Positions 1 to 45,306 of a stretch of 45,306 bases of DNA are shown piece after piece. Both the position numbers and the translations under genes were made by a program. The stretch lies in IMG/VR virus record IMGVR_UViG_3300050119_000128, positions 1-45,306 of that record. One strand, written 5' to 3'. Positions within the stretch are counted from its first letter, which is position 1; each line of letters starts with the position of its first letter. This DNA is from a virus. Under the pieces are notes generated by a model that worked only from the letters and a program-made list of their open reading frames with translations, was not told the DNA's origin and did no database searches.

Positions 1-1
1 C

Positions 2-343
2 CTCACGACAGCGTACGGAAAACCCTTCACTGTAGATGGCTTCAGCGGATGGATGCGAGACGCTATTACCAAGGCCGGCCTCCCCCTCGATTGCAAACCG
101 CACGGCTTGAGGAAAACGCTCGGTCGGCGGATGGCCGACGCCGGCTGCACCACGCACGAAATCATGGCCGTGCTCGGGCACAACACTCTGGAAGAAGCCG
201 AGCGCTACACGCGCGAGGCTGATCGGCGGCGCGGTGGTCGACAGGCCGTTGTAAAGCTCGAAGCACACAAAGCGAACAAAGATGCCCAAACCACCCCGGG
301 CGATTTGGGAAAGCGGTCGAAAAAGCGTGAGGGTTCAATATGA
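2..343 (+). CDS. Tyrosine recombinase, C-terminal part (5' end outside window)
   Basis: The reading frame is open from the left edge to the stop at 341-343, leaving about 113 residues. It carries the end of a phage-type tyrosine recombinase catalytic domain: HGLRK (the H-x-x-R box), then LGH about 30 residues later, then the nucleophile tyrosine in AERYTREAD. The upstream catalytic arginine and the core-binding domain lie outside the window. After the tyrosine there is a basic tail with RRRGGRQ and a KRSKKR stretch. It is clearly distinct in sequence from the complete integrase at 3342-4475. It could be the integrase of an adjacent island or prophage stacked at the same chromosomal region. 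The family call is firm; which element it serves is inference. Confidence 0.9.
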   Translation, partial: LTTAYGKPFTVDGFSGWMRDAITKAGLPLDCKPHGLRKTLGRRMADAGCTTHEIMAVLGHNTLEEAERYTREADRRRGGRQAVVKLEAHKANKDAQTTPGDLGKRSKKREGSI

Positions 344-508
344 AAGGGAATGCGCTGGCGCTCCCTAGGGGGATACGTCAACTAAAGCCGATCAATGGCT
401 TACGATAAAGTGGGACACCGATTCATTCCACGTGATTGTTATGCTTTCTACCGGGTTTGTCCCATCGTAATCTGCACATCGTCGGCGCATGAAATCTACC
501 GGCGACGA

Positions 509-1072
509 TCATTCGACCGACGGGGACACGATGAAGCTGAGGTCTCCCGGCGCGGCATCAAACTCGATCTCGTATCCGTTTGGCAGTTTTTCCTTGGCGA
601 AGTCCGAAGGCATTTCCTCGCCCCGAACGTAAGCGCTGGCGAAGCCCTTGGTTGCTTTTCTCGAAAGCCTGTCGACGAGGGCCTTGCACGCGGCCGGCGT
701 CATCGTCGGCGCGACCGAGCAAACCGCCGCTGCAGCGAGCGCCGTGAGCCGATAGATGCGGATGGCGCCTTCGTCGCTTGTGACCTCGACGCCAACGTCG
801 AAACCCTCGATTTTGTCGCTGGCCGCGCAACGCAGGCTGCCGTCGAGCGCGGCAATGCCTTTCATATCGTAGCGGACGAGCGAGCCATCGTCGTGCCGAA
901 AAGCCACGGCGTCTAGCCTAGGCGTGGCCACGTGGCTGCCGCCAGCCTCTATTGCCTCGACCAGGGCGTTGCGGAATCGCTCGCAGGTCATCGGTGTGGC
1001 CGTGGCCCCGAAAGTGGTGAAAAGGATCGACGCCGTCGCGAGGATGCGCATCAGCATGGCCGATATCCCCAT
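509..1072 (-). CDS. Hypothetical secreted protein
   Basis: A 187-residue protein on the minus strand, the only convincing leftward gene here. The N-terminus is basic then hydrophobic (MLMRILATASILFTTFGATA), a typical Sec signal peptide with a likely cut after the ATA of GATATP. The mature part has three cysteines (CERF, LRCAAS, AVCSVAP with CKAL) that could form disulphides in the periplasm. No family is recognised. Its opposite direction and lack of phage character suggest a host or island gene rather than part of the prophage. A leftward terminator at 1205-1238 insulates it from the region to its right. An overlapping plus-strand frame (395-916) looks like a shadow. Confidence 0.6.
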   Translation of the reverse strand: MGISAMLMRILATASILFTTFGATATPMTCERFRNALVEAIEAGGSHVATPRLDAVAFRHDDGSLVRYDMKGIAALDGSLRCAASDKIEGFDVGVEVTSDEGAIRIYRLTALAAAAVCSVAPTMTPAACKALVDRLSRKATKGFASAYVRGEEMPSDFAKEKLPNGYEIEFDAAPGDLSFIVSPSVE

Positions 1073-1204
1073 CGCATGACTTTCGCGGCAGTGCGCCAGG
1101 GCCGGCGGCGAGGGGTAGCCAAGCGGCCCTGTGCTCGCCGGCGAGACCTATATTAGCGCAAGATTGCCGCGTTCGCCCCTAGGTTGTCGAGCACCTCGGC
1201 GAGG

Positions 1205-1238
1205 ACAAAAAGCCGTCATCGCCCGAAGGGCGATGGCT
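1205..1238 (-). terminator. Probable leftward rho-independent terminator
   Basis: Bases 1217-1224 (catcgccc) pair perfectly with 1228-1235 around a GAA loop, flanked by agcc/gct. Read on the minus strand the stem is followed by TTTTTG, the normal layout of an intrinsic terminator. On the plus strand there is no T-run after the stem. It sits just upstream of the rightward promoter at 1238-1266, so it would stop leftward transcripts before the secreted-protein gene. Confidence 0.5.
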
Positions 1239-1266
1239 TGCTCGACTCTGGCAAATCGGATTAAAT
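1238..1266 (+). promoter_or_regulatory. Sigma-70-like promoter for the structured RNA locus
   Basis: TTGCTC at 1238-1243, a 17-base spacer and TTAAAT at 1261-1266. The predicted start, about 1272-1274, falls exactly at the left edge of the highly structured region that begins with the first target repeat (1277-1295). The position supports function; the hexamers themselves are only moderate matches to consensus. Confidence 0.5.
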
Positions 1267-1272
1267 GTCCGT

Positions 1273-1525
1273 GGGTGTAGAAACCCGGACCTGAGATCAG
1301 GTGGCTGAGCCCGTTGGCGCGGGCAGCTACCGAGATTCTGCCGCTTAGGCAGAAACTTGCGCGCTGCTTGGCGGCAGCGCCGACCTGGCCGATTATGGCC
1401 GGGAGGGCGCTGCCATGTCCAGGGCGAAAGCCTAAAAGCGCGCCACCTGTCTCTCAGGCAGGTTTCTACCTCCCGGCTGCCGGCCGCCCCGGCAAGGGCC
1501 GTAGAAAGCCAAACCTGAGATTTCC
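1273..1525 (+). ncRNA. Structured antisense/attenuator RNA resembling P4 cI / P1 C4
   Basis: A 250-base non-coding stretch dense in hairpins: 1289-1302 (5 bp), 1309-1324 (gcccg/cgggc), 1336-1354 (perfect 7 bp, 5-base loop), 1373-1381 with 1406-1414 (perfect 9 bp), 1478-1494 (6 bp). Bases 1361-1367 can instead pair with 1374-1380, giving two mutually exclusive folds. A two-part sequence, GTAGAAA(CC) then CCTGAG, occurs at 1277-1295 and again at 1501-1519. Its complement, CTCAGG then GGTTTCTAC, lies between them at 1453-1469. P4 cI and P1 c4 leaders have exactly this target, antisense, target order. The second target ends 8 bases before the ATG at 1528 and would cover its ribosome-binding site. 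The ends of the mature RNA cannot be set from sequence; 1330-1470 is the likely core. Confidence 0.6.
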
Positions 1526-1527
1526 AC

Positions 1528-2736
1528 ATGAACTCACAGCCTCAATCCGGCATCCGGTGCGACAATGGCGCGCCCGCGCAACCGCGCGGGCCGTCAATCG
1601 ATATGCCGATGCTGTCACTTGTTGCGTCCAAGTCCCCCGTCGCACCGGTCATCGAGGACCCCGAAACCGTCGCTCTGCTCGCCAAGGTAGATCGCTACAT
1701 GCGGTCGATTGAAGCGGAGCACACGGCCGACGGAGATCTTGTCGCCTTGGCGCTCCAATTCGTCCCGCTGGCCGTCACGGCCGATCGTGCGGCCGCGTTG
1801 GCAAGCAGCCTCGACGAAGCATGCGCCTCCGATCTTGCGTTCGAGCTGCAATTTATAGCGGCAAAGGCGGCCGAGACCGCCACATTCGACGCCGTCCGTT
1901 CCATCGCCGCCGCCATCGTCGCTACGCCGGCAAAGACGCTGGCGGGATTGGTTGCCAAGGCCGTGGTCGCGGCGTGGGCGCACGGCTGCGATCCGGTTTC
2001 CGATGATGGCAATGGACTGAGCGACAGCGCCGCTATGGCGCACATCGTCCATGACCTGCTTGTACTCGCCGCCGCCGGCGCGTCCATCGATCACCGCGCG
2101 CTACCGCCTGGCCCGGATCAAAAACTGATGCAGCTGCGGCGCACCTTTGATCAGATGGTGGCGATCTCCCCACGCATCGCGCGCGAAGCCGACGCACGCT
2201 ATGCGGCGCTGGTGGCGTCGCTGCCCCTGCCGGACGGGCTGCGCTTTCGGCTTGACGACGCGCCGATGCTCAAGCGCCTCGGCCTCGACTTTCCGGCCGG
2301 CGGTGTTTATGCGGACAATTATAAAGGCCGGCTGTCGACGATTGCGCCAAAGCCTTCCGATGAATATCGGCGAGCGCGCGAGATTATCGACGCCATGGTG
2401 GCACGGCGTGTCGCTCACGATCAAGCGCTTGCGGATTCTGGCGTTCAAGGGCCGGACGAGGCATTAGAGAGCGTGCTCGCCCCCCTCGAAAGCGTTCGTG
2501 ACGAAATGGCCGAGCTAATCGCTTATACTTTGCAAGGCGTCGCCGCCAAAGCCGTCGCCGCATGCACAGCTTATGACGGTCAAATAATCATCGATGATCC
2601 CGACCAGGGACTTGTTCAATCGCTATTGGCCGATCTGATCGCGCTGGCGCCGGCGCCGGTCTATGCCGGACCCTCGTCGGCGGGTACATCTGGCGGCGCC
2701 GGTGGTTTGTCAGAGGCGCCCTCGCGCTCGGCGTAG
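1528..2736 (+). CDS. Hypothetical protein downstream of the C4-like RNA
   Basis: A 402-residue protein with no recognised domain. It is alanine-rich and predicted mostly helical, with no signal peptide or membrane span. The N-terminal 30 residues and the C-terminal 30 (rich in G, S, A and P) look disordered. The ATG at 1528 follows the second antisense target at 1501-1519, and GAG within that repeat is the only ribosome-binding candidate, so translation should be under the control of the RNA upstream. By position it corresponds to icd/ant of P1 or kil/eta of P4, that is an antirepressor, division inhibitor or replication switch. That role is inference from position only; the sequence shows no similarity I can see. 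A strong hairpin at 2754-2777 separates it from the AlpA-like gene. Confidence 0.7.
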   Translation: MNSQPQSGIRCDNGAPAQPRGPSIDMPMLSLVASKSPVAPVIEDPETVALLAKVDRYMRSIEAEHTADGDLVALALQFVPLAVTADRAAALASSLDEACASDLAFELQFIAAKAAETATFDAVRSIAAAIVATPAKTLAGLVAKAVVAAWAHGCDPVSDDGNGLSDSAAMAHIVHDLLVLAAAGASIDHRALPPGPDQKLMQLRRTFDQMVAISPRIAREADARYAALVASLPLPDGLRFRLDDAPMLKRLGLDFPAGGVYADNYKGRLSTIAPKPSDEYRRAREIIDAMVARRVAHDQALADSGVQGPDEALESVLAPLESVRDEMAELIAYTLQGVAAKAVAACTAYDGQIIIDDPDQGLVQSLLADLIALAPAPVYAGPSSAGTSGGAGGLSEAPSRSA

Positions 2737-2753
2737 TGCCAAGGACTGAGTTT

Positions 2754-2777
2754 GCGGCCGGCCCACGGGCCGGCCGC
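2754..2777 (+). other. GC-rich hairpin between genes
   Basis: An 11-bp perfect stem (gcggccggccc with gggccggccgc) with a two-base gap at the centre. No T-run follows, so it is not a classical terminator. It may weaken read-through from the 402-aa gene into the excision/integration genes or protect the upstream message. Confidence 0.4.
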
Positions 2778-2810
2778 TCGTTCGCGATCTCTACCGGTAA
2801 GGCACCCCCG

Positions 2811-3074
2811 ATGAAACAACTCCCATATCCGCCGCCATGGCAGGACGCCTCGACGCTATGCGCGCATATCTGTATCAGCGAGGGCACGCTCGACAATTGG
2901 GTGCGGCTCGGCCTGTTGCCGCCACCCAAGCCGGTCGGCGGCAAGCGCATGTGGAAGTGGACGGAAGTCGAGCGCTATCTTGAAAACGAGGGCGGCCTGG
3001 TGCCATCCTCGCCGGGCGCAGAGGCAGAGAGGATCATGCGTGCGACCCGTGAGGCCGCAGGACGCCGCGATTGA
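2811..3074 (+). CDS. AlpA/MerR-like helix-turn-helix protein
   Basis: An 87-residue DNA-binding protein. Residues about 10-55 form a winged helix-turn-helix of the AlpA/excisionase kind: an alpha-helical TLCAHICISEGTLDNW, then a turn and the wing RLGLLPPPKPVGGKRMWKW, then TEVERYLE. The frame is open further upstream to 2736, but that extension is proline/glycine-rich and covers the hairpin at 2754-2777, so the ATG at 2811 starting MKQLPYPPPW is preferred. Its place between the RNA-regulated gene and the excisionase/integrase pair suggests control of integrase expression or excision, as AlpA does for CP4-57. It may also act as a recombination directionality factor. Confidence 0.75.
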   Translation: MKQLPYPPPWQDASTLCAHICISEGTLDNWVRLGLLPPPKPVGGKRMWKWTEVERYLENEGGLVPSSPGAEAERIMRATREAAGRRD

Positions 3075-3129
3075 CCGAATCGAGCGGCGCTCGCACCGCC
3101 GGTGCCGATCGTTTTTCGAAGGAGGCAAA

Positions 3130-3531
3130 ATGAGCGCCGCACGCATTCCGCCGGCCGATGATCGCCCGATCGATCGTGACGCCCCTTTGCTGCTTTCGGT
3201 TGCCGCGGCGCGCGCTTTTCCCGACGGCTCGATGACCAAAAGCGGCCTGCGCCGCGAGGCCAAGCGCGGCCGGCTCGACATCGAGCGCATCGCCGGAAAA
3301 GACTACACCAGCCTGGCCGCCATCGACCGCATGAGGGAACTATGCCGGCAAAGCGTAAAGGCGCCCACCTCTGGCTGCGCCGGGAACGAATCGGACGCGA
3401 TGGCACGCGCCGCAAGGCCGTCTGGATCATCCGCGACGGCGACAGCAGACACAGCACGGGATGCGCTGAATCAAACATTGGCGGCGCTGAAACGGCGCTC
3501 AAAAAGTATCTCGCCGACAAACACACGATAA
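3130..3531 (+). CDS. Excisionase-like DNA-binding protein
   Basis: A 133-residue protein starting at an ATG with a good site (GGAGG seven bases upstream). Residues about 20-75 contain LLLSVAAARAFPDGSMTKSGLRREAKRGRLDIERIAGKDY split over a helix-turn-helix typical of small phage excisionase/AlpA-type proteins. The C-terminal half is basic and serine/threonine-rich and probably disordered. Its last 190 bases overlap the start of the integrase gene in another frame. An excisionase lying directly before, and overlapping, the integrase suggests co-transcription and translational coupling. The frame runs open further upstream, but the strong ribosome-binding site fixes this start. Confidence 0.75.
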   Translation: MSAARIPPADDRPIDRDAPLLLSVAAARAFPDGSMTKSGLRREAKRGRLDIERIAGKDYTSLAAIDRMRELCRQSVKAPTSGCAGNESDAMARAARPSGSSATATADTARDALNQTLAALKRRSKSISPTNTR

Positions 3532-4475
3532 CCGCGCGGGCGGTGTCGCGTCGTCCCGCTGGCATCCCAATCGCGGATGTCCTGAATATCTATGCCCGCG
3601 ACAAGGCACCCGAGCACGCGCGGCTGGCCGAGACGGTGCGGCGCATCGAGGCGCTGCGCGATTATTTCGGCACGGCCACGCTTTCCACCATCAACGGACA
3701 CGCCTGCCGCGCCTATGTCCAGGCGCGGGGGGAAGGCGCCGGGCGGCGCGAACTGGAAGAACTGCGCGCGGCGATCAACCATCACCGCCGCGAAGGCCTG
3801 TGCTCTGAGATCGTCGAGGTCGTGTTGCCGCCGCGCGGGGCGCCGCGCGAACGCTGGCTGAGCCGCGCCGAGGCCGCCCGTTTGATAAAAGCGGCCTGGC
3901 GCTACCATGAACGCCAGGACGGCGCCCCAAGCGACAGGCGCCCTCGCCAGCACGTCGCCCGCTTCGCTCTGATCGCGCTCTATACCGGCTCGCGCGCCGG
4001 CGTCATCTGCGAGGCGGCACTCGGCCGCCCGCAACCGGGCCGCGGCTGGATCGACCTCGATCGCGGCGTGTTCTATCGCCGGGCGCCGGGCAAACGCGAG
4101 AGCAAGAAGCGGGCGCCGCCGGTGCCCTTGCCGCCGTCTCTGCTGGCGCATCTGCGGCGCTGGCACCGCAGCGGCCAGGCCTATGCCGTGGAATGGAACG
4201 GCGCCCCGGTCGTTTCACTGCGCAAGGCCTTCGCCGCGGCCGTCAAGGACGCAGGTCTCGGACTGGAGGTGACGCCGCATGTGCTGCGCCATACGGCGGC
4301 GACCTGGCTCATGCAGGCCGGCGTCGATATGTGGCAGGTCGCCGGCTTCCTCGGCATGACGGTGGAAATGATCTCGCAACGCTACGGCCATCACCATCCC
4401 GGCCATCTTGCCGGCGCGGTCGAGGCGTTCTCAACGCATCGGGCCAAGCGAGCCTCGATTGCGCGCCGCGCTTGA
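3342..4475 (+). CDS. int: Tyrosine-type site-specific integrase
   Basis: A 377-residue integrase, a normal length for phage tyrosine recombinases. It would catalyse integration between attP and the host site and, with an excisionase, excision. The N-terminal third is basic, followed by a SAM-like core-binding region (about 80-150) and the catalytic domain. Visible catalytic elements are R218 in YTGSRAGV, the HVLRH box at 313-317 and the nucleophile Y348 in QRYGHHHP. The usual LGH/LGW position reads LGM (M339), which is unusual, though the adjacent GHHHP may compensate. The start has GAGGGA six bases upstream. It overlaps the excisionase-like gene by 190 bases. It is the last gene of the leftmost module, and the phage genes follow in the same direction, so attP is likely in the gap at 4476-4618. 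I saw no tRNA there. Confidence 0.93.
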   Translation: MPAKRKGAHLWLRRERIGRDGTRRKAVWIIRDGDSRHSTGCAESNIGGAETALKKYLADKHTITARAVSRRPAGIPIADVLNIYARDKAPEHARLAETVRRIEALRDYFGTATLSTINGHACRAYVQARGEGAGRRELEELRAAINHHRREGLCSEIVEVVLPPRGAPRERWLSRAEAARLIKAAWRYHERQDGAPSDRRPRQHVARFALIALYTGSRAGVICEAALGRPQPGRGWIDLDRGVFYRRAPGKRESKKRAPPVPLPPSLLAHLRRWHRSGQAYAVEWNGAPVVSLRKAFAAAVKDAGLGLEVTPHVLRHTAATWLMQAGVDMWQVAGFLGMTVEMISQRYGHHHPGHLAGAVEAFSTHRAKRASIARRA

Positions 4476-4618
4476 CCGAATCGGGCAGCGTCGATCGCAC
4501 CCCCCTCGTTATCATCCGTATGATGCGGCTTGCTTATTTTGAAAGCCAGTGTGGTCGCGTAGGTTTGTGGTAGTGGTTGTCACGACAATTCGCGCGGTTT
4601 GCGGATGCTGTGGCCGTC

Positions 4619-5080
4619 ATGAAAAAGGCAATAGACATTGAAAAGTTGCTGTGATGGGCACCGCGCGAGGAGCTGCCGAAAGGGCGGCCTTTGTCGATAT
4701 CGCCGTGTGACGTAATTCGCAAAACAAGGATCGCCATTTTGTCACAGATCGCATCATTCAAGACTGCGCCCACCTTAGCACTATCATCTAATAGGGAGGA
4801 TGCACTTCGGCCGATCGTTCGGCGTCTTAAAAAGATTCGAGATGCGCCTTCGCCGGACAGAGCATTCCGAAAGGGGCACGTTTTAGAGACCGCCGAGTTT
4901 GCGGGGTTCACCGTGTTGTTCGATTCAAACCCGGAGGGAATCTATTTTCGGATCGATAGGGGCCGGTCTCGTTTAATGACCGGTTATTTGGACCCGCAAC
5001 CGCCTCGCGGATACCTGGATCGAACAGTGGACACGATGACTTGGAGACGCACAGGCTGGGAGGCGGACTTTTGCCGATGA
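4619..5080 (+). pseudogene. Broken gene with in-frame TGA, paralogue of the 19433 gene at its N-terminus
   Basis: From the ATG at 4619 the frame reads MKKAIDIEKLL, stops at TGA (4652-4654), then continues in the same frame as WAPREELPKG and on to 5080 without another stop. The start matches the protein encoded at 19433, which begins MKSMDIELLLQWAVNDELPKG: the TGA stands where that protein has Q. After about 25 residues the two diverge. A remaining 129-residue frame from TTG 4691 (starting LSISPCDVIRK) could still be expressed, and its C-terminal half looks protein-like (FAGFTVLFDSNPEGIYFRI). The simplest reading is a nonsense-mutated copy. A sequencing error is possible. No function is known for the family. 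Confidence 0.6.
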
Positions 5081-5188
5081 CGTGAGCGGCCGCGGTGCGT
5101 TACCTAACCGGATAGATTGAGGCGCCATCGATGTATCAGGCGCGATTTTAGTGCGTTTCACTTTGATCTAACAACGGAGGTCATCACA

Positions 5189-5467
5189 ATGTCCCGCATG
5201 CGCAGCGTTGCCTCAACCAAAGTCACATCGCCGATATCATTGGGCGTGACCGCACGGCAGGCGCCGGCGGCGGGCACGAAGCTGCGAGCGTTTTATGATT
5301 TTCTGCTGGCAAACAAAGGCGAAACGATCTCGTACAAACCGGGCAATGGAATGATTCGAAGCCTCACGGATACCTACGGCCTCGATATCAAGCAAATTGG
5401 ACCCGGCCGCTATCGCTTGATCGGTGAGTGGACGGACGGCGATTACGTGAGCTTTCCCAGCATCTAG
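5189..5467 (+). CDS. Small hypothetical protein, possibly winged-helix
   Basis: A 92-residue protein with a strong ribosome-binding site (CGGAGG, eight bases before the ATG). The frame is open 24 codons further upstream, but the site fixes this start. Residues 30-85 (LRAFYDFLLANKGETISYK, then an IRSLTDTYGLDI helix, then GRYRLIGEW) have the size and pattern of a winged helix-turn-helix, consistent with a small regulator. The call is weak. The sequence GGAGGTCATC before the start recurs before the gene at 6587. It is followed directly by the tandem repeat region. Confidence 0.65.
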   Translation: MSRMRSVASTKVTSPISLGVTARQAPAAGTKLRAFYDFLLANKGETISYKPGNGMIRSLTDTYGLDIKQIGPGRYRLIGEWTDGDYVSFPSI

Positions 5468-5502
5468 AGGCCATCGCGTGAATTAGGCGCGCCGATTTGC
5501 AG

Positions 5503-5806
5503 CCCCCCCTCTTGTGTGCGATTCGGAGTTGACGTATCGGTGATAATACCGACAGTAAAAAAAAGCTCCGGTCGCTCACGCGGCGCGGGGCTTTCGAATT
5601 TTAGGCCGCGCCATTTGCGGCTGAGCGGTGTCCGTGGAGCACGCCGCCGTGTCGGCAGCCGAGACTCTGGCGCGGCGCGGCGTGAAAACCCTTATTTTAT
5701 CGGCAAAATGTCGCTGGGTCGGTGGTATGGCTGATTTTCTTTGATTATGGCGCTGGCTTTTGCGACAAGGTGCACATCATGAGATGATGCCTAAGTTCGG
5801 CACGCC
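5503..5806 (+). repeat. Tandem repeat copy 1 (~314-bp unit)
   Basis: First of three head-to-tail copies. Each opens with a run of C then CTCTTG.GTGCGATTCGG, followed by AGTTGACG, a terminator-like hairpin (here agctccg 5564-5570 with cggggct 5586-5592), AATTTTAGGCCGCG, and a 150-base tail. That tail holds a possible 38-codon frame from GTG 5628 to TGA 5742 (contains AAETLARRGVKTLIL). Copy 1 differs from copies 2 and 3 in the hairpin and has an A8 run before it. Its tail (5631-5790) is nearly identical to 20158-20311. No known insertion sequence features (transposase or terminal inverted repeats) are present. Confidence 0.85.
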
Positions 5807-6120
5807 GATAAAGACCCCCCCCTCTTGCGTGCGATTCGGAGTTGACGTAGGGGTCACAATACCACGACAGGAAAAGAGGCCCCGCTCGCTCACGTAGCGC
5901 GGGGCTTTCGAATTTTAGGCCGCGCCATTTGCGGCTGAGCGGTGTCCGTGGAGCACGCCGCCGTGTCGGCAGCCGAGACTCTGGCGCGGCGCGGCGTGAA
6001 AACCCTTATTTTATCGGCACAATGCGGCTGGGTGCGGTACGGCGCTGTTTTTCTTTGATTATGCGGCTGGCTTTTGCGACAAGGTGCGCGTTATGAGATG
6101 ATGCCTAAGTTCGGCACGCC
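5807..6120 (+). repeat. Tandem repeat copy 2
   Basis: Starts GATAAAGACC and repeats exactly 314 bases later at 6121. It contains the hairpin 5879-5908 and the equivalent 38-codon frame (GTG 5942 to TGA 6056). That frame keeps the same length and stop as copy 1 although its last third differs (ending CGWVRYGAVFL rather than CRWVGGMADFL). Near the right end TTGCGA (6074-6079), 17 bases, GATGAT (6097-6102) could be a weak promoter reading into copy 3. Confidence 0.85.
5879..5908 (+). terminator. Terminator-like hairpin in repeat copy 2
   Basis: Stem gccccgc (5879-5885) with gcggggc (5899-5905), with a further gct/agc inside, followed by TTTCG and then AATTTT. The T-run is short, so termination may be partial. 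The C-rich CCTCTT at 5821-5826 can alternatively pair with AAGAGG just before the stem, which would compete with terminator formation. Confidence 0.5.
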
Positions 6121-6256
6121 GATAAAGACCCCCCCCTCTTGCGTGCGATTCGGAGTTGACGTAGGGGTAACAATACCACGACAGGAAAAGAGGCCCCGCT
6201 CGCTCACGTAGCGCGGGGCTTTCGAATTTTAGGCCGCGTCATTGCGCCGAGGCCTG
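6121..6256 (+). repeat. Tandem repeat copy 3 (truncated) and a remnant of copy 4
   Basis: Copy 3 matches copy 2 through the terminator-like hairpin (6193-6222) and AATTTTAGGCCGCG, then breaks off at about 6247. A further GACCCCCCCCTCTTGCG at 6257-6273 is the first 17 bases of a fourth unit before the sequence becomes unique. The stepwise truncation suggests unequal recombination. Confidence 0.8.
6193..6222 (+). terminator. Terminator-like hairpin in repeat copy 3
   Basis: Same stem as in copy 2 (gccccgc 6193-6199 with gcggggc 6213-6219, then TTTCG). If the weak promoter at 6074-6102 is active, the transcript from about 6109 to 6222 would be a discrete small RNA of roughly 115 bases. Confidence 0.45.
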
Positions 6257-6427
6257 GACCCCCCCCTCTTGCGCGGTGGGGTCGCGGTGGCGTACCTACA
6301 CAAAATCCCATTAGGTTCGGAAACGAAGGCGTCCCCCAGATTGTGCGGGGCGGTAAAAATTATGACGTTCCGCGAACGATCGAAACGGCATTGATCGACT
6401 CGTAGCGGCCTCGCCGCGCGAGTTGTT

Positions 6428-6541
6428 TGCGTGTGCCGGCGCCGCCGAGCACGGATGAACTGCCGCCGGCGTCAGCACACGCACGGATACTCTCGGCCAT
6501 TTTGGTCGCACGATGACGCGCGCTTCCGCGCGATTTTTTTT
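6428..6541 (+). ncRNA. Candidate leader or small RNA ending at a strong terminator
   Basis: No credible gene covers 6274-6586. The stretch holds a large hairpin: gcgtgt (6428-6433) and gccggcg (6434-6440) pair with cgccggc and acacgc on the right, ending at about 6482, with a short bulge. It is followed by a strong intrinsic terminator at 6517-6541. An RNA ending there would have no coding content, so it is either a small RNA or an attenuated leader of the gene at 6587. No clear promoter was identified. Confidence 0.4.
6517..6541 (+). terminator. Strong rho-independent terminator
   Basis: Perfect 6-bp stem CGCGCG (6517-6522) with CGCGCG (6527-6532) around a CTTC loop, then A and eight Ts. 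It lies 45 bases before the gene at 6587, so that gene either has its own promoter after the hairpin or is controlled by attenuation or antitermination here. Confidence 0.8.
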
Positions 6542-6586
6542 GTCCTCGATGCGTGATGTTGTGACCCGTGAAATGGAGGTCATCCG

Positions 6587-6979
6587 ATGAACCGATTTCT
6601 CGGGCCGCATGCCGCCGCCGTCGGCGCCGATGTGACCGCGGACTATGTGCGGCATTGCCGCCGCTGCCGCCATCTCGATGGCATCGGTGAGCGCGACGGC
6701 AAGATGACCGTTTACAGCGTCGGCGAGATCATCCGCATCGCGGTCGCGCTCCGCCTGACGCATTTCGGCTTCACTCTTCGCACCGCGTTTGAGGCGGCGG
6801 CCGTGCACGCGACAAAACTCGAAGCGCTCGGCGCGCCAGGCGCGCTGCATGCCGGCGCCGATCTGATCATCGAATTTGGGGTCAACGATGGCGTCACACT
6901 GCTTGCCCTTAACGCCACCGCGATCGCAGAGCGCGTTCTCTCGCGCCTCGCGAAATTCCAGCGCTCTGCCGCGGCGTAA
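6587..6979 (+). CDS. Hypothetical phage protein, possible regulator
   Basis: A 130-residue protein with an excellent ribosome-binding site (GGAGG eight bases before ATG) and the same GGAGGTCATC leader as the gene at 5189. An N-terminal HCRRCRH cluster (residues about 23-29) could bind metal. Residues about 40-80 (VYSVGEIIRIAVALRLTHF) resemble a helix-turn-helix entry. No family is recognised. It is the first gene of the early operon, so a regulatory role is plausible but unproven. A longer frame on the opposite strand (6311-7003) has no ribosome-binding site and is rejected. Confidence 0.6.
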   Translation: MNRFLGPHAAAVGADVTADYVRHCRRCRHLDGIGERDGKMTVYSVGEIIRIAVALRLTHFGFTLRTAFEAAAVHATKLEALGAPGALHAGADLIIEFGVNDGVTLLALNATAIAERVLSRLAKFQRSAAA

Positions 6980-7024
6980 ACGGCGCAAGCGGTCCAACTT
7001 CACAACTAAACACCGGAGTTAGGT

Positions 7025-7327
7025 ATGGCTGAGTTTAACGAGGCAGCGTTCCCCGGGTTGCTGAGCAAAATCACCCAGCAGAAAGCGACAGTCCATCAAT
7101 CGCGGCAGAATGCCATGGCCGCGCGGCTCAATGAATTGGCGATGCGTTCGCACACCTCCGCGCTGGAACGCCATGCGCTCGCCGAAAAAGTGCGAGCGTG
7201 CGACGACGAAGTCTCCGCCGCGCTCGCCGAGCTCGGCAAGCTTGAGCAGGCGATGGCCCAGCGAGCTGGAGCGGATGGCGTCCAGTGCAGCGAGGCCATC
7301 GATCATGACCGCGCGGTGCGCTCATGA
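7025..7327 (+). CDS. Hypothetical early protein, coiled-coil-like
   Basis: A 100-residue helical protein (AARLNELAMRSHTSALERHA, then AEKVRACDDEVSAALAELGK) with heptad-like spacing, so probably a coiled coil. CGGAGTTAGGT precedes the ATG. Its stop overlaps the start of the next gene (ATGA at 7324), placing it first in a long translationally coupled operon. No function recognised. Confidence 0.7.
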   Translation: MAEFNEAAFPGLLSKITQQKATVHQSRQNAMAARLNELAMRSHTSALERHALAEKVRACDDEVSAALAELGKLEQAMAQRAGADGVQCSEAIDHDRAVRS

Positions 7328-7626
7328 CCTTTCGCCTGTTCCTGCTCTGGCTGCATCGCGGCGCGCTGGCGCTGATGACGGCCGCCGGCGGCATCATGCT
7401 TCTGGCGACGGGCTTGCTGGTGCTGCTGGCGCTGCGCACAGGCCACGGCGATGCGCTGGCGCGCGATCTCGCCGCGATCATGCTGGCTCATCTGTGGCTT
7501 TATGCCGGCGGAACGCTGCTGCTGGCGTCCGCGGCGTGGGTGTTTCTCAACGCCTTGTGCGCGGCCTTTGCCTGTGCCGAGGACGGCGCACCGCGTTTCT
7601 GGGGCGCACCCATGGGTGAACCATGA
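7324..7626 (+). CDS. Small two-span membrane protein
   Basis: A 100-residue protein with two strong hydrophobic segments, about 15-38 (ALMTAAGGIMLLATGLLVLL) and 57-83 (LWLYAGGTLLLASAAWVFLN). Both ends are short and soluble. It starts in an ATGA overlap with the gene before and ends in an ATGA overlap with the next gene. A two-span protein could be a holin, a superinfection-exclusion protein or an unrelated inner-membrane protein. Its early-operon position argues against a holin. Function unknown. Confidence 0.7.
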   Translation: MTFRLFLLWLHRGALALMTAAGGIMLLATGLLVLLALRTGHGDALARDLAAIMLAHLWLYAGGTLLLASAAWVFLNALCAAFACAEDGAPRFWGAPMGEP

Positions 7627-7889
7627 GCGCCGAGGTGGTGACCTTTCCCGGTGTCATCCCGCGCGAGGGTTGCAAGCACCGCGCCGAGATGATCGCCGAG
7701 CGCGTGGCTGCCAATCTCGGCAATGAAAATCCGACGGATTGCGCGGACGCGCTGGCGCGTCTCTTGGCGGCGATCTGCTGCGTCAACGCCATCAACGCGA
7801 CGGAAGCGATCGAGACGGCGCAGCTCATGGCCGTCGATGTCGAGTCGCTTGTTCGCGGGATGATGGCGCCGGACGAGGGTGGGGCATGA
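7623..7889 (+). CDS. Hypothetical early protein
   Basis: An 88-residue soluble protein, helical, with CCVNAIN and cysteines at the centre. It is linked by ATGA overlaps on both sides (7623 and 7886). It lies immediately upstream of the helicase gene and so may act with it. No domain recognised. Confidence 0.7.
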   Translation: MSAEVVTFPGVIPREGCKHRAEMIAERVAANLGNENPTDCADALARLLAAICCVNAINATEAIETAQLMAVDVESLVRGMMAPDEGGA

Positions 7890-9289
7890 ATGATCTTGCC
7901 GCCTATCGCGCCGAGGTCGCGGCCAAGCGCGTGCGTTTCACGCCGCGCGGCCTGACGGAAATTCCCGCGCTGCATCCGGCCTTGACGCCGCTGCAGCGCC
8001 ACGGCGTCGAATTCGGTCTGCGTTGCGGCACGTCGGCGCTGTTCTACGACACCGGCCTGGGCAAGACGTTGGCCGAGTTGGACTGGTGCCGCGTGGTGCA
8101 GGCGGCGACCGGCAAGCCGGCGCCGATCGTCTCGCCGCTCGGCGTCACCGGCCAGCATTGCGACGAGGCGGCGAAGTTCGGCATCGCCGCGCAGGTGGTG
8201 AGAGATCCGGCCGAGATCGTCGCCGGCGTCGTCCCGATCTTCAATTACGATATCCTCGACAAGTTTTCCGCCGTCGATTTCGGCGGCATATCGCTCGACG
8301 AAAGCTCGATCCTCAAGAGCTTCACCGGCGCGACGACGCGCATGCTGATCCAGCGTTTCGCGGATGTTCCGTTCCGGCTTGAGGCCTCGGCGACGCCGGC
8401 GCCGAACGACTATACCGAGATTGGGCAGCATGCCGAGTTCCTCGGCGTCATGCGCTCCTCGGAGATGCTCTCGCGCTTCTTCATCAACGACTCGATGTCG
8501 GCCGGAAAATACCGCTTGAAGCGGCCGGCTGTGCGCGACTTCTGGGATTGGGTGGCGAGCTGGTCGCGGGCGGCACGGCTGCCGTCCGATCTCGGCTTCC
8601 CCGACGACGGCTACGTGCTGCCGCCGCTGGAGGTGATCGACCACACGATCGAGGCGGATCGCACGCTCGGCATCGTGGCGGAAAAGGACGGGCAGGTTCC
8701 GCTGTTCCGTATGCCGGAAAATTCCGCCACCTCAATCCATCGGGAAAAACGCCTCACGCTTTCGGCCCGCGCCGATTTGTCAGCCGCCGTGGTCAAGTGC
8801 GAGGTGAACGAGCCCTGGATCGTGTGGGTCGAGACTGACGCCGAGGAAGAGGCGATGACGGCGCGGCTGCCGGACTTCGTCGCGGTGCGCGGATCGCATC
8901 TGCCGAGCGCCAAGGAAAAGCGGCTGCTGGCATTCTCGCGCGGCGAGCTGGCCGGCATCGTCACCAAGCCGTCGATCGCCGGTTTCGGATTGAACTGGCA
9001 GCATTGCGCCAGGCAGGTTTTCGTCGGCTTAAGCTTCTCGTTTGAAATGTACTACCAGGCGATCCGCCGCTCCTGGCGCTTCGGGCAGCGGCGCCCGGTG
9101 CAGGTGCACGTCGTCGGCTCTGACACCGAACGCAACATCCGCGCCATCGTCGCGCGCAAGGAAGCCGATCACAACGCCATGCTGGCGCAGATGCGCGCGG
9201 CGATGCAGCGCGCCGCCGCCGGCTCCCTCAACGCCATCGAGAGCTATCACCCGCAACAGGAGGCGCGGCTCCCCGCGTGGTTAAACTGA
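7886..9289 (+). CDS. SNF2/SF2-type DNA helicase-like ATPase
   Basis: A 467-residue two-domain helicase. Domain 1 has Walker A DTGLGKT (about 55-61), a Walker B-like SLDES (136-140, not the standard DEAH/DEAD), and the motif III-like SATPAP (168-173). Domain 2 ends with AIRRSWRFGQ (about 392-401), the motif VI arginine fingers of SNF2-family proteins. It would use ATP to translocate on or remodel double-stranded DNA. The frame is open upstream to 7739, but the ATGA overlap with the previous gene fixes the start at 7886. It overlaps the methyltransferase gene (TGATG at 9287-9291). Phage early operons often pair such a protein with a methylase. A role in replication or in avoiding host defence is inference. 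Confidence 0.85.
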   Translation: MNDLAAYRAEVAAKRVRFTPRGLTEIPALHPALTPLQRHGVEFGLRCGTSALFYDTGLGKTLAELDWCRVVQAATGKPAPIVSPLGVTGQHCDEAAKFGIAAQVVRDPAEIVAGVVPIFNYDILDKFSAVDFGGISLDESSILKSFTGATTRMLIQRFADVPFRLEASATPAPNDYTEIGQHAEFLGVMRSSEMLSRFFINDSMSAGKYRLKRPAVRDFWDWVASWSRAARLPSDLGFPDDGYVLPPLEVIDHTIEADRTLGIVAEKDGQVPLFRMPENSATSIHREKRLTLSARADLSAAVVKCEVNEPWIVWVETDAEEEAMTARLPDFVAVRGSHLPSAKEKRLLAFSRGELAGIVTKPSIAGFGLNWQHCARQVFVGLSFSFEMYYQAIRRSWRFGQRRPVQVHVVGSDTERNIRAIVARKEADHNAMLAQMRAAMQRAAAGSLNAIESYHPQQEARLPAWLN

Positions 9290-10203
9290 TGCCATTGGAC
9301 GCCAAGGTCTTTGCCGAGCACAGCGGCCGCGGCTTCACCGCCTGGCACGCCGACACCGTCGAGGTGACGGCGGCGCTGCCGGAGAACAGTGTGCATCTGT
9401 CGGTCTATTCGCCGCCGTTCTCCTCGCTCTACATCTATTCGGAGAGCGAGCGCGACATGGGAAATGTCGCCGACGACGCCACGTTTCAGCGCATCTATTC
9501 TGTGCTGGTCAAGGATCTGTTGCGCGTCGCCGTTCCCGGCACGCTCACGGCGATCCACGTCAAGGATCTGGTACTCTATTCCAACGTGTCGGCGCGCGGT
9601 GATCGTGGCTTGCGGCCATTCATGCTGAGCTGCATGCAGACGCATCTCGACGCCGGCTGGACGCTGCATGGGCTGATCACCATCGAGCGCGATCCTGTGC
9701 GCGAGATGCAGAAGACCAAGTCCGACCGGCTGCTGTTCAAGCATTTCCGCGAGGACGCGCGGCGCTGCTCCACCGGGCTGCCGGAATATCTGATGGTGTT
9801 CCGCGCCTGGAAGCCGGGCATGGAGGCGACCAAGCCGGTCACGCACAATCCTGACTTGTTCCCGCTCGACCTGTGGCAGCGCTGGGCCAACCCGGTTTGG
9901 CCCGGCAAGGACGTGCCTGAGACTGACGTGCTCAACGTCACGCTGGCGCGCGGCAACGAGGACGAAAAGCATCTTTGCCCGATGCCGCTGGCGATCACAG
10001 AGCGGGCGGTGCGCATGTGGAGCAATCCCGGCGAGGTGGTCTATTCGCCATTCATGGGCATCGGTTCCGAAGGCGTCGTGGCGCTGCGTGCCGGCCGCAG
10101 GTTTGTCGGCACCGAACTCAAGGAATCCTATTTCCGCCAGGCCTGCCGCTTTCTCGACGAGGCCGAGTCCTCGGCCGGCGATCTGCTGATGGGGGTCGCA
10201 TGA
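9289..10203 (+). CDS. DNA N4-cytosine/N6-adenine methyltransferase
   Basis: A 304-residue amino-methyltransferase of the N6_N4_Mtase family. The catalytic motif IV is SPPF (41-44) and the SAM-binding motif I, SPFMGIGSEG (253-262), comes near the C-terminus, the beta-class order. S-P-P at the catalytic site is commoner in N4-cytosine enzymes, but specificity cannot be assigned. The ATG at 9289 overlaps the helicase stop (TGATG). A GTG at 9277 is a possible start 13 bases after an AGGAGG. No restriction partner is adjacent, so it is an orphan, likely protecting phage DNA or regulating expression. Overlaps the next gene by ATGA. Confidence 0.88.
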   Translation: MPLDAKVFAEHSGRGFTAWHADTVEVTAALPENSVHLSVYSPPFSSLYIYSESERDMGNVADDATFQRIYSVLVKDLLRVAVPGTLTAIHVKDLVLYSNVSARGDRGLRPFMLSCMQTHLDAGWTLHGLITIERDPVREMQKTKSDRLLFKHFREDARRCSTGLPEYLMVFRAWKPGMEATKPVTHNPDLFPLDLWQRWANPVWPGKDVPETDVLNVTLARGNEDEKHLCPMPLAITERAVRMWSNPGEVVYSPFMGIGSEGVVALRAGRRFVGTELKESYFRQACRFLDEAESSAGDLLMGVA

Positions 10204-10436
10204 GCGACATCCTGGCGCGTGAGGTCGTACCGCCGGCGCTGGTCTATCTGCGCGGGTTGCGCGGTGCCGAGCCGCAGAAGTGGTGGCAGCCGGTCGCCGA
10301 TCATGCCGGCTACTGGCAGGGCCGCATTCTCGCCTGGCACGTGCTCGACGGCGAGACGGCCGCGCTGCCGTTCCATGTGTTGGCCAAGATGTTTCCGCCG
10401 CCGGTCGCGCCGGCCGAGAGGAAGGTGAAGCTATGA
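10200..10436 (+). CDS. Small hypothetical protein
   Basis: A 78-residue protein rich in tryptophan (PQKWWQPVADHAGYWQGRILAW within residues 25-47). It starts by ATGA overlap with the methyltransferase and is followed by another ATGA overlap. A site-specific nucleic-acid or protein-binding role is possible but nothing identifies it. Confidence 0.6.
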   Translation: MSDILAREVVPPALVYLRGLRGAEPQKWWQPVADHAGYWQGRILAWHVLDGETAALPFHVLAKMFPPPVAPAERKVKL

Positions 10437-10933
10437 ATAATTCCAGTTTTCTCGTCTATCTTGCCGGGCCGATCACAGGCCTGACTTTCGACGACGCAGC
10501 CGATTGGCGTGCCCGAGCGTCGGCCGATCTCGGGGCCTACGGAATCAAATGTCTTTCGCCGTTGCGTGCGAAGGAAATTTTGCGCGCGGTCGGCAGGCTG
10601 AGCGGCACCGGCGAGGAATATGCGCATCTCGGCGTGCTGTCGCTGCCGCGCGGCGTGACCACGCGCGACCGTTATGACGCGACGCGCTGCGACGCATTGC
10701 TGGTCAATCTGCTCGGCGCCGAGCGTGTTTCCATCGGTACAGTGATGGAGATTGCCTGGGCCGATCTTTGTCGCATCCCGGTTGTGGTGGCGATCGAGGA
10801 TCGCGGTAATCCGCACGAACACATGATGATCGCAGAATGCATCGGCTTCCGCGTGCCCTCGCTGCAGGAGGCGGTCAACGTCGTTGCCGCCATTGCCGGC
10901 AATGATCTCGTGGCGTCTGGCGCCGCGCAATGA
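10433..10933 (+). CDS. Nucleoside 2-deoxyribosyltransferase-like / DUF4406-like protein
   Basis: A 166-residue protein opening with VYLAGPITGL, the hallmark first strand of nucleoside 2-deoxyribosyltransferases and DUF4406 proteins. Later DALLVNLLGA and SIGTVMEIAWA supply the second conserved region, with the glutamate of VMEIAWA in the place of the catalytic nucleophile. Such enzymes exchange bases on deoxynucleosides, and phage versions may salvage or clear nucleotides. The start is set by ATGA overlap; the frame is open upstream to 10280 but the early part is a shadow of the previous gene. Family assignment is good; the true substrate is unknown. Confidence 0.8.
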   Translation: MNNSSFLVYLAGPITGLTFDDAADWRARASADLGAYGIKCLSPLRAKEILRAVGRLSGTGEEYAHLGVLSLPRGVTTRDRYDATRCDALLVNLLGAERVSIGTVMEIAWADLCRIPVVVAIEDRGNPHEHMMIAECIGFRVPSLQEAVNVVAAIAGNDLVASGAAQ

Positions 10934-11076
10934 CGATGCCGCGCCAGATGATGCTGCCGTCCGTGATGATCGCGCTCAGTCTTGCGGCGGCGATCGTCTC
11001 TTTCGTCTCCGGCGACTGGCGCCGCGGCGGCTATTGGTTAGCTGCCGCCGCCATCACGTTCTTTGTCACCATCTGA
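10930..11076 (+). CDS. Tiny two-span membrane protein
   Basis: A 48-residue protein starting in an ATGA overlap with the preceding gene (ATG at 10930-10932). It has two hydrophobic segments, MIALSLAAAIVSFVSG and YWLAAAAITFFVTI, joined by a short DWRRGG loop. The gapless coupling and the clear membrane pattern support a real gene although it is very short. Function unknown. Confidence 0.6.
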   Translation: MTMPRQMMLPSVMIALSLAAAIVSFVSGDWRRGGYWLAAAAITFFVTI

Positions 11077-11087
11077 GGCGCAACATC

Positions 11088-11531
11088 ATGAGCGATAGCC
11101 TCTCAAAAGTGTTCGGCGCGACGCAACACGGCGCTGCCGTCGAGAGCAGGCATAAGCGCTGCAGCAGCGCCGGCGACAAGATCAGGCAGGGGCGCGTCAC
11201 CGCGCCGGCGCGCACCGGTTCCGGCAAGGTCATCCTCGCTTTCGAGGCGCGGGCGGACGGCTGCATCTATGTGGTGGCGCGCGTCGCCGACGTCGGCGTG
11301 ATCTGCCGGCAGGACAGCGGGCGCGGCCAGCGGCCGGGCTTCACCTGGCTCTGCTTCCTGCCGGAGCAGCGCCGCGCGCCGCAATTTGCCGAAACGCTCG
11401 ACAAGGCCAAGGACGCGATGCGCTCGGCGGTGGAAACCTGGTGTGATGCCGCTGGCCTCGTGGCGCGCGGCAAACATCCGCACCGGCATCCTGGACAGGT
11501 CAACGGCTGGCGCGCGGAGGATGGTGCATGA
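11088..11531 (+). CDS. Hypothetical phage protein
   Basis: A 147-residue basic protein starting MSDSLSKVFG. The central part (KVILAFEARADGCIYVVARVADVGVI) looks like a beta sheet. The middle has FTWLCFLPEQRRAP and a helical tail. The ATG at 11088 follows GAGGCG. The frame is open far upstream, but that part overlaps the 48-aa gene and is a shadow. It overlaps the next gene by ATGA. No family recognised. Confidence 0.65.
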   Translation: MSDSLSKVFGATQHGAAVESRHKRCSSAGDKIRQGRVTAPARTGSGKVILAFEARADGCIYVVARVADVGVICRQDSGRGQRPGFTWLCFLPEQRRAPQFAETLDKAKDAMRSAVETWCDAAGLVARGKHPHRHPGQVNGWRAEDGA

Positions 11532-11857
11532 GAGCGCCGGCCGTCGCGGCGGAAAAAATCACCTTTGATGATCTGTGGCAGCTCGCCGATCGCGAGCGCT
11601 TTGCCGCCGACGTGTGGGCGACTTCATTTGAAACCGAGATGCGGGATAAGGCCGCGACTGCTTCATCCGTCGATATGTCGATGATGGCGATCAACGCGCG
11701 TGACCGGCGCCGCCGCGCCGATCTGTATCAGGCGCTGCAGGTGATGATCGGCCGCATCGCAGACTCCGATGTCATCAAGGACGAACTCAGGCGCATCGCC
11801 GCGCAGGAGCGGAACAATGCGGCAGGTGTCGAAGAAGGCAATGGCGATGAGGACTGA
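11528..11857 (+). CDS. Hypothetical helical phage protein
   Basis: A 109-residue, mostly helical acidic/basic protein (FDDLWQLADRERFAADVWAT, then a helix containing ARDRRRRADLYQALQVMI). Coupled by ATGA to the gene before and by TGATG to the gene after. Possibly a small DNA- or protein-binding factor. Function unknown. Confidence 0.65.
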   Translation: MRAPAVAAEKITFDDLWQLADRERFAADVWATSFETEMRDKAATASSVDMSMMAINARDRRRRADLYQALQVMIGRIADSDVIKDELRRIAAQERNNAAGVEEGNGDED

Positions 11858-12162
11858 TGCCGCCGTCGTTCCGATTATTGACGCAGGCCGAGATCGAGGT
11901 GCTGCGCTGGCTTGTCGAACATGCCGCGCAGTCGCGTCCAATTATCCTGCCCGCGCGCCTGCGCATGGCCGTGCCGCCGCTGTGGCGCATGGGTCTCGTC
12001 GAGGTGTGGTTTCGCTGCTTTCCGCACGACGAGCCGCAGGCGGCCGGTGCATATTTCGCGCTGACGGTTGCCGGAAGTCGCCGCGCGCAAGCCTTTCTCT
12101 CTTCCCGCCGCGCCGCGACAGCGGCGCGATCTTCACCACCTCCACGATCGGGCCGCTCTTGA
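11857..12162 (+). CDS. Winged-helix-like small protein
   Basis: A 101-residue protein. LLTQAEIEVLRWLVEHAA, then PLWRMGLVEVWFR and a wing-like AGAYFALTVAGSRRAQAF, fits a phage winged-helix fold similar to proteins that end in the pattern ALT..G. The last 20 residues are basic and serine-rich. It ends the coupled run of genes that began at 7025; the next gene has a separate leader. A DNA-binding role is a guess from fold pattern. Confidence 0.6.
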   Translation: MPPSFRLLTQAEIEVLRWLVEHAAQSRPIILPARLRMAVPPLWRMGLVEVWFRCFPHDEPQAAGAYFALTVAGSRRAQAFLSSRRAATAARSSPPPRSGRS

Positions 12163-12233
12163 ATGGCGGCGGCAGTAGCCATGCGTGATCCCATCGACAC
12201 TGTGAGGCGTCCTTTCATTCAGGATCGATAATC

Positions 12234-13556
12234 ATGACAAAAATCGTCCGCACAAAATCGAAGGCATGCGGCGGCATCACCAAAGCCGAGAAAATGTGCA
12301 TGGATGACCATGCAAAGCTTTGGATTGACCGCGCGTTGCGGACTCTGCCGATCGAGATGGAGAAGATCGTTCCGGCGATCGATGGATTATACAGCGTTTC
12401 AGGGTTAAAGCCGCCGCGTATCGTCATTGTGCCATCGCCGCTGGTGATGGCCTTCGCCTATGGCGCCGCGGCGGCAATCTGGTATCGACGAAAGAATGGT
12501 GACGCGGCCACTGACGCGGCCACTGACGCGGCCACTGACGCGGCCACTGACGCGGCCACCAGATCGGCCACTTACGCGGCCACTTACGCGGCCACTGACG
12601 CGGCCACCAGATCGGCCACCAGATCGGCCACTTACGCGGCCACTGACGCGGCCACTTACGCGGCCACCAGATCGGCCACTTACGCGGCCACTTACGCGGC
12701 CACCAGATCGGCCACTTACGCGGCCACTGACGCGGCCACTTACGCGGCCACCAGATCGGCCACTTACGCGGCCACTTACGCGGCCACCAGATCGGCCACT
12801 TACGCGGCCACTGACGCGGCCATGGATAGCCCGGAACAACAGGCGGCTGCGGCTTGCGTTGAGATGGCTGGCGATCTCGGCATTCGTTGTGCCGCTCGAT
12901 GGGGCAACGTCTATCAAGGCGGCAATATGTGGGCCGCCTTTGATTGCTATCTCACAGCAAGCCGCGACATTCTTGGGTTGCGGTTCGAAGAACACGCGGC
13001 TTATGCGCATTGGGAACAGGCCGCGATTCACGGCGGCTTTCGCGTTCTGCATGAAGAATTCTGCATGGTCTCCGATTTTCCTGAGACTTTGCTCGTCGAT
13101 GATCAAAATCGTCCGCACAGCGAGACCGGCCCGTCGCACCGCTGGCGCGATGGCTGGTCGCTTTATCATTGGCACGGCGTCGGTGTTCCGGCCCATTGGA
13201 TCGAGCTGCGGGACAAACTCGATCCTATCGAGGTTCTCAAGGCGACCAATGTCGAGCAGCGCGCTGCCGGTGCGGCGATCATCGGATGGCCACGCATGGC
13301 GCAGAAGCTCGACCGCAAGATCGTCGACGGCGATCCTGATACCGACATCGGCGCGCTGATCGAACTGACATTGCCTGGCCTGCCAGAGCCAGGCCGCTTC
13401 CTGCAAGCCGTTTGCCCGCGCAACGGCACGATCGTGGAAGGCGTGCCGCGTGTCAGCGACATCGATGGCCTGCCGATCGAGACCGTCATGGCTGCCCAGG
13501 CCTGGCGCGATGGCCTTCCTGTCAGTGAGTACCAGCACCCGCTCTACCGCACTTGA
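12234..13556 (+). CDS. DUF6745-like protein with a 4-residue repeat tract
   Basis: A 440-residue protein in three parts. Residues 1-89 include IVIVPSPLVMAFAYGAAAAIW. Residues 90-197 consist of 27 consecutive tetrapeptides (DAAT, YAAT, RSAT), encoded by 12-bp units at 12501-12824. Residues 198-440 match the DUF6745 pattern: the GNMWAAFDCYLTASRD block, the central HGGFRVLHEEFCMVSDFP, and SETGPSHRWRDGWSLYHWHG. DUF6745 proteins often have Ala-rich AAxDAA tracts at this place, here in an unusual threonine-rich form. Upstream TTCAGGATCGATA is shared with the leader at 20361. The following small gene is a frequent partner of this family. Function unknown. Confidence 0.75.
   Translation: MTKIVRTKSKACGGITKAEKMCMDDHAKLWIDRALRTLPIEMEKIVPAIDGLYSVSGLKPPRIVIVPSPLVMAFAYGAAAAIWYRRKNGDAATDAATDAATDAATDAATRSATYAATYAATDAATRSATRSATYAATDAATYAATRSATYAATYAATRSATYAATDAATYAATRSATYAATYAATRSATYAATDAAMDSPEQQAAAACVEMAGDLGIRCAARWGNVYQGGNMWAAFDCYLTASRDILGLRFEEHAAYAHWEQAAIHGGFRVLHEEFCMVSDFPETLLVDDQNRPHSETGPSHRWRDGWSLYHWHGVGVPAHWIELRDKLDPIEVLKATNVEQRAAGAAIIGWPRMAQKLDRKIVDGDPDTDIGALIELTLPGLPEPGRFLQAVCPRNGTIVEGVPRVSDIDGLPIETVMAAQAWRDGLPVSEYQHPLYRT
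12501..12824 (+). repeat. 12-bp coding minisatellite, 27 units
   Basis: Perfect-period tandem array of three 12-base variants: GACGCGGCCACT, TACGCGGCCACT or TACGCGGCCACC, and AGATCGGCCACT or AGATCGGCCACC. Unit order by first residue is DDDDD R YY D RR Y D Y R YY R Y D Y R YY R Y D. The second half shows a higher-order 84-bp period. Because 12 is a multiple of 3, length changes keep the gene in frame. The array leaves several other frames open on both strands, which explains long false frames there. Confidence 0.95.
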
Positions 13557-13584
13557 ACGATCCCATCCAAAGGAGACGACAGCT

Positions 13585-13938
13585 ATGAAACGTACCGTGA
13601 TTGCCCAGCAGGGCGAGGCCAAGGTGTTCCGTATCGATGCGTTGCCGCGTGACATGCAGACGCGCGTTCCACCCCGCGATGCATCCGGCGCCGCAATCAT
13701 CTCGCACAGCGAGACCGGCCACCATCACGTCATTGCCGGCGCCGAAGTGCTTGAGCGTATCGACAATGTGCCGGCCGGCATGGCGATCCTCTACGCCATC
13801 GTGAAAGACCCGACTGCACTGCGCCAGAATGCGCCGACGCCGCACAAGGACATTTCGCTCGATCCCGGTCTGTATGAGATTCGGGTGAGCCGCGAATACG
13901 ATCCTTTTGCGGAGCAGGCGCGCCGCGTCGCCGACTGA
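13585..13938 (+). CDS. Hypothetical partner of the DUF6745-like protein
   Basis: A 117-residue protein with a strong site (AAGGAGA before ATG 13585). Core motif SHSETGHHHVIAG (residues about 41-54) echoes HSETGPSH in the preceding DUF6745-like protein, so the pair may share an ancestor or partner. The histidine cluster ETGHHH could bind metal. Small proteins of this kind commonly follow DUF6745 genes, supporting a two-gene module. Function unknown. Confidence 0.7.
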   Translation: MKRTVIAQQGEAKVFRIDALPRDMQTRVPPRDASGAAIISHSETGHHHVIAGAEVLERIDNVPAGMAILYAIVKDPTALRQNAPTPHKDISLDPGLYEIRVSREYDPFAEQARRVAD

Positions 13939-13952
13939 ATGTGCCGGCCTCT

Positions 13953-13983
13953 GTCGCTGCCGCCGATCTCCGGCGGCGGCGAC
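13953..13983 (+). other. Long GC hairpin before the cytosine methyltransferase
   Basis: A 13-bp stem (gtcgctgccgccg with cggcggcggcgac, one GT pair) with a five-base loop. It lies between the stop at 13938 and the likely start at 14065. The frame of the methyltransferase is open through it, but the sequence looks like a non-coding spacer. No T-run follows; it may be an attenuator or processing site. Confidence 0.5.
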
Positions 13984-14064
13984 AATCCATCATGCATCGC
14001 GAGACTTTTCTTGATGACCCTGCGCGCGACGGCGCGTTCTTTTGGTTATGAGAATGTGGACTCA

Positions 14065-15795
14065 ATGGGACGAAAGATTTTAGTTGCTGATCTTCTTTGC
14101 GGCGCTGGCGGGTCTTCTACCGGCTGCGCTCGAGCTCTGGCGGCGCTCGGGCTGCAAATGGAGCTTGTCTGCGTCAATCATTGGCCTGTGGCAATTGAAA
14201 CGCACAGGCGCAATCATCCAGACGCACGCCATTACGTGCAGGATATCTCGGTCGTGCGGCCGCATCTGATCGTGCCGGAAGGCTATCTCGATCTGTTGAT
14301 GGCTTCCCCGACGTGTACGCATCACAGCGTGGCGCGTGGCGGCAAACCGACCAGCGACCAGCAGCGATCAGACCCCTGGCACATCATCACATGGCTGACC
14401 GAATTGCGCGTCAAGCGCATGATCATCGAGAATGTCTGGGAGTTTGTCGGCTGGGGTCCTGTCGATCCGCGAACCGGCAAGCCTATCAAGGCGCGCAAGG
14501 GTGAATATTTCCGCGCCTGGATCGACACGATTCGCCGGCTCGGCTTCGATCCTGAGTGGCGCAAGTTGAATGCCGCCGACTACGGCGACGCCACGACACG
14601 CCAGAGATTTATCCTGATGGCCCGCAGCGATCGTCGATCGGTGTCGTGGCCTGTTTCGACGCACGCCCGGCGCGCGGGCGAAGAGCTTCTCTTTTATCCC
14701 AGCATCAAGCCATGGCGCCCGGCGCGCGAGATCATCGACTGGTCGATCAATGGCCGGTCGATCTTCAACCGCAAGAAGCCGCTCGCGCCAAAGACGCTGG
14801 CGCGCATCCATGCCGGCGCGGTCAAGTTCAAATGGCCGGAGCCGTTCCTCGTTATCCTGCGCAATCACATGGCGGGGCAGAGCATCGATCGGCCACTGCC
14901 AACGATCGCGGCGAGCGGCACGCATATCGGCTTGGCCGAACCGATCATCGTCAATGGCCGCAAGGGAAATAAGGCGAAAGGCGTCTCGATTGATCCGGTG
15001 CCAACGCTCGACACCAAGGGCGGCGTGTGGCTCGCCGAGCCGTTCGTCCTTTCAACGCAGAATAGCGGCGCGCCGCGATCGTCCGATGAGCCGCTTTCCA
15101 CCATCACGACCGGTGGCGCTGGCGTAGAGAAGAGGCAAGGCTGCGCGCGGCCGATGTTGGTCGAGCCCTTCATCCTCTCGCGCCAGGGCGGCGGCGTGGC
15201 GCGGCCGCTCGAGCAACCAACCCCGACACAGACGGCGAAACACTCCCACGTCCTGATCTCGCCGTATTACGGCTCTGGCTCGGGCGAGACATGCCAGAGC
15301 GCCGAAGTGCCGCTGCCGACCGTGACGGCTAAGGCCAGGTTCGGCATGGTGGTGCCGGTCACCCACTCCGACGGCAGCAACCGTGCGCGCGATGTCGAGA
15401 GCGATCCGCTGCCGACCTTGACCACGGCGCATCGCGGCGAACTCGCTTTCATCGCCGCACAATTCGGTGAGCGCGAGGGGCAGCCGCCGCGCGTCCACGA
15501 CATCAAGGAACCGACGCCCGCCATCTGCGCGACCGGTCACATCAACCTTGTCGAAGCGACCCCGGAATACGACATTTTATTCCGAATGCTTGAGCCGCAC
15601 GAGCTCGCCGCCGCAATGGGCTTTTCGACCGAAGATGTGCCTTACGAATTCGCCGGCACAAAGACCGAGAAGATTAAGCAGATCGGCAACGCTGTTTCAG
15701 TGGCGAAGATGACGGCTTGCGTCAAAGCAATCATGGCGGACGCAGCGCCGGCTGCAGCCTCGCCGCCCGTCCGCAATCAGCTTGTGATGCCATGA
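14065..15795 (+). CDS. DNA cytosine-5 methyltransferase
   Basis: A 576-residue C5 methyltransferase that transfers a methyl group from SAM to cytosine in DNA. Motif I is ADLLCGAGGSSTG (8-20). The catalytic cysteine lies in ASPTCTHHS (C84), a phage variant of the usual PPCQ. IENV (121-124) is motif VI, TRQRF is motif VIII, and KQIGNAVS (about 537) is motif X. Residues about 272-497, the target-recognition region, contain seven modules with a core like EPLPTxT (RPLPTI, DPVPTL, EPLSTI, QPTPTQ, VPLPTV, DPLPTL, EPTPAI), each followed by a strand ending in a xxxEP or similar turn. The ATG at 14065 fits the domain start; in-frame starts at 14014 and 13939 are possible. No restriction enzyme is adjacent. 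Overlaps the primase gene by ATGA. Confidence 0.9.
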   Translation: MGRKILVADLLCGAGGSSTGCARALAALGLQMELVCVNHWPVAIETHRRNHPDARHYVQDISVVRPHLIVPEGYLDLLMASPTCTHHSVARGGKPTSDQQRSDPWHIITWLTELRVKRMIIENVWEFVGWGPVDPRTGKPIKARKGEYFRAWIDTIRRLGFDPEWRKLNAADYGDATTRQRFILMARSDRRSVSWPVSTHARRAGEELLFYPSIKPWRPAREIIDWSINGRSIFNRKKPLAPKTLARIHAGAVKFKWPEPFLVILRNHMAGQSIDRPLPTIAASGTHIGLAEPIIVNGRKGNKAKGVSIDPVPTLDTKGGVWLAEPFVLSTQNSGAPRSSDEPLSTITTGGAGVEKRQGCARPMLVEPFILSRQGGGVARPLEQPTPTQTAKHSHVLISPYYGSGSGETCQSAEVPLPTVTAKARFGMVVPVTHSDGSNRARDVESDPLPTLTTAHRGELAFIAAQFGEREGQPPRVHDIKEPTPAICATGHINLVEATPEYDILFRMLEPHELAAAMGFSTEDVPYEFAGTKTEKIKQIGNAVSVAKMTACVKAIMADAAPAAASPPVRNQLVMP

Positions 15796-16979
15796 CCCTG
15801 CGCTATTCCGAGGCCGAGATCGAAGCGCTGAAGGCGCGCACCGACGTGGCGCATCTCGCCGGCGAATTGGTGCGGTTGCGGCGCGGCTCGTCGAAATACG
15901 GCCGCGGCGGTTTCAAGGGTCCGTGCCCGTTCTGCGCCCGCGATCCGCAAAGCCGCTCGGCGGCGATGTTCGAATGCAGCGCGGCGGAATGGGTTTGCGC
16001 CAAATGTCCGGCCGGCGGCTCGGCCATCGATTTCATTATGAAGCGCGACGGCGTCGGCTTTCTCGCGGCGGTCGAGCGCCTGGGCGGCGCACCGCAGATC
16101 GACCAGGCCGCCGCGACGCGGATCGCGGCAGAGGCCGCCGCGCGGCGCGCGCGCAAGGAAGCGGACGACGCGCGCTATCGAGAGCGCGAGCGCAAGCGGC
16201 TCTTTGACAATTTCTGGCACCCCGCACCCCCGTGGCAGGGATCGCCCGTAGAAACCTACCTAACGAAGCGCGGGCTGCTGGTTCCGCCAGGCGCCAAACT
16301 GCGCTTTGCCAAGGATCTGCCGTTCTTTGCGAGCGGCGACGAATTCGCGCCGCAGGTGCTGCACCGCGGGCCGGCCATGCTGGCGGCGATCCTCGACGGC
16401 GCCGGCGTCTTTCGCGGGCTGCACATGACCTGGATCGACCTTTCGGCCGCGGCGGCGCCGCGCAACTGGAAAGCCGAGATTGTCGATCCGGACAGCGGAG
16501 AAGTGCTCAAAGCCAAGAAATCGCGCGGCACCAAGCAGGGCGGTTATATCGATCTCGGCGGCGCGCCGCAGGCGGGCGGCAGCTTCGATCGGCAGGTGTC
16601 CGGCGAGGGCATCGAGTCGACGCTGGCCGTCTACAGCGCCCTGGCGCGCGCCGGCCGCGATCTGTGCGGCATTGCCTGGCGCTGCGGCATCGATCTCGGC
16701 AATCTCGCCGGCATCGCTGCGCCCGGCAGCCGCGAGACGCATCCGACGCTCAAGGATCGCGCCGGGCGGGCGCGGCATATTCCCGGCCGCGCGCCGGACA
16801 TGCAATCCGCCGTCATGCCGGTTGCCGCCGGCGTTGGCGAGCTGGTGCTGCTCGGCGACGGCGACAGCGATCCTTACACCACGCAATGCGCCATGGCGCG
16901 CGCCGAGCAGCGCCACGCGGCGCCAGGCCGCAGCGTGCGCACCATCTGGCCGAAACCCGGCACCGATTTCAATTCGTGA
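15792..16979 (+). CDS. DNA primase, zinc-finger plus Toprim domain
   Basis: A 395-residue primase-like protein. The N-terminus has a CHC2-type zinc finger with CPFC (C45, C48), C62, then CAKC (C69, C72). A helical linker (120-160) is very basic and alanine-rich. The C-terminal half has Toprim features: SGEGIEST (about 270) supplies the glutamate, and LLGDGDSD (about 352-359) the D-x-D metal pair. It lacks a helicase; that part is the next gene. The ATG at 15792 overlaps the methyltransferase stop. Together the two genes would make RNA primers and open the phage origin just downstream. This split arrangement recalls P4 alpha divided in two. Confidence 0.87.
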   Translation: MTLRYSEAEIEALKARTDVAHLAGELVRLRRGSSKYGRGGFKGPCPFCARDPQSRSAAMFECSAAEWVCAKCPAGGSAIDFIMKRDGVGFLAAVERLGGAPQIDQAAATRIAAEAAARRARKEADDARYRERERKRLFDNFWHPAPPWQGSPVETYLTKRGLLVPPGAKLRFAKDLPFFASGDEFAPQVLHRGPAMLAAILDGAGVFRGLHMTWIDLSAAAAPRNWKAEIVDPDSGEVLKAKKSRGTKQGGYIDLGGAPQAGGSFDRQVSGEGIESTLAVYSALARAGRDLCGIAWRCGIDLGNLAGIAAPGSRETHPTLKDRAGRARHIPGRAPDMQSAVMPVAAGVGELVLLGDGDSDPYTTQCAMARAEQRHAAPGRSVRTIWPKPGTDFNS

Positions 16980-18850
16980 AAGACAATATCGTGGACGACG
17001 GCAAGCAGAACACCGACGCGGACATTGCGGCCCTTGTCGCCGGCGAAGCCTCGACTGCCCCGCACCCCGTATTTGATGGGGTCCCCGAAGGCTACCCGGA
17101 TGACGACAGCGAACCGCCGGCGCCGGATTTCGACGAGAGCGAGCGTCGCTCGATCGATATGTCCGCGGTTGCGGCTTGCGCCAACGAGCCACAGAACGAT
17201 ACCGGCAACGGCCAGCGCCTGCTGCGGCATTTCGGCGACCAATTGTTGAACGTGCGCGAGATGGCGAGCCAGCGCGAGGACGGATGGCATTTTTGGACCG
17301 GGCAGCGCTGGAAGCGCGAGGGCGGTAATGAATTCGCGATGCTGACGGCGCAGCGCTGCGCGCCGCGTATCCAGCTCGAAGCCGACTACATCACCGCGAC
17401 GCCGTCTGAGCGCATGACCATCGCGCGCGGCGACGACGCGCGCATCGACAAGGCGTCGATCGAAGCCAAGCCGCGCGAGCAGGTGACCGCAGCCGACAAG
17501 AAACAGATCGTCGCGCTCGAGCGCGCCATCGCCGACGGCGACGAGGCTGCGGCAGCGCTGAAAAAGCGGCAGTTGAACAGGCGCAAGTTCGCCGTGTCGT
17601 CCGGCAACGGCGGCAAGCTGCGCGAGATGCTCAAAGCCGCGCTGCCGCATCGCACGGCGGCGGTCGAGGACATGGACAAGGACCCGCTCGCCTTCAACGT
17701 CGGCAACGGCACGCTGCGCTTTTGCTGCTACGAGGTTGCCGATCCGGAATGTCCCGATCCCGATGAGCGGCGCACTATCGAGGTATGGACGGCGCGGCTC
17801 GACGCACATGACCCGGCTGACCTGATCTGCAACCTGGCGCCGGTCGATTACCGCTACGGCGCTGCCTGTCCGACCTTCACCGCCTCGCTTGCGCGCTTCC
17901 AGCCGAACGCGGCGAAGCGGCACTGGCTGCAAAAGTATTTCGGCTATGCCATCACCGGCTTGAACGGCGAGCAATGCATGCTGTTCAACTACGGCGGCGG
18001 CTCTAACTGGAAGTCGACCTGCGTCGAGATCGTCTCGCGCGTCATGGGCGACTATGCCGAAATGCTGAAATTCGAATCGCTGGCCGAGGTCGGCGAGACG
18101 ACGGGCGCCCAGGCCAATCCTGACTTCGCGCGGCTGCCGGGCAAGCGGCTGGTGCGCGTCGGCGAATCCAAGCGCGGCGTTGCCTTGAACGAAGGACTGA
18201 TCAAATCACTCACCAGCGGCGAGCCGTGGATCACGCGCTTCAATTTCGGCAATTTCTTTTCGTTCTATCCGACCTTCAAGCTGGCGCTGTCTGGCAACAA
18301 CAAGCCAGACATTGGCGGCGTCGATCACGGCATCTGGCGGCGCATCCGCTTCATGATCTGGCCGGTGACTATCGCCGACGCCGAGCGGCGCGAGATGGAC
18401 GACGTGCTCGCCGAATTGTGGAATGAGCGCGAGGGCATCCTTGCCTGGCTGGTCGATGGAGCGCTGATGTATCTGAGCGAAGGGCTCAAGCCGCCGCAGG
18501 AAATTCTCGACGAAACGGAAGAATATCGCGAGGAGCAGGACACGATCGGCGGCTTCATGACCGCCTGCGTCACCGTGCAGGAGCCGAAGGACGGCGTGAC
18601 CGATCCGCCCTACGTACCGGCGCAGGAGATGTTCGACGCCTTCGTGCGCTACTGCGAGGCAAACGGATTGCGCGCCTGGAAGCAAAAAGCGTTCGGCGCG
18701 GCGCTGTCGCAGAAAGGTCTTATTAGGGATCGCAAGTCCACCTTGCGCCGCTATCTGTGGGTGGCACTGCACGACGTGCCGGCGGCGCGCTCGCATCGCG
18801 CCAGCCGCGAGGAACCGCCGCACCCGGCGGACGATGAGGTGCCGAGATGA
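16976..18850 (+). CDS. P4-alpha/D5-type replicative helicase (SF3)
   Basis: A 624-residue protein starting at GTG 16976 in a GTGA overlap with the primase stop. Residues 1-60 are acidic and probably disordered. The centre is D5_N-like, followed by an SF3 helicase core with Walker A GGGSNWKST (340-348), then RLVRVGESKRG as motif B region, and LALSGNNKPDI (about 435-445) as motif C with the sensor asparagine. In Walker A the usual G before KS (as in GNGKS) is W, which is unusual. The C-terminal 60 residues are probably winged-helix (YCEANGLRAWKQKAFGAAL) for DNA binding. It would unwind the origin, probably the iteron array starting five bases after the gene. The frame extends open far upstream (16232) only as a shadow of the primase. 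Confidence 0.88.
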   Translation: MKDNIVDDGKQNTDADIAALVAGEASTAPHPVFDGVPEGYPDDDSEPPAPDFDESERRSIDMSAVAACANEPQNDTGNGQRLLRHFGDQLLNVREMASQREDGWHFWTGQRWKREGGNEFAMLTAQRCAPRIQLEADYITATPSERMTIARGDDARIDKASIEAKPREQVTAADKKQIVALERAIADGDEAAAALKKRQLNRRKFAVSSGNGGKLREMLKAALPHRTAAVEDMDKDPLAFNVGNGTLRFCCYEVADPECPDPDERRTIEVWTARLDAHDPADLICNLAPVDYRYGAACPTFTASLARFQPNAAKRHWLQKYFGYAITGLNGEQCMLFNYGGGSNWKSTCVEIVSRVMGDYAEMLKFESLAEVGETTGAQANPDFARLPGKRLVRVGESKRGVALNEGLIKSLTSGEPWITRFNFGNFFSFYPTFKLALSGNNKPDIGGVDHGIWRRIRFMIWPVTIADAERREMDDVLAELWNEREGILAWLVDGALMYLSEGLKPPQEILDETEEYREEQDTIGGFMTACVTVQEPKDGVTDPPYVPAQEMFDAFVRYCEANGLRAWKQKAFGAALSQKGLIRDRKSTLRRYLWVALHDVPAARSHRASREEPPHPADDEVPR

Positions 18851-18854
18851 GGCT

Positions 18855-19134
18855 ATGACGCAATGACGCATCGATGACGCATGGATTTTTCATGCGTCAT
18901 GGCAAAAAGGCAAGAGAACGTCGAGGCTTAAGCGGAGGTATGACGCAATGACGCATGATTTCCGCGCGCGTACATAAGCGAACGGGGTTCGGGGTGGGTA
19001 AAACTTTTTCTCGCATATAGAAAACTAAGATCATGCGTCATTGCGTCATCAATCAAAGGAAGTGTTTGAAATTAAAAGATGAATGACTATGACGCATCAT
19101 TTTTTCATGCGTCATCGATGCGTCATTGCGTCAT
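18855..19134. promoter_or_regulatory. Candidate replication origin: nested inverted TGACGCA iterons
   Basis: Twelve copies of TGACGCA lie in 280 bases, six direct (18856, 18864, 18875, 18941, 18949, 19090) and six inverted (18893, 19034, 19042, 19108, 19119, 19127). Block 18855-18900 and block 19089-19134, 46 bases each, are inverted copies of one another differing only in the loop. Inside them, 18940-18959 and 19030-19049 are exact 20-base inverted repeats. Each outer block can form a stem of ATGACGCAT/ATGCGTCAT. The centre is AT-rich around 19010-19030. Position next to an SF3 helicase gene is that of a P4-type origin. It could instead be a repressor operator. Confidence 0.7.
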
Positions 19135-19162
19135 AGATCAAAATAGAAGGATGGAGGGACAA

Positions 19163-19408
19163 ATGCATAATTGCTATCCAAACTGTACTTGTAGCAGCCG
19201 CGACACCGGGTTTTTGGTGCATGACGAATGGTACGACGACGGGATCGTTAAATGTTACGTGCTTGTCTGTGACGTATGCGGCGCCCGCGGCCATACTCAG
19301 GTGGTTTGCCGCCGTCCGTGGCCCGTGTCTTATCGTGATCAGCGTGCCATCGGTCAGACGCCTCCGGTGCAGCAAACCGTCTCCTGCCCACAATCGAAAG
19401 TCCAATAA
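19163..19408 (+). CDS. Cysteine-rich small protein, possible zinc ribbon
   Basis: An 81-residue protein with CYPNCTC (residues 4-10) and CDVCGARGH (about 41-49), plus CYVLVC just before, a pattern fit for one or two zinc sites. GGAGGGAC lies three bases before the ATG at 19163. The frame is open back to 19079 but that part reads through iterons, so the internal start is preferred. It is the first gene after the origin-like array. Function unknown. Confidence 0.65.
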   Translation: MHNCYPNCTCSSRDTGFLVHDEWYDDGIVKCYVLVCDVCGARGHTQVVCRRPWPVSYRDQRAIGQTPPVQQTVSCPQSKVQ

Positions 19409-19432
19409 TTAAACTTCTGCGGAGCTACCGCC

Positions 19433-20212
19433 ATGAAATCGATGGATATCGAGCTGTTGTTGCAGTGGGCCGTCAACGATGAACTGCCGAAGGGTAACCA
19501 CGTGGAAAACTCCGTGTGGCGTTCCATCGATAAATACATGCCGCACAATGCGCCGGTGGACAAATTTAATGCTGAACGCGCGCGCGTCGCGGCAGTGGCG
19601 CGTGCGCGGATCAATCAATTGAGTTGTATCTACGTTCCTGGTGAACCTCACCCCGACGCTGTGCTGATCGGCAAGGCAGTAAAATCGCTCAATTACCACG
19701 CTGGTATCGACGATGAAAAAAGCATTCTTGCGCTGCTGGGCACTCTCGCGAATATCGACCGGCGCGATCCGCAAGGTCGGTTGCCTTGCGTGACGGTGGC
19801 GATGGCGGTGACGCCGAATGTCGCTGGATTGCTTATGACCTGCGCGATCTTGAAGCGACGCCCGTTTCTCTCGCCTACACCGCCAAAACCAATGCCTGTG
19901 CGGCGCACGAATGGACGGCCGTTGGCGTTGCGTGAAGATGTCGACGGCAATTTGATCGAGGCAACCGTTCAACATTGGCGCAATGATTATGTTGGCTCGC
20001 CGCGATGCCCGCTGGAATGGGGCAACCCGACGATTGAGGATGTTGCCGAAGAGCGAGCCGAATACGCGATCTGGCGGCGCGGGCTGGCTCTCCTTGCCAA
20101 ACAGTTAACGCGAGAATTAGCGAATCACATCGCTCTTCCGCCGGCCGCTGAGATCAATCCGTGGAGTGCCCCGCCTCGTCGGCAGCCGAGACTCTGGCGC
20201 GGCGCGGCGTGA
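19433..20212 (+). CDS. Hypothetical phage protein with MDIELLLQWA start
   Basis: A 259-residue protein with GGAGC before the ATG. The N-terminus, MKSMDIELLLQWAVNDELPKG, matches the broken gene at 4619. The rest has no recognised domain; it includes LNYHAGIDDEKSILALLGTL (about 85-105) and EDVAEERAEYAIWRRGLALL (about 200-220). Small proteins starting with this I-D-I-E-x-L-L-x-W-A pattern are, as far as I can recall, seen in other alphaproteobacterial prophages. The last 13 codons (PPRRQPRLWRGAA) lie inside the dispersed repeat shared with 5631-5790, so the 3' end was probably replaced by insertion or recombination of that repeat. Confidence 0.7.
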   Translation: MKSMDIELLLQWAVNDELPKGNHVENSVWRSIDKYMPHNAPVDKFNAERARVAAVARARINQLSCIYVPGEPHPDAVLIGKAVKSLNYHAGIDDEKSILALLGTLANIDRRDPQGRLPCVTVAMAVTPNVAGLLMTCAILKRRPFLSPTPPKPMPVRRTNGRPLALREDVDGNLIEATVQHWRNDYVGSPRCPLEWGNPTIEDVAEERAEYAIWRRGLALLAKQLTRELANHIALPPAAEINPWSAPPRRQPRLWRGAA

Positions 20213-20311
20213 AAACCCTTATTTTATCGGCAAAATGTCGCTGGGTCGGTGGTATGGCTGATTTTCTTTGATTATGGCGCTGGCTTTTGCGACAAGGTGC
20301 GCGTTATGAAA
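20158..20311 (+). repeat. Dispersed copy of the 5.6-kb repeat tail
   Basis: Nearly identical to 5631-5790 (tail of tandem copy 1), including TCGGCAGCCGAGACTCTGG, GTGAAAACCCTTATTTTATC and CTGGCTTTTGCGACAAGGTG. It lacks the C-rich and hairpin half. The same short frame as in the tandem copies (here GTG 20161 to TGA 20269, SAAETLARRGV and on) is intact. It begins inside the 3' end of the gene at 19433 and ends in a promoter-like sequence. Confidence 0.9.
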
Positions 20312-20315
20312 TAAT
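20287..20315 (+). promoter_or_regulatory. Possible promoter at the end of the dispersed repeat
   Basis: TTGCGA (20287-20292), 17-base spacer, AATAAT (20310-20315). In the 5.7- and 6.1-kb copies the -10 reads GATGAT, so this copy has the better match. It would drive the genes from 20376 and, through coupling, the packaging module, after the terminator at 20325-20357. Confidence 0.4.
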
Positions 20316-20324
20316 GGAATTTAG

Positions 20325-20357
20325 GCGCCCGGAAAGGATCATCCTTCCGGGCGTTTT
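20325..20357 (+). terminator. Rho-independent terminator/attenuator
   Basis: Stem cgcccggaa (20326-20334) with ttccgggcg (20345-20353), extended by gga/tcc around a short loop, then TTTT (20354-20357). It stands between the promoter-like site and the gene at 20376, with only about 40 transcribed bases before it, so an attenuator is as likely as the terminator of the gene at 19433. Confidence 0.75.
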
Positions 20358-20375
20358 CATATTCAGGATCGATAT

Positions 20376-20612
20376 ATGACGCCAGCGCAATATGCCGCCG
20401 CAAAGCCAGGCGACGTTGTGCTGTTGCGCGCCATCGTGTTTCCGCGCGGCGCTCGGCACGGTGCCGACGCCGGCGATCATGTGCAGGTGACTGTGCGCGG
20501 GGGGGCAACCTTTTATGCGCCGCTGCGCGAGATCGTCGATATGCAGTCGGCGAGCGATGCCGATGCCGAGGCGACATTGATTTCCTTGTGCAGTGAGCGC
20601 GGACGTTCCTAG
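20376..20612 (+). CDS. Small hypothetical protein
   Basis: A 78-residue protein, MTPAQYAAAKPGDVVLLRAI onward, with a likely beta-barrel-like pattern (GDVVLLRAIVFPRG, DHVQVTVRGGATFY). Its start lies in the leader CATATTCAGGATCGATAT, which resembles that before the DUF6745-like gene at 12234. First gene after the terminator at 20325-20357. Function unknown. Confidence 0.65.
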   Translation: MTPAQYAAAKPGDVVLLRAIVFPRGARHGADAGDHVQVTVRGGATFYAPLREIVDMQSASDADAEATLISLCSERGRS

Positions 20613-20639
20613 CGCGCGTTTAGTCATTCGGAGAGAGAC

Positions 20640-20834
20640 ATGGCCTGCCGTTGCGCCGAGCGAATGCTGGCGATGCGGACGGCCGTCAAGGCGATGGTGC
20701 ATGGCGACGTGCAGGCCGTCGGCAAGGAAGCCGGCTTCGTGGTGCGCACACTCGCCGAGGATACGCGCAGCGGCGATCTGCGCCGTGCCGCTGTGCAGCA
20801 GCTTTCTCGCTTGCGTGCCGGCGTGCGGCGCTGA
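20640..20834 (+). CDS. Small hypothetical head-module protein
   Basis: A 64-residue helical basic protein (RCAERMLAMRTAVKAMVHGD) with GGAGAGAG before the ATG. It overlaps the next gene by TGATG. It lies at the border of the structural genes and small proteins of this kind occur near gpZ/terminase genes in lambda-like prophages. Function unknown. Confidence 0.6.
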   Translation: MACRCAERMLAMRTAVKAMVHGDVQAVGKEAGFVVRTLAEDTRSGDLRRAAVQQLSRLRAGVRR

Positions 20835-21415
20835 TGGCCGGCGATCTGGTCATCGGTCTCGATGCCAGCGGCATCGCACGCATTGAAGCGGCGATGCAAG
20901 CCGCTGGTGGCAGGGCGCATGACGCCATCCGCCGCGCGGTCAATTGGACCGGCGACCGGACGCGCACGAAGGTCGTAAAGGCGCTGACAAAGCAGACGGG
21001 CCTCAAGCACGCCGTTCTGCAACGCGCGGTGGTGCCGACGCGGGCAAATTACGGCGCGCTTGAATATCGCATGCGCGCCCGTGGCGGCAACATCGCGCTG
21101 AAGTATTTTGGCGCGCGCGAGACGCAAGCTGGCGTCACCGCAGCGCCGTGGGGTGAAAGGCATCTCTACGCCGCCGCGTTTACTCGGGGTGGTCAATTCC
21201 CTAATCGCGTGCCGATCCCTGGCTTGCACGGACAGGTCTTCCAGCGTGTCGACGGCACGCGGCTGCCGATCGAGAAGGTGAAGTCCGGATTGTTTATCCC
21301 GCAAGAGATGGTCAAGGGCGAGACGGCAGCAGCATTTGAAGAGACCGTCGCGGCCATCCTTCCGGGCCGCGTCGAACATGAGGTGGGTGCGATCCTGAAA
21401 GGGATCGTTCGGTAG
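20834..21415 (+). CDS. Minor tail protein Z-like (tail completion)
   Basis: A 193-residue protein with GIARIEAAMQAAGGRAHDAI, RAVNWTGDRTRTKVVKALTKQTGLK and a C-terminal GLFIPQEMVKGETAAAF, a pattern like lambda gpZ/GPZ family tail proteins that complete the tail for joining to the head. The ATG at 20834 is set by TGATG overlap. Such a gene normally lies after the capsid genes; here it precedes the terminase. An HK97 gp10-like assignment is the alternative. Confidence 0.6.
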   Translation: MAGDLVIGLDASGIARIEAAMQAAGGRAHDAIRRAVNWTGDRTRTKVVKALTKQTGLKHAVLQRAVVPTRANYGALEYRMRARGGNIALKYFGARETQAGVTAAPWGERHLYAAAFTRGGQFPNRVPIPGLHGQVFQRVDGTRLPIEKVKSGLFIPQEMVKGETAAAFEETVAAILPGRVEHEVGAILKGIVR

Positions 21416-21558
21416 CACCCTCACGGGTCCCTCCTGCCACCCCCGCCTCGTGCGGCGCTTAGGCGGCCCGGACTTTCGCCAGTTTGGCAGATCAAAAATA
21501 TGGGTTGACGCTGTTGACGGAAACGACAACCACGGTTGACGCGCCGCATGCGGCGGTC

Positions 21559-22119
21559 ATGTGGACCGTCAAACAGGTCGCCGAGCGCGACCAGATCAGC
21601 AAGCAGGCGGTCTCCAAGCGGGCTCGCCGCTATGCAGACGAACACGCCTTGATCGTCGAGCGCGATGCGCAGGACCGCATCGTCAAGCTCAACGTCGTGC
21701 AATACGACCAATTGCGCGGCCAGTTCGGCGATCCGGCCAAGGCGCAGGGGCCCAAGCCGAAAGCCGAACGGAAACCTCCGGCCGAGGACAGTCTCGACGA
21801 GGCGCGGCGCCGGCAAGCATGGATCGACGCCGAGCGCAGCCGCCTCGCTCTCGACGAAGCCAAGGGGAGGGTCGTTTCCGTCGACGCGGTGAGCGCGGCG
21901 ATCGCCGAGGCGGCCGAGCTCGTCGCCACCATCGTCGATCGGCTGCCGAACGCCGCCGATGCGCTGGCGCCGGAAGTCGCCAAGACCGGCGCGCACGGGT
22001 TGCGCCTCGGCCTGACACAGGAAGCCCATCGCATGCGCGATGAAATCGCCAAGGCGCTTGCCGCCGCCCTGCTGCCGTCCGCAACGCCGGAGGATGCCGC
22101 GCCGCCGGTGACGCCGTGA
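21559..22119 (+). CDS. Terminase small subunit (Nu1-like DNA-packaging protein)
   Basis: A 186-residue protein starting MWTVKQVAERDQISKQAVSKRARRY, a winged helix-turn-helix at residues 2-30 as in lambda Nu1, which binds the packaging site and recruits the large subunit. The rest is helical (EARRRQAWIDAERSRLALDE). A TTG at 21484 would add 25 residues (TLLTETTTTVDAP); the ATG at 21559 fits the domain start better but has a poor ribosome-binding site. Three TTGACG repeats in 21505-21540 lie just before this start and may be part of a recognition site. It overlaps the large subunit gene by GTGA. Confidence 0.8.
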   Translation: MWTVKQVAERDQISKQAVSKRARRYADEHALIVERDAQDRIVKLNVVQYDQLRGQFGDPAKAQGPKPKAERKPPAEDSLDEARRRQAWIDAERSRLALDEAKGRVVSVDAVSAAIAEAAELVATIVDRLPNAADALAPEVAKTGAHGLRLGLTQEAHRMRDEIAKALAAALLPSATPEDAAPPVTP

Positions 22120-24107
22120 GCGCGCCGGACGCCCGCGCGCTGGTACTAGGCACGTTGGCCGAGCGCATCGCGCCGCCCGATCCGATGCCGTTCTCGAGCT
22201 GGATCGGCGCTAATATCGTTCTGGTCGACGGCCCGCTCGCCGGCGAGCCATGGCGCCCAGACGGTGCGCCCTATCTCGCCGAGATCGCCGACTGTCTTTC
22301 GCTCGAGCATCCCTGCAACGAGGTGTCCGTCCGCAAATCAGAACAGTCCGGCGCCTCGATCCTGGCGCTGGCCTGGTCGCTCTACATCGCCGACCGTGTG
22401 CGCGCATCGACGCTGTACGGCGTGCCCGGCCTCGACGCGCTGCGCACGCTCAATTCGCAGAAGCTGCAGCCGCTGATCGACGCCTGGCAGAAGCGCAGCG
22501 GCCGTTTCGTCATCGAGCCGACGGTGTCGCGCTCCGGCACCGGCTCGACGAGCTACGAGAAGAAATACCCCGGCGGGTTCCTGTCGCTGGCCAACGCCAA
22601 CGCGGTGATGGACTTGTCGATGGTGACGCCGCGCTTCGGCGTGCGCGACGAATTGTCGAAATGGCAGGAGCTGCCGAACGGCGCCGATCCGGAAAACCTG
22701 TTTTTCGGCCGCTTCACCGCCTTCCGCCGCCTGCGCACCTATAAGATTCTCAACATCTCGACGCCGGAAGTGGACACCGGCAGCGAGGACGGCACTGGCG
22801 AAGGCCATTGCCGCATCGACCGGCGCTTCCGCGCCTCCGATCAGCGCTTCTGGAACGTGCCGTGCCCGGAATGCGGTGCACTGTTCTTCCACAAATTTGC
22901 GCAATTGCGCATCGACGAGGAGCATCCTCACCGCTCGGTCTATGAATGCGAGCACTGCGGCCACCATCTGAGCGATGCCGAGCGCGTCGTCGCTGTGCGC
23001 GCCGGCGAGTGGCTGTCGCTATTGAATGAACATGATCGCCTCGGCCGCGATCCCGGCTTTCACATCGACGCCTTCATCTCGCTGATGATGGACTACGGCG
23101 CCATCGCTGCCGACTGGATATCGTTTCGATCGAGCGAAAAGGGCAAAAAGGACTTCTCGAACGTCAAGCTCGGCCTGCCATACCGCTTCCGTGGCGACGC
23201 CGTCGATCACATGCGGCTATTCGATCGGCGCGAGGATTATGCGCCCGGTCACGTGCCGCCCGGTTGCCTGCTGCTCACGGTCGCCTGCGACGTGCAGATG
23301 CGCGGCATCTATGTCGAGGTGGTGGGCTGGAAGCCGAACCGCGAAAGCTATGTCGTTCACGCCGATTATCTCGATGGCGACACCACCGATCACGATAGCG
23401 GCGCCTTTGCCGCGCTGACGGAAATCTACCATCGCGAATGGCCGGACGCTTACGGTCACCGCCGCCGGCACGACGAATTCGGCATCGACGCCAACTATCG
23501 CACCGGCACCGTTCTTACCTGGTCGCGCAGCCATCCCGGCGTCAAGGCGCTGCAGGGCCGCGAAGGCTGGGGCCGTCCGGCGTTGAGCGTCGCCAGCGAT
23601 GTCGACGTCGACTATCGCGGCCGGCGCATTCGCGGCGGCGCCAAACTGCGCGGCGTCGGCACGTGGCCGCTCAAGTCGACGCTGTCGTCCTACCTCGCAC
23701 TCGGCACGCAGGCCGATGGCGCCGAGGCGGTGTTCCCGCCCGGCTATTGTCACTTCGGCCGGTTTCTCGACGAGGGTTACTTCAAGCAGCTCACTGCCGA
23801 GCATCTGGCCGAGGAAACCTATCGCGGCCGGCCGCGCCAGGTGTGGAAGCCGCATTCGACGCATACCGACAACCACTTTCTCGATTGCCGAATCTACAAT
23901 CTGGCGTTGGTGGACGCCTATTTCGCCTCGTTCACCGCCGACGACTGGTCGCGGCTGGCGAAGGAACGCGATATCCCGGCGGATATGCAAGCGCCGGACC
24001 TGTTCGCGCCGCGCGGTTTCGCCGGGCAGGCACCGACCGCTGAAAAATCCGCATCGGCCGCGCCCGACGCCTTCGATCGCATGGCGGCATTGAACAAGGG
24101 CCTCTGA
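22116..24107 (+). CDS. Terminase large subunit, GpA family
   Basis: A 663-residue GpA-type terminase, the ATPase and nuclease that cuts and pumps DNA into the prohead. PMPFSSWIGANI (near residue 30) is a typical GpA start. KSEQSGAS (74-81) is the GpA Walker A-like loop; the usual final lysine-threonine is Ala-Ser. A zinc finger is formed by CPECG (about 250) and CEHCG (about 278). LTVACDVQM and an EVFPPGYCHF region belong to the nuclease half. The start is GTG at 22116 by GTGA overlap. A TGATG overlap couples it to the gpW-like gene. Confidence 0.95.
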   Translation: MSAPDARALVLGTLAERIAPPDPMPFSSWIGANIVLVDGPLAGEPWRPDGAPYLAEIADCLSLEHPCNEVSVRKSEQSGASILALAWSLYIADRVRASTLYGVPGLDALRTLNSQKLQPLIDAWQKRSGRFVIEPTVSRSGTGSTSYEKKYPGGFLSLANANAVMDLSMVTPRFGVRDELSKWQELPNGADPENLFFGRFTAFRRLRTYKILNISTPEVDTGSEDGTGEGHCRIDRRFRASDQRFWNVPCPECGALFFHKFAQLRIDEEHPHRSVYECEHCGHHLSDAERVVAVRAGEWLSLLNEHDRLGRDPGFHIDAFISLMMDYGAIAADWISFRSSEKGKKDFSNVKLGLPYRFRGDAVDHMRLFDRREDYAPGHVPPGCLLLTVACDVQMRGIYVEVVGWKPNRESYVVHADYLDGDTTDHDSGAFAALTEIYHREWPDAYGHRRRHDEFGIDANYRTGTVLTWSRSHPGVKALQGREGWGRPALSVASDVDVDYRGRRIRGGAKLRGVGTWPLKSTLSSYLALGTQADGAEAVFPPGYCHFGRFLDEGYFKQLTAEHLAEETYRGRPRQVWKPHSTHTDNHFLDCRIYNLALVDAYFASFTADDWSRLAKERDIPADMQAPDLFAPRGFAGQAPTAEKSASAAPDAFDRMAALNKGL

Positions 24108-24322
24108 TGACCGACCAGGACATGCTCACGGCGGCGCAGACGGCGCTGCACAAGCTGCTCACCGGCACGCAGGCGGTCGAGGTCGAGATCGGCACCGGGC
24201 AGGGCGCCTATCGCACCAAGTTTTCGCCGGCCAAGATCAACGATCTGAAGGCCTATATCCAGACGCTGGAAGATCGCATCGCCAACCGCTGCACGCGCGG
24301 CGCCATCGGCATCGTTTTCTGA
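24107..24322 (+). CDS. Head-tail joining protein, gpW-like
   Basis: A 71-residue protein directly after the terminase, overlapping by TGATG. Lambda gpW is 68 residues, binds the packaged head and makes the place for tail joining. The helical AAQTALHKLLTGTQAVEVEIG, then a YRTKFSPAKINDLKAYIQTL helix fit the gpW fold. Position in the order terminase, gpW, portal also agrees. Confidence 0.8.
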   Translation: MTDQDMLTAAQTALHKLLTGTQAVEVEIGTGQGAYRTKFSPAKINDLKAYIQTLEDRIANRCTRGAIGIVF

Positions 24323-24365
24323 GGCGCGACCGCCACTCTATGCATGACGCAAGGAGCTACCGCCC

Positions 24366-25031
24366 ATGCTGCAACAGTCCAAGGTCAAAAGCACGTTTCT
24401 GCTGATCGGCGCCGATAAGGGTGGCGTCGGCAAGACCACGTTGGCGCGCATCGTCCTCGATTACGTGCGCGCCTTCAATCCTTCGCTACGCGTGTTCGAC
24501 ACCGAGCCGTCGCCCGGCGTGCTCAAGCGCTTTTTTCCGACGGCGGAAACGGTCGAACTCGCCGATCCGATCGACCAAGCCAAGATTATCGACGGGCTCG
24601 GCACCGTTCGTCTCACCATCGTCGATATTCGCGCCGGTCTCTTGTCGCCGACGCTGCACCTCTTCCAGCGCATCGGCTTCCGACACGGTGAGGAGGCGCA
24701 TCTCGCGGTGTTTCACGTGCTCGGCAACACCGTCGCCTCGCTGTCGGAGATCGAACGCACGAAAACGCTGTTGCAGCACGGCGGCGATCACGTGATGGTC
24801 AAAAACTACGCAAATTCTAGCTTCGAATGGCAGGAAGTCGCCGGCACCGTCGTCAATATCCGCCATCTCGAATCGATCGCGGCGGAAAAGGTCGATCAGC
24901 GCAGCCAGAGTTTCCTCGATTTCGCCGCCGATCCGGCGAATTCGCGCACCATGCGCGGCCTCGTCGGCTCCTGGTATGACCGCAGCGCCGCCGCGCTCGA
25001 TGCCGTCGGCCTGAAAAACATCGTGGCGTGA
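24366..25031 (+). CDS. ParA/MipZ-like P-loop ATPase within the head module
   Basis: A 221-residue ATPase with a deviant Walker A, KGGVGKTT (18-25), of the ParA/MinD/MipZ superfamily. FDTEPSPGVL carries the position of the switch I region and VDIRAGLL that of switch II/Walker B. No membrane-targeting tail or DNA-binding helix-turn-helix is visible, and no ParB gene adjoins. It lies between gpW and the portal, where lambda-type heads have no ATPase. It may be a moron affecting host division, chromosome segregation or defence, or a head-assembly helper. The start follows GGAGC; it is followed by two small genes. Confidence 0.87.
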   Translation: MLQQSKVKSTFLLIGADKGGVGKTTLARIVLDYVRAFNPSLRVFDTEPSPGVLKRFFPTAETVELADPIDQAKIIDGLGTVRLTIVDIRAGLLSPTLHLFQRIGFRHGEEAHLAVFHVLGNTVASLSEIERTKTLLQHGGDHVMVKNYANSSFEWQEVAGTVVNIRHLESIAAEKVDQRSQSFLDFAADPANSRTMRGLVGSWYDRSAAALDAVGLKNIVA

Positions 25032-25038
25032 GCGCCAC

Positions 25039-25254
25039 GTGACGTTGCCGACGCCAGTCGATCTGTCGGATCGATGGGCGATCAAGGGCGGCTCCGGTCG
25101 CGCACACTGCTTTCGTCACTTAGGTTCCGGCGTGTGGGTCGCCTTGTGTCACCGTTCCACGTCGAGCCTGCAACTCCTCAATGAGCCGCGCGCGCATACG
25201 CGCTGTCTGCGCTGCTCTGCAATTCTCACCAAATCTTCCGCACCGGAGGAGTGA
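25039..25254 (+). CDS. Small cysteine/histidine-rich protein
   Basis: A 71-residue protein with AHCFRHLG, LCHRS and TRCLRCSAI, suggesting a small zinc-binding domain. The start is GTG 25039, seven bases after the ParA-like stop, without a convincing ribosome-binding site. Context is the ATPase cassette between gpW and portal. Function unknown. Confidence 0.5.
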   Translation: MTLPTPVDLSDRWAIKGGSGRAHCFRHLGSGVWVALCHRSTSSLQLLNEPRAHTRCLRCSAILTKSSAPEE

Positions 25255-25321
25255 AGCCGGCTTTCGTACCCGGCGGGGCAATCCCGACGAGTCTGGTGCG
25301 TCGCCGTGGGCGACACGGCCA

Positions 25322-25359
25322 GCGCCCGCGGCGTTTCGGTAGCTCGTCGCCGCGGGCGC
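25322..25359 (+). other. Strong 12-bp hairpin before the 63-aa gene
   Basis: Perfect 12-bp stem gcgcccgcggcg (25322-25333) with cgccgcgggcgc (25348-25359), 14-base loop. No T-run follows. It lies in the 125-base gap between 25255 and 25379 that otherwise holds nothing recognisable and ends just before the ribosome-binding site of the next gene. Confidence 0.6.
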
Positions 25360-25379
25360 ATCGTTTCAAGAGGCAAAGC

Positions 25380-25571
25380 ATGAGCCGCAACAAGCAGCGC
25401 CCGCGCGATCTTCCGCCGCCCGCGGCAGTACAGAATATCCCCCGCGCAGTGCTGCAGTCCGTGGCTGCGGTTCCGGAAAAGAAACCGGAACCGCAGCGCG
25501 CCACGGTCGCAGCGCCTGGCCGTCACTTCGTTCGCCGCGTCTATGACGACGGCGGAAATCTCGTCGGTTAA
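25380..25571 (+). CDS. Small basic, proline-rich protein
   Basis: A 63-residue, very basic, proline-rich and probably disordered protein (MSRNKQRPRDLPPPAA onward) that ends in HFVRRVYDDGGNLVG. The ATG at 25380 follows AAGAGG. A longer frame upstream runs through the hairpin at 25322-25359. It precedes the portal gene; a DNA-binding or assembly role is speculation. Confidence 0.5.
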   Translation: MSRNKQRPRDLPPPAAVQNIPRAVLQSVAAVPEKKPEPQRATVAAPGRHFVRRVYDDGGNLVG

Positions 25572-25587
25572 CCGGAATCATCCTCTC

Positions 25588-27219
25588 ATGTTCGGCCTCC
25601 TCCGCTCCCTTATCTCCGGATTGTCGGAGTCCGCGAGCATGGGGCACGAGAACAACCGCACCTATCCAACCGCTTTTCGCGGCGCGTCGCTGTCGCACCA
25701 AGACACCTACGCTTGGCGTCCGCCGATCACCTCTGGCGACAGCGCCTCGCTGTGGGAGCGTCAACTCACGCAGCCGCGCGTTGACGATCTGGTGCGCAAC
25801 GATCCGCACGCCGTCGCCGGCGTCAATCGCCTGGTCGATATGCTGGTCGGTGCCGGCCTGCGCCTGTCGCCGACGCCGAACGCTCGCGCGCTCGGGCTAG
25901 ATCAGAGCAACGATGCCGACCGCAAGGTGCTCAAGGATTTGGCCGCCTCGTTGAAAAGCGAATGGTCGCTGTTTGCTGAGGACCCGCGCCGCTTTAACGA
26001 CGCGCAGCGCCGGCTGTCGATGAACGGGCAGTTTCGCTTGATCGCGCGCACCATGTCGCGCCGCGGCGAGGCAACCGGGTTTCTCACATGGCGTCCCGAT
26101 CCGAATGCGCGCTATGCCACCTGCCTGCGCACCGTCGATCCCGACAGGCTGTCCAATCCGATGGGCCAAGCGGACACGATCAAGCTGCGCGGCGGCATCG
26201 AATTCGACGATCACGGCGCGCCGGTCGCCTATCACGTGCGCAACGGTCATCCGGCCGACTATTTCCGTTATGCGCAACTGCTGCAGTGGGAGCGAATTCC
26301 GCGCTGCACCTCCTGGGGACGTCCGGTTTTCATTCATGCCTATGAACCGGACCGTGAGGATCAGTCGCGCGCGGTGACGCCGTTCGCCTCGCTGATGACG
26401 CGGCTGCGCATGATCGGCAAGTTTGCCGACACCGAACTCGCGTCGGCCACGGTGAACGCGCTGTTTGCCGCCTTCGTCACCTCGAACATGCCGGTGGATC
26501 AGGCGACGCAGGCCTTCACGCCGTCGGCGATGACCTATGCCGACAAGCGCATGGATTATTATACGGCGGCGCCCCCTACTTTGAACGGCGTGCGCATTCC
26601 GGTTCTGCCGGTCGGCGACGAGATCAAGGTCAATGCCAGCCCGCGGCAGACGACGGCGTTCCCGGCGTTCCAGACAGCGTTTCTGCAATCCATCGCCGCA
26701 GCGCTCGGCGTGTCCTACGAACAACTGTCGATGGATTGGTCGAAGGTCAACTATTCCAGTGCACGCGCCGCGCTCAATGAAGTCTGGCGCCACATCCAGA
26801 CGCTGTTCGCCGTGTTTACCGAGCAGGTGGTGACGCCGATCTATTACGCCCAGGTCGAGGAGGCTTTCGACCGAGGCTACGTGGTGGCGCCGAAGGGCGC
26901 GCCGGATTTCTGGGCCGCGCCCGGCGCCTATCTCAACGCCCGCTGGATCGGCCCGGCCCGCGGCTATGTCGATCCGACCAAGGAGGCCGAGGCCGCCGGC
27001 ATCCGCATGGGCAATTTCACCTCGACGCTGGAAAAGGAAGCCGCCGACGCCGGCATGGATTGGGAGGAAAACCTCGATCAGATCGCCGTCGAGGAAGCCG
27101 CACTCAAGGCGCGCGGCCTCACCCGCATCATCGCCGCGCCCGGCCGCATCGCCAATGACCCGAATGACGCCGACGGCAATACCGCGCCGGCGCCCCCGCC
27201 AGAGGATAAGGCCTCATGA
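25588..27219 (+). CDS. Portal protein, lambda family
   Basis: A 543-residue lambda-type portal (gpB family), the dodecamer at the head vertex through which DNA enters and to which the tail attaches. DDLVRNDPHAVAGVNRLVDMLVGAG gives the conserved N-terminal helices (about 55-80), and a central SMDWSKVNYSSARAAL (about 385-400) is the diagnostic portal motif. The acidic, proline-rich C-terminus is dispensable in the family. The start at 25588 is the first in-frame ATG of the domain; the gene ends in an ATGA overlap with the protease. Confidence 0.95.
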   Translation: MFGLLRSLISGLSESASMGHENNRTYPTAFRGASLSHQDTYAWRPPITSGDSASLWERQLTQPRVDDLVRNDPHAVAGVNRLVDMLVGAGLRLSPTPNARALGLDQSNDADRKVLKDLAASLKSEWSLFAEDPRRFNDAQRRLSMNGQFRLIARTMSRRGEATGFLTWRPDPNARYATCLRTVDPDRLSNPMGQADTIKLRGGIEFDDHGAPVAYHVRNGHPADYFRYAQLLQWERIPRCTSWGRPVFIHAYEPDREDQSRAVTPFASLMTRLRMIGKFADTELASATVNALFAAFVTSNMPVDQATQAFTPSAMTYADKRMDYYTAAPPTLNGVRIPVLPVGDEIKVNASPRQTTAFPAFQTAFLQSIAAALGVSYEQLSMDWSKVNYSSARAALNEVWRHIQTLFAVFTEQVVTPIYYAQVEEAFDRGYVVAPKGAPDFWAAPGAYLNARWIGPARGYVDPTKEAEAAGIRMGNFTSTLEKEAADAGMDWEENLDQIAVEEAALKARGLTRIIAAPGRIANDPNDADGNTAPAPPPEDKAS

Positions 27220-28133
27220 CCATCCTGATGCCGCGCATCGCTGCGCGTCTGTTCGACACGCCATTGATGGTCGACGCCGGCAAGCTTGCCGCCATCATCG
27301 GCGGCATCGGCGGTCGCATTGTCGACGGTGGCATGCTGCTCGACGATATCGAGGCGGTGCAGCATGTCGCCTTTGCCGATGGCCGTCCGTCGATGGGACG
27401 GCTCGGCGATCCACTCGGCAATCGTTTCGAGCAGCGCGGCGAGGGCGATCGGCTGTTGAACAAGATCGGATCGACGGCGATCATCGCCATCGAAGGCACG
27501 CTGGTACACAAGGGCAAATGGCTCGGCGCCAATTCCGGCGACACCTCCTATGAGGGCCTGCAGGCGCAGGTGCAGCGCGCCCGCCGCGATCCGTCCGTGC
27601 GTTCCGTGGTATTCGAAGTCGACAGCTATGGCGGCGAGGTCGCCGGCGCCTTCGACACCGCCGAGATGATCGCGCAGCTCTCGGCCGAAAAGCCGACGCT
27701 CGCCATTCTTACCGATTTCGCTTTTTCCGCCGGCTATCTGCTCGCCTCGGCCGCACGCCAAGTGGTGCTGCCGGAGACCGGCGGCGCCGGCTCGATCGGC
27801 GTCATCGCCATGCATGCCGACTTTTCCGCGCAACTGGAAAAGAAGGGCGTCAAGGTTACGCTGATCACCTCCGGCGCGCACAAGGCCGATGGCCATTCGG
27901 CAGCACCGATTTCCGACGCCGTACTTGCGCGCGTGCAGACCGGCGTCGATGCCACGCGCGATCTGTTCGCCGGCGCCGTCGGCAAATATCGCGGCGCGCG
28001 TCTGAGCAAACAGGCTGTGCTTGCCACCGAGGCCTTGACCTATCGTGGCGATGAGGCCGTTGCCGCGGGCCTTGCCGACGGCGTCGGCCGCCCGTCGGAA
28101 ATGTTCGATCGCTTTCTCTCGCTCATGCGCTGA
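27216..28133 (+). CDS. Head maturation protease, S49 (SppA/gpC-like)
   Basis: A 305-residue S49-family serine protease like lambda gpC, which cuts the scaffold and capsid during head maturation. The catalytic serine is S171 in FAFSAGYLLA, and the general-base lysine is likely K223 in SGAHKADGH. PETGGAGSIGVIAMHADF between them is the usual family stretch. Lambda gpC has the scaffold fused to the protease; here the scaffold-like protein is separate (28189). Start by ATGA overlap with the portal gene. Confidence 0.93.
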   Translation: MTILMPRIAARLFDTPLMVDAGKLAAIIGGIGGRIVDGGMLLDDIEAVQHVAFADGRPSMGRLGDPLGNRFEQRGEGDRLLNKIGSTAIIAIEGTLVHKGKWLGANSGDTSYEGLQAQVQRARRDPSVRSVVFEVDSYGGEVAGAFDTAEMIAQLSAEKPTLAILTDFAFSAGYLLASAARQVVLPETGGAGSIGVIAMHADFSAQLEKKGVKVTLITSGAHKADGHSAAPISDAVLARVQTGVDATRDLFAGAVGKYRGARLSKQAVLATEALTYRGDEAVAAGLADGVGRPSEMFDRFLSLMR

Positions 28134-28188
28134 TCTGCTTTTTCAACCGGGCTGCCGTCCTGGCCGCCCTCCACAGGAGACTATCCGC

Positions 28189-28659
28189 ATGTCGGATAAC
28201 ACCACCACGTCCGGCCTCGCGGCGGTTGCTGCGGCGGCCAATGCCGTCAGCCGCGCCGATCACGAAAAGGCGCTGGCCGCCGCCAACACCGCCGCCGAAA
28301 ACCTGCTCACCGAAGGCGTCGCCAAGGCCCACGCCGAGGGCGTCAAGGAAGGCGCCGCCGCGGCGCGGACGCGCATCAAGACGATTCTCGGCAGCGAGGA
28401 GGCCAAGGGCCGCGATGCGCTGGCGCAGCATTTTGCCTTCGACACCGAAATGCCGGCCGACGCCGCACTCGCTGCCCTCAAGGTGGCGCCGAAGGCGGAC
28501 GCGGCCAAGACCGGCGCCAGCGGCCGGCTCGACGTAGCGATGCAGGGCATACGGCCGAAGGTCGACACGCTCGACAATGCCGCAGCTTCGCCCGCCGACG
28601 AACTGGCCGCCAACATGACAGTGCAGATCGCACGCATGACCAGCGGCAAGGCCGCTTAA
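28189..28659 (+). CDS. Scaffold-like capsid assembly protein
   Basis: A 156-residue Ala-rich helical protein directly between protease and decoration protein genes. It has a long predicted coiled coil (ALAAANTAAENLLTEGVAKA) and AAARTRIKTILGSEEAKGRD, a region found in the scaffold part of lambda gpC/Nu3-like proteins and S49 fusions. It would guide capsid assembly then be removed by the protease. The ATG at 28189 follows AGGAG. Confidence 0.7.
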   Translation: MSDNTTTSGLAAVAAAANAVSRADHEKALAAANTAAENLLTEGVAKAHAEGVKEGAAAARTRIKTILGSEEAKGRDALAQHFAFDTEMPADAALAALKVAPKADAAKTGASGRLDVAMQGIRPKVDTLDNAAASPADELAANMTVQIARMTSGKAA

Positions 28660-28671
28660 GCCCTCACTCCT

Positions 28672-28694
28672 GCCGCGCCGCCTGACGGCGCGGC
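28672..28694 (+). other. Intergenic GC hairpin
   Basis: A 9-bp stem gccgcgccg with cggcgcggc, loop CCTGA, right after the scaffold-like gene. It is one of a series of similar hairpins at the ends of abundant structural genes. No T-run follows. Confidence 0.5.
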
Positions 28695-28731
28695 CGCTCC
28701 CGCAACCGCCTTTCAATCGGAGATCGCATCC

Positions 28732-29421
28732 ATGGTGATGCCCGTCAAGACCATCACGCAGCCCAAACTGCAGAGCGCCGTCCTCAAGTGGTGGGCGGAC
28801 GAGGATTTCAATTTCGAGCAGGATACGCTGCTCGCCGGCTCCGGTTCCGACCGTTCGGTGGATATCGGCACCGTGCTCGGCAATATTTCCGCCGGCGCGC
28901 AGACCGTGACCAAGACCGATATCGGTTCCGGCCGTGGCGCCATCACGCTCGCCTCGCCGGCGGCCACGACCACGGCGCCGGCCGGCGATTACGAGATCGT
29001 CGGCGTCGCCGCCGCCACCAATGCCGGCACCTTTGAGGTCTATCGGCCCGATGGCACGCTCGACGGCGTCGGCACCGTAGCCGTCGCCTATGTCGGCACC
29101 GTGCAGTTCACGCTGGCCGACGGCGGCACCGATCTGGCGCCAGGCGACACCGCCAAGGTGACGGTGGCCTATGCCGCCGGTTCCGGCAAGGTGGTGCCGC
29201 TCAACTATGCGGCGGTCGACGGTTCGCAGAATGTCTATGGCGTCGCCGTGCGGCCTTCGACCGCGCCCGACGGCGTCGACGCGCCGATCGTGACGCTGCC
29301 GCGCGGCCCCGCCGTGCTGATCGACAGTGGCCTGATCTGGCCGTCCGGTGCCACCTCCGATCAGATCGCCGCGGGCACCGCCGCGCTCGCCGCGCTCGGC
29401 ATCATCGTCCGCGCCGCCTGA
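28732..29421 (+). CDS. Head decoration protein D-like
   Basis: A 229-residue protein whose C-terminal 120 residues fit the gpD family, the trimer that clamps the expanded capsid: GKVVPLNYAAVDGSQNVYGV (about 145-165) and ALGIIVRAA at the end. The N-terminal half (DIGTVLGNISAGAQTVT, GAITLASPA) is an added beta-rich part; lambda gpD is only 110 residues. The capsid gene follows. GGAG precedes the ATG at 28732. Confidence 0.88.
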   Translation: MVMPVKTITQPKLQSAVLKWWADEDFNFEQDTLLAGSGSDRSVDIGTVLGNISAGAQTVTKTDIGSGRGAITLASPAATTTAPAGDYEIVGVAAATNAGTFEVYRPDGTLDGVGTVAVAYVGTVQFTLADGGTDLAPGDTAKVTVAYAAGSGKVVPLNYAAVDGSQNVYGVAVRPSTAPDGVDAPIVTLPRGPAVLIDSGLIWPSGATSDQIAAGTAALAALGIIVRAA

Positions 29422-29441
29422 TCGCACGCTTCGCTGAATTG

Positions 29442-29466
29442 CCGCCGCGCCTAACCCGCGCGGCGG
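29442..29466 (+). other. Intergenic GC hairpin
   Basis: A 9-bp stem ccgccgcgc with gcgcggcgg around CTAACCC, between decoration and capsid genes. No T-run. Confidence 0.5.
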
Positions 29467-29527
29467 TTCCGGTTTCCTCGGCGGCGTGGCCGCCAACTCC
29501 CGTTAACAATCGCAAAGGATAGCGGCC

Positions 29528-30592
29528 ATGTCCGAACAGGACCTCGCCTTGACGTTTCCCTATACCACGACCGACCTGACCGACCAGGTCAATCGCGTGC
29601 CCAACCTCTACGGACTGATCAACGAACTCAACCTGTTCCCGACCGAAGGCTCGATCTCGACCGTCGTCGAAATGCGCTACGAGGACGGCGTGCTGCGCGT
29701 GCTGTCGACCAAGGAACGCGGCGCTGCGGCGACGCCGATGGCCGAGCGTACCGGCAAAACCATCTTCCTGGAAATCCCGCATTTCCCGTCGATGGACCTG
29801 ATCACGCCCAAGGATCTGCAGAACCTCACCGTGATCAATGCCCGCACCAAGCGGCCGATTACGCTGGCCGAAGAGGTCAACAAGCGGCTGATCAATATCC
29901 GCAACACCCATGCGGTTACCCGCGAATGGGTGCGCGCCTCGGCCCTGCAGGGCCTGATCAAGGACGGCAATAGCCAGACCATTTACGACCTCTATGCCGC
30001 CTTCGGCATCAGCAAGGCAACGATCTATTTCGACCTGAGCAATGCATCCGCCGACATGACGGCGAAATGCGCTGCCGTCTGGCAGTCAATCACCGCCAAC
30101 CTCAAGGGCGAGGTGATGAACGGCATCGAGTGCATCGTCGACCCCGACTTCTTCCAGGCTTTCGTCTCGCATGTGAGCGTCAAGGCCTTCTACCAGAGCG
30201 CCGAACAGGCGCTGGCGCTCGCCGAGCTGGTGCGCCGCGAGCGCGGCGGCAACATGTGGGGCCGGGAATTCAAGTTCGGCCGCGTCCTGTTCCGCGAATA
30301 TTACGGCACCGCGCCGGTCAAGACCTCGCCGACGGCGGCGATCAGTTCGCAGCCGTTCTGGGCCTCCGGCACCGGCACCGCCTATCCCGCCGGCACGCGG
30401 AATATGTTCCGCACCTATGACGCGCCGGCCGACGATCTGCGCTTCGTCAACACGCTCGGCCAGGAACTGTACGTGTCGCCGGAACTGCTTGAGCACGGCA
30501 AAGGCGTCGAGCTTGTCTCCGAATCGAACCCGCTGGCCGTCTGCCGCCGCCCCGAGGCGGTGGCACAACTGAGCAGCGCGGCGAGCGCCTGA
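29528..30592 (+). CDS. Major capsid protein E
   Basis: A 354-residue major capsid protein of the lambda gpE family (341 residues in lambda), HK97-fold shell subunit. LINELNLFPTEGSISTVVEM, KPMDLITPKDLQNL-type strand SMDLITPKDLQNLTV, and FREYYGTAPVKTSP are family-like segments. Cysteines are few. Strong site upstream with AAAGGATAGCGG. A terminator-like hairpin follows at 30613. Confidence 0.94.
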   Translation: MSEQDLALTFPYTTTDLTDQVNRVPNLYGLINELNLFPTEGSISTVVEMRYEDGVLRVLSTKERGAAATPMAERTGKTIFLEIPHFPSMDLITPKDLQNLTVINARTKRPITLAEEVNKRLINIRNTHAVTREWVRASALQGLIKDGNSQTIYDLYAAFGISKATIYFDLSNASADMTAKCAAVWQSITANLKGEVMNGIECIVDPDFFQAFVSHVSVKAFYQSAEQALALAELVRRERGGNMWGREFKFGRVLFREYYGTAPVKTSPTAAISSQPFWASGTGTAYPAGTRNMFRTYDAPADDLRFVNTLGQELYVSPELLEHGKGVELVSESNPLAVCRRPEAVAQLSSAASA

Positions 30593-30612
30593 CGCATCGC
30601 CGACGATTGAAA

Positions 30613-30643
30613 CCGCCGGGCCGAAATGGCCCGGCGGCATTTT
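30613..30643 (+). terminator. Terminator-like hairpin after the capsid gene
   Basis: Perfect 10-bp stem ccgccgggcc with ggcccggcgg around GAAAT, then CATTTTC. The short T-run makes it a probable partial terminator, which would lower the level of tail genes relative to the capsid gene. Confidence 0.6.
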
Positions 30644-30660
30644 CGAACGGGGTCCTTGCT

Positions 30661-31056
30661 ATGACAAGCCCGTTTCAAGATGCCGCCGCATTAGCTTCCA
30701 CTGCGATCGACGACGTGTTCGGAGAACAGTTCACGCTCGATCCGATGGCGACTGGCGTCGATGTCAACGGTCGTGGCGTGGCCGATCCAGACCGTGCAGC
30801 GCAAACCTTCACGGCGACGTTCATCGACAGTTATGCCCGCGCCGACAGCGGCCCGGCGCGGCAGCAGGGCGTCACCGCCGAAAAGCCCGGCCATGCATCG
30901 AGCCGGCCGCAGATCTCGTTCGATGCCGCGGCGCTGCCCTATGCCGTCAAGCGCGGCGACCGGGTGACGCGCGCGTCCGACGGCTCGCTCTATCAGATGG
31001 CCGAGCCGCGCAAGGTCGACACCATCCGCGTGCTGGTCGATCTCAACAGGATTTAA
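30661..31056 (+). CDS. Head-tail connector / neck protein
   Basis: A 131-residue protein following the capsid. The C-terminal half, PQISFDAAALPYAVKRGDRVTRASDGSLYQ then PRKVDTIRVLVDL in part, is a pattern of small phage head-tail joining or attachment proteins (gpFII-like). The ATG at 30661 is chosen; the longer frame from 30607 reads through the terminator-like hairpin. Confidence 0.65.
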   Translation: MTSPFQDAAALASTAIDDVFGEQFTLDPMATGVDVNGRGVADPDRAAQTFTATFIDSYARADSGPARQQGVTAEKPGHASSRPQISFDAAALPYAVKRGDRVTRASDGSLYQMAEPRKVDTIRVLVDLNRI

Positions 31057-31062
31057 TGGATC

Positions 31063-31845
31063 ATGTCGCTGTCGCGCACCGCACTCCGTCTTACGGCGAT
31101 GGAAGCGCTGCGACCGTCGGCGATCGTGTTGGCCGGAACGGCAGGCCCGTGGCCGACCTTGGCGGCGCAATACGTCTTCGACAGTCGTCTCGATCCGATC
31201 GGCGATCTTAAGGACGACGAAAGGCGCCCGGTTGTCGTCATCTATACCGACGACGATAGCGGCGATGCGGGGCAGAAGGCCGGCGGCCCGCCGTTCAAGC
31301 GCGACGTTGATCTTATGTTCGAAATCTCGGTCGCCGCGATGGTGACCGACGACGGCGCTACCTACGCGCCTGGCACCCCGCTCACCGACGGAGAGTTGGA
31401 AGCCTCGCTCGATCTGTTGGAAGCGCAAATCCGCTTTTCGTTGATGTACGCGCCGTGCGGCGTGCTGTGGCGCAATCTCACCGGCCGCCGCGTCACCAGC
31501 ATTCATTCGGCGCCGAAACGCACATCGGAAGAAAGCGCGCGGCTCGCCATGCGCACGCTGCGCCTGAAGACGACGATCCCAGACGATGATTATGTCGCCG
31601 CCCCGGCGACCGCCCTCACCGGAAACGATCGGCTGCCGGAGCCGCTGAAAAGCGTCATCGCCGCTCTGGCGAGTGGCAGCTATGGCGCCGCGCTTGGAGC
31701 CGGTCTTGCGCCGCCGGCGCCGCAGATGCCGGTGGCGACACCGTTGCAGACGGTCACTTTCGATATGCAGCCTAGCGCGCCGCCGGCGCCGCTCGATGAC
31801 ACCAAGCCGCAGATCAATTTCGAAGCCGACAATTTGCAGGGCTGA
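31063..31845 (+). CDS. Hypothetical tail protein, possibly tail terminator
   Basis: A 260-residue protein between neck and sheath. Its N-terminal 190 residues (LRPSAIVLAGTAGPWPT, DDERRPVVVIYTDD, EISVAAMVTDD) have an alpha/beta pattern like small tail-terminator or Mu gp37-type proteins. The proline-rich tail ends in INFEADNLQG. The family is not sure. It overlaps the next gene by TGATG. Confidence 0.6.
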   Translation: MSLSRTALRLTAMEALRPSAIVLAGTAGPWPTLAAQYVFDSRLDPIGDLKDDERRPVVVIYTDDDSGDAGQKAGGPPFKRDVDLMFEISVAAMVTDDGATYAPGTPLTDGELEASLDLLEAQIRFSLMYAPCGVLWRNLTGRRVTSIHSAPKRTSEESARLAMRTLRLKTTIPDDDYVAAPATALTGNDRLPEPLKSVIAALASGSYGAALGAGLAPPAPQMPVATPLQTVTFDMQPSAPPAPLDDTKPQINFEADNLQG

Positions 31846-32135
31846 TGAACATGGACAAGTTTTTCGTCAAGCCGGCCGTCGCCGGCGCCCGCGTTCCCGA
31901 TCCCGCCTCCGGCGATCCGCTGCCGGCCGCCGGCGCCTGGAAGCCGCGCGTCAAGTTCTGGCTGCGGCGCCTGGCGCAAAAGGAAATCGTCGTAGCGACG
32001 CCGACAAGCCCTGCGCCGCCGGACACACCGGCCGTGCCAGCGGCCGGCACCGTGCCGGCAGCGCAGCATAGTCCCGCAGCGCCGGCGCACGGCGCCAGCG
32101 CCTACATCCACGCCCCGTCAAATTCCAAGCGCTGA
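31845..32135 (+). CDS. DUF2635-like protein (Mu-like tail gene)
   Basis: A 96-residue protein. FFVKPAVAGARVPDPASGDPLPAAG then FWLRRLAQKEIVV is the DUF2635 signature (F-V-K-P, D-P, L-P, G, F-W-x-R-R-L) just before the sheath gene, as in Mu-like phages (gp38). The C-terminal half is a proline/alanine tail. Start by TGATG overlap. Confidence 0.8.
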   Translation: MNMDKFFVKPAVAGARVPDPASGDPLPAAGAWKPRVKFWLRRLAQKEIVVATPTSPAPPDTPAVPAAGTVPAAQHSPAAPAHGASAYIHAPSNSKR

Positions 32136-32167
32136 TCGCTTAGCCCATCGTCAGGAGAGACACGATC

Positions 32168-33700
32168 ATGGCCGACGTTGCCTTCAACAACATTCCCGGC
32201 AATCTGCTGGTGCCGTTCTTCTTCTGGGAGACGAATTCCGGCGGCACGCCGTCCGCCGGCAATGCGCGCATGCTGCTGGTCGGGCAGAAGACCACGGCCG
32301 GCGGTGCCGCCGCCGGCGTGCCCTACGGCCCGATTGCCTCGGAAACCGACGCCGTGGCGCAGTTCGGCATGGGCTCGATGCTGCATACGATGTACAACAT
32401 CGCCGTGCGCAACGCGCCGTTCCAGCCGGTCTATGCGCTGCCGCTGGCCGATCCGGCCGGCGTCGCCGCGACCGGCTCGATCAACATCAATTCCGGCACC
32501 GCGCTCGGCGTTACCGGCGCCGCCATCCTTCTGGTGATGGGGCGCCGCGTCGTGGTGCAGATCAACGCCGCCGACAACGCCGCTACCACGGCTGCGGCGA
32601 TCGTCGCCGCCATCAACGCCGCCAACCTTCCAATGACCGCTGCGGTCGACGGCACGCACAGCTATCAGGTCAATTTGACCGCGCGCCATGTCGGCGCGCT
32701 CGGTAATGCCATTATCGTCAAGGTGGCGACCAATGAACCAAACGCGATCACGCCGACCACGGCTGCGGTGACCGCGCTGGCCTCCGGCACCGGCGTTCCA
32801 GATCTGGCGGCGCCGCTCGCGGCGCTCGGCGACCAGGAATATGATTGGATCGGCGCCCCCTATGCCGACACCACATCGCTTAATTCCGTGCGCGACTTCC
32901 TCTCCGACAGCGCCGGCCGCTGGTCGCCGATCGAGCAACTGTTCGGCCATTATACCGGTGTGATGTTCGATACGCTGTCGAACCTCTGCACCTTCGGCGC
33001 CGGTCGCAACGATCAGCACGTCTCTATCATGGGCTCGACCGTCTCGCCGACGCCGCCCTGGGAATGGGCCGCGGCGCTCGCCGCGCAGGAAGTGCAGCAC
33101 CTCGGCACCGCGCCGGAACTGTCGCGTCCGCTGCAGACGCTGGTGCTGCAGGGTGTGCTGCCGCCCGACGATAGCTCGACCCGGTGGGATGTCACCGACC
33201 GGCAGGCGCTCTATTCCAACGGCATCGGCGGCTACAAGGTGACCGTCGATGGCCAGGTCGCCATCGACCGTCTAGTCACCACCTACCAGCTATCGCCGCA
33301 GGGCGTGCCCGACCGCACCTTCCTCGATATCGAGACCATGGGGCAGGCGATGTTCGTGCCTCGCTATATGCGCAACGCGGTGACCAACGCGCACGGCCGC
33401 ATGGCGCTGGCCGACGACAATCCGTTCGGGCTGTCCGAAATCTGCACGGTCAAGGATATCCGTAACACGGAAATCCACGCCTATAACGACCTGATCGCGC
33501 TCGGCGTGGCGGAAAATCTGCCGGTCTTCGCCGCCAATGTGGTGACGGTGCGCAATTCGAGCAATCCTGATCGCGTCGATTCGTTCATTCCGGTCGACGT
33601 GGTCAACCAGCTCCGCATCTTCGCCGGCAACGGCACCTATTACCAGCAGTTCGCCACGGCGAGCGGCCAGCTCTCGGTGCCGGCGCCGGCATCGTCCTAA
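32168..33700 (+). CDS. Contractile tail sheath protein, Mu gpL-like
   Basis: A 510-residue sheath protein. FNNIPGNLLVPFFFWETN at the N-terminus and ARMLLVGQK are typical for the family. Central domains are Ala/Gly-rich. The C-terminal part has RTFLDIETMGQAMFVPRYMR and NPDRVDSFIPVDVVNQLRIF, the sheath core. It polymerises around the tube and contracts on infection. The downstream order tube, chaperone, tape measure confirms it. AGGAGAGA precedes the ATG. Confidence 0.95.
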   Translation: MADVAFNNIPGNLLVPFFFWETNSGGTPSAGNARMLLVGQKTTAGGAAAGVPYGPIASETDAVAQFGMGSMLHTMYNIAVRNAPFQPVYALPLADPAGVAATGSININSGTALGVTGAAILLVMGRRVVVQINAADNAATTAAAIVAAINAANLPMTAAVDGTHSYQVNLTARHVGALGNAIIVKVATNEPNAITPTTAAVTALASGTGVPDLAAPLAALGDQEYDWIGAPYADTTSLNSVRDFLSDSAGRWSPIEQLFGHYTGVMFDTLSNLCTFGAGRNDQHVSIMGSTVSPTPPWEWAAALAAQEVQHLGTAPELSRPLQTLVLQGVLPPDDSSTRWDVTDRQALYSNGIGGYKVTVDGQVAIDRLVTTYQLSPQGVPDRTFLDIETMGQAMFVPRYMRNAVTNAHGRMALADDNPFGLSEICTVKDIRNTEIHAYNDLIALGVAENLPVFAANVVTVRNSSNPDRVDSFIPVDVVNQLRIFAGNGTYYQQFATASGQLSVPAPASS

Positions 33701-33727
33701 TCTTTCCTTCCTCTCCCGCCTTAACCC

Positions 33728-33752
33728 GCGCGGCGGCTCGCCGCCGCCGCGC
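33728..33752 (+). other. Intergenic GC hairpin
   Basis: A 10-bp stem gcgcggcggc with gccgccgcgc, loop TCGCC, between sheath and tube genes. No T-run. Confidence 0.5.
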
Positions 33753-33781
33753 CGCACCGCTCTGACAAAAGGACAAACCCC

Positions 33782-34159
33782 ATGGCGATCGACGGTCAAT
33801 TCGGAGGCCGCGTGACCTTCCAGTTTGCCGGCCAGTACATTCCGCCGGCCGATGGCGATATCGTGCTCGACGTGGCCAAGCGCGAGGTTGATGCCAAGTC
33901 CAACCAGGACGAAAGCACGGCTTACATGATGAAGCCGAAGCCGGTCGCCGCCAAGATCAAGCTGCGCCACATCACCGGCGTGGATTGGGACGCGATCATG
34001 CTGCAGATCGGCAACTGCACCATCGTCGAGGAGAACAACGGCCGCACGCATCTGTTCACCAATACGCGGTTGACCGGCAAGCCGGAGGTGAACGTCTCCA
34101 CCGGCGAGGTCGACGGCCTTTCGGTGACCGGCGGCGTCTATACCCGCCTCGATCAGTAA
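33782..34159 (+). CDS. Tail tube protein, Mu gpM-like
   Basis: A 125-residue tube protein: GRVTFQFAGQYIPPADGDI at the start, TAYMMKPKPVAAKIKLRHI in the middle and VDGLSVTGGVYTRLDQ at the end match the Mu-like tube family. It forms the inner channel. AAAAGGACAAACCCC precedes the ATG. Confidence 0.92.
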   Translation: MAIDGQFGGRVTFQFAGQYIPPADGDIVLDVAKREVDAKSNQDESTAYMMKPKPVAAKIKLRHITGVDWDAIMLQIGNCTIVEENNGRTHLFTNTRLTGKPEVNVSTGEVDGLSVTGGVYTRLDQ

Positions 34160-34208
34160 GTCGCCGGCGTTTCGCTAACCTGAGACAACCGTGAAAGAGC
34201 TACTGCCC

Positions 34209-34568
34209 ATGACCGACCAGAGCCAAACCAAGCCCGCCAAGGTGACCGCACCGGAAACGATTGTGTTGCCGCTGCGCAAGCCCATCACCGTGCACGGCGA
34301 TGCGGGACCGAAGGAACTCAAATCCCTGACGCTGAAAATGCCGAGCGGGCGTCTGGTGCGCCGGCTCGGCGAGCCGTTCACCACCAAGAACGAGAGCGAC
34401 GGCGCCGGCGGCGTGCGCTTCGAGTTTCGCGTCAATCCGGCGTTGGCTTCCGAATATCTCGCCGAGATGAGCGGCGTCGAGGCCGATCTGCTCGACCAGA
34501 TGCATGCGCGCGACGTGCTCGATGCCTTCGACGCGATCGTCAAAATGCTGCGCCCTATCGAGGGCTGA
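34209..34568 (+). CDS. Tail assembly chaperone, gp41-like
   Basis: A 119-residue acidic chaperone that keeps the tape measure in form during tail assembly. IVLPLRKPITVHG then ELKSLTLKMPSGRLVR and a helical DAFDAIVKMLRP end match the Mu gp41/TAC family. GTG 34191 would add six residues; the ATG at 34209 is preferred. Its stop overlaps the start of the next frame, which is in the -1 frame relative to it (34565-34708), so a -1 frameshift fusion is probable. No canonical slippery heptamer is obvious. Confidence 0.85.
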   Translation: MTDQSQTKPAKVTAPETIVLPLRKPITVHGDAGPKELKSLTLKMPSGRLVRRLGEPFTTKNESDGAGGVRFEFRVNPALASEYLAEMSGVEADLLDQMHARDVLDAFDAIVKMLRPIEG

Positions 34569-34708
34569 GAGACATCGCCGACGTTCTGGTGTTTGATCTC
34601 GGTTGGCGCCCTGCCGACGTTGAAGCCCTGACTCCTCCCGAAATGCTCTACTGGATCGAGCGCGCCGTCGCGCATGCGCGCAAGCGCAAGAGCCGCAACA
34701 GGAAATGA
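34565..34708 (+). CDS. GpE-like small protein, likely from -1 frameshift
   Basis: This frame is open across the end of the gp41-like gene and gives LRDIADVLVFDLGWRPADVE, then ALTPPEMLYWIERAVAHARKRK, which fits the GpE+E' family (short helical region with D-I-A, a W-R-P step, and L-x-W). It lacks an ATG; GTG 34589 is the only standard internal start. The frame is -1 to the chaperone, as for lambda gpG-GT and P2 E-E'. Stop at 34706-34708. The tape measure starts three bases later. Confidence 0.7.
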   Translation: MRDIADVLVFDLGWRPADVEALTPPEMLYWIERAVAHARKRKSRNRK

Positions 34709-34711
34709 GCG

Positions 34712-36763
34712 ATGGCCGGCCAAATCCTAGAAGCCGAACTTCGCATCACCGGCTCCGACAAGACCGGTGCGGCCTTTGCCGGCGTGCTGAAACACGCGCA
34801 GGAACTGAAATCGCAGATCGCCGGACTCAACAATATGCGCATCGGCGGCGCCGATTTCCAGGCCGCCGCCAAAGCCGCGCAGCAGGCGGCCGTCGGCGTG
34901 CGCAATCTGCGCATTGCCGAACAGGAGGTGACCCGCAGCGTTGTGCTCGGTAATGCCGCATTGGAGACGCGCATAGGCCTGATCGGCCGCATGCAACAGC
35001 GCTGGCAGGGCGTGGCGCAGAATCTCGGCTACATCGCCGGCCCCGCCGTGCTCATGGGCACGCGCAAGATGGTCAGCAGCGGCGCCGATATCCAATCGAA
35101 AAAAGTTAACATGCAGGCGGCCGGCATTCCCGACGCGGAAATCGCCGCGACCGTCGAGCGTGGTGGGGCCCTGACGTCGCTCTATCCAAATATCAGCCTT
35201 GCCGAGATTTTGGAGCGCTACAAGGAATTGCGCTCGGTGCTGGCGCACACGGAGGAAGCACCACAACTGATCGGCCCAGCCATTCAAGCCGCATCGGCGA
35301 TGAAGGCGCTGGGGCTTTCGACCGAGGGTCTACCGTTCGCCTACAAGACGGCCGAAGTCGAAGGACTGGCACAGGACCCGAATCGCTTTCGCAATTTTCT
35401 TGATGCTTACGTCAAGGCTGTGCAGGTGATGGGTGCGACCATCACGCCGGAAGCGATGCTGCGCGGTGCGCAGCAATTGAAGGCCTCGGCCGCGCTGCTC
35501 TCCGATCGTTTTAAAGACACGACCTATCTTTCGATGCTGCAAGGCATGGGGACGCGGGCCGGCGCCGGCGTCAATGACGCCATCGCACAGATGCTCGGCA
35601 ATTTCCAGGGGCAGCATTCCGCCGCCAAGCAGTTTGTCGCGCTTGGTCTCGCCAACGAGGGGGATTTCGACAAGACCAAGACCGGCCAGATCATGGGGTT
35701 AAAGCCAGGGCGGCACATCAAAGACTTGCAGATGGCTACCCATGACCTCGATTTTTATGTCTGGAAAAAGCTTGTTCCGGCCATGGTGGCGCACGGCTAT
35801 ACGACGATGGAGCAGCAGGTAGCCGAGGCCATGCGCTTGTTTCCCGACAAGCGCGCCGGCGCAGTGATCGCGCAATTGATCCAGCAACAGGCGAGCTATG
35901 AAAATCACGGTGTGATGTACGGGAAGGCACACGGCCTCAACGGGACCGACTTGATCCCGAAGAATACGATTGCCGCCTTCGATTCCTTCACCACGGCGCT
36001 CAAGAGTTTAGCCGGCGTGGCCGCAAGCCCGATCATGCCGGTGGCGGCGCAGGCGCTGTCGAATATGGCGCATGGCTTGGGGGCGGCCCAGGAATGGGCG
36101 CTGGCCTGGCAGAAGCGTAATCCGCAAGCGGGCGAGATCGCCGCAACCGGTGCTATTGTCGGCGGCCTCTACTACGGCACGAAGTTGAGCTACGGACTAC
36201 TGCGCGGCGTTTTCGGCGGCGGCGCGGCCTTGCGCGGTTCTGCCGCCGCGCTCACTTCTTCGGCCGCCGCGCTCGACGCCGCCGCCGCGCGGCTCGGCGG
36301 CGGCAGCGTTGCGAAAGATCTCGCCAAAGTTGCCGCTGGTGGGGCCGTCGTTGGCGCCGGCGTTGTTACCGCGCTCACCGTCGGCACCGTCGGGCAAGCC
36401 TACATCATGTCGCAATATCCGGAATATTTCGACACCGACAATCCCTACGCCACCGACATGGCGCATCCCTACCGCTATGGCGGCGACGAGCATCTGACCG
36501 ATCGCAATCGCGGCCAGATCACGCTGGACGACATTCACGCCGCGATCTATGGCGGCGACGCCGCAAAGCCCGGCATTTCCGGCAGCGCCGATATCACCAA
36601 TAAGATCACGGTCGAGCCGTCACCTGATTTCATCACGCGCATCGAGACGATGATCTCGAATGCGCTGCATGGCATCAGTGTCAACGGCGTGCTGCCGACC
36701 GGCACCACCGGCTCCGTCGGCACCTCAATGCCGGAAGTAAACCCCGCCGGCCGTCACTGGTAG
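34712..36763 (+). CDS. Tail tape measure protein
   Basis: A 683-residue helical, Ala/Gly-rich protein that sets tail length. N-terminal AAFAGVLKHAQELKSQIAGL is coiled-coil. About residues 485-570 include an Ala/Gly-rich hydrophobic part (VAAGGAVVGAGVVTALTVG). The length would suggest a tail of about 100 nm by the usual ~1.5 Angstrom per residue. AAATGAGCG precedes the ATG. It ends just before the inverted repeat at 36768. Confidence 0.9.
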   Translation: MAGQILEAELRITGSDKTGAAFAGVLKHAQELKSQIAGLNNMRIGGADFQAAAKAAQQAAVGVRNLRIAEQEVTRSVVLGNAALETRIGLIGRMQQRWQGVAQNLGYIAGPAVLMGTRKMVSSGADIQSKKVNMQAAGIPDAEIAATVERGGALTSLYPNISLAEILERYKELRSVLAHTEEAPQLIGPAIQAASAMKALGLSTEGLPFAYKTAEVEGLAQDPNRFRNFLDAYVKAVQVMGATITPEAMLRGAQQLKASAALLSDRFKDTTYLSMLQGMGTRAGAGVNDAIAQMLGNFQGQHSAAKQFVALGLANEGDFDKTKTGQIMGLKPGRHIKDLQMATHDLDFYVWKKLVPAMVAHGYTTMEQQVAEAMRLFPDKRAGAVIAQLIQQQASYENHGVMYGKAHGLNGTDLIPKNTIAAFDSFTTALKSLAGVAASPIMPVAAQALSNMAHGLGAAQEWALAWQKRNPQAGEIAATGAIVGGLYYGTKLSYGLLRGVFGGGAALRGSAAALTSSAAALDAAAARLGGGSVAKDLAKVAAGGAVVGAGVVTALTVGTVGQAYIMSQYPEYFDTDNPYATDMAHPYRYGGDEHLTDRNRGQITLDDIHAAIYGGDAAKPGISGSADITNKITVEPSPDFITRIETMISNALHGISVNGVLPTGTTGSVGTSMPEVNPAGRHW

Positions 36764-36767
36764 TGCC

Positions 36768-36797
36768 GTTATACGCACGCCGCGTTTTGCGTATAAC
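36768..36797. other. Perfect inverted repeat between tape measure and gpN-like gene
   Basis: GTTATACGCA (36768-36777) and TGCGTATAAC (36788-36797), a perfect 10-bp inverted repeat with a ten-base centre CGCCGCGTTT. Unlike other hairpins in the structural region it is AT-rich. It could be a protein-binding operator or a processing hairpin. Confidence 0.6.
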
Positions 36798-36815
36798 GCC
36801 TAGGAGATCGCGCCG

Positions 36816-38105
36816 ATGACCGCTCTGCGCGATTGGTTGCAAACCCTGTGGCCGGCCTCCTACATGGGCTCGCCGTTTTATTTCGACCGCGACGGTTCGC
36901 AAGGTGGCCGCGGCGTCGTCGTGCACGAGTTTCCGCACCGCGACGATCCGTTCAACGAAGACCTGGGGCAGAACCCGCGTTATTACGATGGCGAAGCCTA
37001 TGTGCACGGCGACGACGCCGATGCGCAGGCCAACGCCTTCGAGGAAATTCTCGCTTCTCTCGGTCCCGGCATTCTGGTGGTGCCGACGCGCGGCCCGGTC
37101 AATGTCCGGCTGCTGACGTTCAAGCGCACAAACGACAAGGACAAGCTCGGTTACATCGCTTTTTCCGTCAAGTTCGTGCGCGAGGGCGCCGCGACCGCGC
37201 TGATCTCGGTGCCGCTTGCCGGGCGCCTGGTCGGTGTTGCTGCCGACGCCGCTGCTGCGGCGATTGCGGCGAATTTCTCCTCTGCCGTGGTGACCGTCGG
37301 CCAGCCAGATTTCGTGGTCGAGGCCGCCGTCGACGGCGTGCAGATGGCGGCAGCGACGATCGATGCCGCGCGGCAGGCCTGGGCGGTCGATCCGGCCGTG
37401 TCGGCACAACTGCGCGATGGCGTCACGGCGCTGATGGCCGCCGCGCCTGTGCTGCTCGCCGATGCCGCGCCGGCAACAAGCGATGTTTCCGCCTTCGCGT
37501 CGACTGTATCCTCTTTCGTTTCATCGCCCTCGACCGATGCACCGACGCTTCTTGCGCAGGCGGTCACCGGCATGGTGCGCGCGCTCGGCGCTGCTATCCC
37601 GCCAGACAGCGCGGCACCGGCGATGCTCGACTTCGCCGCCGTCTTTGCCGATGCCGTGACCTCGCCGCCTTTGTCGCCCTTGGCCGCCGTTGCCGCCGGC
37701 AACGTCGTCACCGCCGATCAACTGGCGCGGCTCTCGGCCTTAACCGCCTGGGCCGAGGCGCTGGCGCTTGCCTCTTATCCCGACCGCCCGGCCGGCGTCA
37801 CCGCGCGCGCCGATTGCGTGGTGCGTTTCGATGCCGAACTGGAAGCCGCCTATGGCGCTGCCGGTGCCGGCCTGTTCGTCGCTATCGAAAACCTGCGCGC
37901 CAGCGTCGTCGACTACCTGACGCGGCTGATCAACGATCTGGCGCCGGTCATTGAGATTGAGGCCTCGGCCTCGATGCCATCGCTGTGGTGGGCCTGGCGG
38001 CTCTATGCCGATCCGTCGCGATCGAGCGAGCTGGTGGCGCGCAACGCCGTTCGCCACCCCTCGTTCATGCCGCAGACGTTCTCGGCGCTGGCGCCGGCGC
38101 AATAG
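36816..38105 (+). CDS. DNA circularization protein, Mu gpN-like
   Basis: A 429-residue protein. The N-terminal 95 residues have LWPASYMGSPFYFDRDG, GVVVHEFPHRDDPFNEDLGQ and a RYYDGEAYVHGDDAD region, the DNA_circ_N pattern of Mu gpN, a baseplate/tail protein. The remainder is Ala-rich helical. The order gpN, gpP, gp45, gp46, gp47, gp48 is that of Mu. GGAG precedes the ATG. Confidence 0.9.
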   Translation: MTALRDWLQTLWPASYMGSPFYFDRDGSQGGRGVVVHEFPHRDDPFNEDLGQNPRYYDGEAYVHGDDADAQANAFEEILASLGPGILVVPTRGPVNVRLLTFKRTNDKDKLGYIAFSVKFVREGAATALISVPLAGRLVGVAADAAAAAIAANFSSAVVTVGQPDFVVEAAVDGVQMAAATIDAARQAWAVDPAVSAQLRDGVTALMAAAPVLLADAAPATSDVSAFASTVSSFVSSPSTDAPTLLAQAVTGMVRALGAAIPPDSAAPAMLDFAAVFADAVTSPPLSPLAAVAAGNVVTADQLARLSALTAWAEALALASYPDRPAGVTARADCVVRFDAELEAAYGAAGAGLFVAIENLRASVVDYLTRLINDLAPVIEIEASASMPSLWWAWRLYADPSRSSELVARNAVRHPSFMPQTFSALAPAQ

Positions 38106-38115
38106 AGGTAACGGC

Positions 38116-39213
38116 ATGGGTCCGGAAGTCGTTACCGTCCTCGCCAACGGCGCGTTGTGGTCGGCGTTCGAAAAGATCGAGGTGCACGCCTCTTTCAAGG
38201 ACGCCGTGCGCACATTCAGCATTCACGGCGCCGCCGAGCCTGGGCCGACGGCGACAGCCTGGACTTTCAAGGCCGGGACCGAGGTCGATATCCTGCTCAA
38301 CGGCGATCTTGCCGTGCGCGGCTATGTCGACCGCTACCAGCCGCAGCTCGGCGAGCATAAGACCGCCAAGTTCGTCGCCTCCGGCCGCGGCAAGGGGCAG
38401 GACTTTTGCGATTGCGCCGCGCTGCATGCGACCGGAGAATTCTTGAACAAGACGCCGTTGGAAATCGCGCAAACGCTCGACCAGTTCGGCGTCGGCATTT
38501 CCAGCGACGTGCAGCTCGATGCCGTTCCGATCGCCCGCATTACGCCCGGCGAGACCGCGTTCCGCACGGTGGAAAAGCTTCTGCGGGCGCAGGGAAAATT
38601 CTTTGTCGGCCAGGCCGACGGCACCATCAAGATCACGCAGGCCGGCCAGTCGCGGCACGCCGGCGGAATTTTCGAGGGCGTCAACCTGAAAGCCGGCCAT
38701 GCCGACCACAACTGGTCGAAACGGCACAGCAAGATCATCGTGCGCGGCCAGCGCCCGCTCGACCACGACGCCGCCAATCTTCAGATCGAGGCGACGGCCG
38801 AGGACAGCGATGTCACGCGCTACCGTCCCGCGCTCGTCGTGCATGACGGCGATCTCGACGCGCCGCGGGCGAAAAAGCGCGCGGCATATCGGCGCGACCG
38901 CGAGGCCGGGCGCAGCCTGAAAGGCAACGAAATCCGCCTGCAGGGCTTTCGCGACGACGGCGGCCTGTTGTGGGAGCCGGGGTTTCTGGTGTGGATGGAA
39001 AGCCCGTTTCTCGACATCACGCAGGACATGGCGATCGAGAGCGTGCGCTTCACGCAAGATCGCAAGCAAGGCAGCGAGAGTGTGCTGTCGCTGGTCGATC
39101 CGCGCGCGCTCGGCGGCAAGCAAGCTGCCGGCGCCAAGGCCGGCGCGGCCTGGTCGACGCAAGCCGGTGAGAACGATCCGACCTCGCTCGATCCCGCGCT
39201 CAGCGGTCAATAG
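38116..39213 (+). CDS. Baseplate hub protein, Mu gpP-like
   Basis: A 365-residue hub protein (late-control D/gpP type). RTFSIHGAAEPGPTATAW, TEVDILLNGDLAVRGYVDRY and LRAQGKFFVGQADGTIKIT are the beta-rich segments typical of the hub. GWFLVWMESPFLDI-like WEPGFLVWMESPFLDI lies near the end. The ATG at 38116 follows GAGGTAACGG. Confidence 0.9.
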   Translation: MGPEVVTVLANGALWSAFEKIEVHASFKDAVRTFSIHGAAEPGPTATAWTFKAGTEVDILLNGDLAVRGYVDRYQPQLGEHKTAKFVASGRGKGQDFCDCAALHATGEFLNKTPLEIAQTLDQFGVGISSDVQLDAVPIARITPGETAFRTVEKLLRAQGKFFVGQADGTIKITQAGQSRHAGGIFEGVNLKAGHADHNWSKRHSKIIVRGQRPLDHDAANLQIEATAEDSDVTRYRPALVVHDGDLDAPRAKKRAAYRRDREAGRSLKGNEIRLQGFRDDGGLLWEPGFLVWMESPFLDITQDMAIESVRFTQDRKQGSESVLSLVDPRALGGKQAAGAKAGAAWSTQAGENDPTSLDPALSGQ

Positions 39214-39224
39214 GCCGATCGACA

Positions 39225-39710
39225 ATGTGGGATGGATTCCCTGAAGGTCCAGACGGCGTCATCGCCGGCCTGCGCCGGGCGCAGCTTATCGCCACCGACG
39301 ACAGCGGCACGCAGCAAAAAGTCAATGTCTCAGGTCTTGCCTCCGAACAGTTGACCAAGCTCGTGCGAGCGATGCCGCACGGATTTGGCTCGAATGCGCC
39401 GATCGGTTCCGACGGCATTCTGATCTCGCTCGGCGGTCGATCCGATCGGGCGCTGATCCTCGGGCTTGAACACAAGGACTATCGGCAACGCAATCTGCCG
39501 GTCGGCACCGCCGTTCTTTATGACGACAAGGGCAACATCGTCTTCGTCAAGGGTGCCAACGGCATCGCCATCGATGCCAAGACCGGGAATGTCTACGTCA
39601 AGCCAGCGCCGGGCAACACACTCTATCTCGGCGGCACCGGCAGCGACGGCAGCTATTCGCCGGTGGTGACGGTCGCCGGGCCGTCGAGCAACGTGCAGGC
39701 GAAAGTCTAG
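39225..39710 (+). CDS. Baseplate spike protein, Mu gp45-like
   Basis: A 161-residue protein of the gp45/V spike type. RRAQLIATDDSGTQQKVNVSG begins an OB-fold-like N-terminus. The middle GGRSDRALILGLEHKDYR and the C-terminus (IAIDAKTGNVYVKPAPGN) form the beta-helix-like tip. This part pierces the outer membrane. Order within the Mu-like baseplate supports it. Confidence 0.9.
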   Translation: MWDGFPEGPDGVIAGLRRAQLIATDDSGTQQKVNVSGLASEQLTKLVRAMPHGFGSNAPIGSDGILISLGGRSDRALILGLEHKDYRQRNLPVGTAVLYDDKGNIVFVKGANGIAIDAKTGNVYVKPAPGNTLYLGGTGSDGSYSPVVTVAGPSSNVQAKV

Positions 39711-39716
39711 GCGCCC

Positions 39717-40262
39717 ATGGTCGATGTCATCATCCGTTCGGCCGAGGGCTGCGCGCCAGATCCATTCTTACTTTGGGACAGCATCTGGTCGCAGAACGAC
39801 GGCGCGGCCGATTGGGCGCTCGCCGGCGTCGCCGAAAAACTCAATCGCGGCGGTCTCGCCGCGCACCGCGCGCTCGACACCGCTGTCACGCTTTGCCTGT
39901 TCACCGACAAGCGCGTGCCCAAGGATCATCCGCTCGCCTGGCTCGCCGATGGTGATCCGCGCGGCTGGTGGGGCGACGGCGTCGATGTGCGCACCGATCT
40001 CAATGAGACTGCGCTCGGCTCGCTGTTGTGGCTGCTGGAGCGCGCGCCGCTCGACGATCAGACGGCGCAATGGGCGCGGCAACTGGCGCTGGAAGCGCTG
40101 GCGCCGCTGCTCGCGCAACGGGCCGTCGCGCGCATCGACGCACAGGCGGTTGCCAATCCGATGCAGTCGCGTGTCGAACTGACGGTGCAGTTTTACGGCG
40201 CCGACGGATCGAACGTCTACGACCGGAAATTCGATCTGATCTGGAAACAGCTACAGGCTTAA
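39717..40262 (+). CDS. Baseplate protein, Mu gp46-like
   Basis: A 181-residue protein. DWALAGVAEKLNRGGLAAHR, TAVTLCLFTDKRVPKDHPL and RGWWGDGVDV are the signature of the gp46 family. TLLWLLERAPLDDQTAQWAR-like LLWLLERAPLDDQTAQWAR lies in the middle. Forms the wedge with gp47 and gp48. Confidence 0.93.
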   Translation: MVDVIIRSAEGCAPDPFLLWDSIWSQNDGAADWALAGVAEKLNRGGLAAHRALDTAVTLCLFTDKRVPKDHPLAWLADGDPRGWWGDGVDVRTDLNETALGSLLWLLERAPLDDQTAQWARQLALEALAPLLAQRAVARIDAQAVANPMQSRVELTVQFYGADGSNVYDRKFDLIWKQLQA

Positions 40263-40276
40263 AGGCTTAGCGGCAC

Positions 40277-41407
40277 ATGTTTGCAATTCCGACACTCTCC
40301 GATCTGGTCGGCCGCGCGCGCTCGGCTTTCCGCGCCTATCTGCCGGGGTCGGACGCCTGGCTGTGGCCGAACAATATCAATCCGACCGCTAAGGTGATCG
40401 GCGGTCTTGTGTCCGAGGTGTTTGGTTTTGCCGATTATATCCAGCGGCAAAAATTCGCCGGCACGGCCGATAGCGAAAACCTCGATCTGCATGGGCAAGA
40501 GTTTGGTCTTGCGCGCCGTCCGGCGGCGCCGGCCGGTGGCCCGATCTCGATCACCGCGATCGACGCGGTGACGGTTGCCGCTGGGGCAATTTTTCAACGT
40601 GGCGACGGCTTTAATTATCTGGCACTGCAGGCGGTTTCGATCGGCGGCGCCGGGACATTGCTTGTCACCGCGACGGCCGAGCTCGATGGTGCCGCCGGGA
40701 ACGCCGAGGCGGCAACGTCCTTGCAGATCATGTCCGGCGTGACCGGAACAACGCCGCTCGCCGTGGTCGGTGACGGCGGTATGGTGGCGGGGTTTGATGT
40801 TGAGCCGGACGGCCCGGAATGGACGACGGACCTCGGCACGTTTCGCGGGCGCATCTTGTTCCGCAAGCGCAATCCGCCGCACGGTGGCAACGCTGCCGAT
40901 TATGTCCAATGGGCGACAAATCTTTCCGGTGTGACGCGGGTTTTCGTCGAGCGGCTTTGGGCCGGCGCCGGCACCGTGCGCGTGTTTCCGTTGATGGACG
41001 ATCTTTATGCCAACGGCATCGCCGGTTCCGGCGACATCGATCGGGTCGCGCAATATATTGAGACCGTGCGCCCGGCCGGTGCCATCGTTACCGTTGCGGC
41101 ACCGGCGCCGGTCTCGGTCGATATTCAGATCGGCGGTTTGACGCCTGATACGCCGGACGTGCGCAATGCCGTTCTTGCCGAATTGAGCGCGGCATTCTTG
41201 CGTCTGTCGCGTGTCGCCGGCGCCGATACGCCGCACGATGGAATGCCGTTCTTGGCCGTGCCGACGGTATTCTCACGCTCCTGGATTTGGCAGGCGGTTT
41301 CCAATGCCTCCGGCGAACAGCAACACGCGGTGAACCTGCCGGCCGCCGACGTGGCTTTGACGGCCGGACAAATCGCCGTGCTTGGCGCCCTCACTTTCGT
41401 TCCCTGA
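40277..41407 (+). CDS. Baseplate J-like protein, Mu gp47-like
   Basis: A 376-residue wedge protein of the baseplate_J family. LSDLVGRARSAFRAYLPGSD at the N-terminus, ADSENLDLHGQEFGLARRPA and FVERLWAGAGTVRVFPLMDD are family-specific. It forms the wedge ring that opens on infection. It precedes the gp48-like gene. Confidence 0.94.
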   Translation: MFAIPTLSDLVGRARSAFRAYLPGSDAWLWPNNINPTAKVIGGLVSEVFGFADYIQRQKFAGTADSENLDLHGQEFGLARRPAAPAGGPISITAIDAVTVAAGAIFQRGDGFNYLALQAVSIGGAGTLLVTATAELDGAAGNAEAATSLQIMSGVTGTTPLAVVGDGGMVAGFDVEPDGPEWTTDLGTFRGRILFRKRNPPHGGNAADYVQWATNLSGVTRVFVERLWAGAGTVRVFPLMDDLYANGIAGSGDIDRVAQYIETVRPAGAIVTVAAPAPVSVDIQIGGLTPDTPDVRNAVLAELSAAFLRLSRVAGADTPHDGMPFLAVPTVFSRSWIWQAVSNASGEQQHAVNLPAADVALTAGQIAVLGALTFVP

Positions 41408-41426
41408 TTTAACCGGGGCTGCTCGC

Positions 41427-42158
41427 ATGACCACTTGCCCCGGCGCGCAACCGGCCCCCTTGCGTTGCCCGACGCTTGAGGAATCCATCGCGGCGACCGT
41501 GGCGCTGTTGCCGCGCGGGCGCTCGTTCCCTGTCAATGACGGCGGCGGCACGATCCAGCGTTTCTTGGTGTGGCTCGCCGCTCTTGCCGGCGCGGTTCCG
41601 GCGGCGTGGCCGATCGGTTATGTGCAGGCCGGGTTTTTCTCGGCGCTTGGCGCCGTGCGCAATTATGTCGAAACCCGGCTCTGCGCGCTGCGCCTTGAGT
41701 TTTGGTGCGCGACCGAAAGCGAAACTAATGATCTCTGGATGCGCGAATACGGCTTGCCCGATGCGTGCGATCCGTTTCCCGATCTTTGCACCAAGGTCGC
41801 AGCGATCGGCGGCGCCACGTGCGACTATCTCAACAGCATCATCGCGCGCATCGGCTGGACCGCGCAATGCTTCGATATGTCGGCCTTTTGCGGGTCGCGC
41901 GCCGGCTGTGCCTTGGCCGGTGATCCGGCGGCTATGGCCGGCGACTCGTCTTATCTCGGCCTGAAAATCATCGTGCACACCGGCGATCCGGTGGTGTCTC
42001 CGATCATCTCTGGCAGCTATGTCGTTCCGCGCGCCGGAGTCTTTCTCGCCGGACAGATGCCGTCTTGCGACACCGTGGAAACTCCGAGCGTTGAGCCGGT
42101 GCGCTGTCTCATGGATCGCATCGCTCCGGCGCATGTGCAGATCGAATACGTCCCTTAA
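41427..42158 (+). CDS. Baseplate/tail protein, Mu gp48-like (DUF2313)
   Basis: A 243-residue protein after gp47, as in Mu. The LPRGRSFPVN motif (about 27-36), then SETNDLWMREYGLPDACDPF are typical of the gp48/YmfQ family. It has twelve or more cysteines, more than is usual for the family. The ATG at 41427 is chosen; the longer frame overlaps the gp47 gene. Confidence 0.9.
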   Translation: MTTCPGAQPAPLRCPTLEESIAATVALLPRGRSFPVNDGGGTIQRFLVWLAALAGAVPAAWPIGYVQAGFFSALGAVRNYVETRLCALRLEFWCATESETNDLWMREYGLPDACDPFPDLCTKVAAIGGATCDYLNSIIARIGWTAQCFDMSAFCGSRAGCALAGDPAAMAGDSSYLGLKIIVHTGDPVVSPIISGSYVVPRAGVFLAGQMPSCDTVETPSVEPVRCLMDRIAPAHVQIEYVP

Positions 42159-42173
42159 GGTAGGATCAACAGC

Positions 42174-43187
42174 ATGACCGTCGATCTCATCGGCCCCGCC
42201 TCATCCAATTCCGTGACCACGCGCCCGGCGCGCACTATTTCTCGCGGCACCGCCGATACGTTTTTTCAGGACTGCAGCGGACCAGACGCCAAGGACGGAA
42301 CGGCGTTCGGCGCAGATTTTTTCAACGATATCCTGGCGCAGATGCGCACGGCGATGCGCTCGGCCGGCATTGTCCTCGACAACGCCGACGATATGCTGTG
42401 GCGCGCGATGCAATCCATTGGCCTGCGTTACGGTGTTGATATCGGCGCCGCCGGGCACTTGACTGTCACTTATGCGCCGCCGGTCTCCTTGCTCTATGCC
42501 GGTCTTCCGTTGCTGATCCAAGCGGATGCCGATTGTCCCGGCGCTACTGATTTTACGCCGAACGGTTTGGCGATCAAAAGCCTGACTTGGCCAGACGGCA
42601 CGGCGCTCGCCGCCGGTGATTATAAAGCCGGCAGTATTTTGCTTGTGGTCTATGACGGCACAAAATGGCAATTGCTGTCGAAATACGATACTGAGGCCAC
42701 GCATTTCATTGTGCCCTACATCCTCGCGACGGGTACGGCATCCGCGATCACCGCCGCGTTTTCGCCGGCGTTCACGGCATTGTATGCCGGCGACATCTTT
42801 AGCGTGCAACTGGCGAGCGCTATCGCCGGCGCGACGACGATCTCGCCAAATGGTCTTGGTCCCTACGCGCTGGTCGACGCTGACGGACATGCTCTAACGT
42901 CTGGATCGGGTGCGGTCGGCGCCGATCTGTTCTGCCAGTTCGACGGTACGAGTGTCCGCGTGCTGAGCGGGCTCTCGTCACCAACTACGTTCCCGGCGCC
43001 CGGTGCCATTGGCTCTTATATCTGTGTCACGAACGGTTGGACGGGTGACTATACATTGGGCACTCTTAATAATGTCACGATGAGAATGTTTCAGTCCGGC
43101 GACACTGATGTAGGGACATGCATTGTTGCCGGCACATGGGCATACGTCGGAGAGGCGGACCCGTTCATGGGCCTTCGCGTCGCATAA
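42174..43187 (+). CDS. Tail fibre protein, internally duplicated
   Basis: A 337-residue protein after the baseplate genes. The N-terminus (TRPARTISRGTADTFFQDCS, then DGTAFGADFFNDILAQMRTA) is typical for the fibre-attachment part. The middle holds two similar modules: LLYAGLPLLIQADADCPGAT then TPNGLAIKSLTWPDGTALA (about 100-150), and ALYAGDIFSVQLASAIAGAT then SPNGLGPYALVDADGHALT (about 200-245). Such duplication is frequent in receptor-binding fibres. AAGGTAGGATCAA precedes the ATG. Confidence 0.8.
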   Translation: MTVDLIGPASSNSVTTRPARTISRGTADTFFQDCSGPDAKDGTAFGADFFNDILAQMRTAMRSAGIVLDNADDMLWRAMQSIGLRYGVDIGAAGHLTVTYAPPVSLLYAGLPLLIQADADCPGATDFTPNGLAIKSLTWPDGTALAAGDYKAGSILLVVYDGTKWQLLSKYDTEATHFIVPYILATGTASAITAAFSPAFTALYAGDIFSVQLASAIAGATTISPNGLGPYALVDADGHALTSGSGAVGADLFCQFDGTSVRVLSGLSSPTTFPAPGAIGSYICVTNGWTGDYTLGTLNNVTMRMFQSGDTDVGTCIVAGTWAYVGEADPFMGLRVA

Positions 43188-43210
43188 TTGGAGGAAAGGA
43201 GTACGATACA

Positions 43211-43435
43211 ATGGGAATCACATATACGTCAGTATCAAATCTCGCCTATGCAAACCAGACCGGGACTGCAATTCAGATGACCGTTCAATTTGGTCACTTA
43301 TTGCAACCGGCTCTCTTTGTTGCGATGGGGAGCGACCCTGAACAGCACGGACGGCAACTGTACGCCGACGCAATCGCCGGCAAATACGGCCCCATCGCGC
43401 CGTATGTTGCGCCTCCGGTGAAGTCGAAGTCCTAG
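43211..43435 (+). CDS. Small hypothetical fibre-associated protein
   Basis: A 74-residue protein between two fibre genes, with GGAGGAAAGGAG before the ATG. IQMTVQFGHLLQPALFVAMG is a strand-rich core; the end is proline-rich. A longer frame upstream overlaps the fibre gene. Perhaps a fibre assembly chaperone. Function unknown. Confidence 0.6.
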   Translation: MGITYTSVSNLAYANQTGTAIQMTVQFGHLLQPALFVAMGSDPEQHGRQLYADAIAGKYGPIAPYVAPPVKSKS

Positions 43436-43492
43436 CGTTGAGCCGCTTTTATGATCTTCAAATTCATTAACTCCTCAACATGCGGTGTTTGA

Positions 43493-44332
43493 ATGAAGGT
43501 GTATGACCTCGCCAAGATGTCAGTGTCGGGGACACCTGGCACCGGCACGATCACACTCGGCACTGCCGTCAGTGGATATTTGACGTTTGCGCAGGCCGGC
43601 GTGCAGGATGGTGACTGGCTCACTTATGCCATTCTCGATGGCGCGAATTGCGAGGTCGCGCGCGGAAAGTATAGTGCATCGGGCACGACGTTGACGCGTG
43701 CGCGCACTCTTCGTTCGACCGGCAGCGGCAACAACACGCCGATCAGCGCGTCCAGTTCCGCCATTGTATTGATTTCCGCTGCCGCCGAGGATTTGCATCA
43801 CACTGGCGACTTGATGTTGACGCTCGCGACCTCGGCTCCCGACGGCTGGGTCATGATGAACGACGGAACTGTCGGCAGCGGGGCGTCGAGTGCCTCGACG
43901 CGCAACAATGACGATACATACGATCTATTCGCTATTCTTTATAGCTACGCCGATGCGGATTGCCCGATCCTGACCAGCGCCGGCAGCGCAACTACTCGCG
44001 CCGCGCAGACAAATCTAGCAACAGCGTGGTCAAATAACTGTCGTATCACGCTGCCTCTCGCGCTTGGCCGCGCGTTTGCGATCTCTGGGGCAGGCTCTGG
44101 TCTCACGTCGCGTGTGCTCGGTCATGCGGTCGGCGAGGAAACTCACCTGCTGACCACGGGCGAAATGCCGGCACATACCCACAGCTTTGAGGCGGACGGA
44201 AACGGCGGCCCGCACGTTTCCGCCAACGGCGACGGCACCGGGGGTTCTTTTAATACGTCTAGTGCCGGCGGTGGCGGCGCCCACAACAACATGCAGCCGA
44301 CTACGTTCGTGAACGTGATGGTGAAGCTCTAG
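43493..44332 (+). CDS. Tail fibre/collar-domain protein
   Basis: A 279-residue fibre. N-terminal DLAKMSVSGTPGTGTITLGTA is a common adaptor in alphaproteobacterial phage fibres. The C-terminus ending HNNMQPTTFVNVMVKL, with GEETHLLTTGEMPAHTHSFE before it, is the phage tail collar domain (T-x-x-E-M-P-x-H-x-H and N-x-Q-P). It would bind the host surface. Followed by a strong terminator. Confidence 0.9.
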   Translation: MKVYDLAKMSVSGTPGTGTITLGTAVSGYLTFAQAGVQDGDWLTYAILDGANCEVARGKYSASGTTLTRARTLRSTGSGNNTPISASSSAIVLISAAAEDLHHTGDLMLTLATSAPDGWVMMNDGTVGSGASSASTRNNDDTYDLFAILYSYADADCPILTSAGSATTRAAQTNLATAWSNNCRITLPLALGRAFAISGAGSGLTSRVLGHAVGEETHLLTTGEMPAHTHSFEADGNGGPHVSANGDGTGGSFNTSSAGGGGAHNNMQPTTFVNVMVKL

Positions 44333-44371
44333 CGCCGGTTTTTCCGACGCTCGTCCGTAGCGTTCAAAGCG

Positions 44372-44394
44372 AGCCGCCCTAGGGCGGCTTTTTT
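44372..44394 (+). terminator. Strong rho-independent terminator
   Basis: Perfect stem AGCCGCCCT/AGGGCGGCT (44372-44380 with 44381-44389; a small central loop forms in RNA) followed by TTTTTT. It ends the fibre transcript and thus likely the long late operon. Confidence 0.9.
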
Positions 44395-44428
44395 ATTGAG
44401 AAAGTCTAACCGCGTAACGATCGCCACC

Positions 44429-44454
44429 CAGCCGCCATTCGGCGGCTGTTCTTT
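44429..44454 (+). terminator. Second hairpin with T-rich tail before the next gene
   Basis: Perfect 8-bp stem CAGCCGCC (44429-44436) with GGCGGCTG (44441-44448), loop ATTC, then TTCTTTT. It lies 20 bases upstream of the ATG at 44474, resembles the terminator 57 bases before it, and may be an attenuator. Confidence 0.6.
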
Positions 44455-44473
44455 TGTCGAAAGGACAAACACG

Positions 44474-44881
44474 ATGGGCCTGCAAGCCTCCACCGCCGTT
44501 CGCAATGCCATGCTCGATGCCATCGAAACCGCAGCCGGCACGTCGGCCAAGCTGGAAATTTTCACCGGCGCGGCGCCGGCCTCCTGCTCGGCCTCCGAGG
44601 TTGGCACGAAATTGGTCGAGTTCGATCTCGCCTCCACTTGGGCGGCTGCCGCTTCCGGCGCCTCGAAGAGTTTCAACAACGAGCCGTTGTCGAACGCCGC
44701 CGTCGCCGGGGGCACCGCCGGGCATTTCCGCCTCTATGCCAGCGACGGCGTTACCTGCCACTTGCAAGGCACCGTCACGGCGACCGGCGGCGGCGGCGAC
44801 ATGACGGTCGACAACACGAATATCGCGTCGGCGCAGGTGGTCAATGTGACTTCGTTTGCGATCAACGCCTCGATGGCCTGA
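44474..44881 (+). CDS. Hypothetical phage structural protein
   Basis: A 135-residue protein, AAAGGACAAACACG before the ATG. VRNAMLDAIETAAGTSAKLEIF at the N-terminus, GTKLVEFDLASTWAAAASG, and AGHFRLYASDGVTCHLQGTV fit a small beta-rich virion protein often found after the fibre genes in such prophages. It lies after a terminator, so it must have its own promoter or rely on read-through. Confidence 0.7.
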   Translation: MGLQASTAVRNAMLDAIETAAGTSAKLEIFTGAAPASCSASEVGTKLVEFDLASTWAAAASGASKSFNNEPLSNAAVAGGTAGHFRLYASDGVTCHLQGTVTATGGGGDMTVDNTNIASAQVVNVTSFAINASMA

Positions 44882-44913
44882 TCCGCGCGGATACAGCCGC
44901 CGAGGGGAAATCT

Positions 44914-45306
44914 ATGTTAGGGTTTTATCCACTCGGCGGCGATGCGCTTGGCGGTCAAGGTGCCACTTCCTTGGCACCGGATAATGCCGCCGCGGCGCCG
45001 ACTTTTCCGAGCTTTACCAGCCTTGCGGCGGCGGCGGTGATCGTTTCCGCTATTTGCGGTGCGACCGTTCCGGCGTTCGCCGGATCGTCGTCGGCGCAAA
45101 TCGTCGTTTCCGCACATTCAGCGGTCGGCGTTCCCGCCTTTGTGTCCCTCGCCTCCGGTACGGTCACGGTCTCGGCCAGCGGTTCGGCGACGTTTCCGCC
45201 GTTTCTGTGTTCTGCTGCCGGCACCGCCCTGATCGCCGCGACTGGCGGCCCGATCTTCGATCCGTTCACCGCTGCTGCGGCGGCGGATGCTCTCATTGCG
45301 GCTTCC
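44914..45306 (+). CDS. Hypothetical phage protein with P-x-F repeats (3' end outside window)
   Basis: Open for 131 codons to the right edge. After MLGFYPLGGDALGG comes a repeated pattern of about 28-30 residues: APTFPSF, TVPAFAGS, VPAFVSLAS, FPPFLCSAAG, IFDPFTAAAA, each followed by an alternation of hydrophobic residues. This would suit a beta-rich tail or fibre protein. GAGGGGAAATCT precedes the ATG. The family is not recognised. Confidence 0.65.
   Translation, partial: MLGFYPLGGDALGGQGATSLAPDNAAAAPTFPSFTSLAAAAVIVSAICGATVPAFAGSSSAQIVVSAHSAVGVPAFVSLASGTVTVSASGSATFPPFLCSAAGTALIAATGGPIFDPFTAAAAADALIAAS

Follow-up and report, generated by a model that had tools for sequence, protein, structure and literature searches.

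The C4 RNA of bacteriophage P1 acts in trans. In phage P4 the CI RNA, a C4-family RNA by Rfam (74.9 bits), acts through premature transcription termination (PMC4825925), and the isrK-STnc1160-orf45-anrP region of Gifsy-1, where IsrK is a separate leader RNA that switches on translation of the downstream antirepressor, has been likened by its authors to P4 seqA/CI (PMC4825925). The RNA family sRNA-Xcc1 is treated in the literature as trans-acting, as virulence-linked, or as an element 5' of symE with "a divergent regulatory mechanism" (PMC12189769, PMC12444791, PMC8780938). In Xcc it gives a Northern band of ~100 nt, measures 88 nt by end mapping, and has trans targets that are computer predictions (PMC2996969); a relative in E. 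coli EDL933 is an abundant non-coding RNA represented by 40,293 reads (PMC5331693). Rfam assigns sRNA-Xcc1 to no clan, and no statement that sRNA-Xcc1 is C4-type was found in the papers that our literature search covered.

Here, we analyzed a locus in IMG/VR virus record IMGVR_UViG_3300050119_000128, positions 1-45,306 (the window, meaning this whole stretch of 45,306 nucleotides, which is possibly incomplete or a fragment). Taking all evidence together, we are confident that an antisense RNA of C4 type, from the sRNA-Xcc1 branch, is encoded here; it would be processed and silence the operon that begins with a 402-aa open reading frame (ORF).

By gene content the window phage is temperate and contractile-tailed, with genes for terminase gpA, portal, major head protein, tail sheath and baseplate, and also for a helicase, a D5_N (primase-type) protein and methyltransferases. 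Behind the antisense RNA, on the same (+) strand, follow the 402-aa ORF (1528-2736), which is presumed to be the first regulated gene, an HTH_17/MerR-like protein that is excisionase/regulator-like by family match (2736-3074, start probably ATG 2811), a 72-aa ORF that is kept beside related integrases (3130-3345), and a tyrosine integrase (3342-4475; PF00589, 1.5e-10; phrog_1, 1.6e-33) at a distance of 1.8 kb from the locus. Relatives of this integrase are mostly found in Hyphomicrobiales, and the host of the phage is probably a member of that order. The loci of these relatives (L002-L033) contained no such RNA, and the RNA therefore does not travel with the integrase. The 402-aa protein matched no Pfam or PHROG family, including the antirepressor families. 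Searches of viral, phage and genome collections, and of 249 genomes from the Methylocystis order, gave no relatives of it, and its AlphaFold2 model, made from the single sequence, had a pLDDT of 38, which is too low for use. No antirepressor family (as in P1) or replication gene family (as in P4) was matched among the ORFs behind the RNA. A preliminary description of the window had remarked on the lack of a CI-type repressor in 45 kb, and this holds, as no repressor or antirepressor family was identified among 101 ORFs and the main genes of this perhaps incomplete record.

Three further features of the window were recorded. A C-terminal piece of a second tyrosine integrase lies at the left end (53-343), besides the integrase at 3342-4475, and suggests a neighbouring or older element. 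A 314-bp unit is repeated 2.4 times with 92% matches at 5503-6243, in a stretch without clear genes, and is possibly a replication origin or regulatory repeat. Lastly, a 12/48-bp repeat at 12500-12822 encodes a repetitive protein stretch within a 440-aa ORF (12234-13556) that has a DUF6745 match.

The locus is defined by two boxes that occur in three places. The preliminary description had reported a two-part motif, GTAGAAA followed by CCTGAG, present twice with its complement in between, and this proved exact: across the 45,306 bases, the pattern GTAGAAAN{0,10}CCTGAG is matched at 1277-1295 (+), 1453-1469 (-) and 1501-1519 (+) and nowhere else, and 100 dinucleotide shuffles gave no match. The first target consists of a1 (GTAGAAACC, 1277-1285, +) and b1 (CCTGAGA, 1290-1296, +), the antisense of b' (TCTCAGG, 1452-1458, +) and a' (GGTTTCTAC, 1461-1469, +), and the second target of a2 (GTAGAAA, 1501-1507, +) and b2 (CCTGAGA, 1514-1520, +). 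With 7-mers, 5000 shuffles of 1238-1540 produced no two-box triple, and 60 shuffles of the entire window produced one. Two such 7-mer triples are present in the unshuffled window; the other, at 31706-31724, is a GC-rich pair and probably due to chance. As had been claimed, the second target sits at the start codon, with ATG 1528 lying 7 nt past b2. Apart from the only SD-like GAG, which b2 covers, no clear ribosome site precedes this ATG.

The run of hairpins described earlier was borne out by folding, with 1268-1527 reaching a z-score of -5.9 relative to shuffles and none of 200 shuffles folding as well. The promoter-like pair TTGCTC-17-TTAAAT (1238-1266, +) is present literally as described, at a position matched in relatives; however, it is weak by consensus (7 of 12 letters, counted manually) and was not reported on the + strand by a consensus-based promoter scan. 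It lies 39 nt from a1, and comparable TTG elements were counted manually at 38 and 39 nt in the related loci L249 and L251 (see below). Among 59 relatives, TTGAC was found 27-47 nt 5' of a1 in 34, versus 18% of random 60-mers.

Between the two targets lies a predicted self-contained three-way junction (about 1396-1481, +; fold -43.1 kcal/mol), and the preliminary reading of an antisense RNA between two targets stands, although its location is not 1330-1470 as first proposed. Its outer stem is formed by 1398-1406 and 1469-1477, hairpin 1 (1407-1443, +) carries an ATGTCCA...CTAAAAG loop and a GGC-GAAA-GCC tip, and hairpin 2 (1445-1463, +), placed by both the fold and covariance model R3 (see below), presents b', with a' mostly within the junction linker. 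The same hairpin-1 loop defines a subtype that also includes L072, L078, L079 and L081.

Assignment of this RNA to a family differed from what had been anticipated. No Rfam family matched the window at gathering thresholds. The Rfam C4 search named in the preliminary description placed the RNA at 17.6 bits against a cut-off of 45 (RF01695; E 0.67-1.2), and it came closer to sRNA-Xcc1 (RF02221), which gave the top Rfam score in the locus with 23.9 bits against a cut-off of 53 and no match in a search of the whole record. Both alignments are full length and in one register, that of sRNA-Xcc1 spanning 87 positions, but such sub-threshold scores prove nothing alone because other, chance families score in between. 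More informative were two covariance models built from sRNA-Xcc1 RNAs with the window left out. Model R2 (24 members) found 1396-1481 with 29.6 bits and E=3.3e-5, the runner-up in the 45 kb having E=0.16, and model R3 (68 relatives) found the same interval with 34.5 bits and E=4.8e-6, followed by a runner-up at 16.2 bits and E=0.12; calibration was short, which makes these E-values rough and leaves the bit scores unaffected. Rfam cut-offs thus admit the window RNA to neither C4 nor sRNA-Xcc1, and its significant scores with R2 and R3 place it with the sRNA-Xcc1-type RNAs in a wider sense. A DNA pattern made from the window's boxes alone and run over 2.9 million viral contigs returned a single contig, L056, in which the match falls on an sRNA-Xcc1 RNA (71.8 bits) that is flanked on either side by these same boxes. 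This match provides independent support, as the pattern knew nothing of sRNA-Xcc1.

Related loci in which targets and antisense fail to change together had been named beforehand as refuting the reading; the opposite was observed. A pattern for the ATGTCCA hairpin subtype identified one close relative, L249 (IMGVR_UViG_3300037424_000824), with 83% identity to the window over 250 nt. The two loci agree in every copy of box a, whereas box b (b1/b'/b2) reads CCTGAGA/TCTCAGG/CCTGAGA in the window and CCGAAGA/TCTTCGG/CCGAAGA in L249, i.e., both targets and the antisense are altered together. A pair at the tip of hairpin 1 also differs on both sides (GGCGAAAGCC / GGGGAAACCC) and is compensated. Computed duplex energies follow the same division: the window antisense reaches -25.2 and -20.3 kcal/mol with its own targets and -18.4 and -14.8 kcal/mol with those of L249, and the L249 antisense reaches -24.3 and -21.1 kcal/mol with its own and -19.8 and -14.9 kcal/mol with those of the window, an advantage for own targets of about 4.5 to 7 kcal/mol over the other's target of the same kind. 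L249 resembles the window in box a and hairpin-1 type, and differs in that b is altered in three places, the locus stands behind a tail gene, and the contig ends before any integrase could show. Its ORF shares AIxAxPxxTLxGLxxKA with the window's 402-aa ORF, a weak similarity (two-sequence E 0.007). The triple change at high identity was seen in this one close relative. In a second, more distant one, L251, b1 is CACAAGG and b' is CCTTGTG, and it was not counted because its b2 pairs only with wobble and a bulge. The other pattern matches (L248, L250, L252 and L253) were chance occurrences without the RNA.

The same arrangement was then sought in sRNA-Xcc1 at large, using viral RNAs gathered via the conserved hairpin (69 non-redundant, the window not among them). 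Two-box targets flanked the RNA on both sides in 65 of 69, compared to 39% of mismatched antisense/flank pairs; the small variation of the a box accounts for part of this high background. Stretches with 12 or more paired letters were present downstream in 60 of 69 (16% of mismatched pairs) and upstream in 62 of 69 (25%), and the b box alone, with at least 6 letters no more than 32 nt from the first ATG, in 49 of 62 versus 7.2% of mismatched pairs. The second target lies mostly 6-13 nt 5' of the start codon. In 68 members, 97% of the pairs in the proposed structure (outer stem, hairpin 1, tip and hairpin 2) are standard, and all 21 of 21 pairs show compensatory changes. This alignment was itself fitted to the structure, unlike a smaller one; sliding the partners by one to three columns lowers the paired share to 41-48%. 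Across this wider family, whole-duplex energies separate cognate from other pairs only modestly, the cognate pair ranking first in 6 of 66 rows; the common box a and GC content are the probable reason. The argument for specificity therefore relies on the exact boxes. The locus has these features of the C4-type plan: an antisense b'+a' between a1b1 and a2b2, a second target placed where translation of the following gene begins, a three-way junction whose hairpin presents b' and whose linker holds a', and targets and antisense that change together, in L249 and across the family.

Among the first downstream genes of 37 relatives, antirepressors were represented by pRha (7), KilA-N (7), P22_AR_C (5), Bro-N (3), AntA (2), P22_AR_N (2) and ORF6N (1), and in Haemophilus phage Aaphi23 the sRNA-Xcc1 RNA lies immediately 5' of ant. 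Hyphomicrobiales prophages often have a small ORF first after the RNA, as icd in P1, and the order in L238 (RNA, small ORF, a protein that is pRha-like by eye, and an integrase-like ORF) resembles that of the window. With 65 of 69 RNAs showing the plan and many lying 5' of antirepressor genes, sRNA-Xcc1 looks like a second branch of C4-type switches. We lean, with some reserve, towards a broader proposal: that Rfam sRNA-Xcc1 as a whole is an unrecognised second C4/CI-type branch of phages and other mobile elements, with a near-constant box a and a b word that serves as a specificity code changing in three places at once, and that here a diverged ATGTCCA subtype controls an excision/integration operon and not an antirepressor.

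Other arrangements were encountered during this survey. Many small alphaproteobacterial genomes carry numerous sRNA-Xcc1-like RNAs (L061-L082; e.g., 13 copies in G350). Many of these RNAs are preceded by a1b1 but lack a clear a2b2 and are followed by ordinary genes, as multi-copy stand-alone units. Contig L240 contains a C4 RNA and an sRNA-Xcc1 RNA (543-627; 12217-12304), both above cut-off and no more than 12 kb apart, perhaps two switches in one prophage region. In Vibrio phage VPBES (L254), the RNA, a small ORF and a DNA-binding protein form a reverse-oriented, moron-like cassette among tail genes.

Following the C4 plan, a transcript from near 1273 would comprise a1b1, the structured RNA (about 1396-1481), a2b2 and the 402-aa ORF, from which the structured RNA would be cut and accumulate as a stable small RNA of ~85 nt; that the window phage produces it is inferred from relatives that accumulate as RNAs (PMC2996969, PMC5331693). 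The b' loop and a' linker would bind a2b2 of such transcripts, and as b2 lies immediately 5' of the ATG, this pairing would block translation of the ORF. Through polarity of the P4 type, transcription of the genes for the HTH protein, the 72-aa ORF and the integrase would probably be lost as well. The upstream a1b1 would be a second target, acting either as an early-termination site (as seqA in P4) or as part of a leader RNA that counteracts silencing (as IsrK in Gifsy-1). P1 and 20 of 59 relatives have a T-run hairpin that separates b1 from the RNA, an arrangement suggestive of termination control. The corresponding leader hairpin of the window (1298-1331, +) is not followed by a T-run, unlike in P1 and some relatives, and any termination there would thus be of another kind. 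Silencing would extend to incoming phages that carry the same b word and spare those with a different one, so that the locus would probably contribute to immunity and keep the lysogenic phage from excising.

The elements of the locus could be read differently. All boxes are located within one presumed transcript, and the 260-nt fold pairs a1b1 with a'b' in cis across 180 nt, which would suit a leader switch in which a1b1 and a2b2 compete for a'b' without any small RNA acting in trans. We consider this improbable, as the RNA part is a self-contained three-way junction with stems that covary across the family, and as C4 of P1 is established, and annotated, as trans-acting. Relatives also accumulate as RNAs of ~88 nt (PMC2996969; PMC5331693), which speaks against a purely cis-acting leader. 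A toxin-antitoxin-like device would employ the same pairing mechanism as the preferred reading for another purpose, namely silencing of a harmful 402-aa protein. Xanthomonas integrons, where the cassette of widest distribution has sRNA-Xcc1 5' of symE (PMC12444791), might be a case of this kind and are in line with it, as is the failure of the 402-aa protein to match a Pfam or PHROG family. However, phage genes with a known domain downstream of these RNAs are mainly antirepressors, and the window ORF is followed by xis-like and int genes, and we regard this purpose as rather unlikely.

Much less weight can be given to a host-directed small RNA as envisaged in the original sRNA-Xcc1 papers. Chen et al. 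2011, by its title as cited in PMC12444791, describes the family as trans-acting and virulence-linked, but the partners that the b box matches lie next to its own gene and vary together with it, and the trans targets are only computer-predicted (PMC2996969), making such a role very unlikely for this locus. Chance repeats, or DNA sites such as integrase arm sites, might be suspected in GC-rich DNA that is rich in hairpins and this close to an integrase gene; against the box statistics, the covariance-model matches, the joint b change with stem compensation and the loci of related integrases, which have no such element, this explanation retains a negligible probability.

Control by a C4-type antisense RNA would mean that an RNA family treated as trans-acting or virulence-linked in recent papers has a concrete, cis-encoded way of acting, and would make the target of a member predictable from its own sequence. 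It would likely extend RNA-based control to many phages, including an alphaproteobacterial one without a recognisable repressor, and the b words could be read as possible immunity groups. If the operon of the 402-aa protein, xis-like and int genes is indeed the target, an antisense immunity RNA would be linked directly to the choice between the integrated and excised states.

Overall, the preliminary interpretation as a P4-cI/P1-c4-like locus is upheld in its plan, by structure, sRNA-Xcc1 homology and the co-change in L249, and was revised with regard to the Rfam C4 cut-off, which the RNA missed, and the RNA location. Its further proposals, a likely immunity switch and an anti-immunity or lytic role for the 402-aa protein, are conjectural, this protein matching no antirepressor family and being followed by the excisionase-like HTH protein and the integrase. 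In P1, the annotation of c4/icd-ant (C4, RF01695; leader c4-a1b1, RF03163) lists the same succession of promoter, a1b1, antisense RNA, a2b2 and start codon, with b2 ending 10 nt before the start of icd, compared to 7 nt for the window ORF. The C4 model, too, has b' in a hairpin and places a' within the junction linker. In contrast to P1, the window has a shorter outer stem, a long hairpin 1, other a and b words and no antirepressor family behind the RNA; model R3 likewise found none of P1, P4 and four alphaproteobacterial C4 loci. P4 CI (seqA, seqB and seqC) shares with the window an antisense between upstream and downstream targets and a nearby excisionase/transcriptional regulator, but P4 is a satellite with a primase operon. 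Gifsy-1 resembles the window by description, with a leader RNA, a stable downstream RNA, a small ORF and an antirepressor (PMC4825925), the last being a family for which the window gave no match. Closer to the window RNA is sRNA-Xcc1 (RF02221), with an outer stem of 9-10 bp, an internal-looped hairpin 1 with a tetraloop tip, hairpin 2 and linker, and, in the RNA of L056, the same box a; the hairpin-1 loop is ATGTCCA/CTAAAAG in the window versus AATACAA/GGGGAATA in sRNA-Xcc1. The hairpin with a T-run after b1 (GCGG...GCGGTATTTTTGTG) is very similar in P1 (L260, about 777-815) and in the sRNA-Xcc1 leaders of L243, L244 and L247, which may hint at a common origin of C4 and sRNA-Xcc1.

Follow-up and report, generated by a model that had tools for sequence, protein, structure and literature searches.

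The array of TGACGCA sites directly downstream of the helicase gene is very probably a phage replication origin used by a self-loading D5-type helicase. The window that we analyzed is a whole virus record of 45,306 nucleotides, a metagenomic contig classed as linear. Our reading is based on the symmetry of the array, its adjacency to the helicase gene, the occurrence of the same layout at the same place under other words in relatives, and the covariation of the word with the winged helix of the helicase. From the comparative sequence data, we infer that the iterons are bound by the C-terminal winged helix of the neighboring helicase.

Twelve sites mirrored about a single dyad

TGACGCA sites are overrepresented and concentrated in the array. 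There are 20 copies in the window compared to 8.96 expected, and none of 100 shuffles reached 20. Twelve of the 20 are within 18856-19133, six per strand. The outer and inner pairs of arms share a single dyad at 18994.5, and reflection about it places each of the six plus-strand sites exactly on one of the six minus-strand sites. With plus-strand sites indicated by > and minus-strand sites by <, the offsets from the dyad are > -136, > -128, > -117, < -98, > -51, and > -43 in the left half, and < +43, < +51, > +98, < +117, < +128, and < +136 in the right half. The inner arms are 100% complementary over 20 bases. The stop codon of the helicase gene ends at 18850. The preliminary description of this DNA was correct about the twelve sites, the exact inner repeats, the mirror symmetry at two levels, and the start of the array five bases past the helicase gene.

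Two other features that had been described, outer 46-base inverted blocks and an AT-rich centre, held in part. The outer blocks are complementary at 40 of 46 positions (88% over 48 bases for arms at 18853-18900 and 19089-19136), but they are not uniform runs. Each has three sites in one direction and one in the opposite direction, so each outer block folds on itself too. The 70 bases separating the inner arms are 51% A+T, compared to the window average of 36%, and it is the right part of this centre that is A+T-rich (Table 1). The left part (18960-18999) is 35% A+T and contains CGCGCGCG and CGGGGTTCGGGG. The GC skew, which had been suggested as a check, is weak support at best for an origin: the cumulative skew of the whole window peaks at 19501-21500, loosely near the array.

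Table 1. Positions of the array, its parts, and associated genes and elements (positions in the window unless preceded by a contig name).
Feature	Position	Strand	Basis
Origin candidate, 12 TGACGCA sites mirrored about 18994.5	18855-19134	.	Sequence count and symmetry
Left outer block, sites > > > < (18856, 18864, 18875 on +; 18893 on -)	18855-18900	.	
Left inner arm, tandem pair ATGACGCAATGACGCAT	18940-18959	+	
G element CGGGGTTCGGGG, polar, ends at dyad; candidate primase start site	18983-18994	+	
A+T-rich centre part (73% A+T), candidate unwinding element	19000-19029	.	
Right inner arm, exact inverted copy of left inner arm	19030-19049	-	
Right outer block, sites > < < < (19090 on +; 19108, 19119, 19127 on -)	19089-19134	.	
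TOPRIM/CHC2-zinc-finger (DnaG-like) primase gene, 395 aa	15792-16979	+	Pfam PF01807, 1.6e-9
One-mismatch opposite-strand G-element copy, in primase gene	16220-16231	-	
Helicase gene, probable initiator, with GTG start; product of 624 aa (D5_N / pox D5-SaPI5 Rep fold)	16976-18850	+	Pfam, AF2, VIA-align
Exact opposite-strand G-element copy, early in helicase gene	17058-17069	-	
Winged-helix domain codons, residues 785-845 (872-aa numbering)	18584-18766	+	Covariation, AF2 model
Recognition helix and wing, residues 816-839, strongest covariation with iteron word	18677-18748	+	Covariation
L007 stand-alone winged-helix protein region, directly before TGACGCA array	L007:3352-4007		

The probable initiator helicase and the neighboring primase

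The window contains genes for an integrase, helicase, methyltransferase, terminase, portal, protease, major head, and baseplate. The end of the primase gene overlaps the start of the helicase gene at GTGA, and the helicase open reading frame listed from 16232 is a backward extension of the helicase frame through the primase gene. The primase also matched Toprim_3 (0.0003), below the cut-off of that Pfam model.

The helicase has a D5_N domain (PF08706, 6.5e-13, Pfam) and a D5-type AAA+ fold, and belongs to the D5_N / Primase_Cterm helicase family. Its AF2 model (pLDDT of 94.2) matched ASFV PrimPol, the SaPI5 primase-helicase (7om0, Z 27.5), and vaccinia D5 (Z 26.6) using VIA-align, and the papilloma E1 fold with a Z of 13.3. 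No P4 alpha structure was among the fold matches listed, which is not evidence against a relation to P4 alpha. The C-terminus of the model is a winged helix, with helices at residues 488-501 and 509-518 and strands at 522-524, 531-533, and 535-537 (model numbering). The Walker A motif is GGGSNWKST in the window and GTGSNWKST in L013, with a tryptophan in place of the pre-lysine glycine that is retained by the six phage relatives covering the region.

Inverted arrays follow helicase genes in relatives

The 17-mer ATGACGCAATGACGCAT was found in eight viral contigs. In L006 and L010, the array follows a helicase whose matched C-terminal part is 70 and 74% identical, respectively, to that of the window helicase. 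In L009, it follows an AEP-fused D5 helicase with 26% identity (tblastn) and 34% core identity to the window helicase. At L008:4157-4385, the same iteron word follows a VapE-type helicase gene; this helicase belongs to another family and has a C-terminal domain of its own. L011 has the 17-mer plus one more TGACGCA approximately 100 bases further. Two of the 17-mer contigs (L005 and L012) have one copy amid other sequence and look like chance.

An inverted array downstream of the helicase gene is common among relatives. A query with the single helicase protein found no relative in viral_contigs and one (L013) in genome_contigs. Using alignment queries, we took 80 of 429, 80 of 578, and 80 of 578 confirmed relatives, in overlapping sets. 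Together with phage records and the 17-mer loci, these gave 251 helicase ends, or 154 after a de-replication that was imperfect (L132 and L235 repeat the L062 contig within the 154). We scanned from -40 to +600 of each helicase stop for a recurring 7-mer, with a premium for sites on both strands, and compared the scores to those of 50 dinucleotide shuffles. There was an inverted array in 104 of the 154 loci (0 of 50 shuffles reached the score), with a median span of 295 bases and a median start at +39. The median array score was 10. It was 5 in a stretch of equal length from the helicase gene and 5 in one further downstream, and for each of these controls there were 26 loci (of 154) in which the array did not score higher. 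A second filter reduced the 104 array-bearing loci to 99.

The other 50 loci, including L019, had no significant array within -40 to +600 of the helicase stop. Some had a mis-set gene end (e.g., L033, L057, L058, L061, L063, L107, and L230) and some show a more distant array (L015 at +1885, L072 at +1330, and L145 at +1653), and these account for only part of the 50.

The words in these arrays vary by lineage. They include TGACGC, TGTCGGG, GGTGACG, TGTAGGG (as in L027), GCGAGGG, GGGAGGC, AGGGACG, GGACAGA, GGGCTTG, GACGGGC, and others; that of L013 is ATGTCGGG. A search for the same iteron near related helicase genes, as had been suggested, thus recovered the inverted array at the same place, but with a word that differs from lineage to lineage.

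The positions of the sites are kept when the word changes, at least among nearer relatives. Using one-to-one matching of sites with a 10-base tolerance, 98 loci matched a mean of 6.9 of the 12 window positions, compared to 4.3 for randomized sites. At least 10 of the 12 positions were kept in 17 of the 98 loci (counting the window), with five different words (TGACGC, TGTCGGG, GGTGACG, TGTAGGG, and GCGAGGG). Because only 17 of the 98 loci reach this level, the exact 12-site template belongs to the nearer relatives; beyond them, only the general plan holds. In a looser test of symmetry, the observed mirror pairing was reached in at most 5 of 100 randomizations for 45 of the 98 loci. The best explanation for these comparisons is that the word is lineage-specific, and that word and reading head (mostly its wing) are rewritten jointly on a 12-position scaffold that stays the same.

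The iteron word covaries with the winged helix

We compared the similarity of iterons, measured as shared recurrent 6-mers of the arrays, to the identity of different parts of the helicase. This set contained 92 loci (the 99 minus six with missing columns and L171, which was in the wrong reading frame). The partial correlation between iteron similarity and winged-helix identity, given core identity, was 0.332 and was reached in 0 of 2000 permutations. Permutation confined to core-identity clusters, of which one contains 80 loci, likewise reached it in 0 of 2000 runs. The partial correlation between iteron similarity and core identity, given the winged helix, was 0.033.

The signal was strongest in the recognition helix and wing. 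The best sliding stretch of 24 residues was 816-839 (0.345), which corresponds to model residues 507-530 (recognition helix, strand, and wing); the best outside of the winged helix was 0.184. We also matched loci for core identity and asked whether a shared iteron was accompanied by higher identity of a given stretch. This was so in 63 of 71 loci for residues 816-839. The count was 50 in the first half of the winged-helix domain, 41 in the C-terminal tail, and 37 and 32 in two N-terminal stretches (of 71 in each case). The C-terminal tail is nearer to the array in the DNA and yet has the weaker signal, indicating that linkage alone fails to give this pattern. In a run that included the wrong-frame L171, the strongest three single columns were 837-839, and 12 of the top 25 columns were in 800-850 (50 of 416 columns; hypergeometric 4e-6).

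Individual pairs of loci illustrate the covariation and also an exception to it. L023 and L013 have 83% core and 56% winged-helix identity, L172 and L163 have 79% core and 36% winged-helix identity, and the members of each pair have different words. The window and L009 have the word in common, with 34% core and only 20% winged-helix identity; this pair does not fit a simple winged-helix-to-word code.

One contig has the array without a helicase. In L007 (12,009 bases), an array that is 82.6% identical to that of the window is preceded by a protein of 132 residues. The region from residue 52 to 122 is similar to the L009 winged helix (36% identity, 3e-10), and the model of the protein is a winged helix (pLDDT of 90 to 97 per ten-residue block for residues 41-120) whose closest solved fold is the RFX DNA-binding domain (Z 9.4 and 8.9). 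L007 is a mosaic of window-like segments, and the aligned segments omit the helicase and most of the large terminase. It is the only contig of its type that we found, and may be a derived element or a faulty assembly.

A stand-alone winged-helix protein beside the same array would be in keeping with sites that are operators for the winged helix or another phage regulator, with replication starting elsewhere, and intergenic inverted repeated words can indeed be operators. However, we found no sigma-70-like promoter or terminator in 18600-19500 (other promoter types were outside the scan), and there are twelve sites across 280 bp on a fixed mirror template. In addition, the covariation is with the helicase's own C-terminal domain, and the array follows the helicase gene in distant phages too. 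We consider it unlikely that the sites are operators.

We also considered that the array is an origin but that another protein reads the iterons, the covariation with the winged helix reflecting shared ancestry or linkage. Everything nearby is shared among related loci, and relatedness can inflate partial Mantel tests. This explanation seems very unlikely given that the signal peaks in the recognition helix and wing and drops in the tail nearer the array, that the matched comparison singled out residues 816-839 over the tail and the N-terminal stretches, and that the within-cluster permutations never reached the observed value. Lastly, the genes for the small and large terminase subunits are 2.3-5 kb downstream and the cohesive ends of RcapNL adjoin its array, but a packaging (cos/pac) or recombination site is hardly credible since the record of phage A2 labels the same place rep_origin, and since in relatives, too, the array comes after the helicase gene and varies in concert with the helicase.

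We therefore favor an origin read by the neighboring helicase, and suggest how it might work. The winged helices of the helicase would bind the iterons, each half of the array would collect one hexamer (six sites for six subunits), and the dyad would lie between the two opposed hexamers. Melting would take place in the right, A+T-rich portion of the centre, and the neighboring TOPRIM primase would start at the CGGGGTNCGGGG elements, whose strand differs between the two sides of the start point. The assignment of six sites to each hexamer is arithmetic, and the arrays of relatives have 5-14 sites, with a median of 10. SV40 T antigen and papilloma E1 are SF3 helicases that load themselves in pairs of hexamers at short inverted sites. 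In these proteins, the DNA-binding domain is N-terminal (PMC7581432), in contrast to the C-terminal domain of the window helicase.

Since the scaffold persists under different words, and the switch of word can be traced to a small part of the helicase, origin recognition should be predictable from sequence. Recognition by self-loading helicases becomes testable by domain swaps, and the question is raised of how twelve sites get rewritten together.

Comparison to described origins

The array had been described as a candidate P4-type origin. An origin candidate with iterons read by the neighboring helicase does fit the comparative evidence, and the window helicase, like P4 alpha, is SF3-type with a C-terminal winged-helix domain. 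Literal membership in the P4 type is not supported by the features tested. P4 alpha has its primase fused in the same polypeptide, in contrast to the window, in which the TOPRIM/CHC2 primase is a separate, unfused gene. A second iteron region (crr) was not found; there are only single TGACGCA sites elsewhere in the 45,306-base, possibly incomplete, record. The P4 type I iteron word, which we take to be GGTGAACAG, has no copy with one or no mismatch inside 18855-19134. Across the window, GGTGAACAG occurs within one mismatch 16 times compared to 5.6 expected; these copies are scattered, mostly on the minus strand, and possibly due to codon usage. The fold relatives of the winged-helix tail of ASFV C962R are the P4 alpha origin-binding domain and RFX1, as stated in an excerpt of PMC10516667.

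The nearest described organization is that of the SaPI/PICI Rep origins and of Lactobacillus phage A2. In the published description, PICI origins directly follow the 3' end of rep, the initiator gene, and have an AT-rich region with a set of iterons on each side; the pri-rep-ori segment drives plasmid replication, and the iteron organization is stated to be common to no other known bacterial replicon (PMC6092414). The window array is likewise directly 3' of the helicase gene and has two iteron sets around a region that is A+T-rich, here only in the right centre. The helicase has the fold of SaPI5 Rep, and pri adjoins rep in both. Cch2, of this helicase family, has a C-terminal domain that binds iterons downstream of the cch2 gene (excerpt of PMC7581432). 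In the window, the covariation of word and winged helix would suit binding through that domain.

There are also differences from SaPI/PICI. The window is a phage with its own terminase, portal, protease, major head, and baseplate/tail genes and not a satellite, and its separate primase is TOPRIM and not AEP. The 12-site mirror, the nested opposite-strand sites, and the polar G element do not appear in the SaPI/PICI descriptions as excerpted. In phage A2 (AJ251789), a rep_origin is annotated from the end of the D5-type primase gene and there is an inverted ACGGGAG array at that place; its helicase is AEP-fused, its word is different, and its array has no G element.

Based on the match to the organization of PICI and phage A2 origins, we conclude that the window fits a described plan, and that ordinary phages widely share the iteron plan known from phage satellites. 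The additions to the known plan are the 12-site scaffold kept under replacement of the word, the covariation of the wing, and the polar G element. These three were not found in the literature searched, and key SaPI and P4 papers lay outside that search. A search on the iteron words themselves gave nothing on replication by title.

A polar G element at the dyad

The G element has opposite orientations in and upstream of the array. In the window, CGGGGTNCGGGG is on the plus strand at the dyad and on the minus strand in the helicase and primase genes (Table 1). Among 97 relatives, there were 17 exact copies on the plus strand and 1 on the minus strand within arrays. Upstream of arrays, there were 31 on the minus strand and 1 on the plus strand, the latter 29 bases past the stop in L192; there was none downstream. 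The upstream copies were distributed among the three reading frames (16, 7, and 4) or were outside the helicase frame (4), which argues against a purely protein-level cause, although the 16 in the same frame may be homologous codons.

Of 92 arrays, 37 had a relaxed form of the element (CGGGG, 1-4 bases, GGGG) on the plus strand and 3 had it on the minus strand; shuffles gave 7 at the most. We also located the exact copies in the window and in four complete phage genomes. All 7 were in the replication module (approximately 8% of the length), and two of the four genomes had none. In arrays, the element tends to start approximately 10 or approximately 105-122 bases before the dyad, with exceptions.

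The presence of the G element was associated with the type of upstream protein. It was found in 24 of 48 arrays with an upstream primase nearest to those of the window, RcapNL, Pthi1, Pan4, or R4C, and 1 of the 20 arrays preceded by an AmM-1/RR1-A-like protein had it (Fisher 0.0003, uncorrected for relatedness); that is, the AmM-1-class protein accompanies arrays mostly without the element. For the remaining 30 of the 98, the upstream region gave an AEP in 2 and no match in 19, and was too short in 9. In phage AmM-1, the gene preceding the helicase (L017:1790-2980) is annotated as a DnaA C-terminal domain protein.

Copies of CGGGGTNCGGGG on opposite strands flanking the start point would suit primase start sites, and the element offers a candidate start signal for primase. 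It could alternatively be read as a G-quadruplex or as a protein site. A two-protein origin code, in which a fixed 12-site mirror serves two hexamers, the word is rewritten with the wing, and CGGGGTNCGGGG is the start signal for primase, is a tentative proposal that we lean somewhat against.

The left part of the centre also has an alternating CGCGCG stretch at 18960-18975. Stretches of this type recur centrally in the arrays of many relatives, and GCGCGCGT was present in 15 of 92 masked arrays compared to 1.7 in shuffles.
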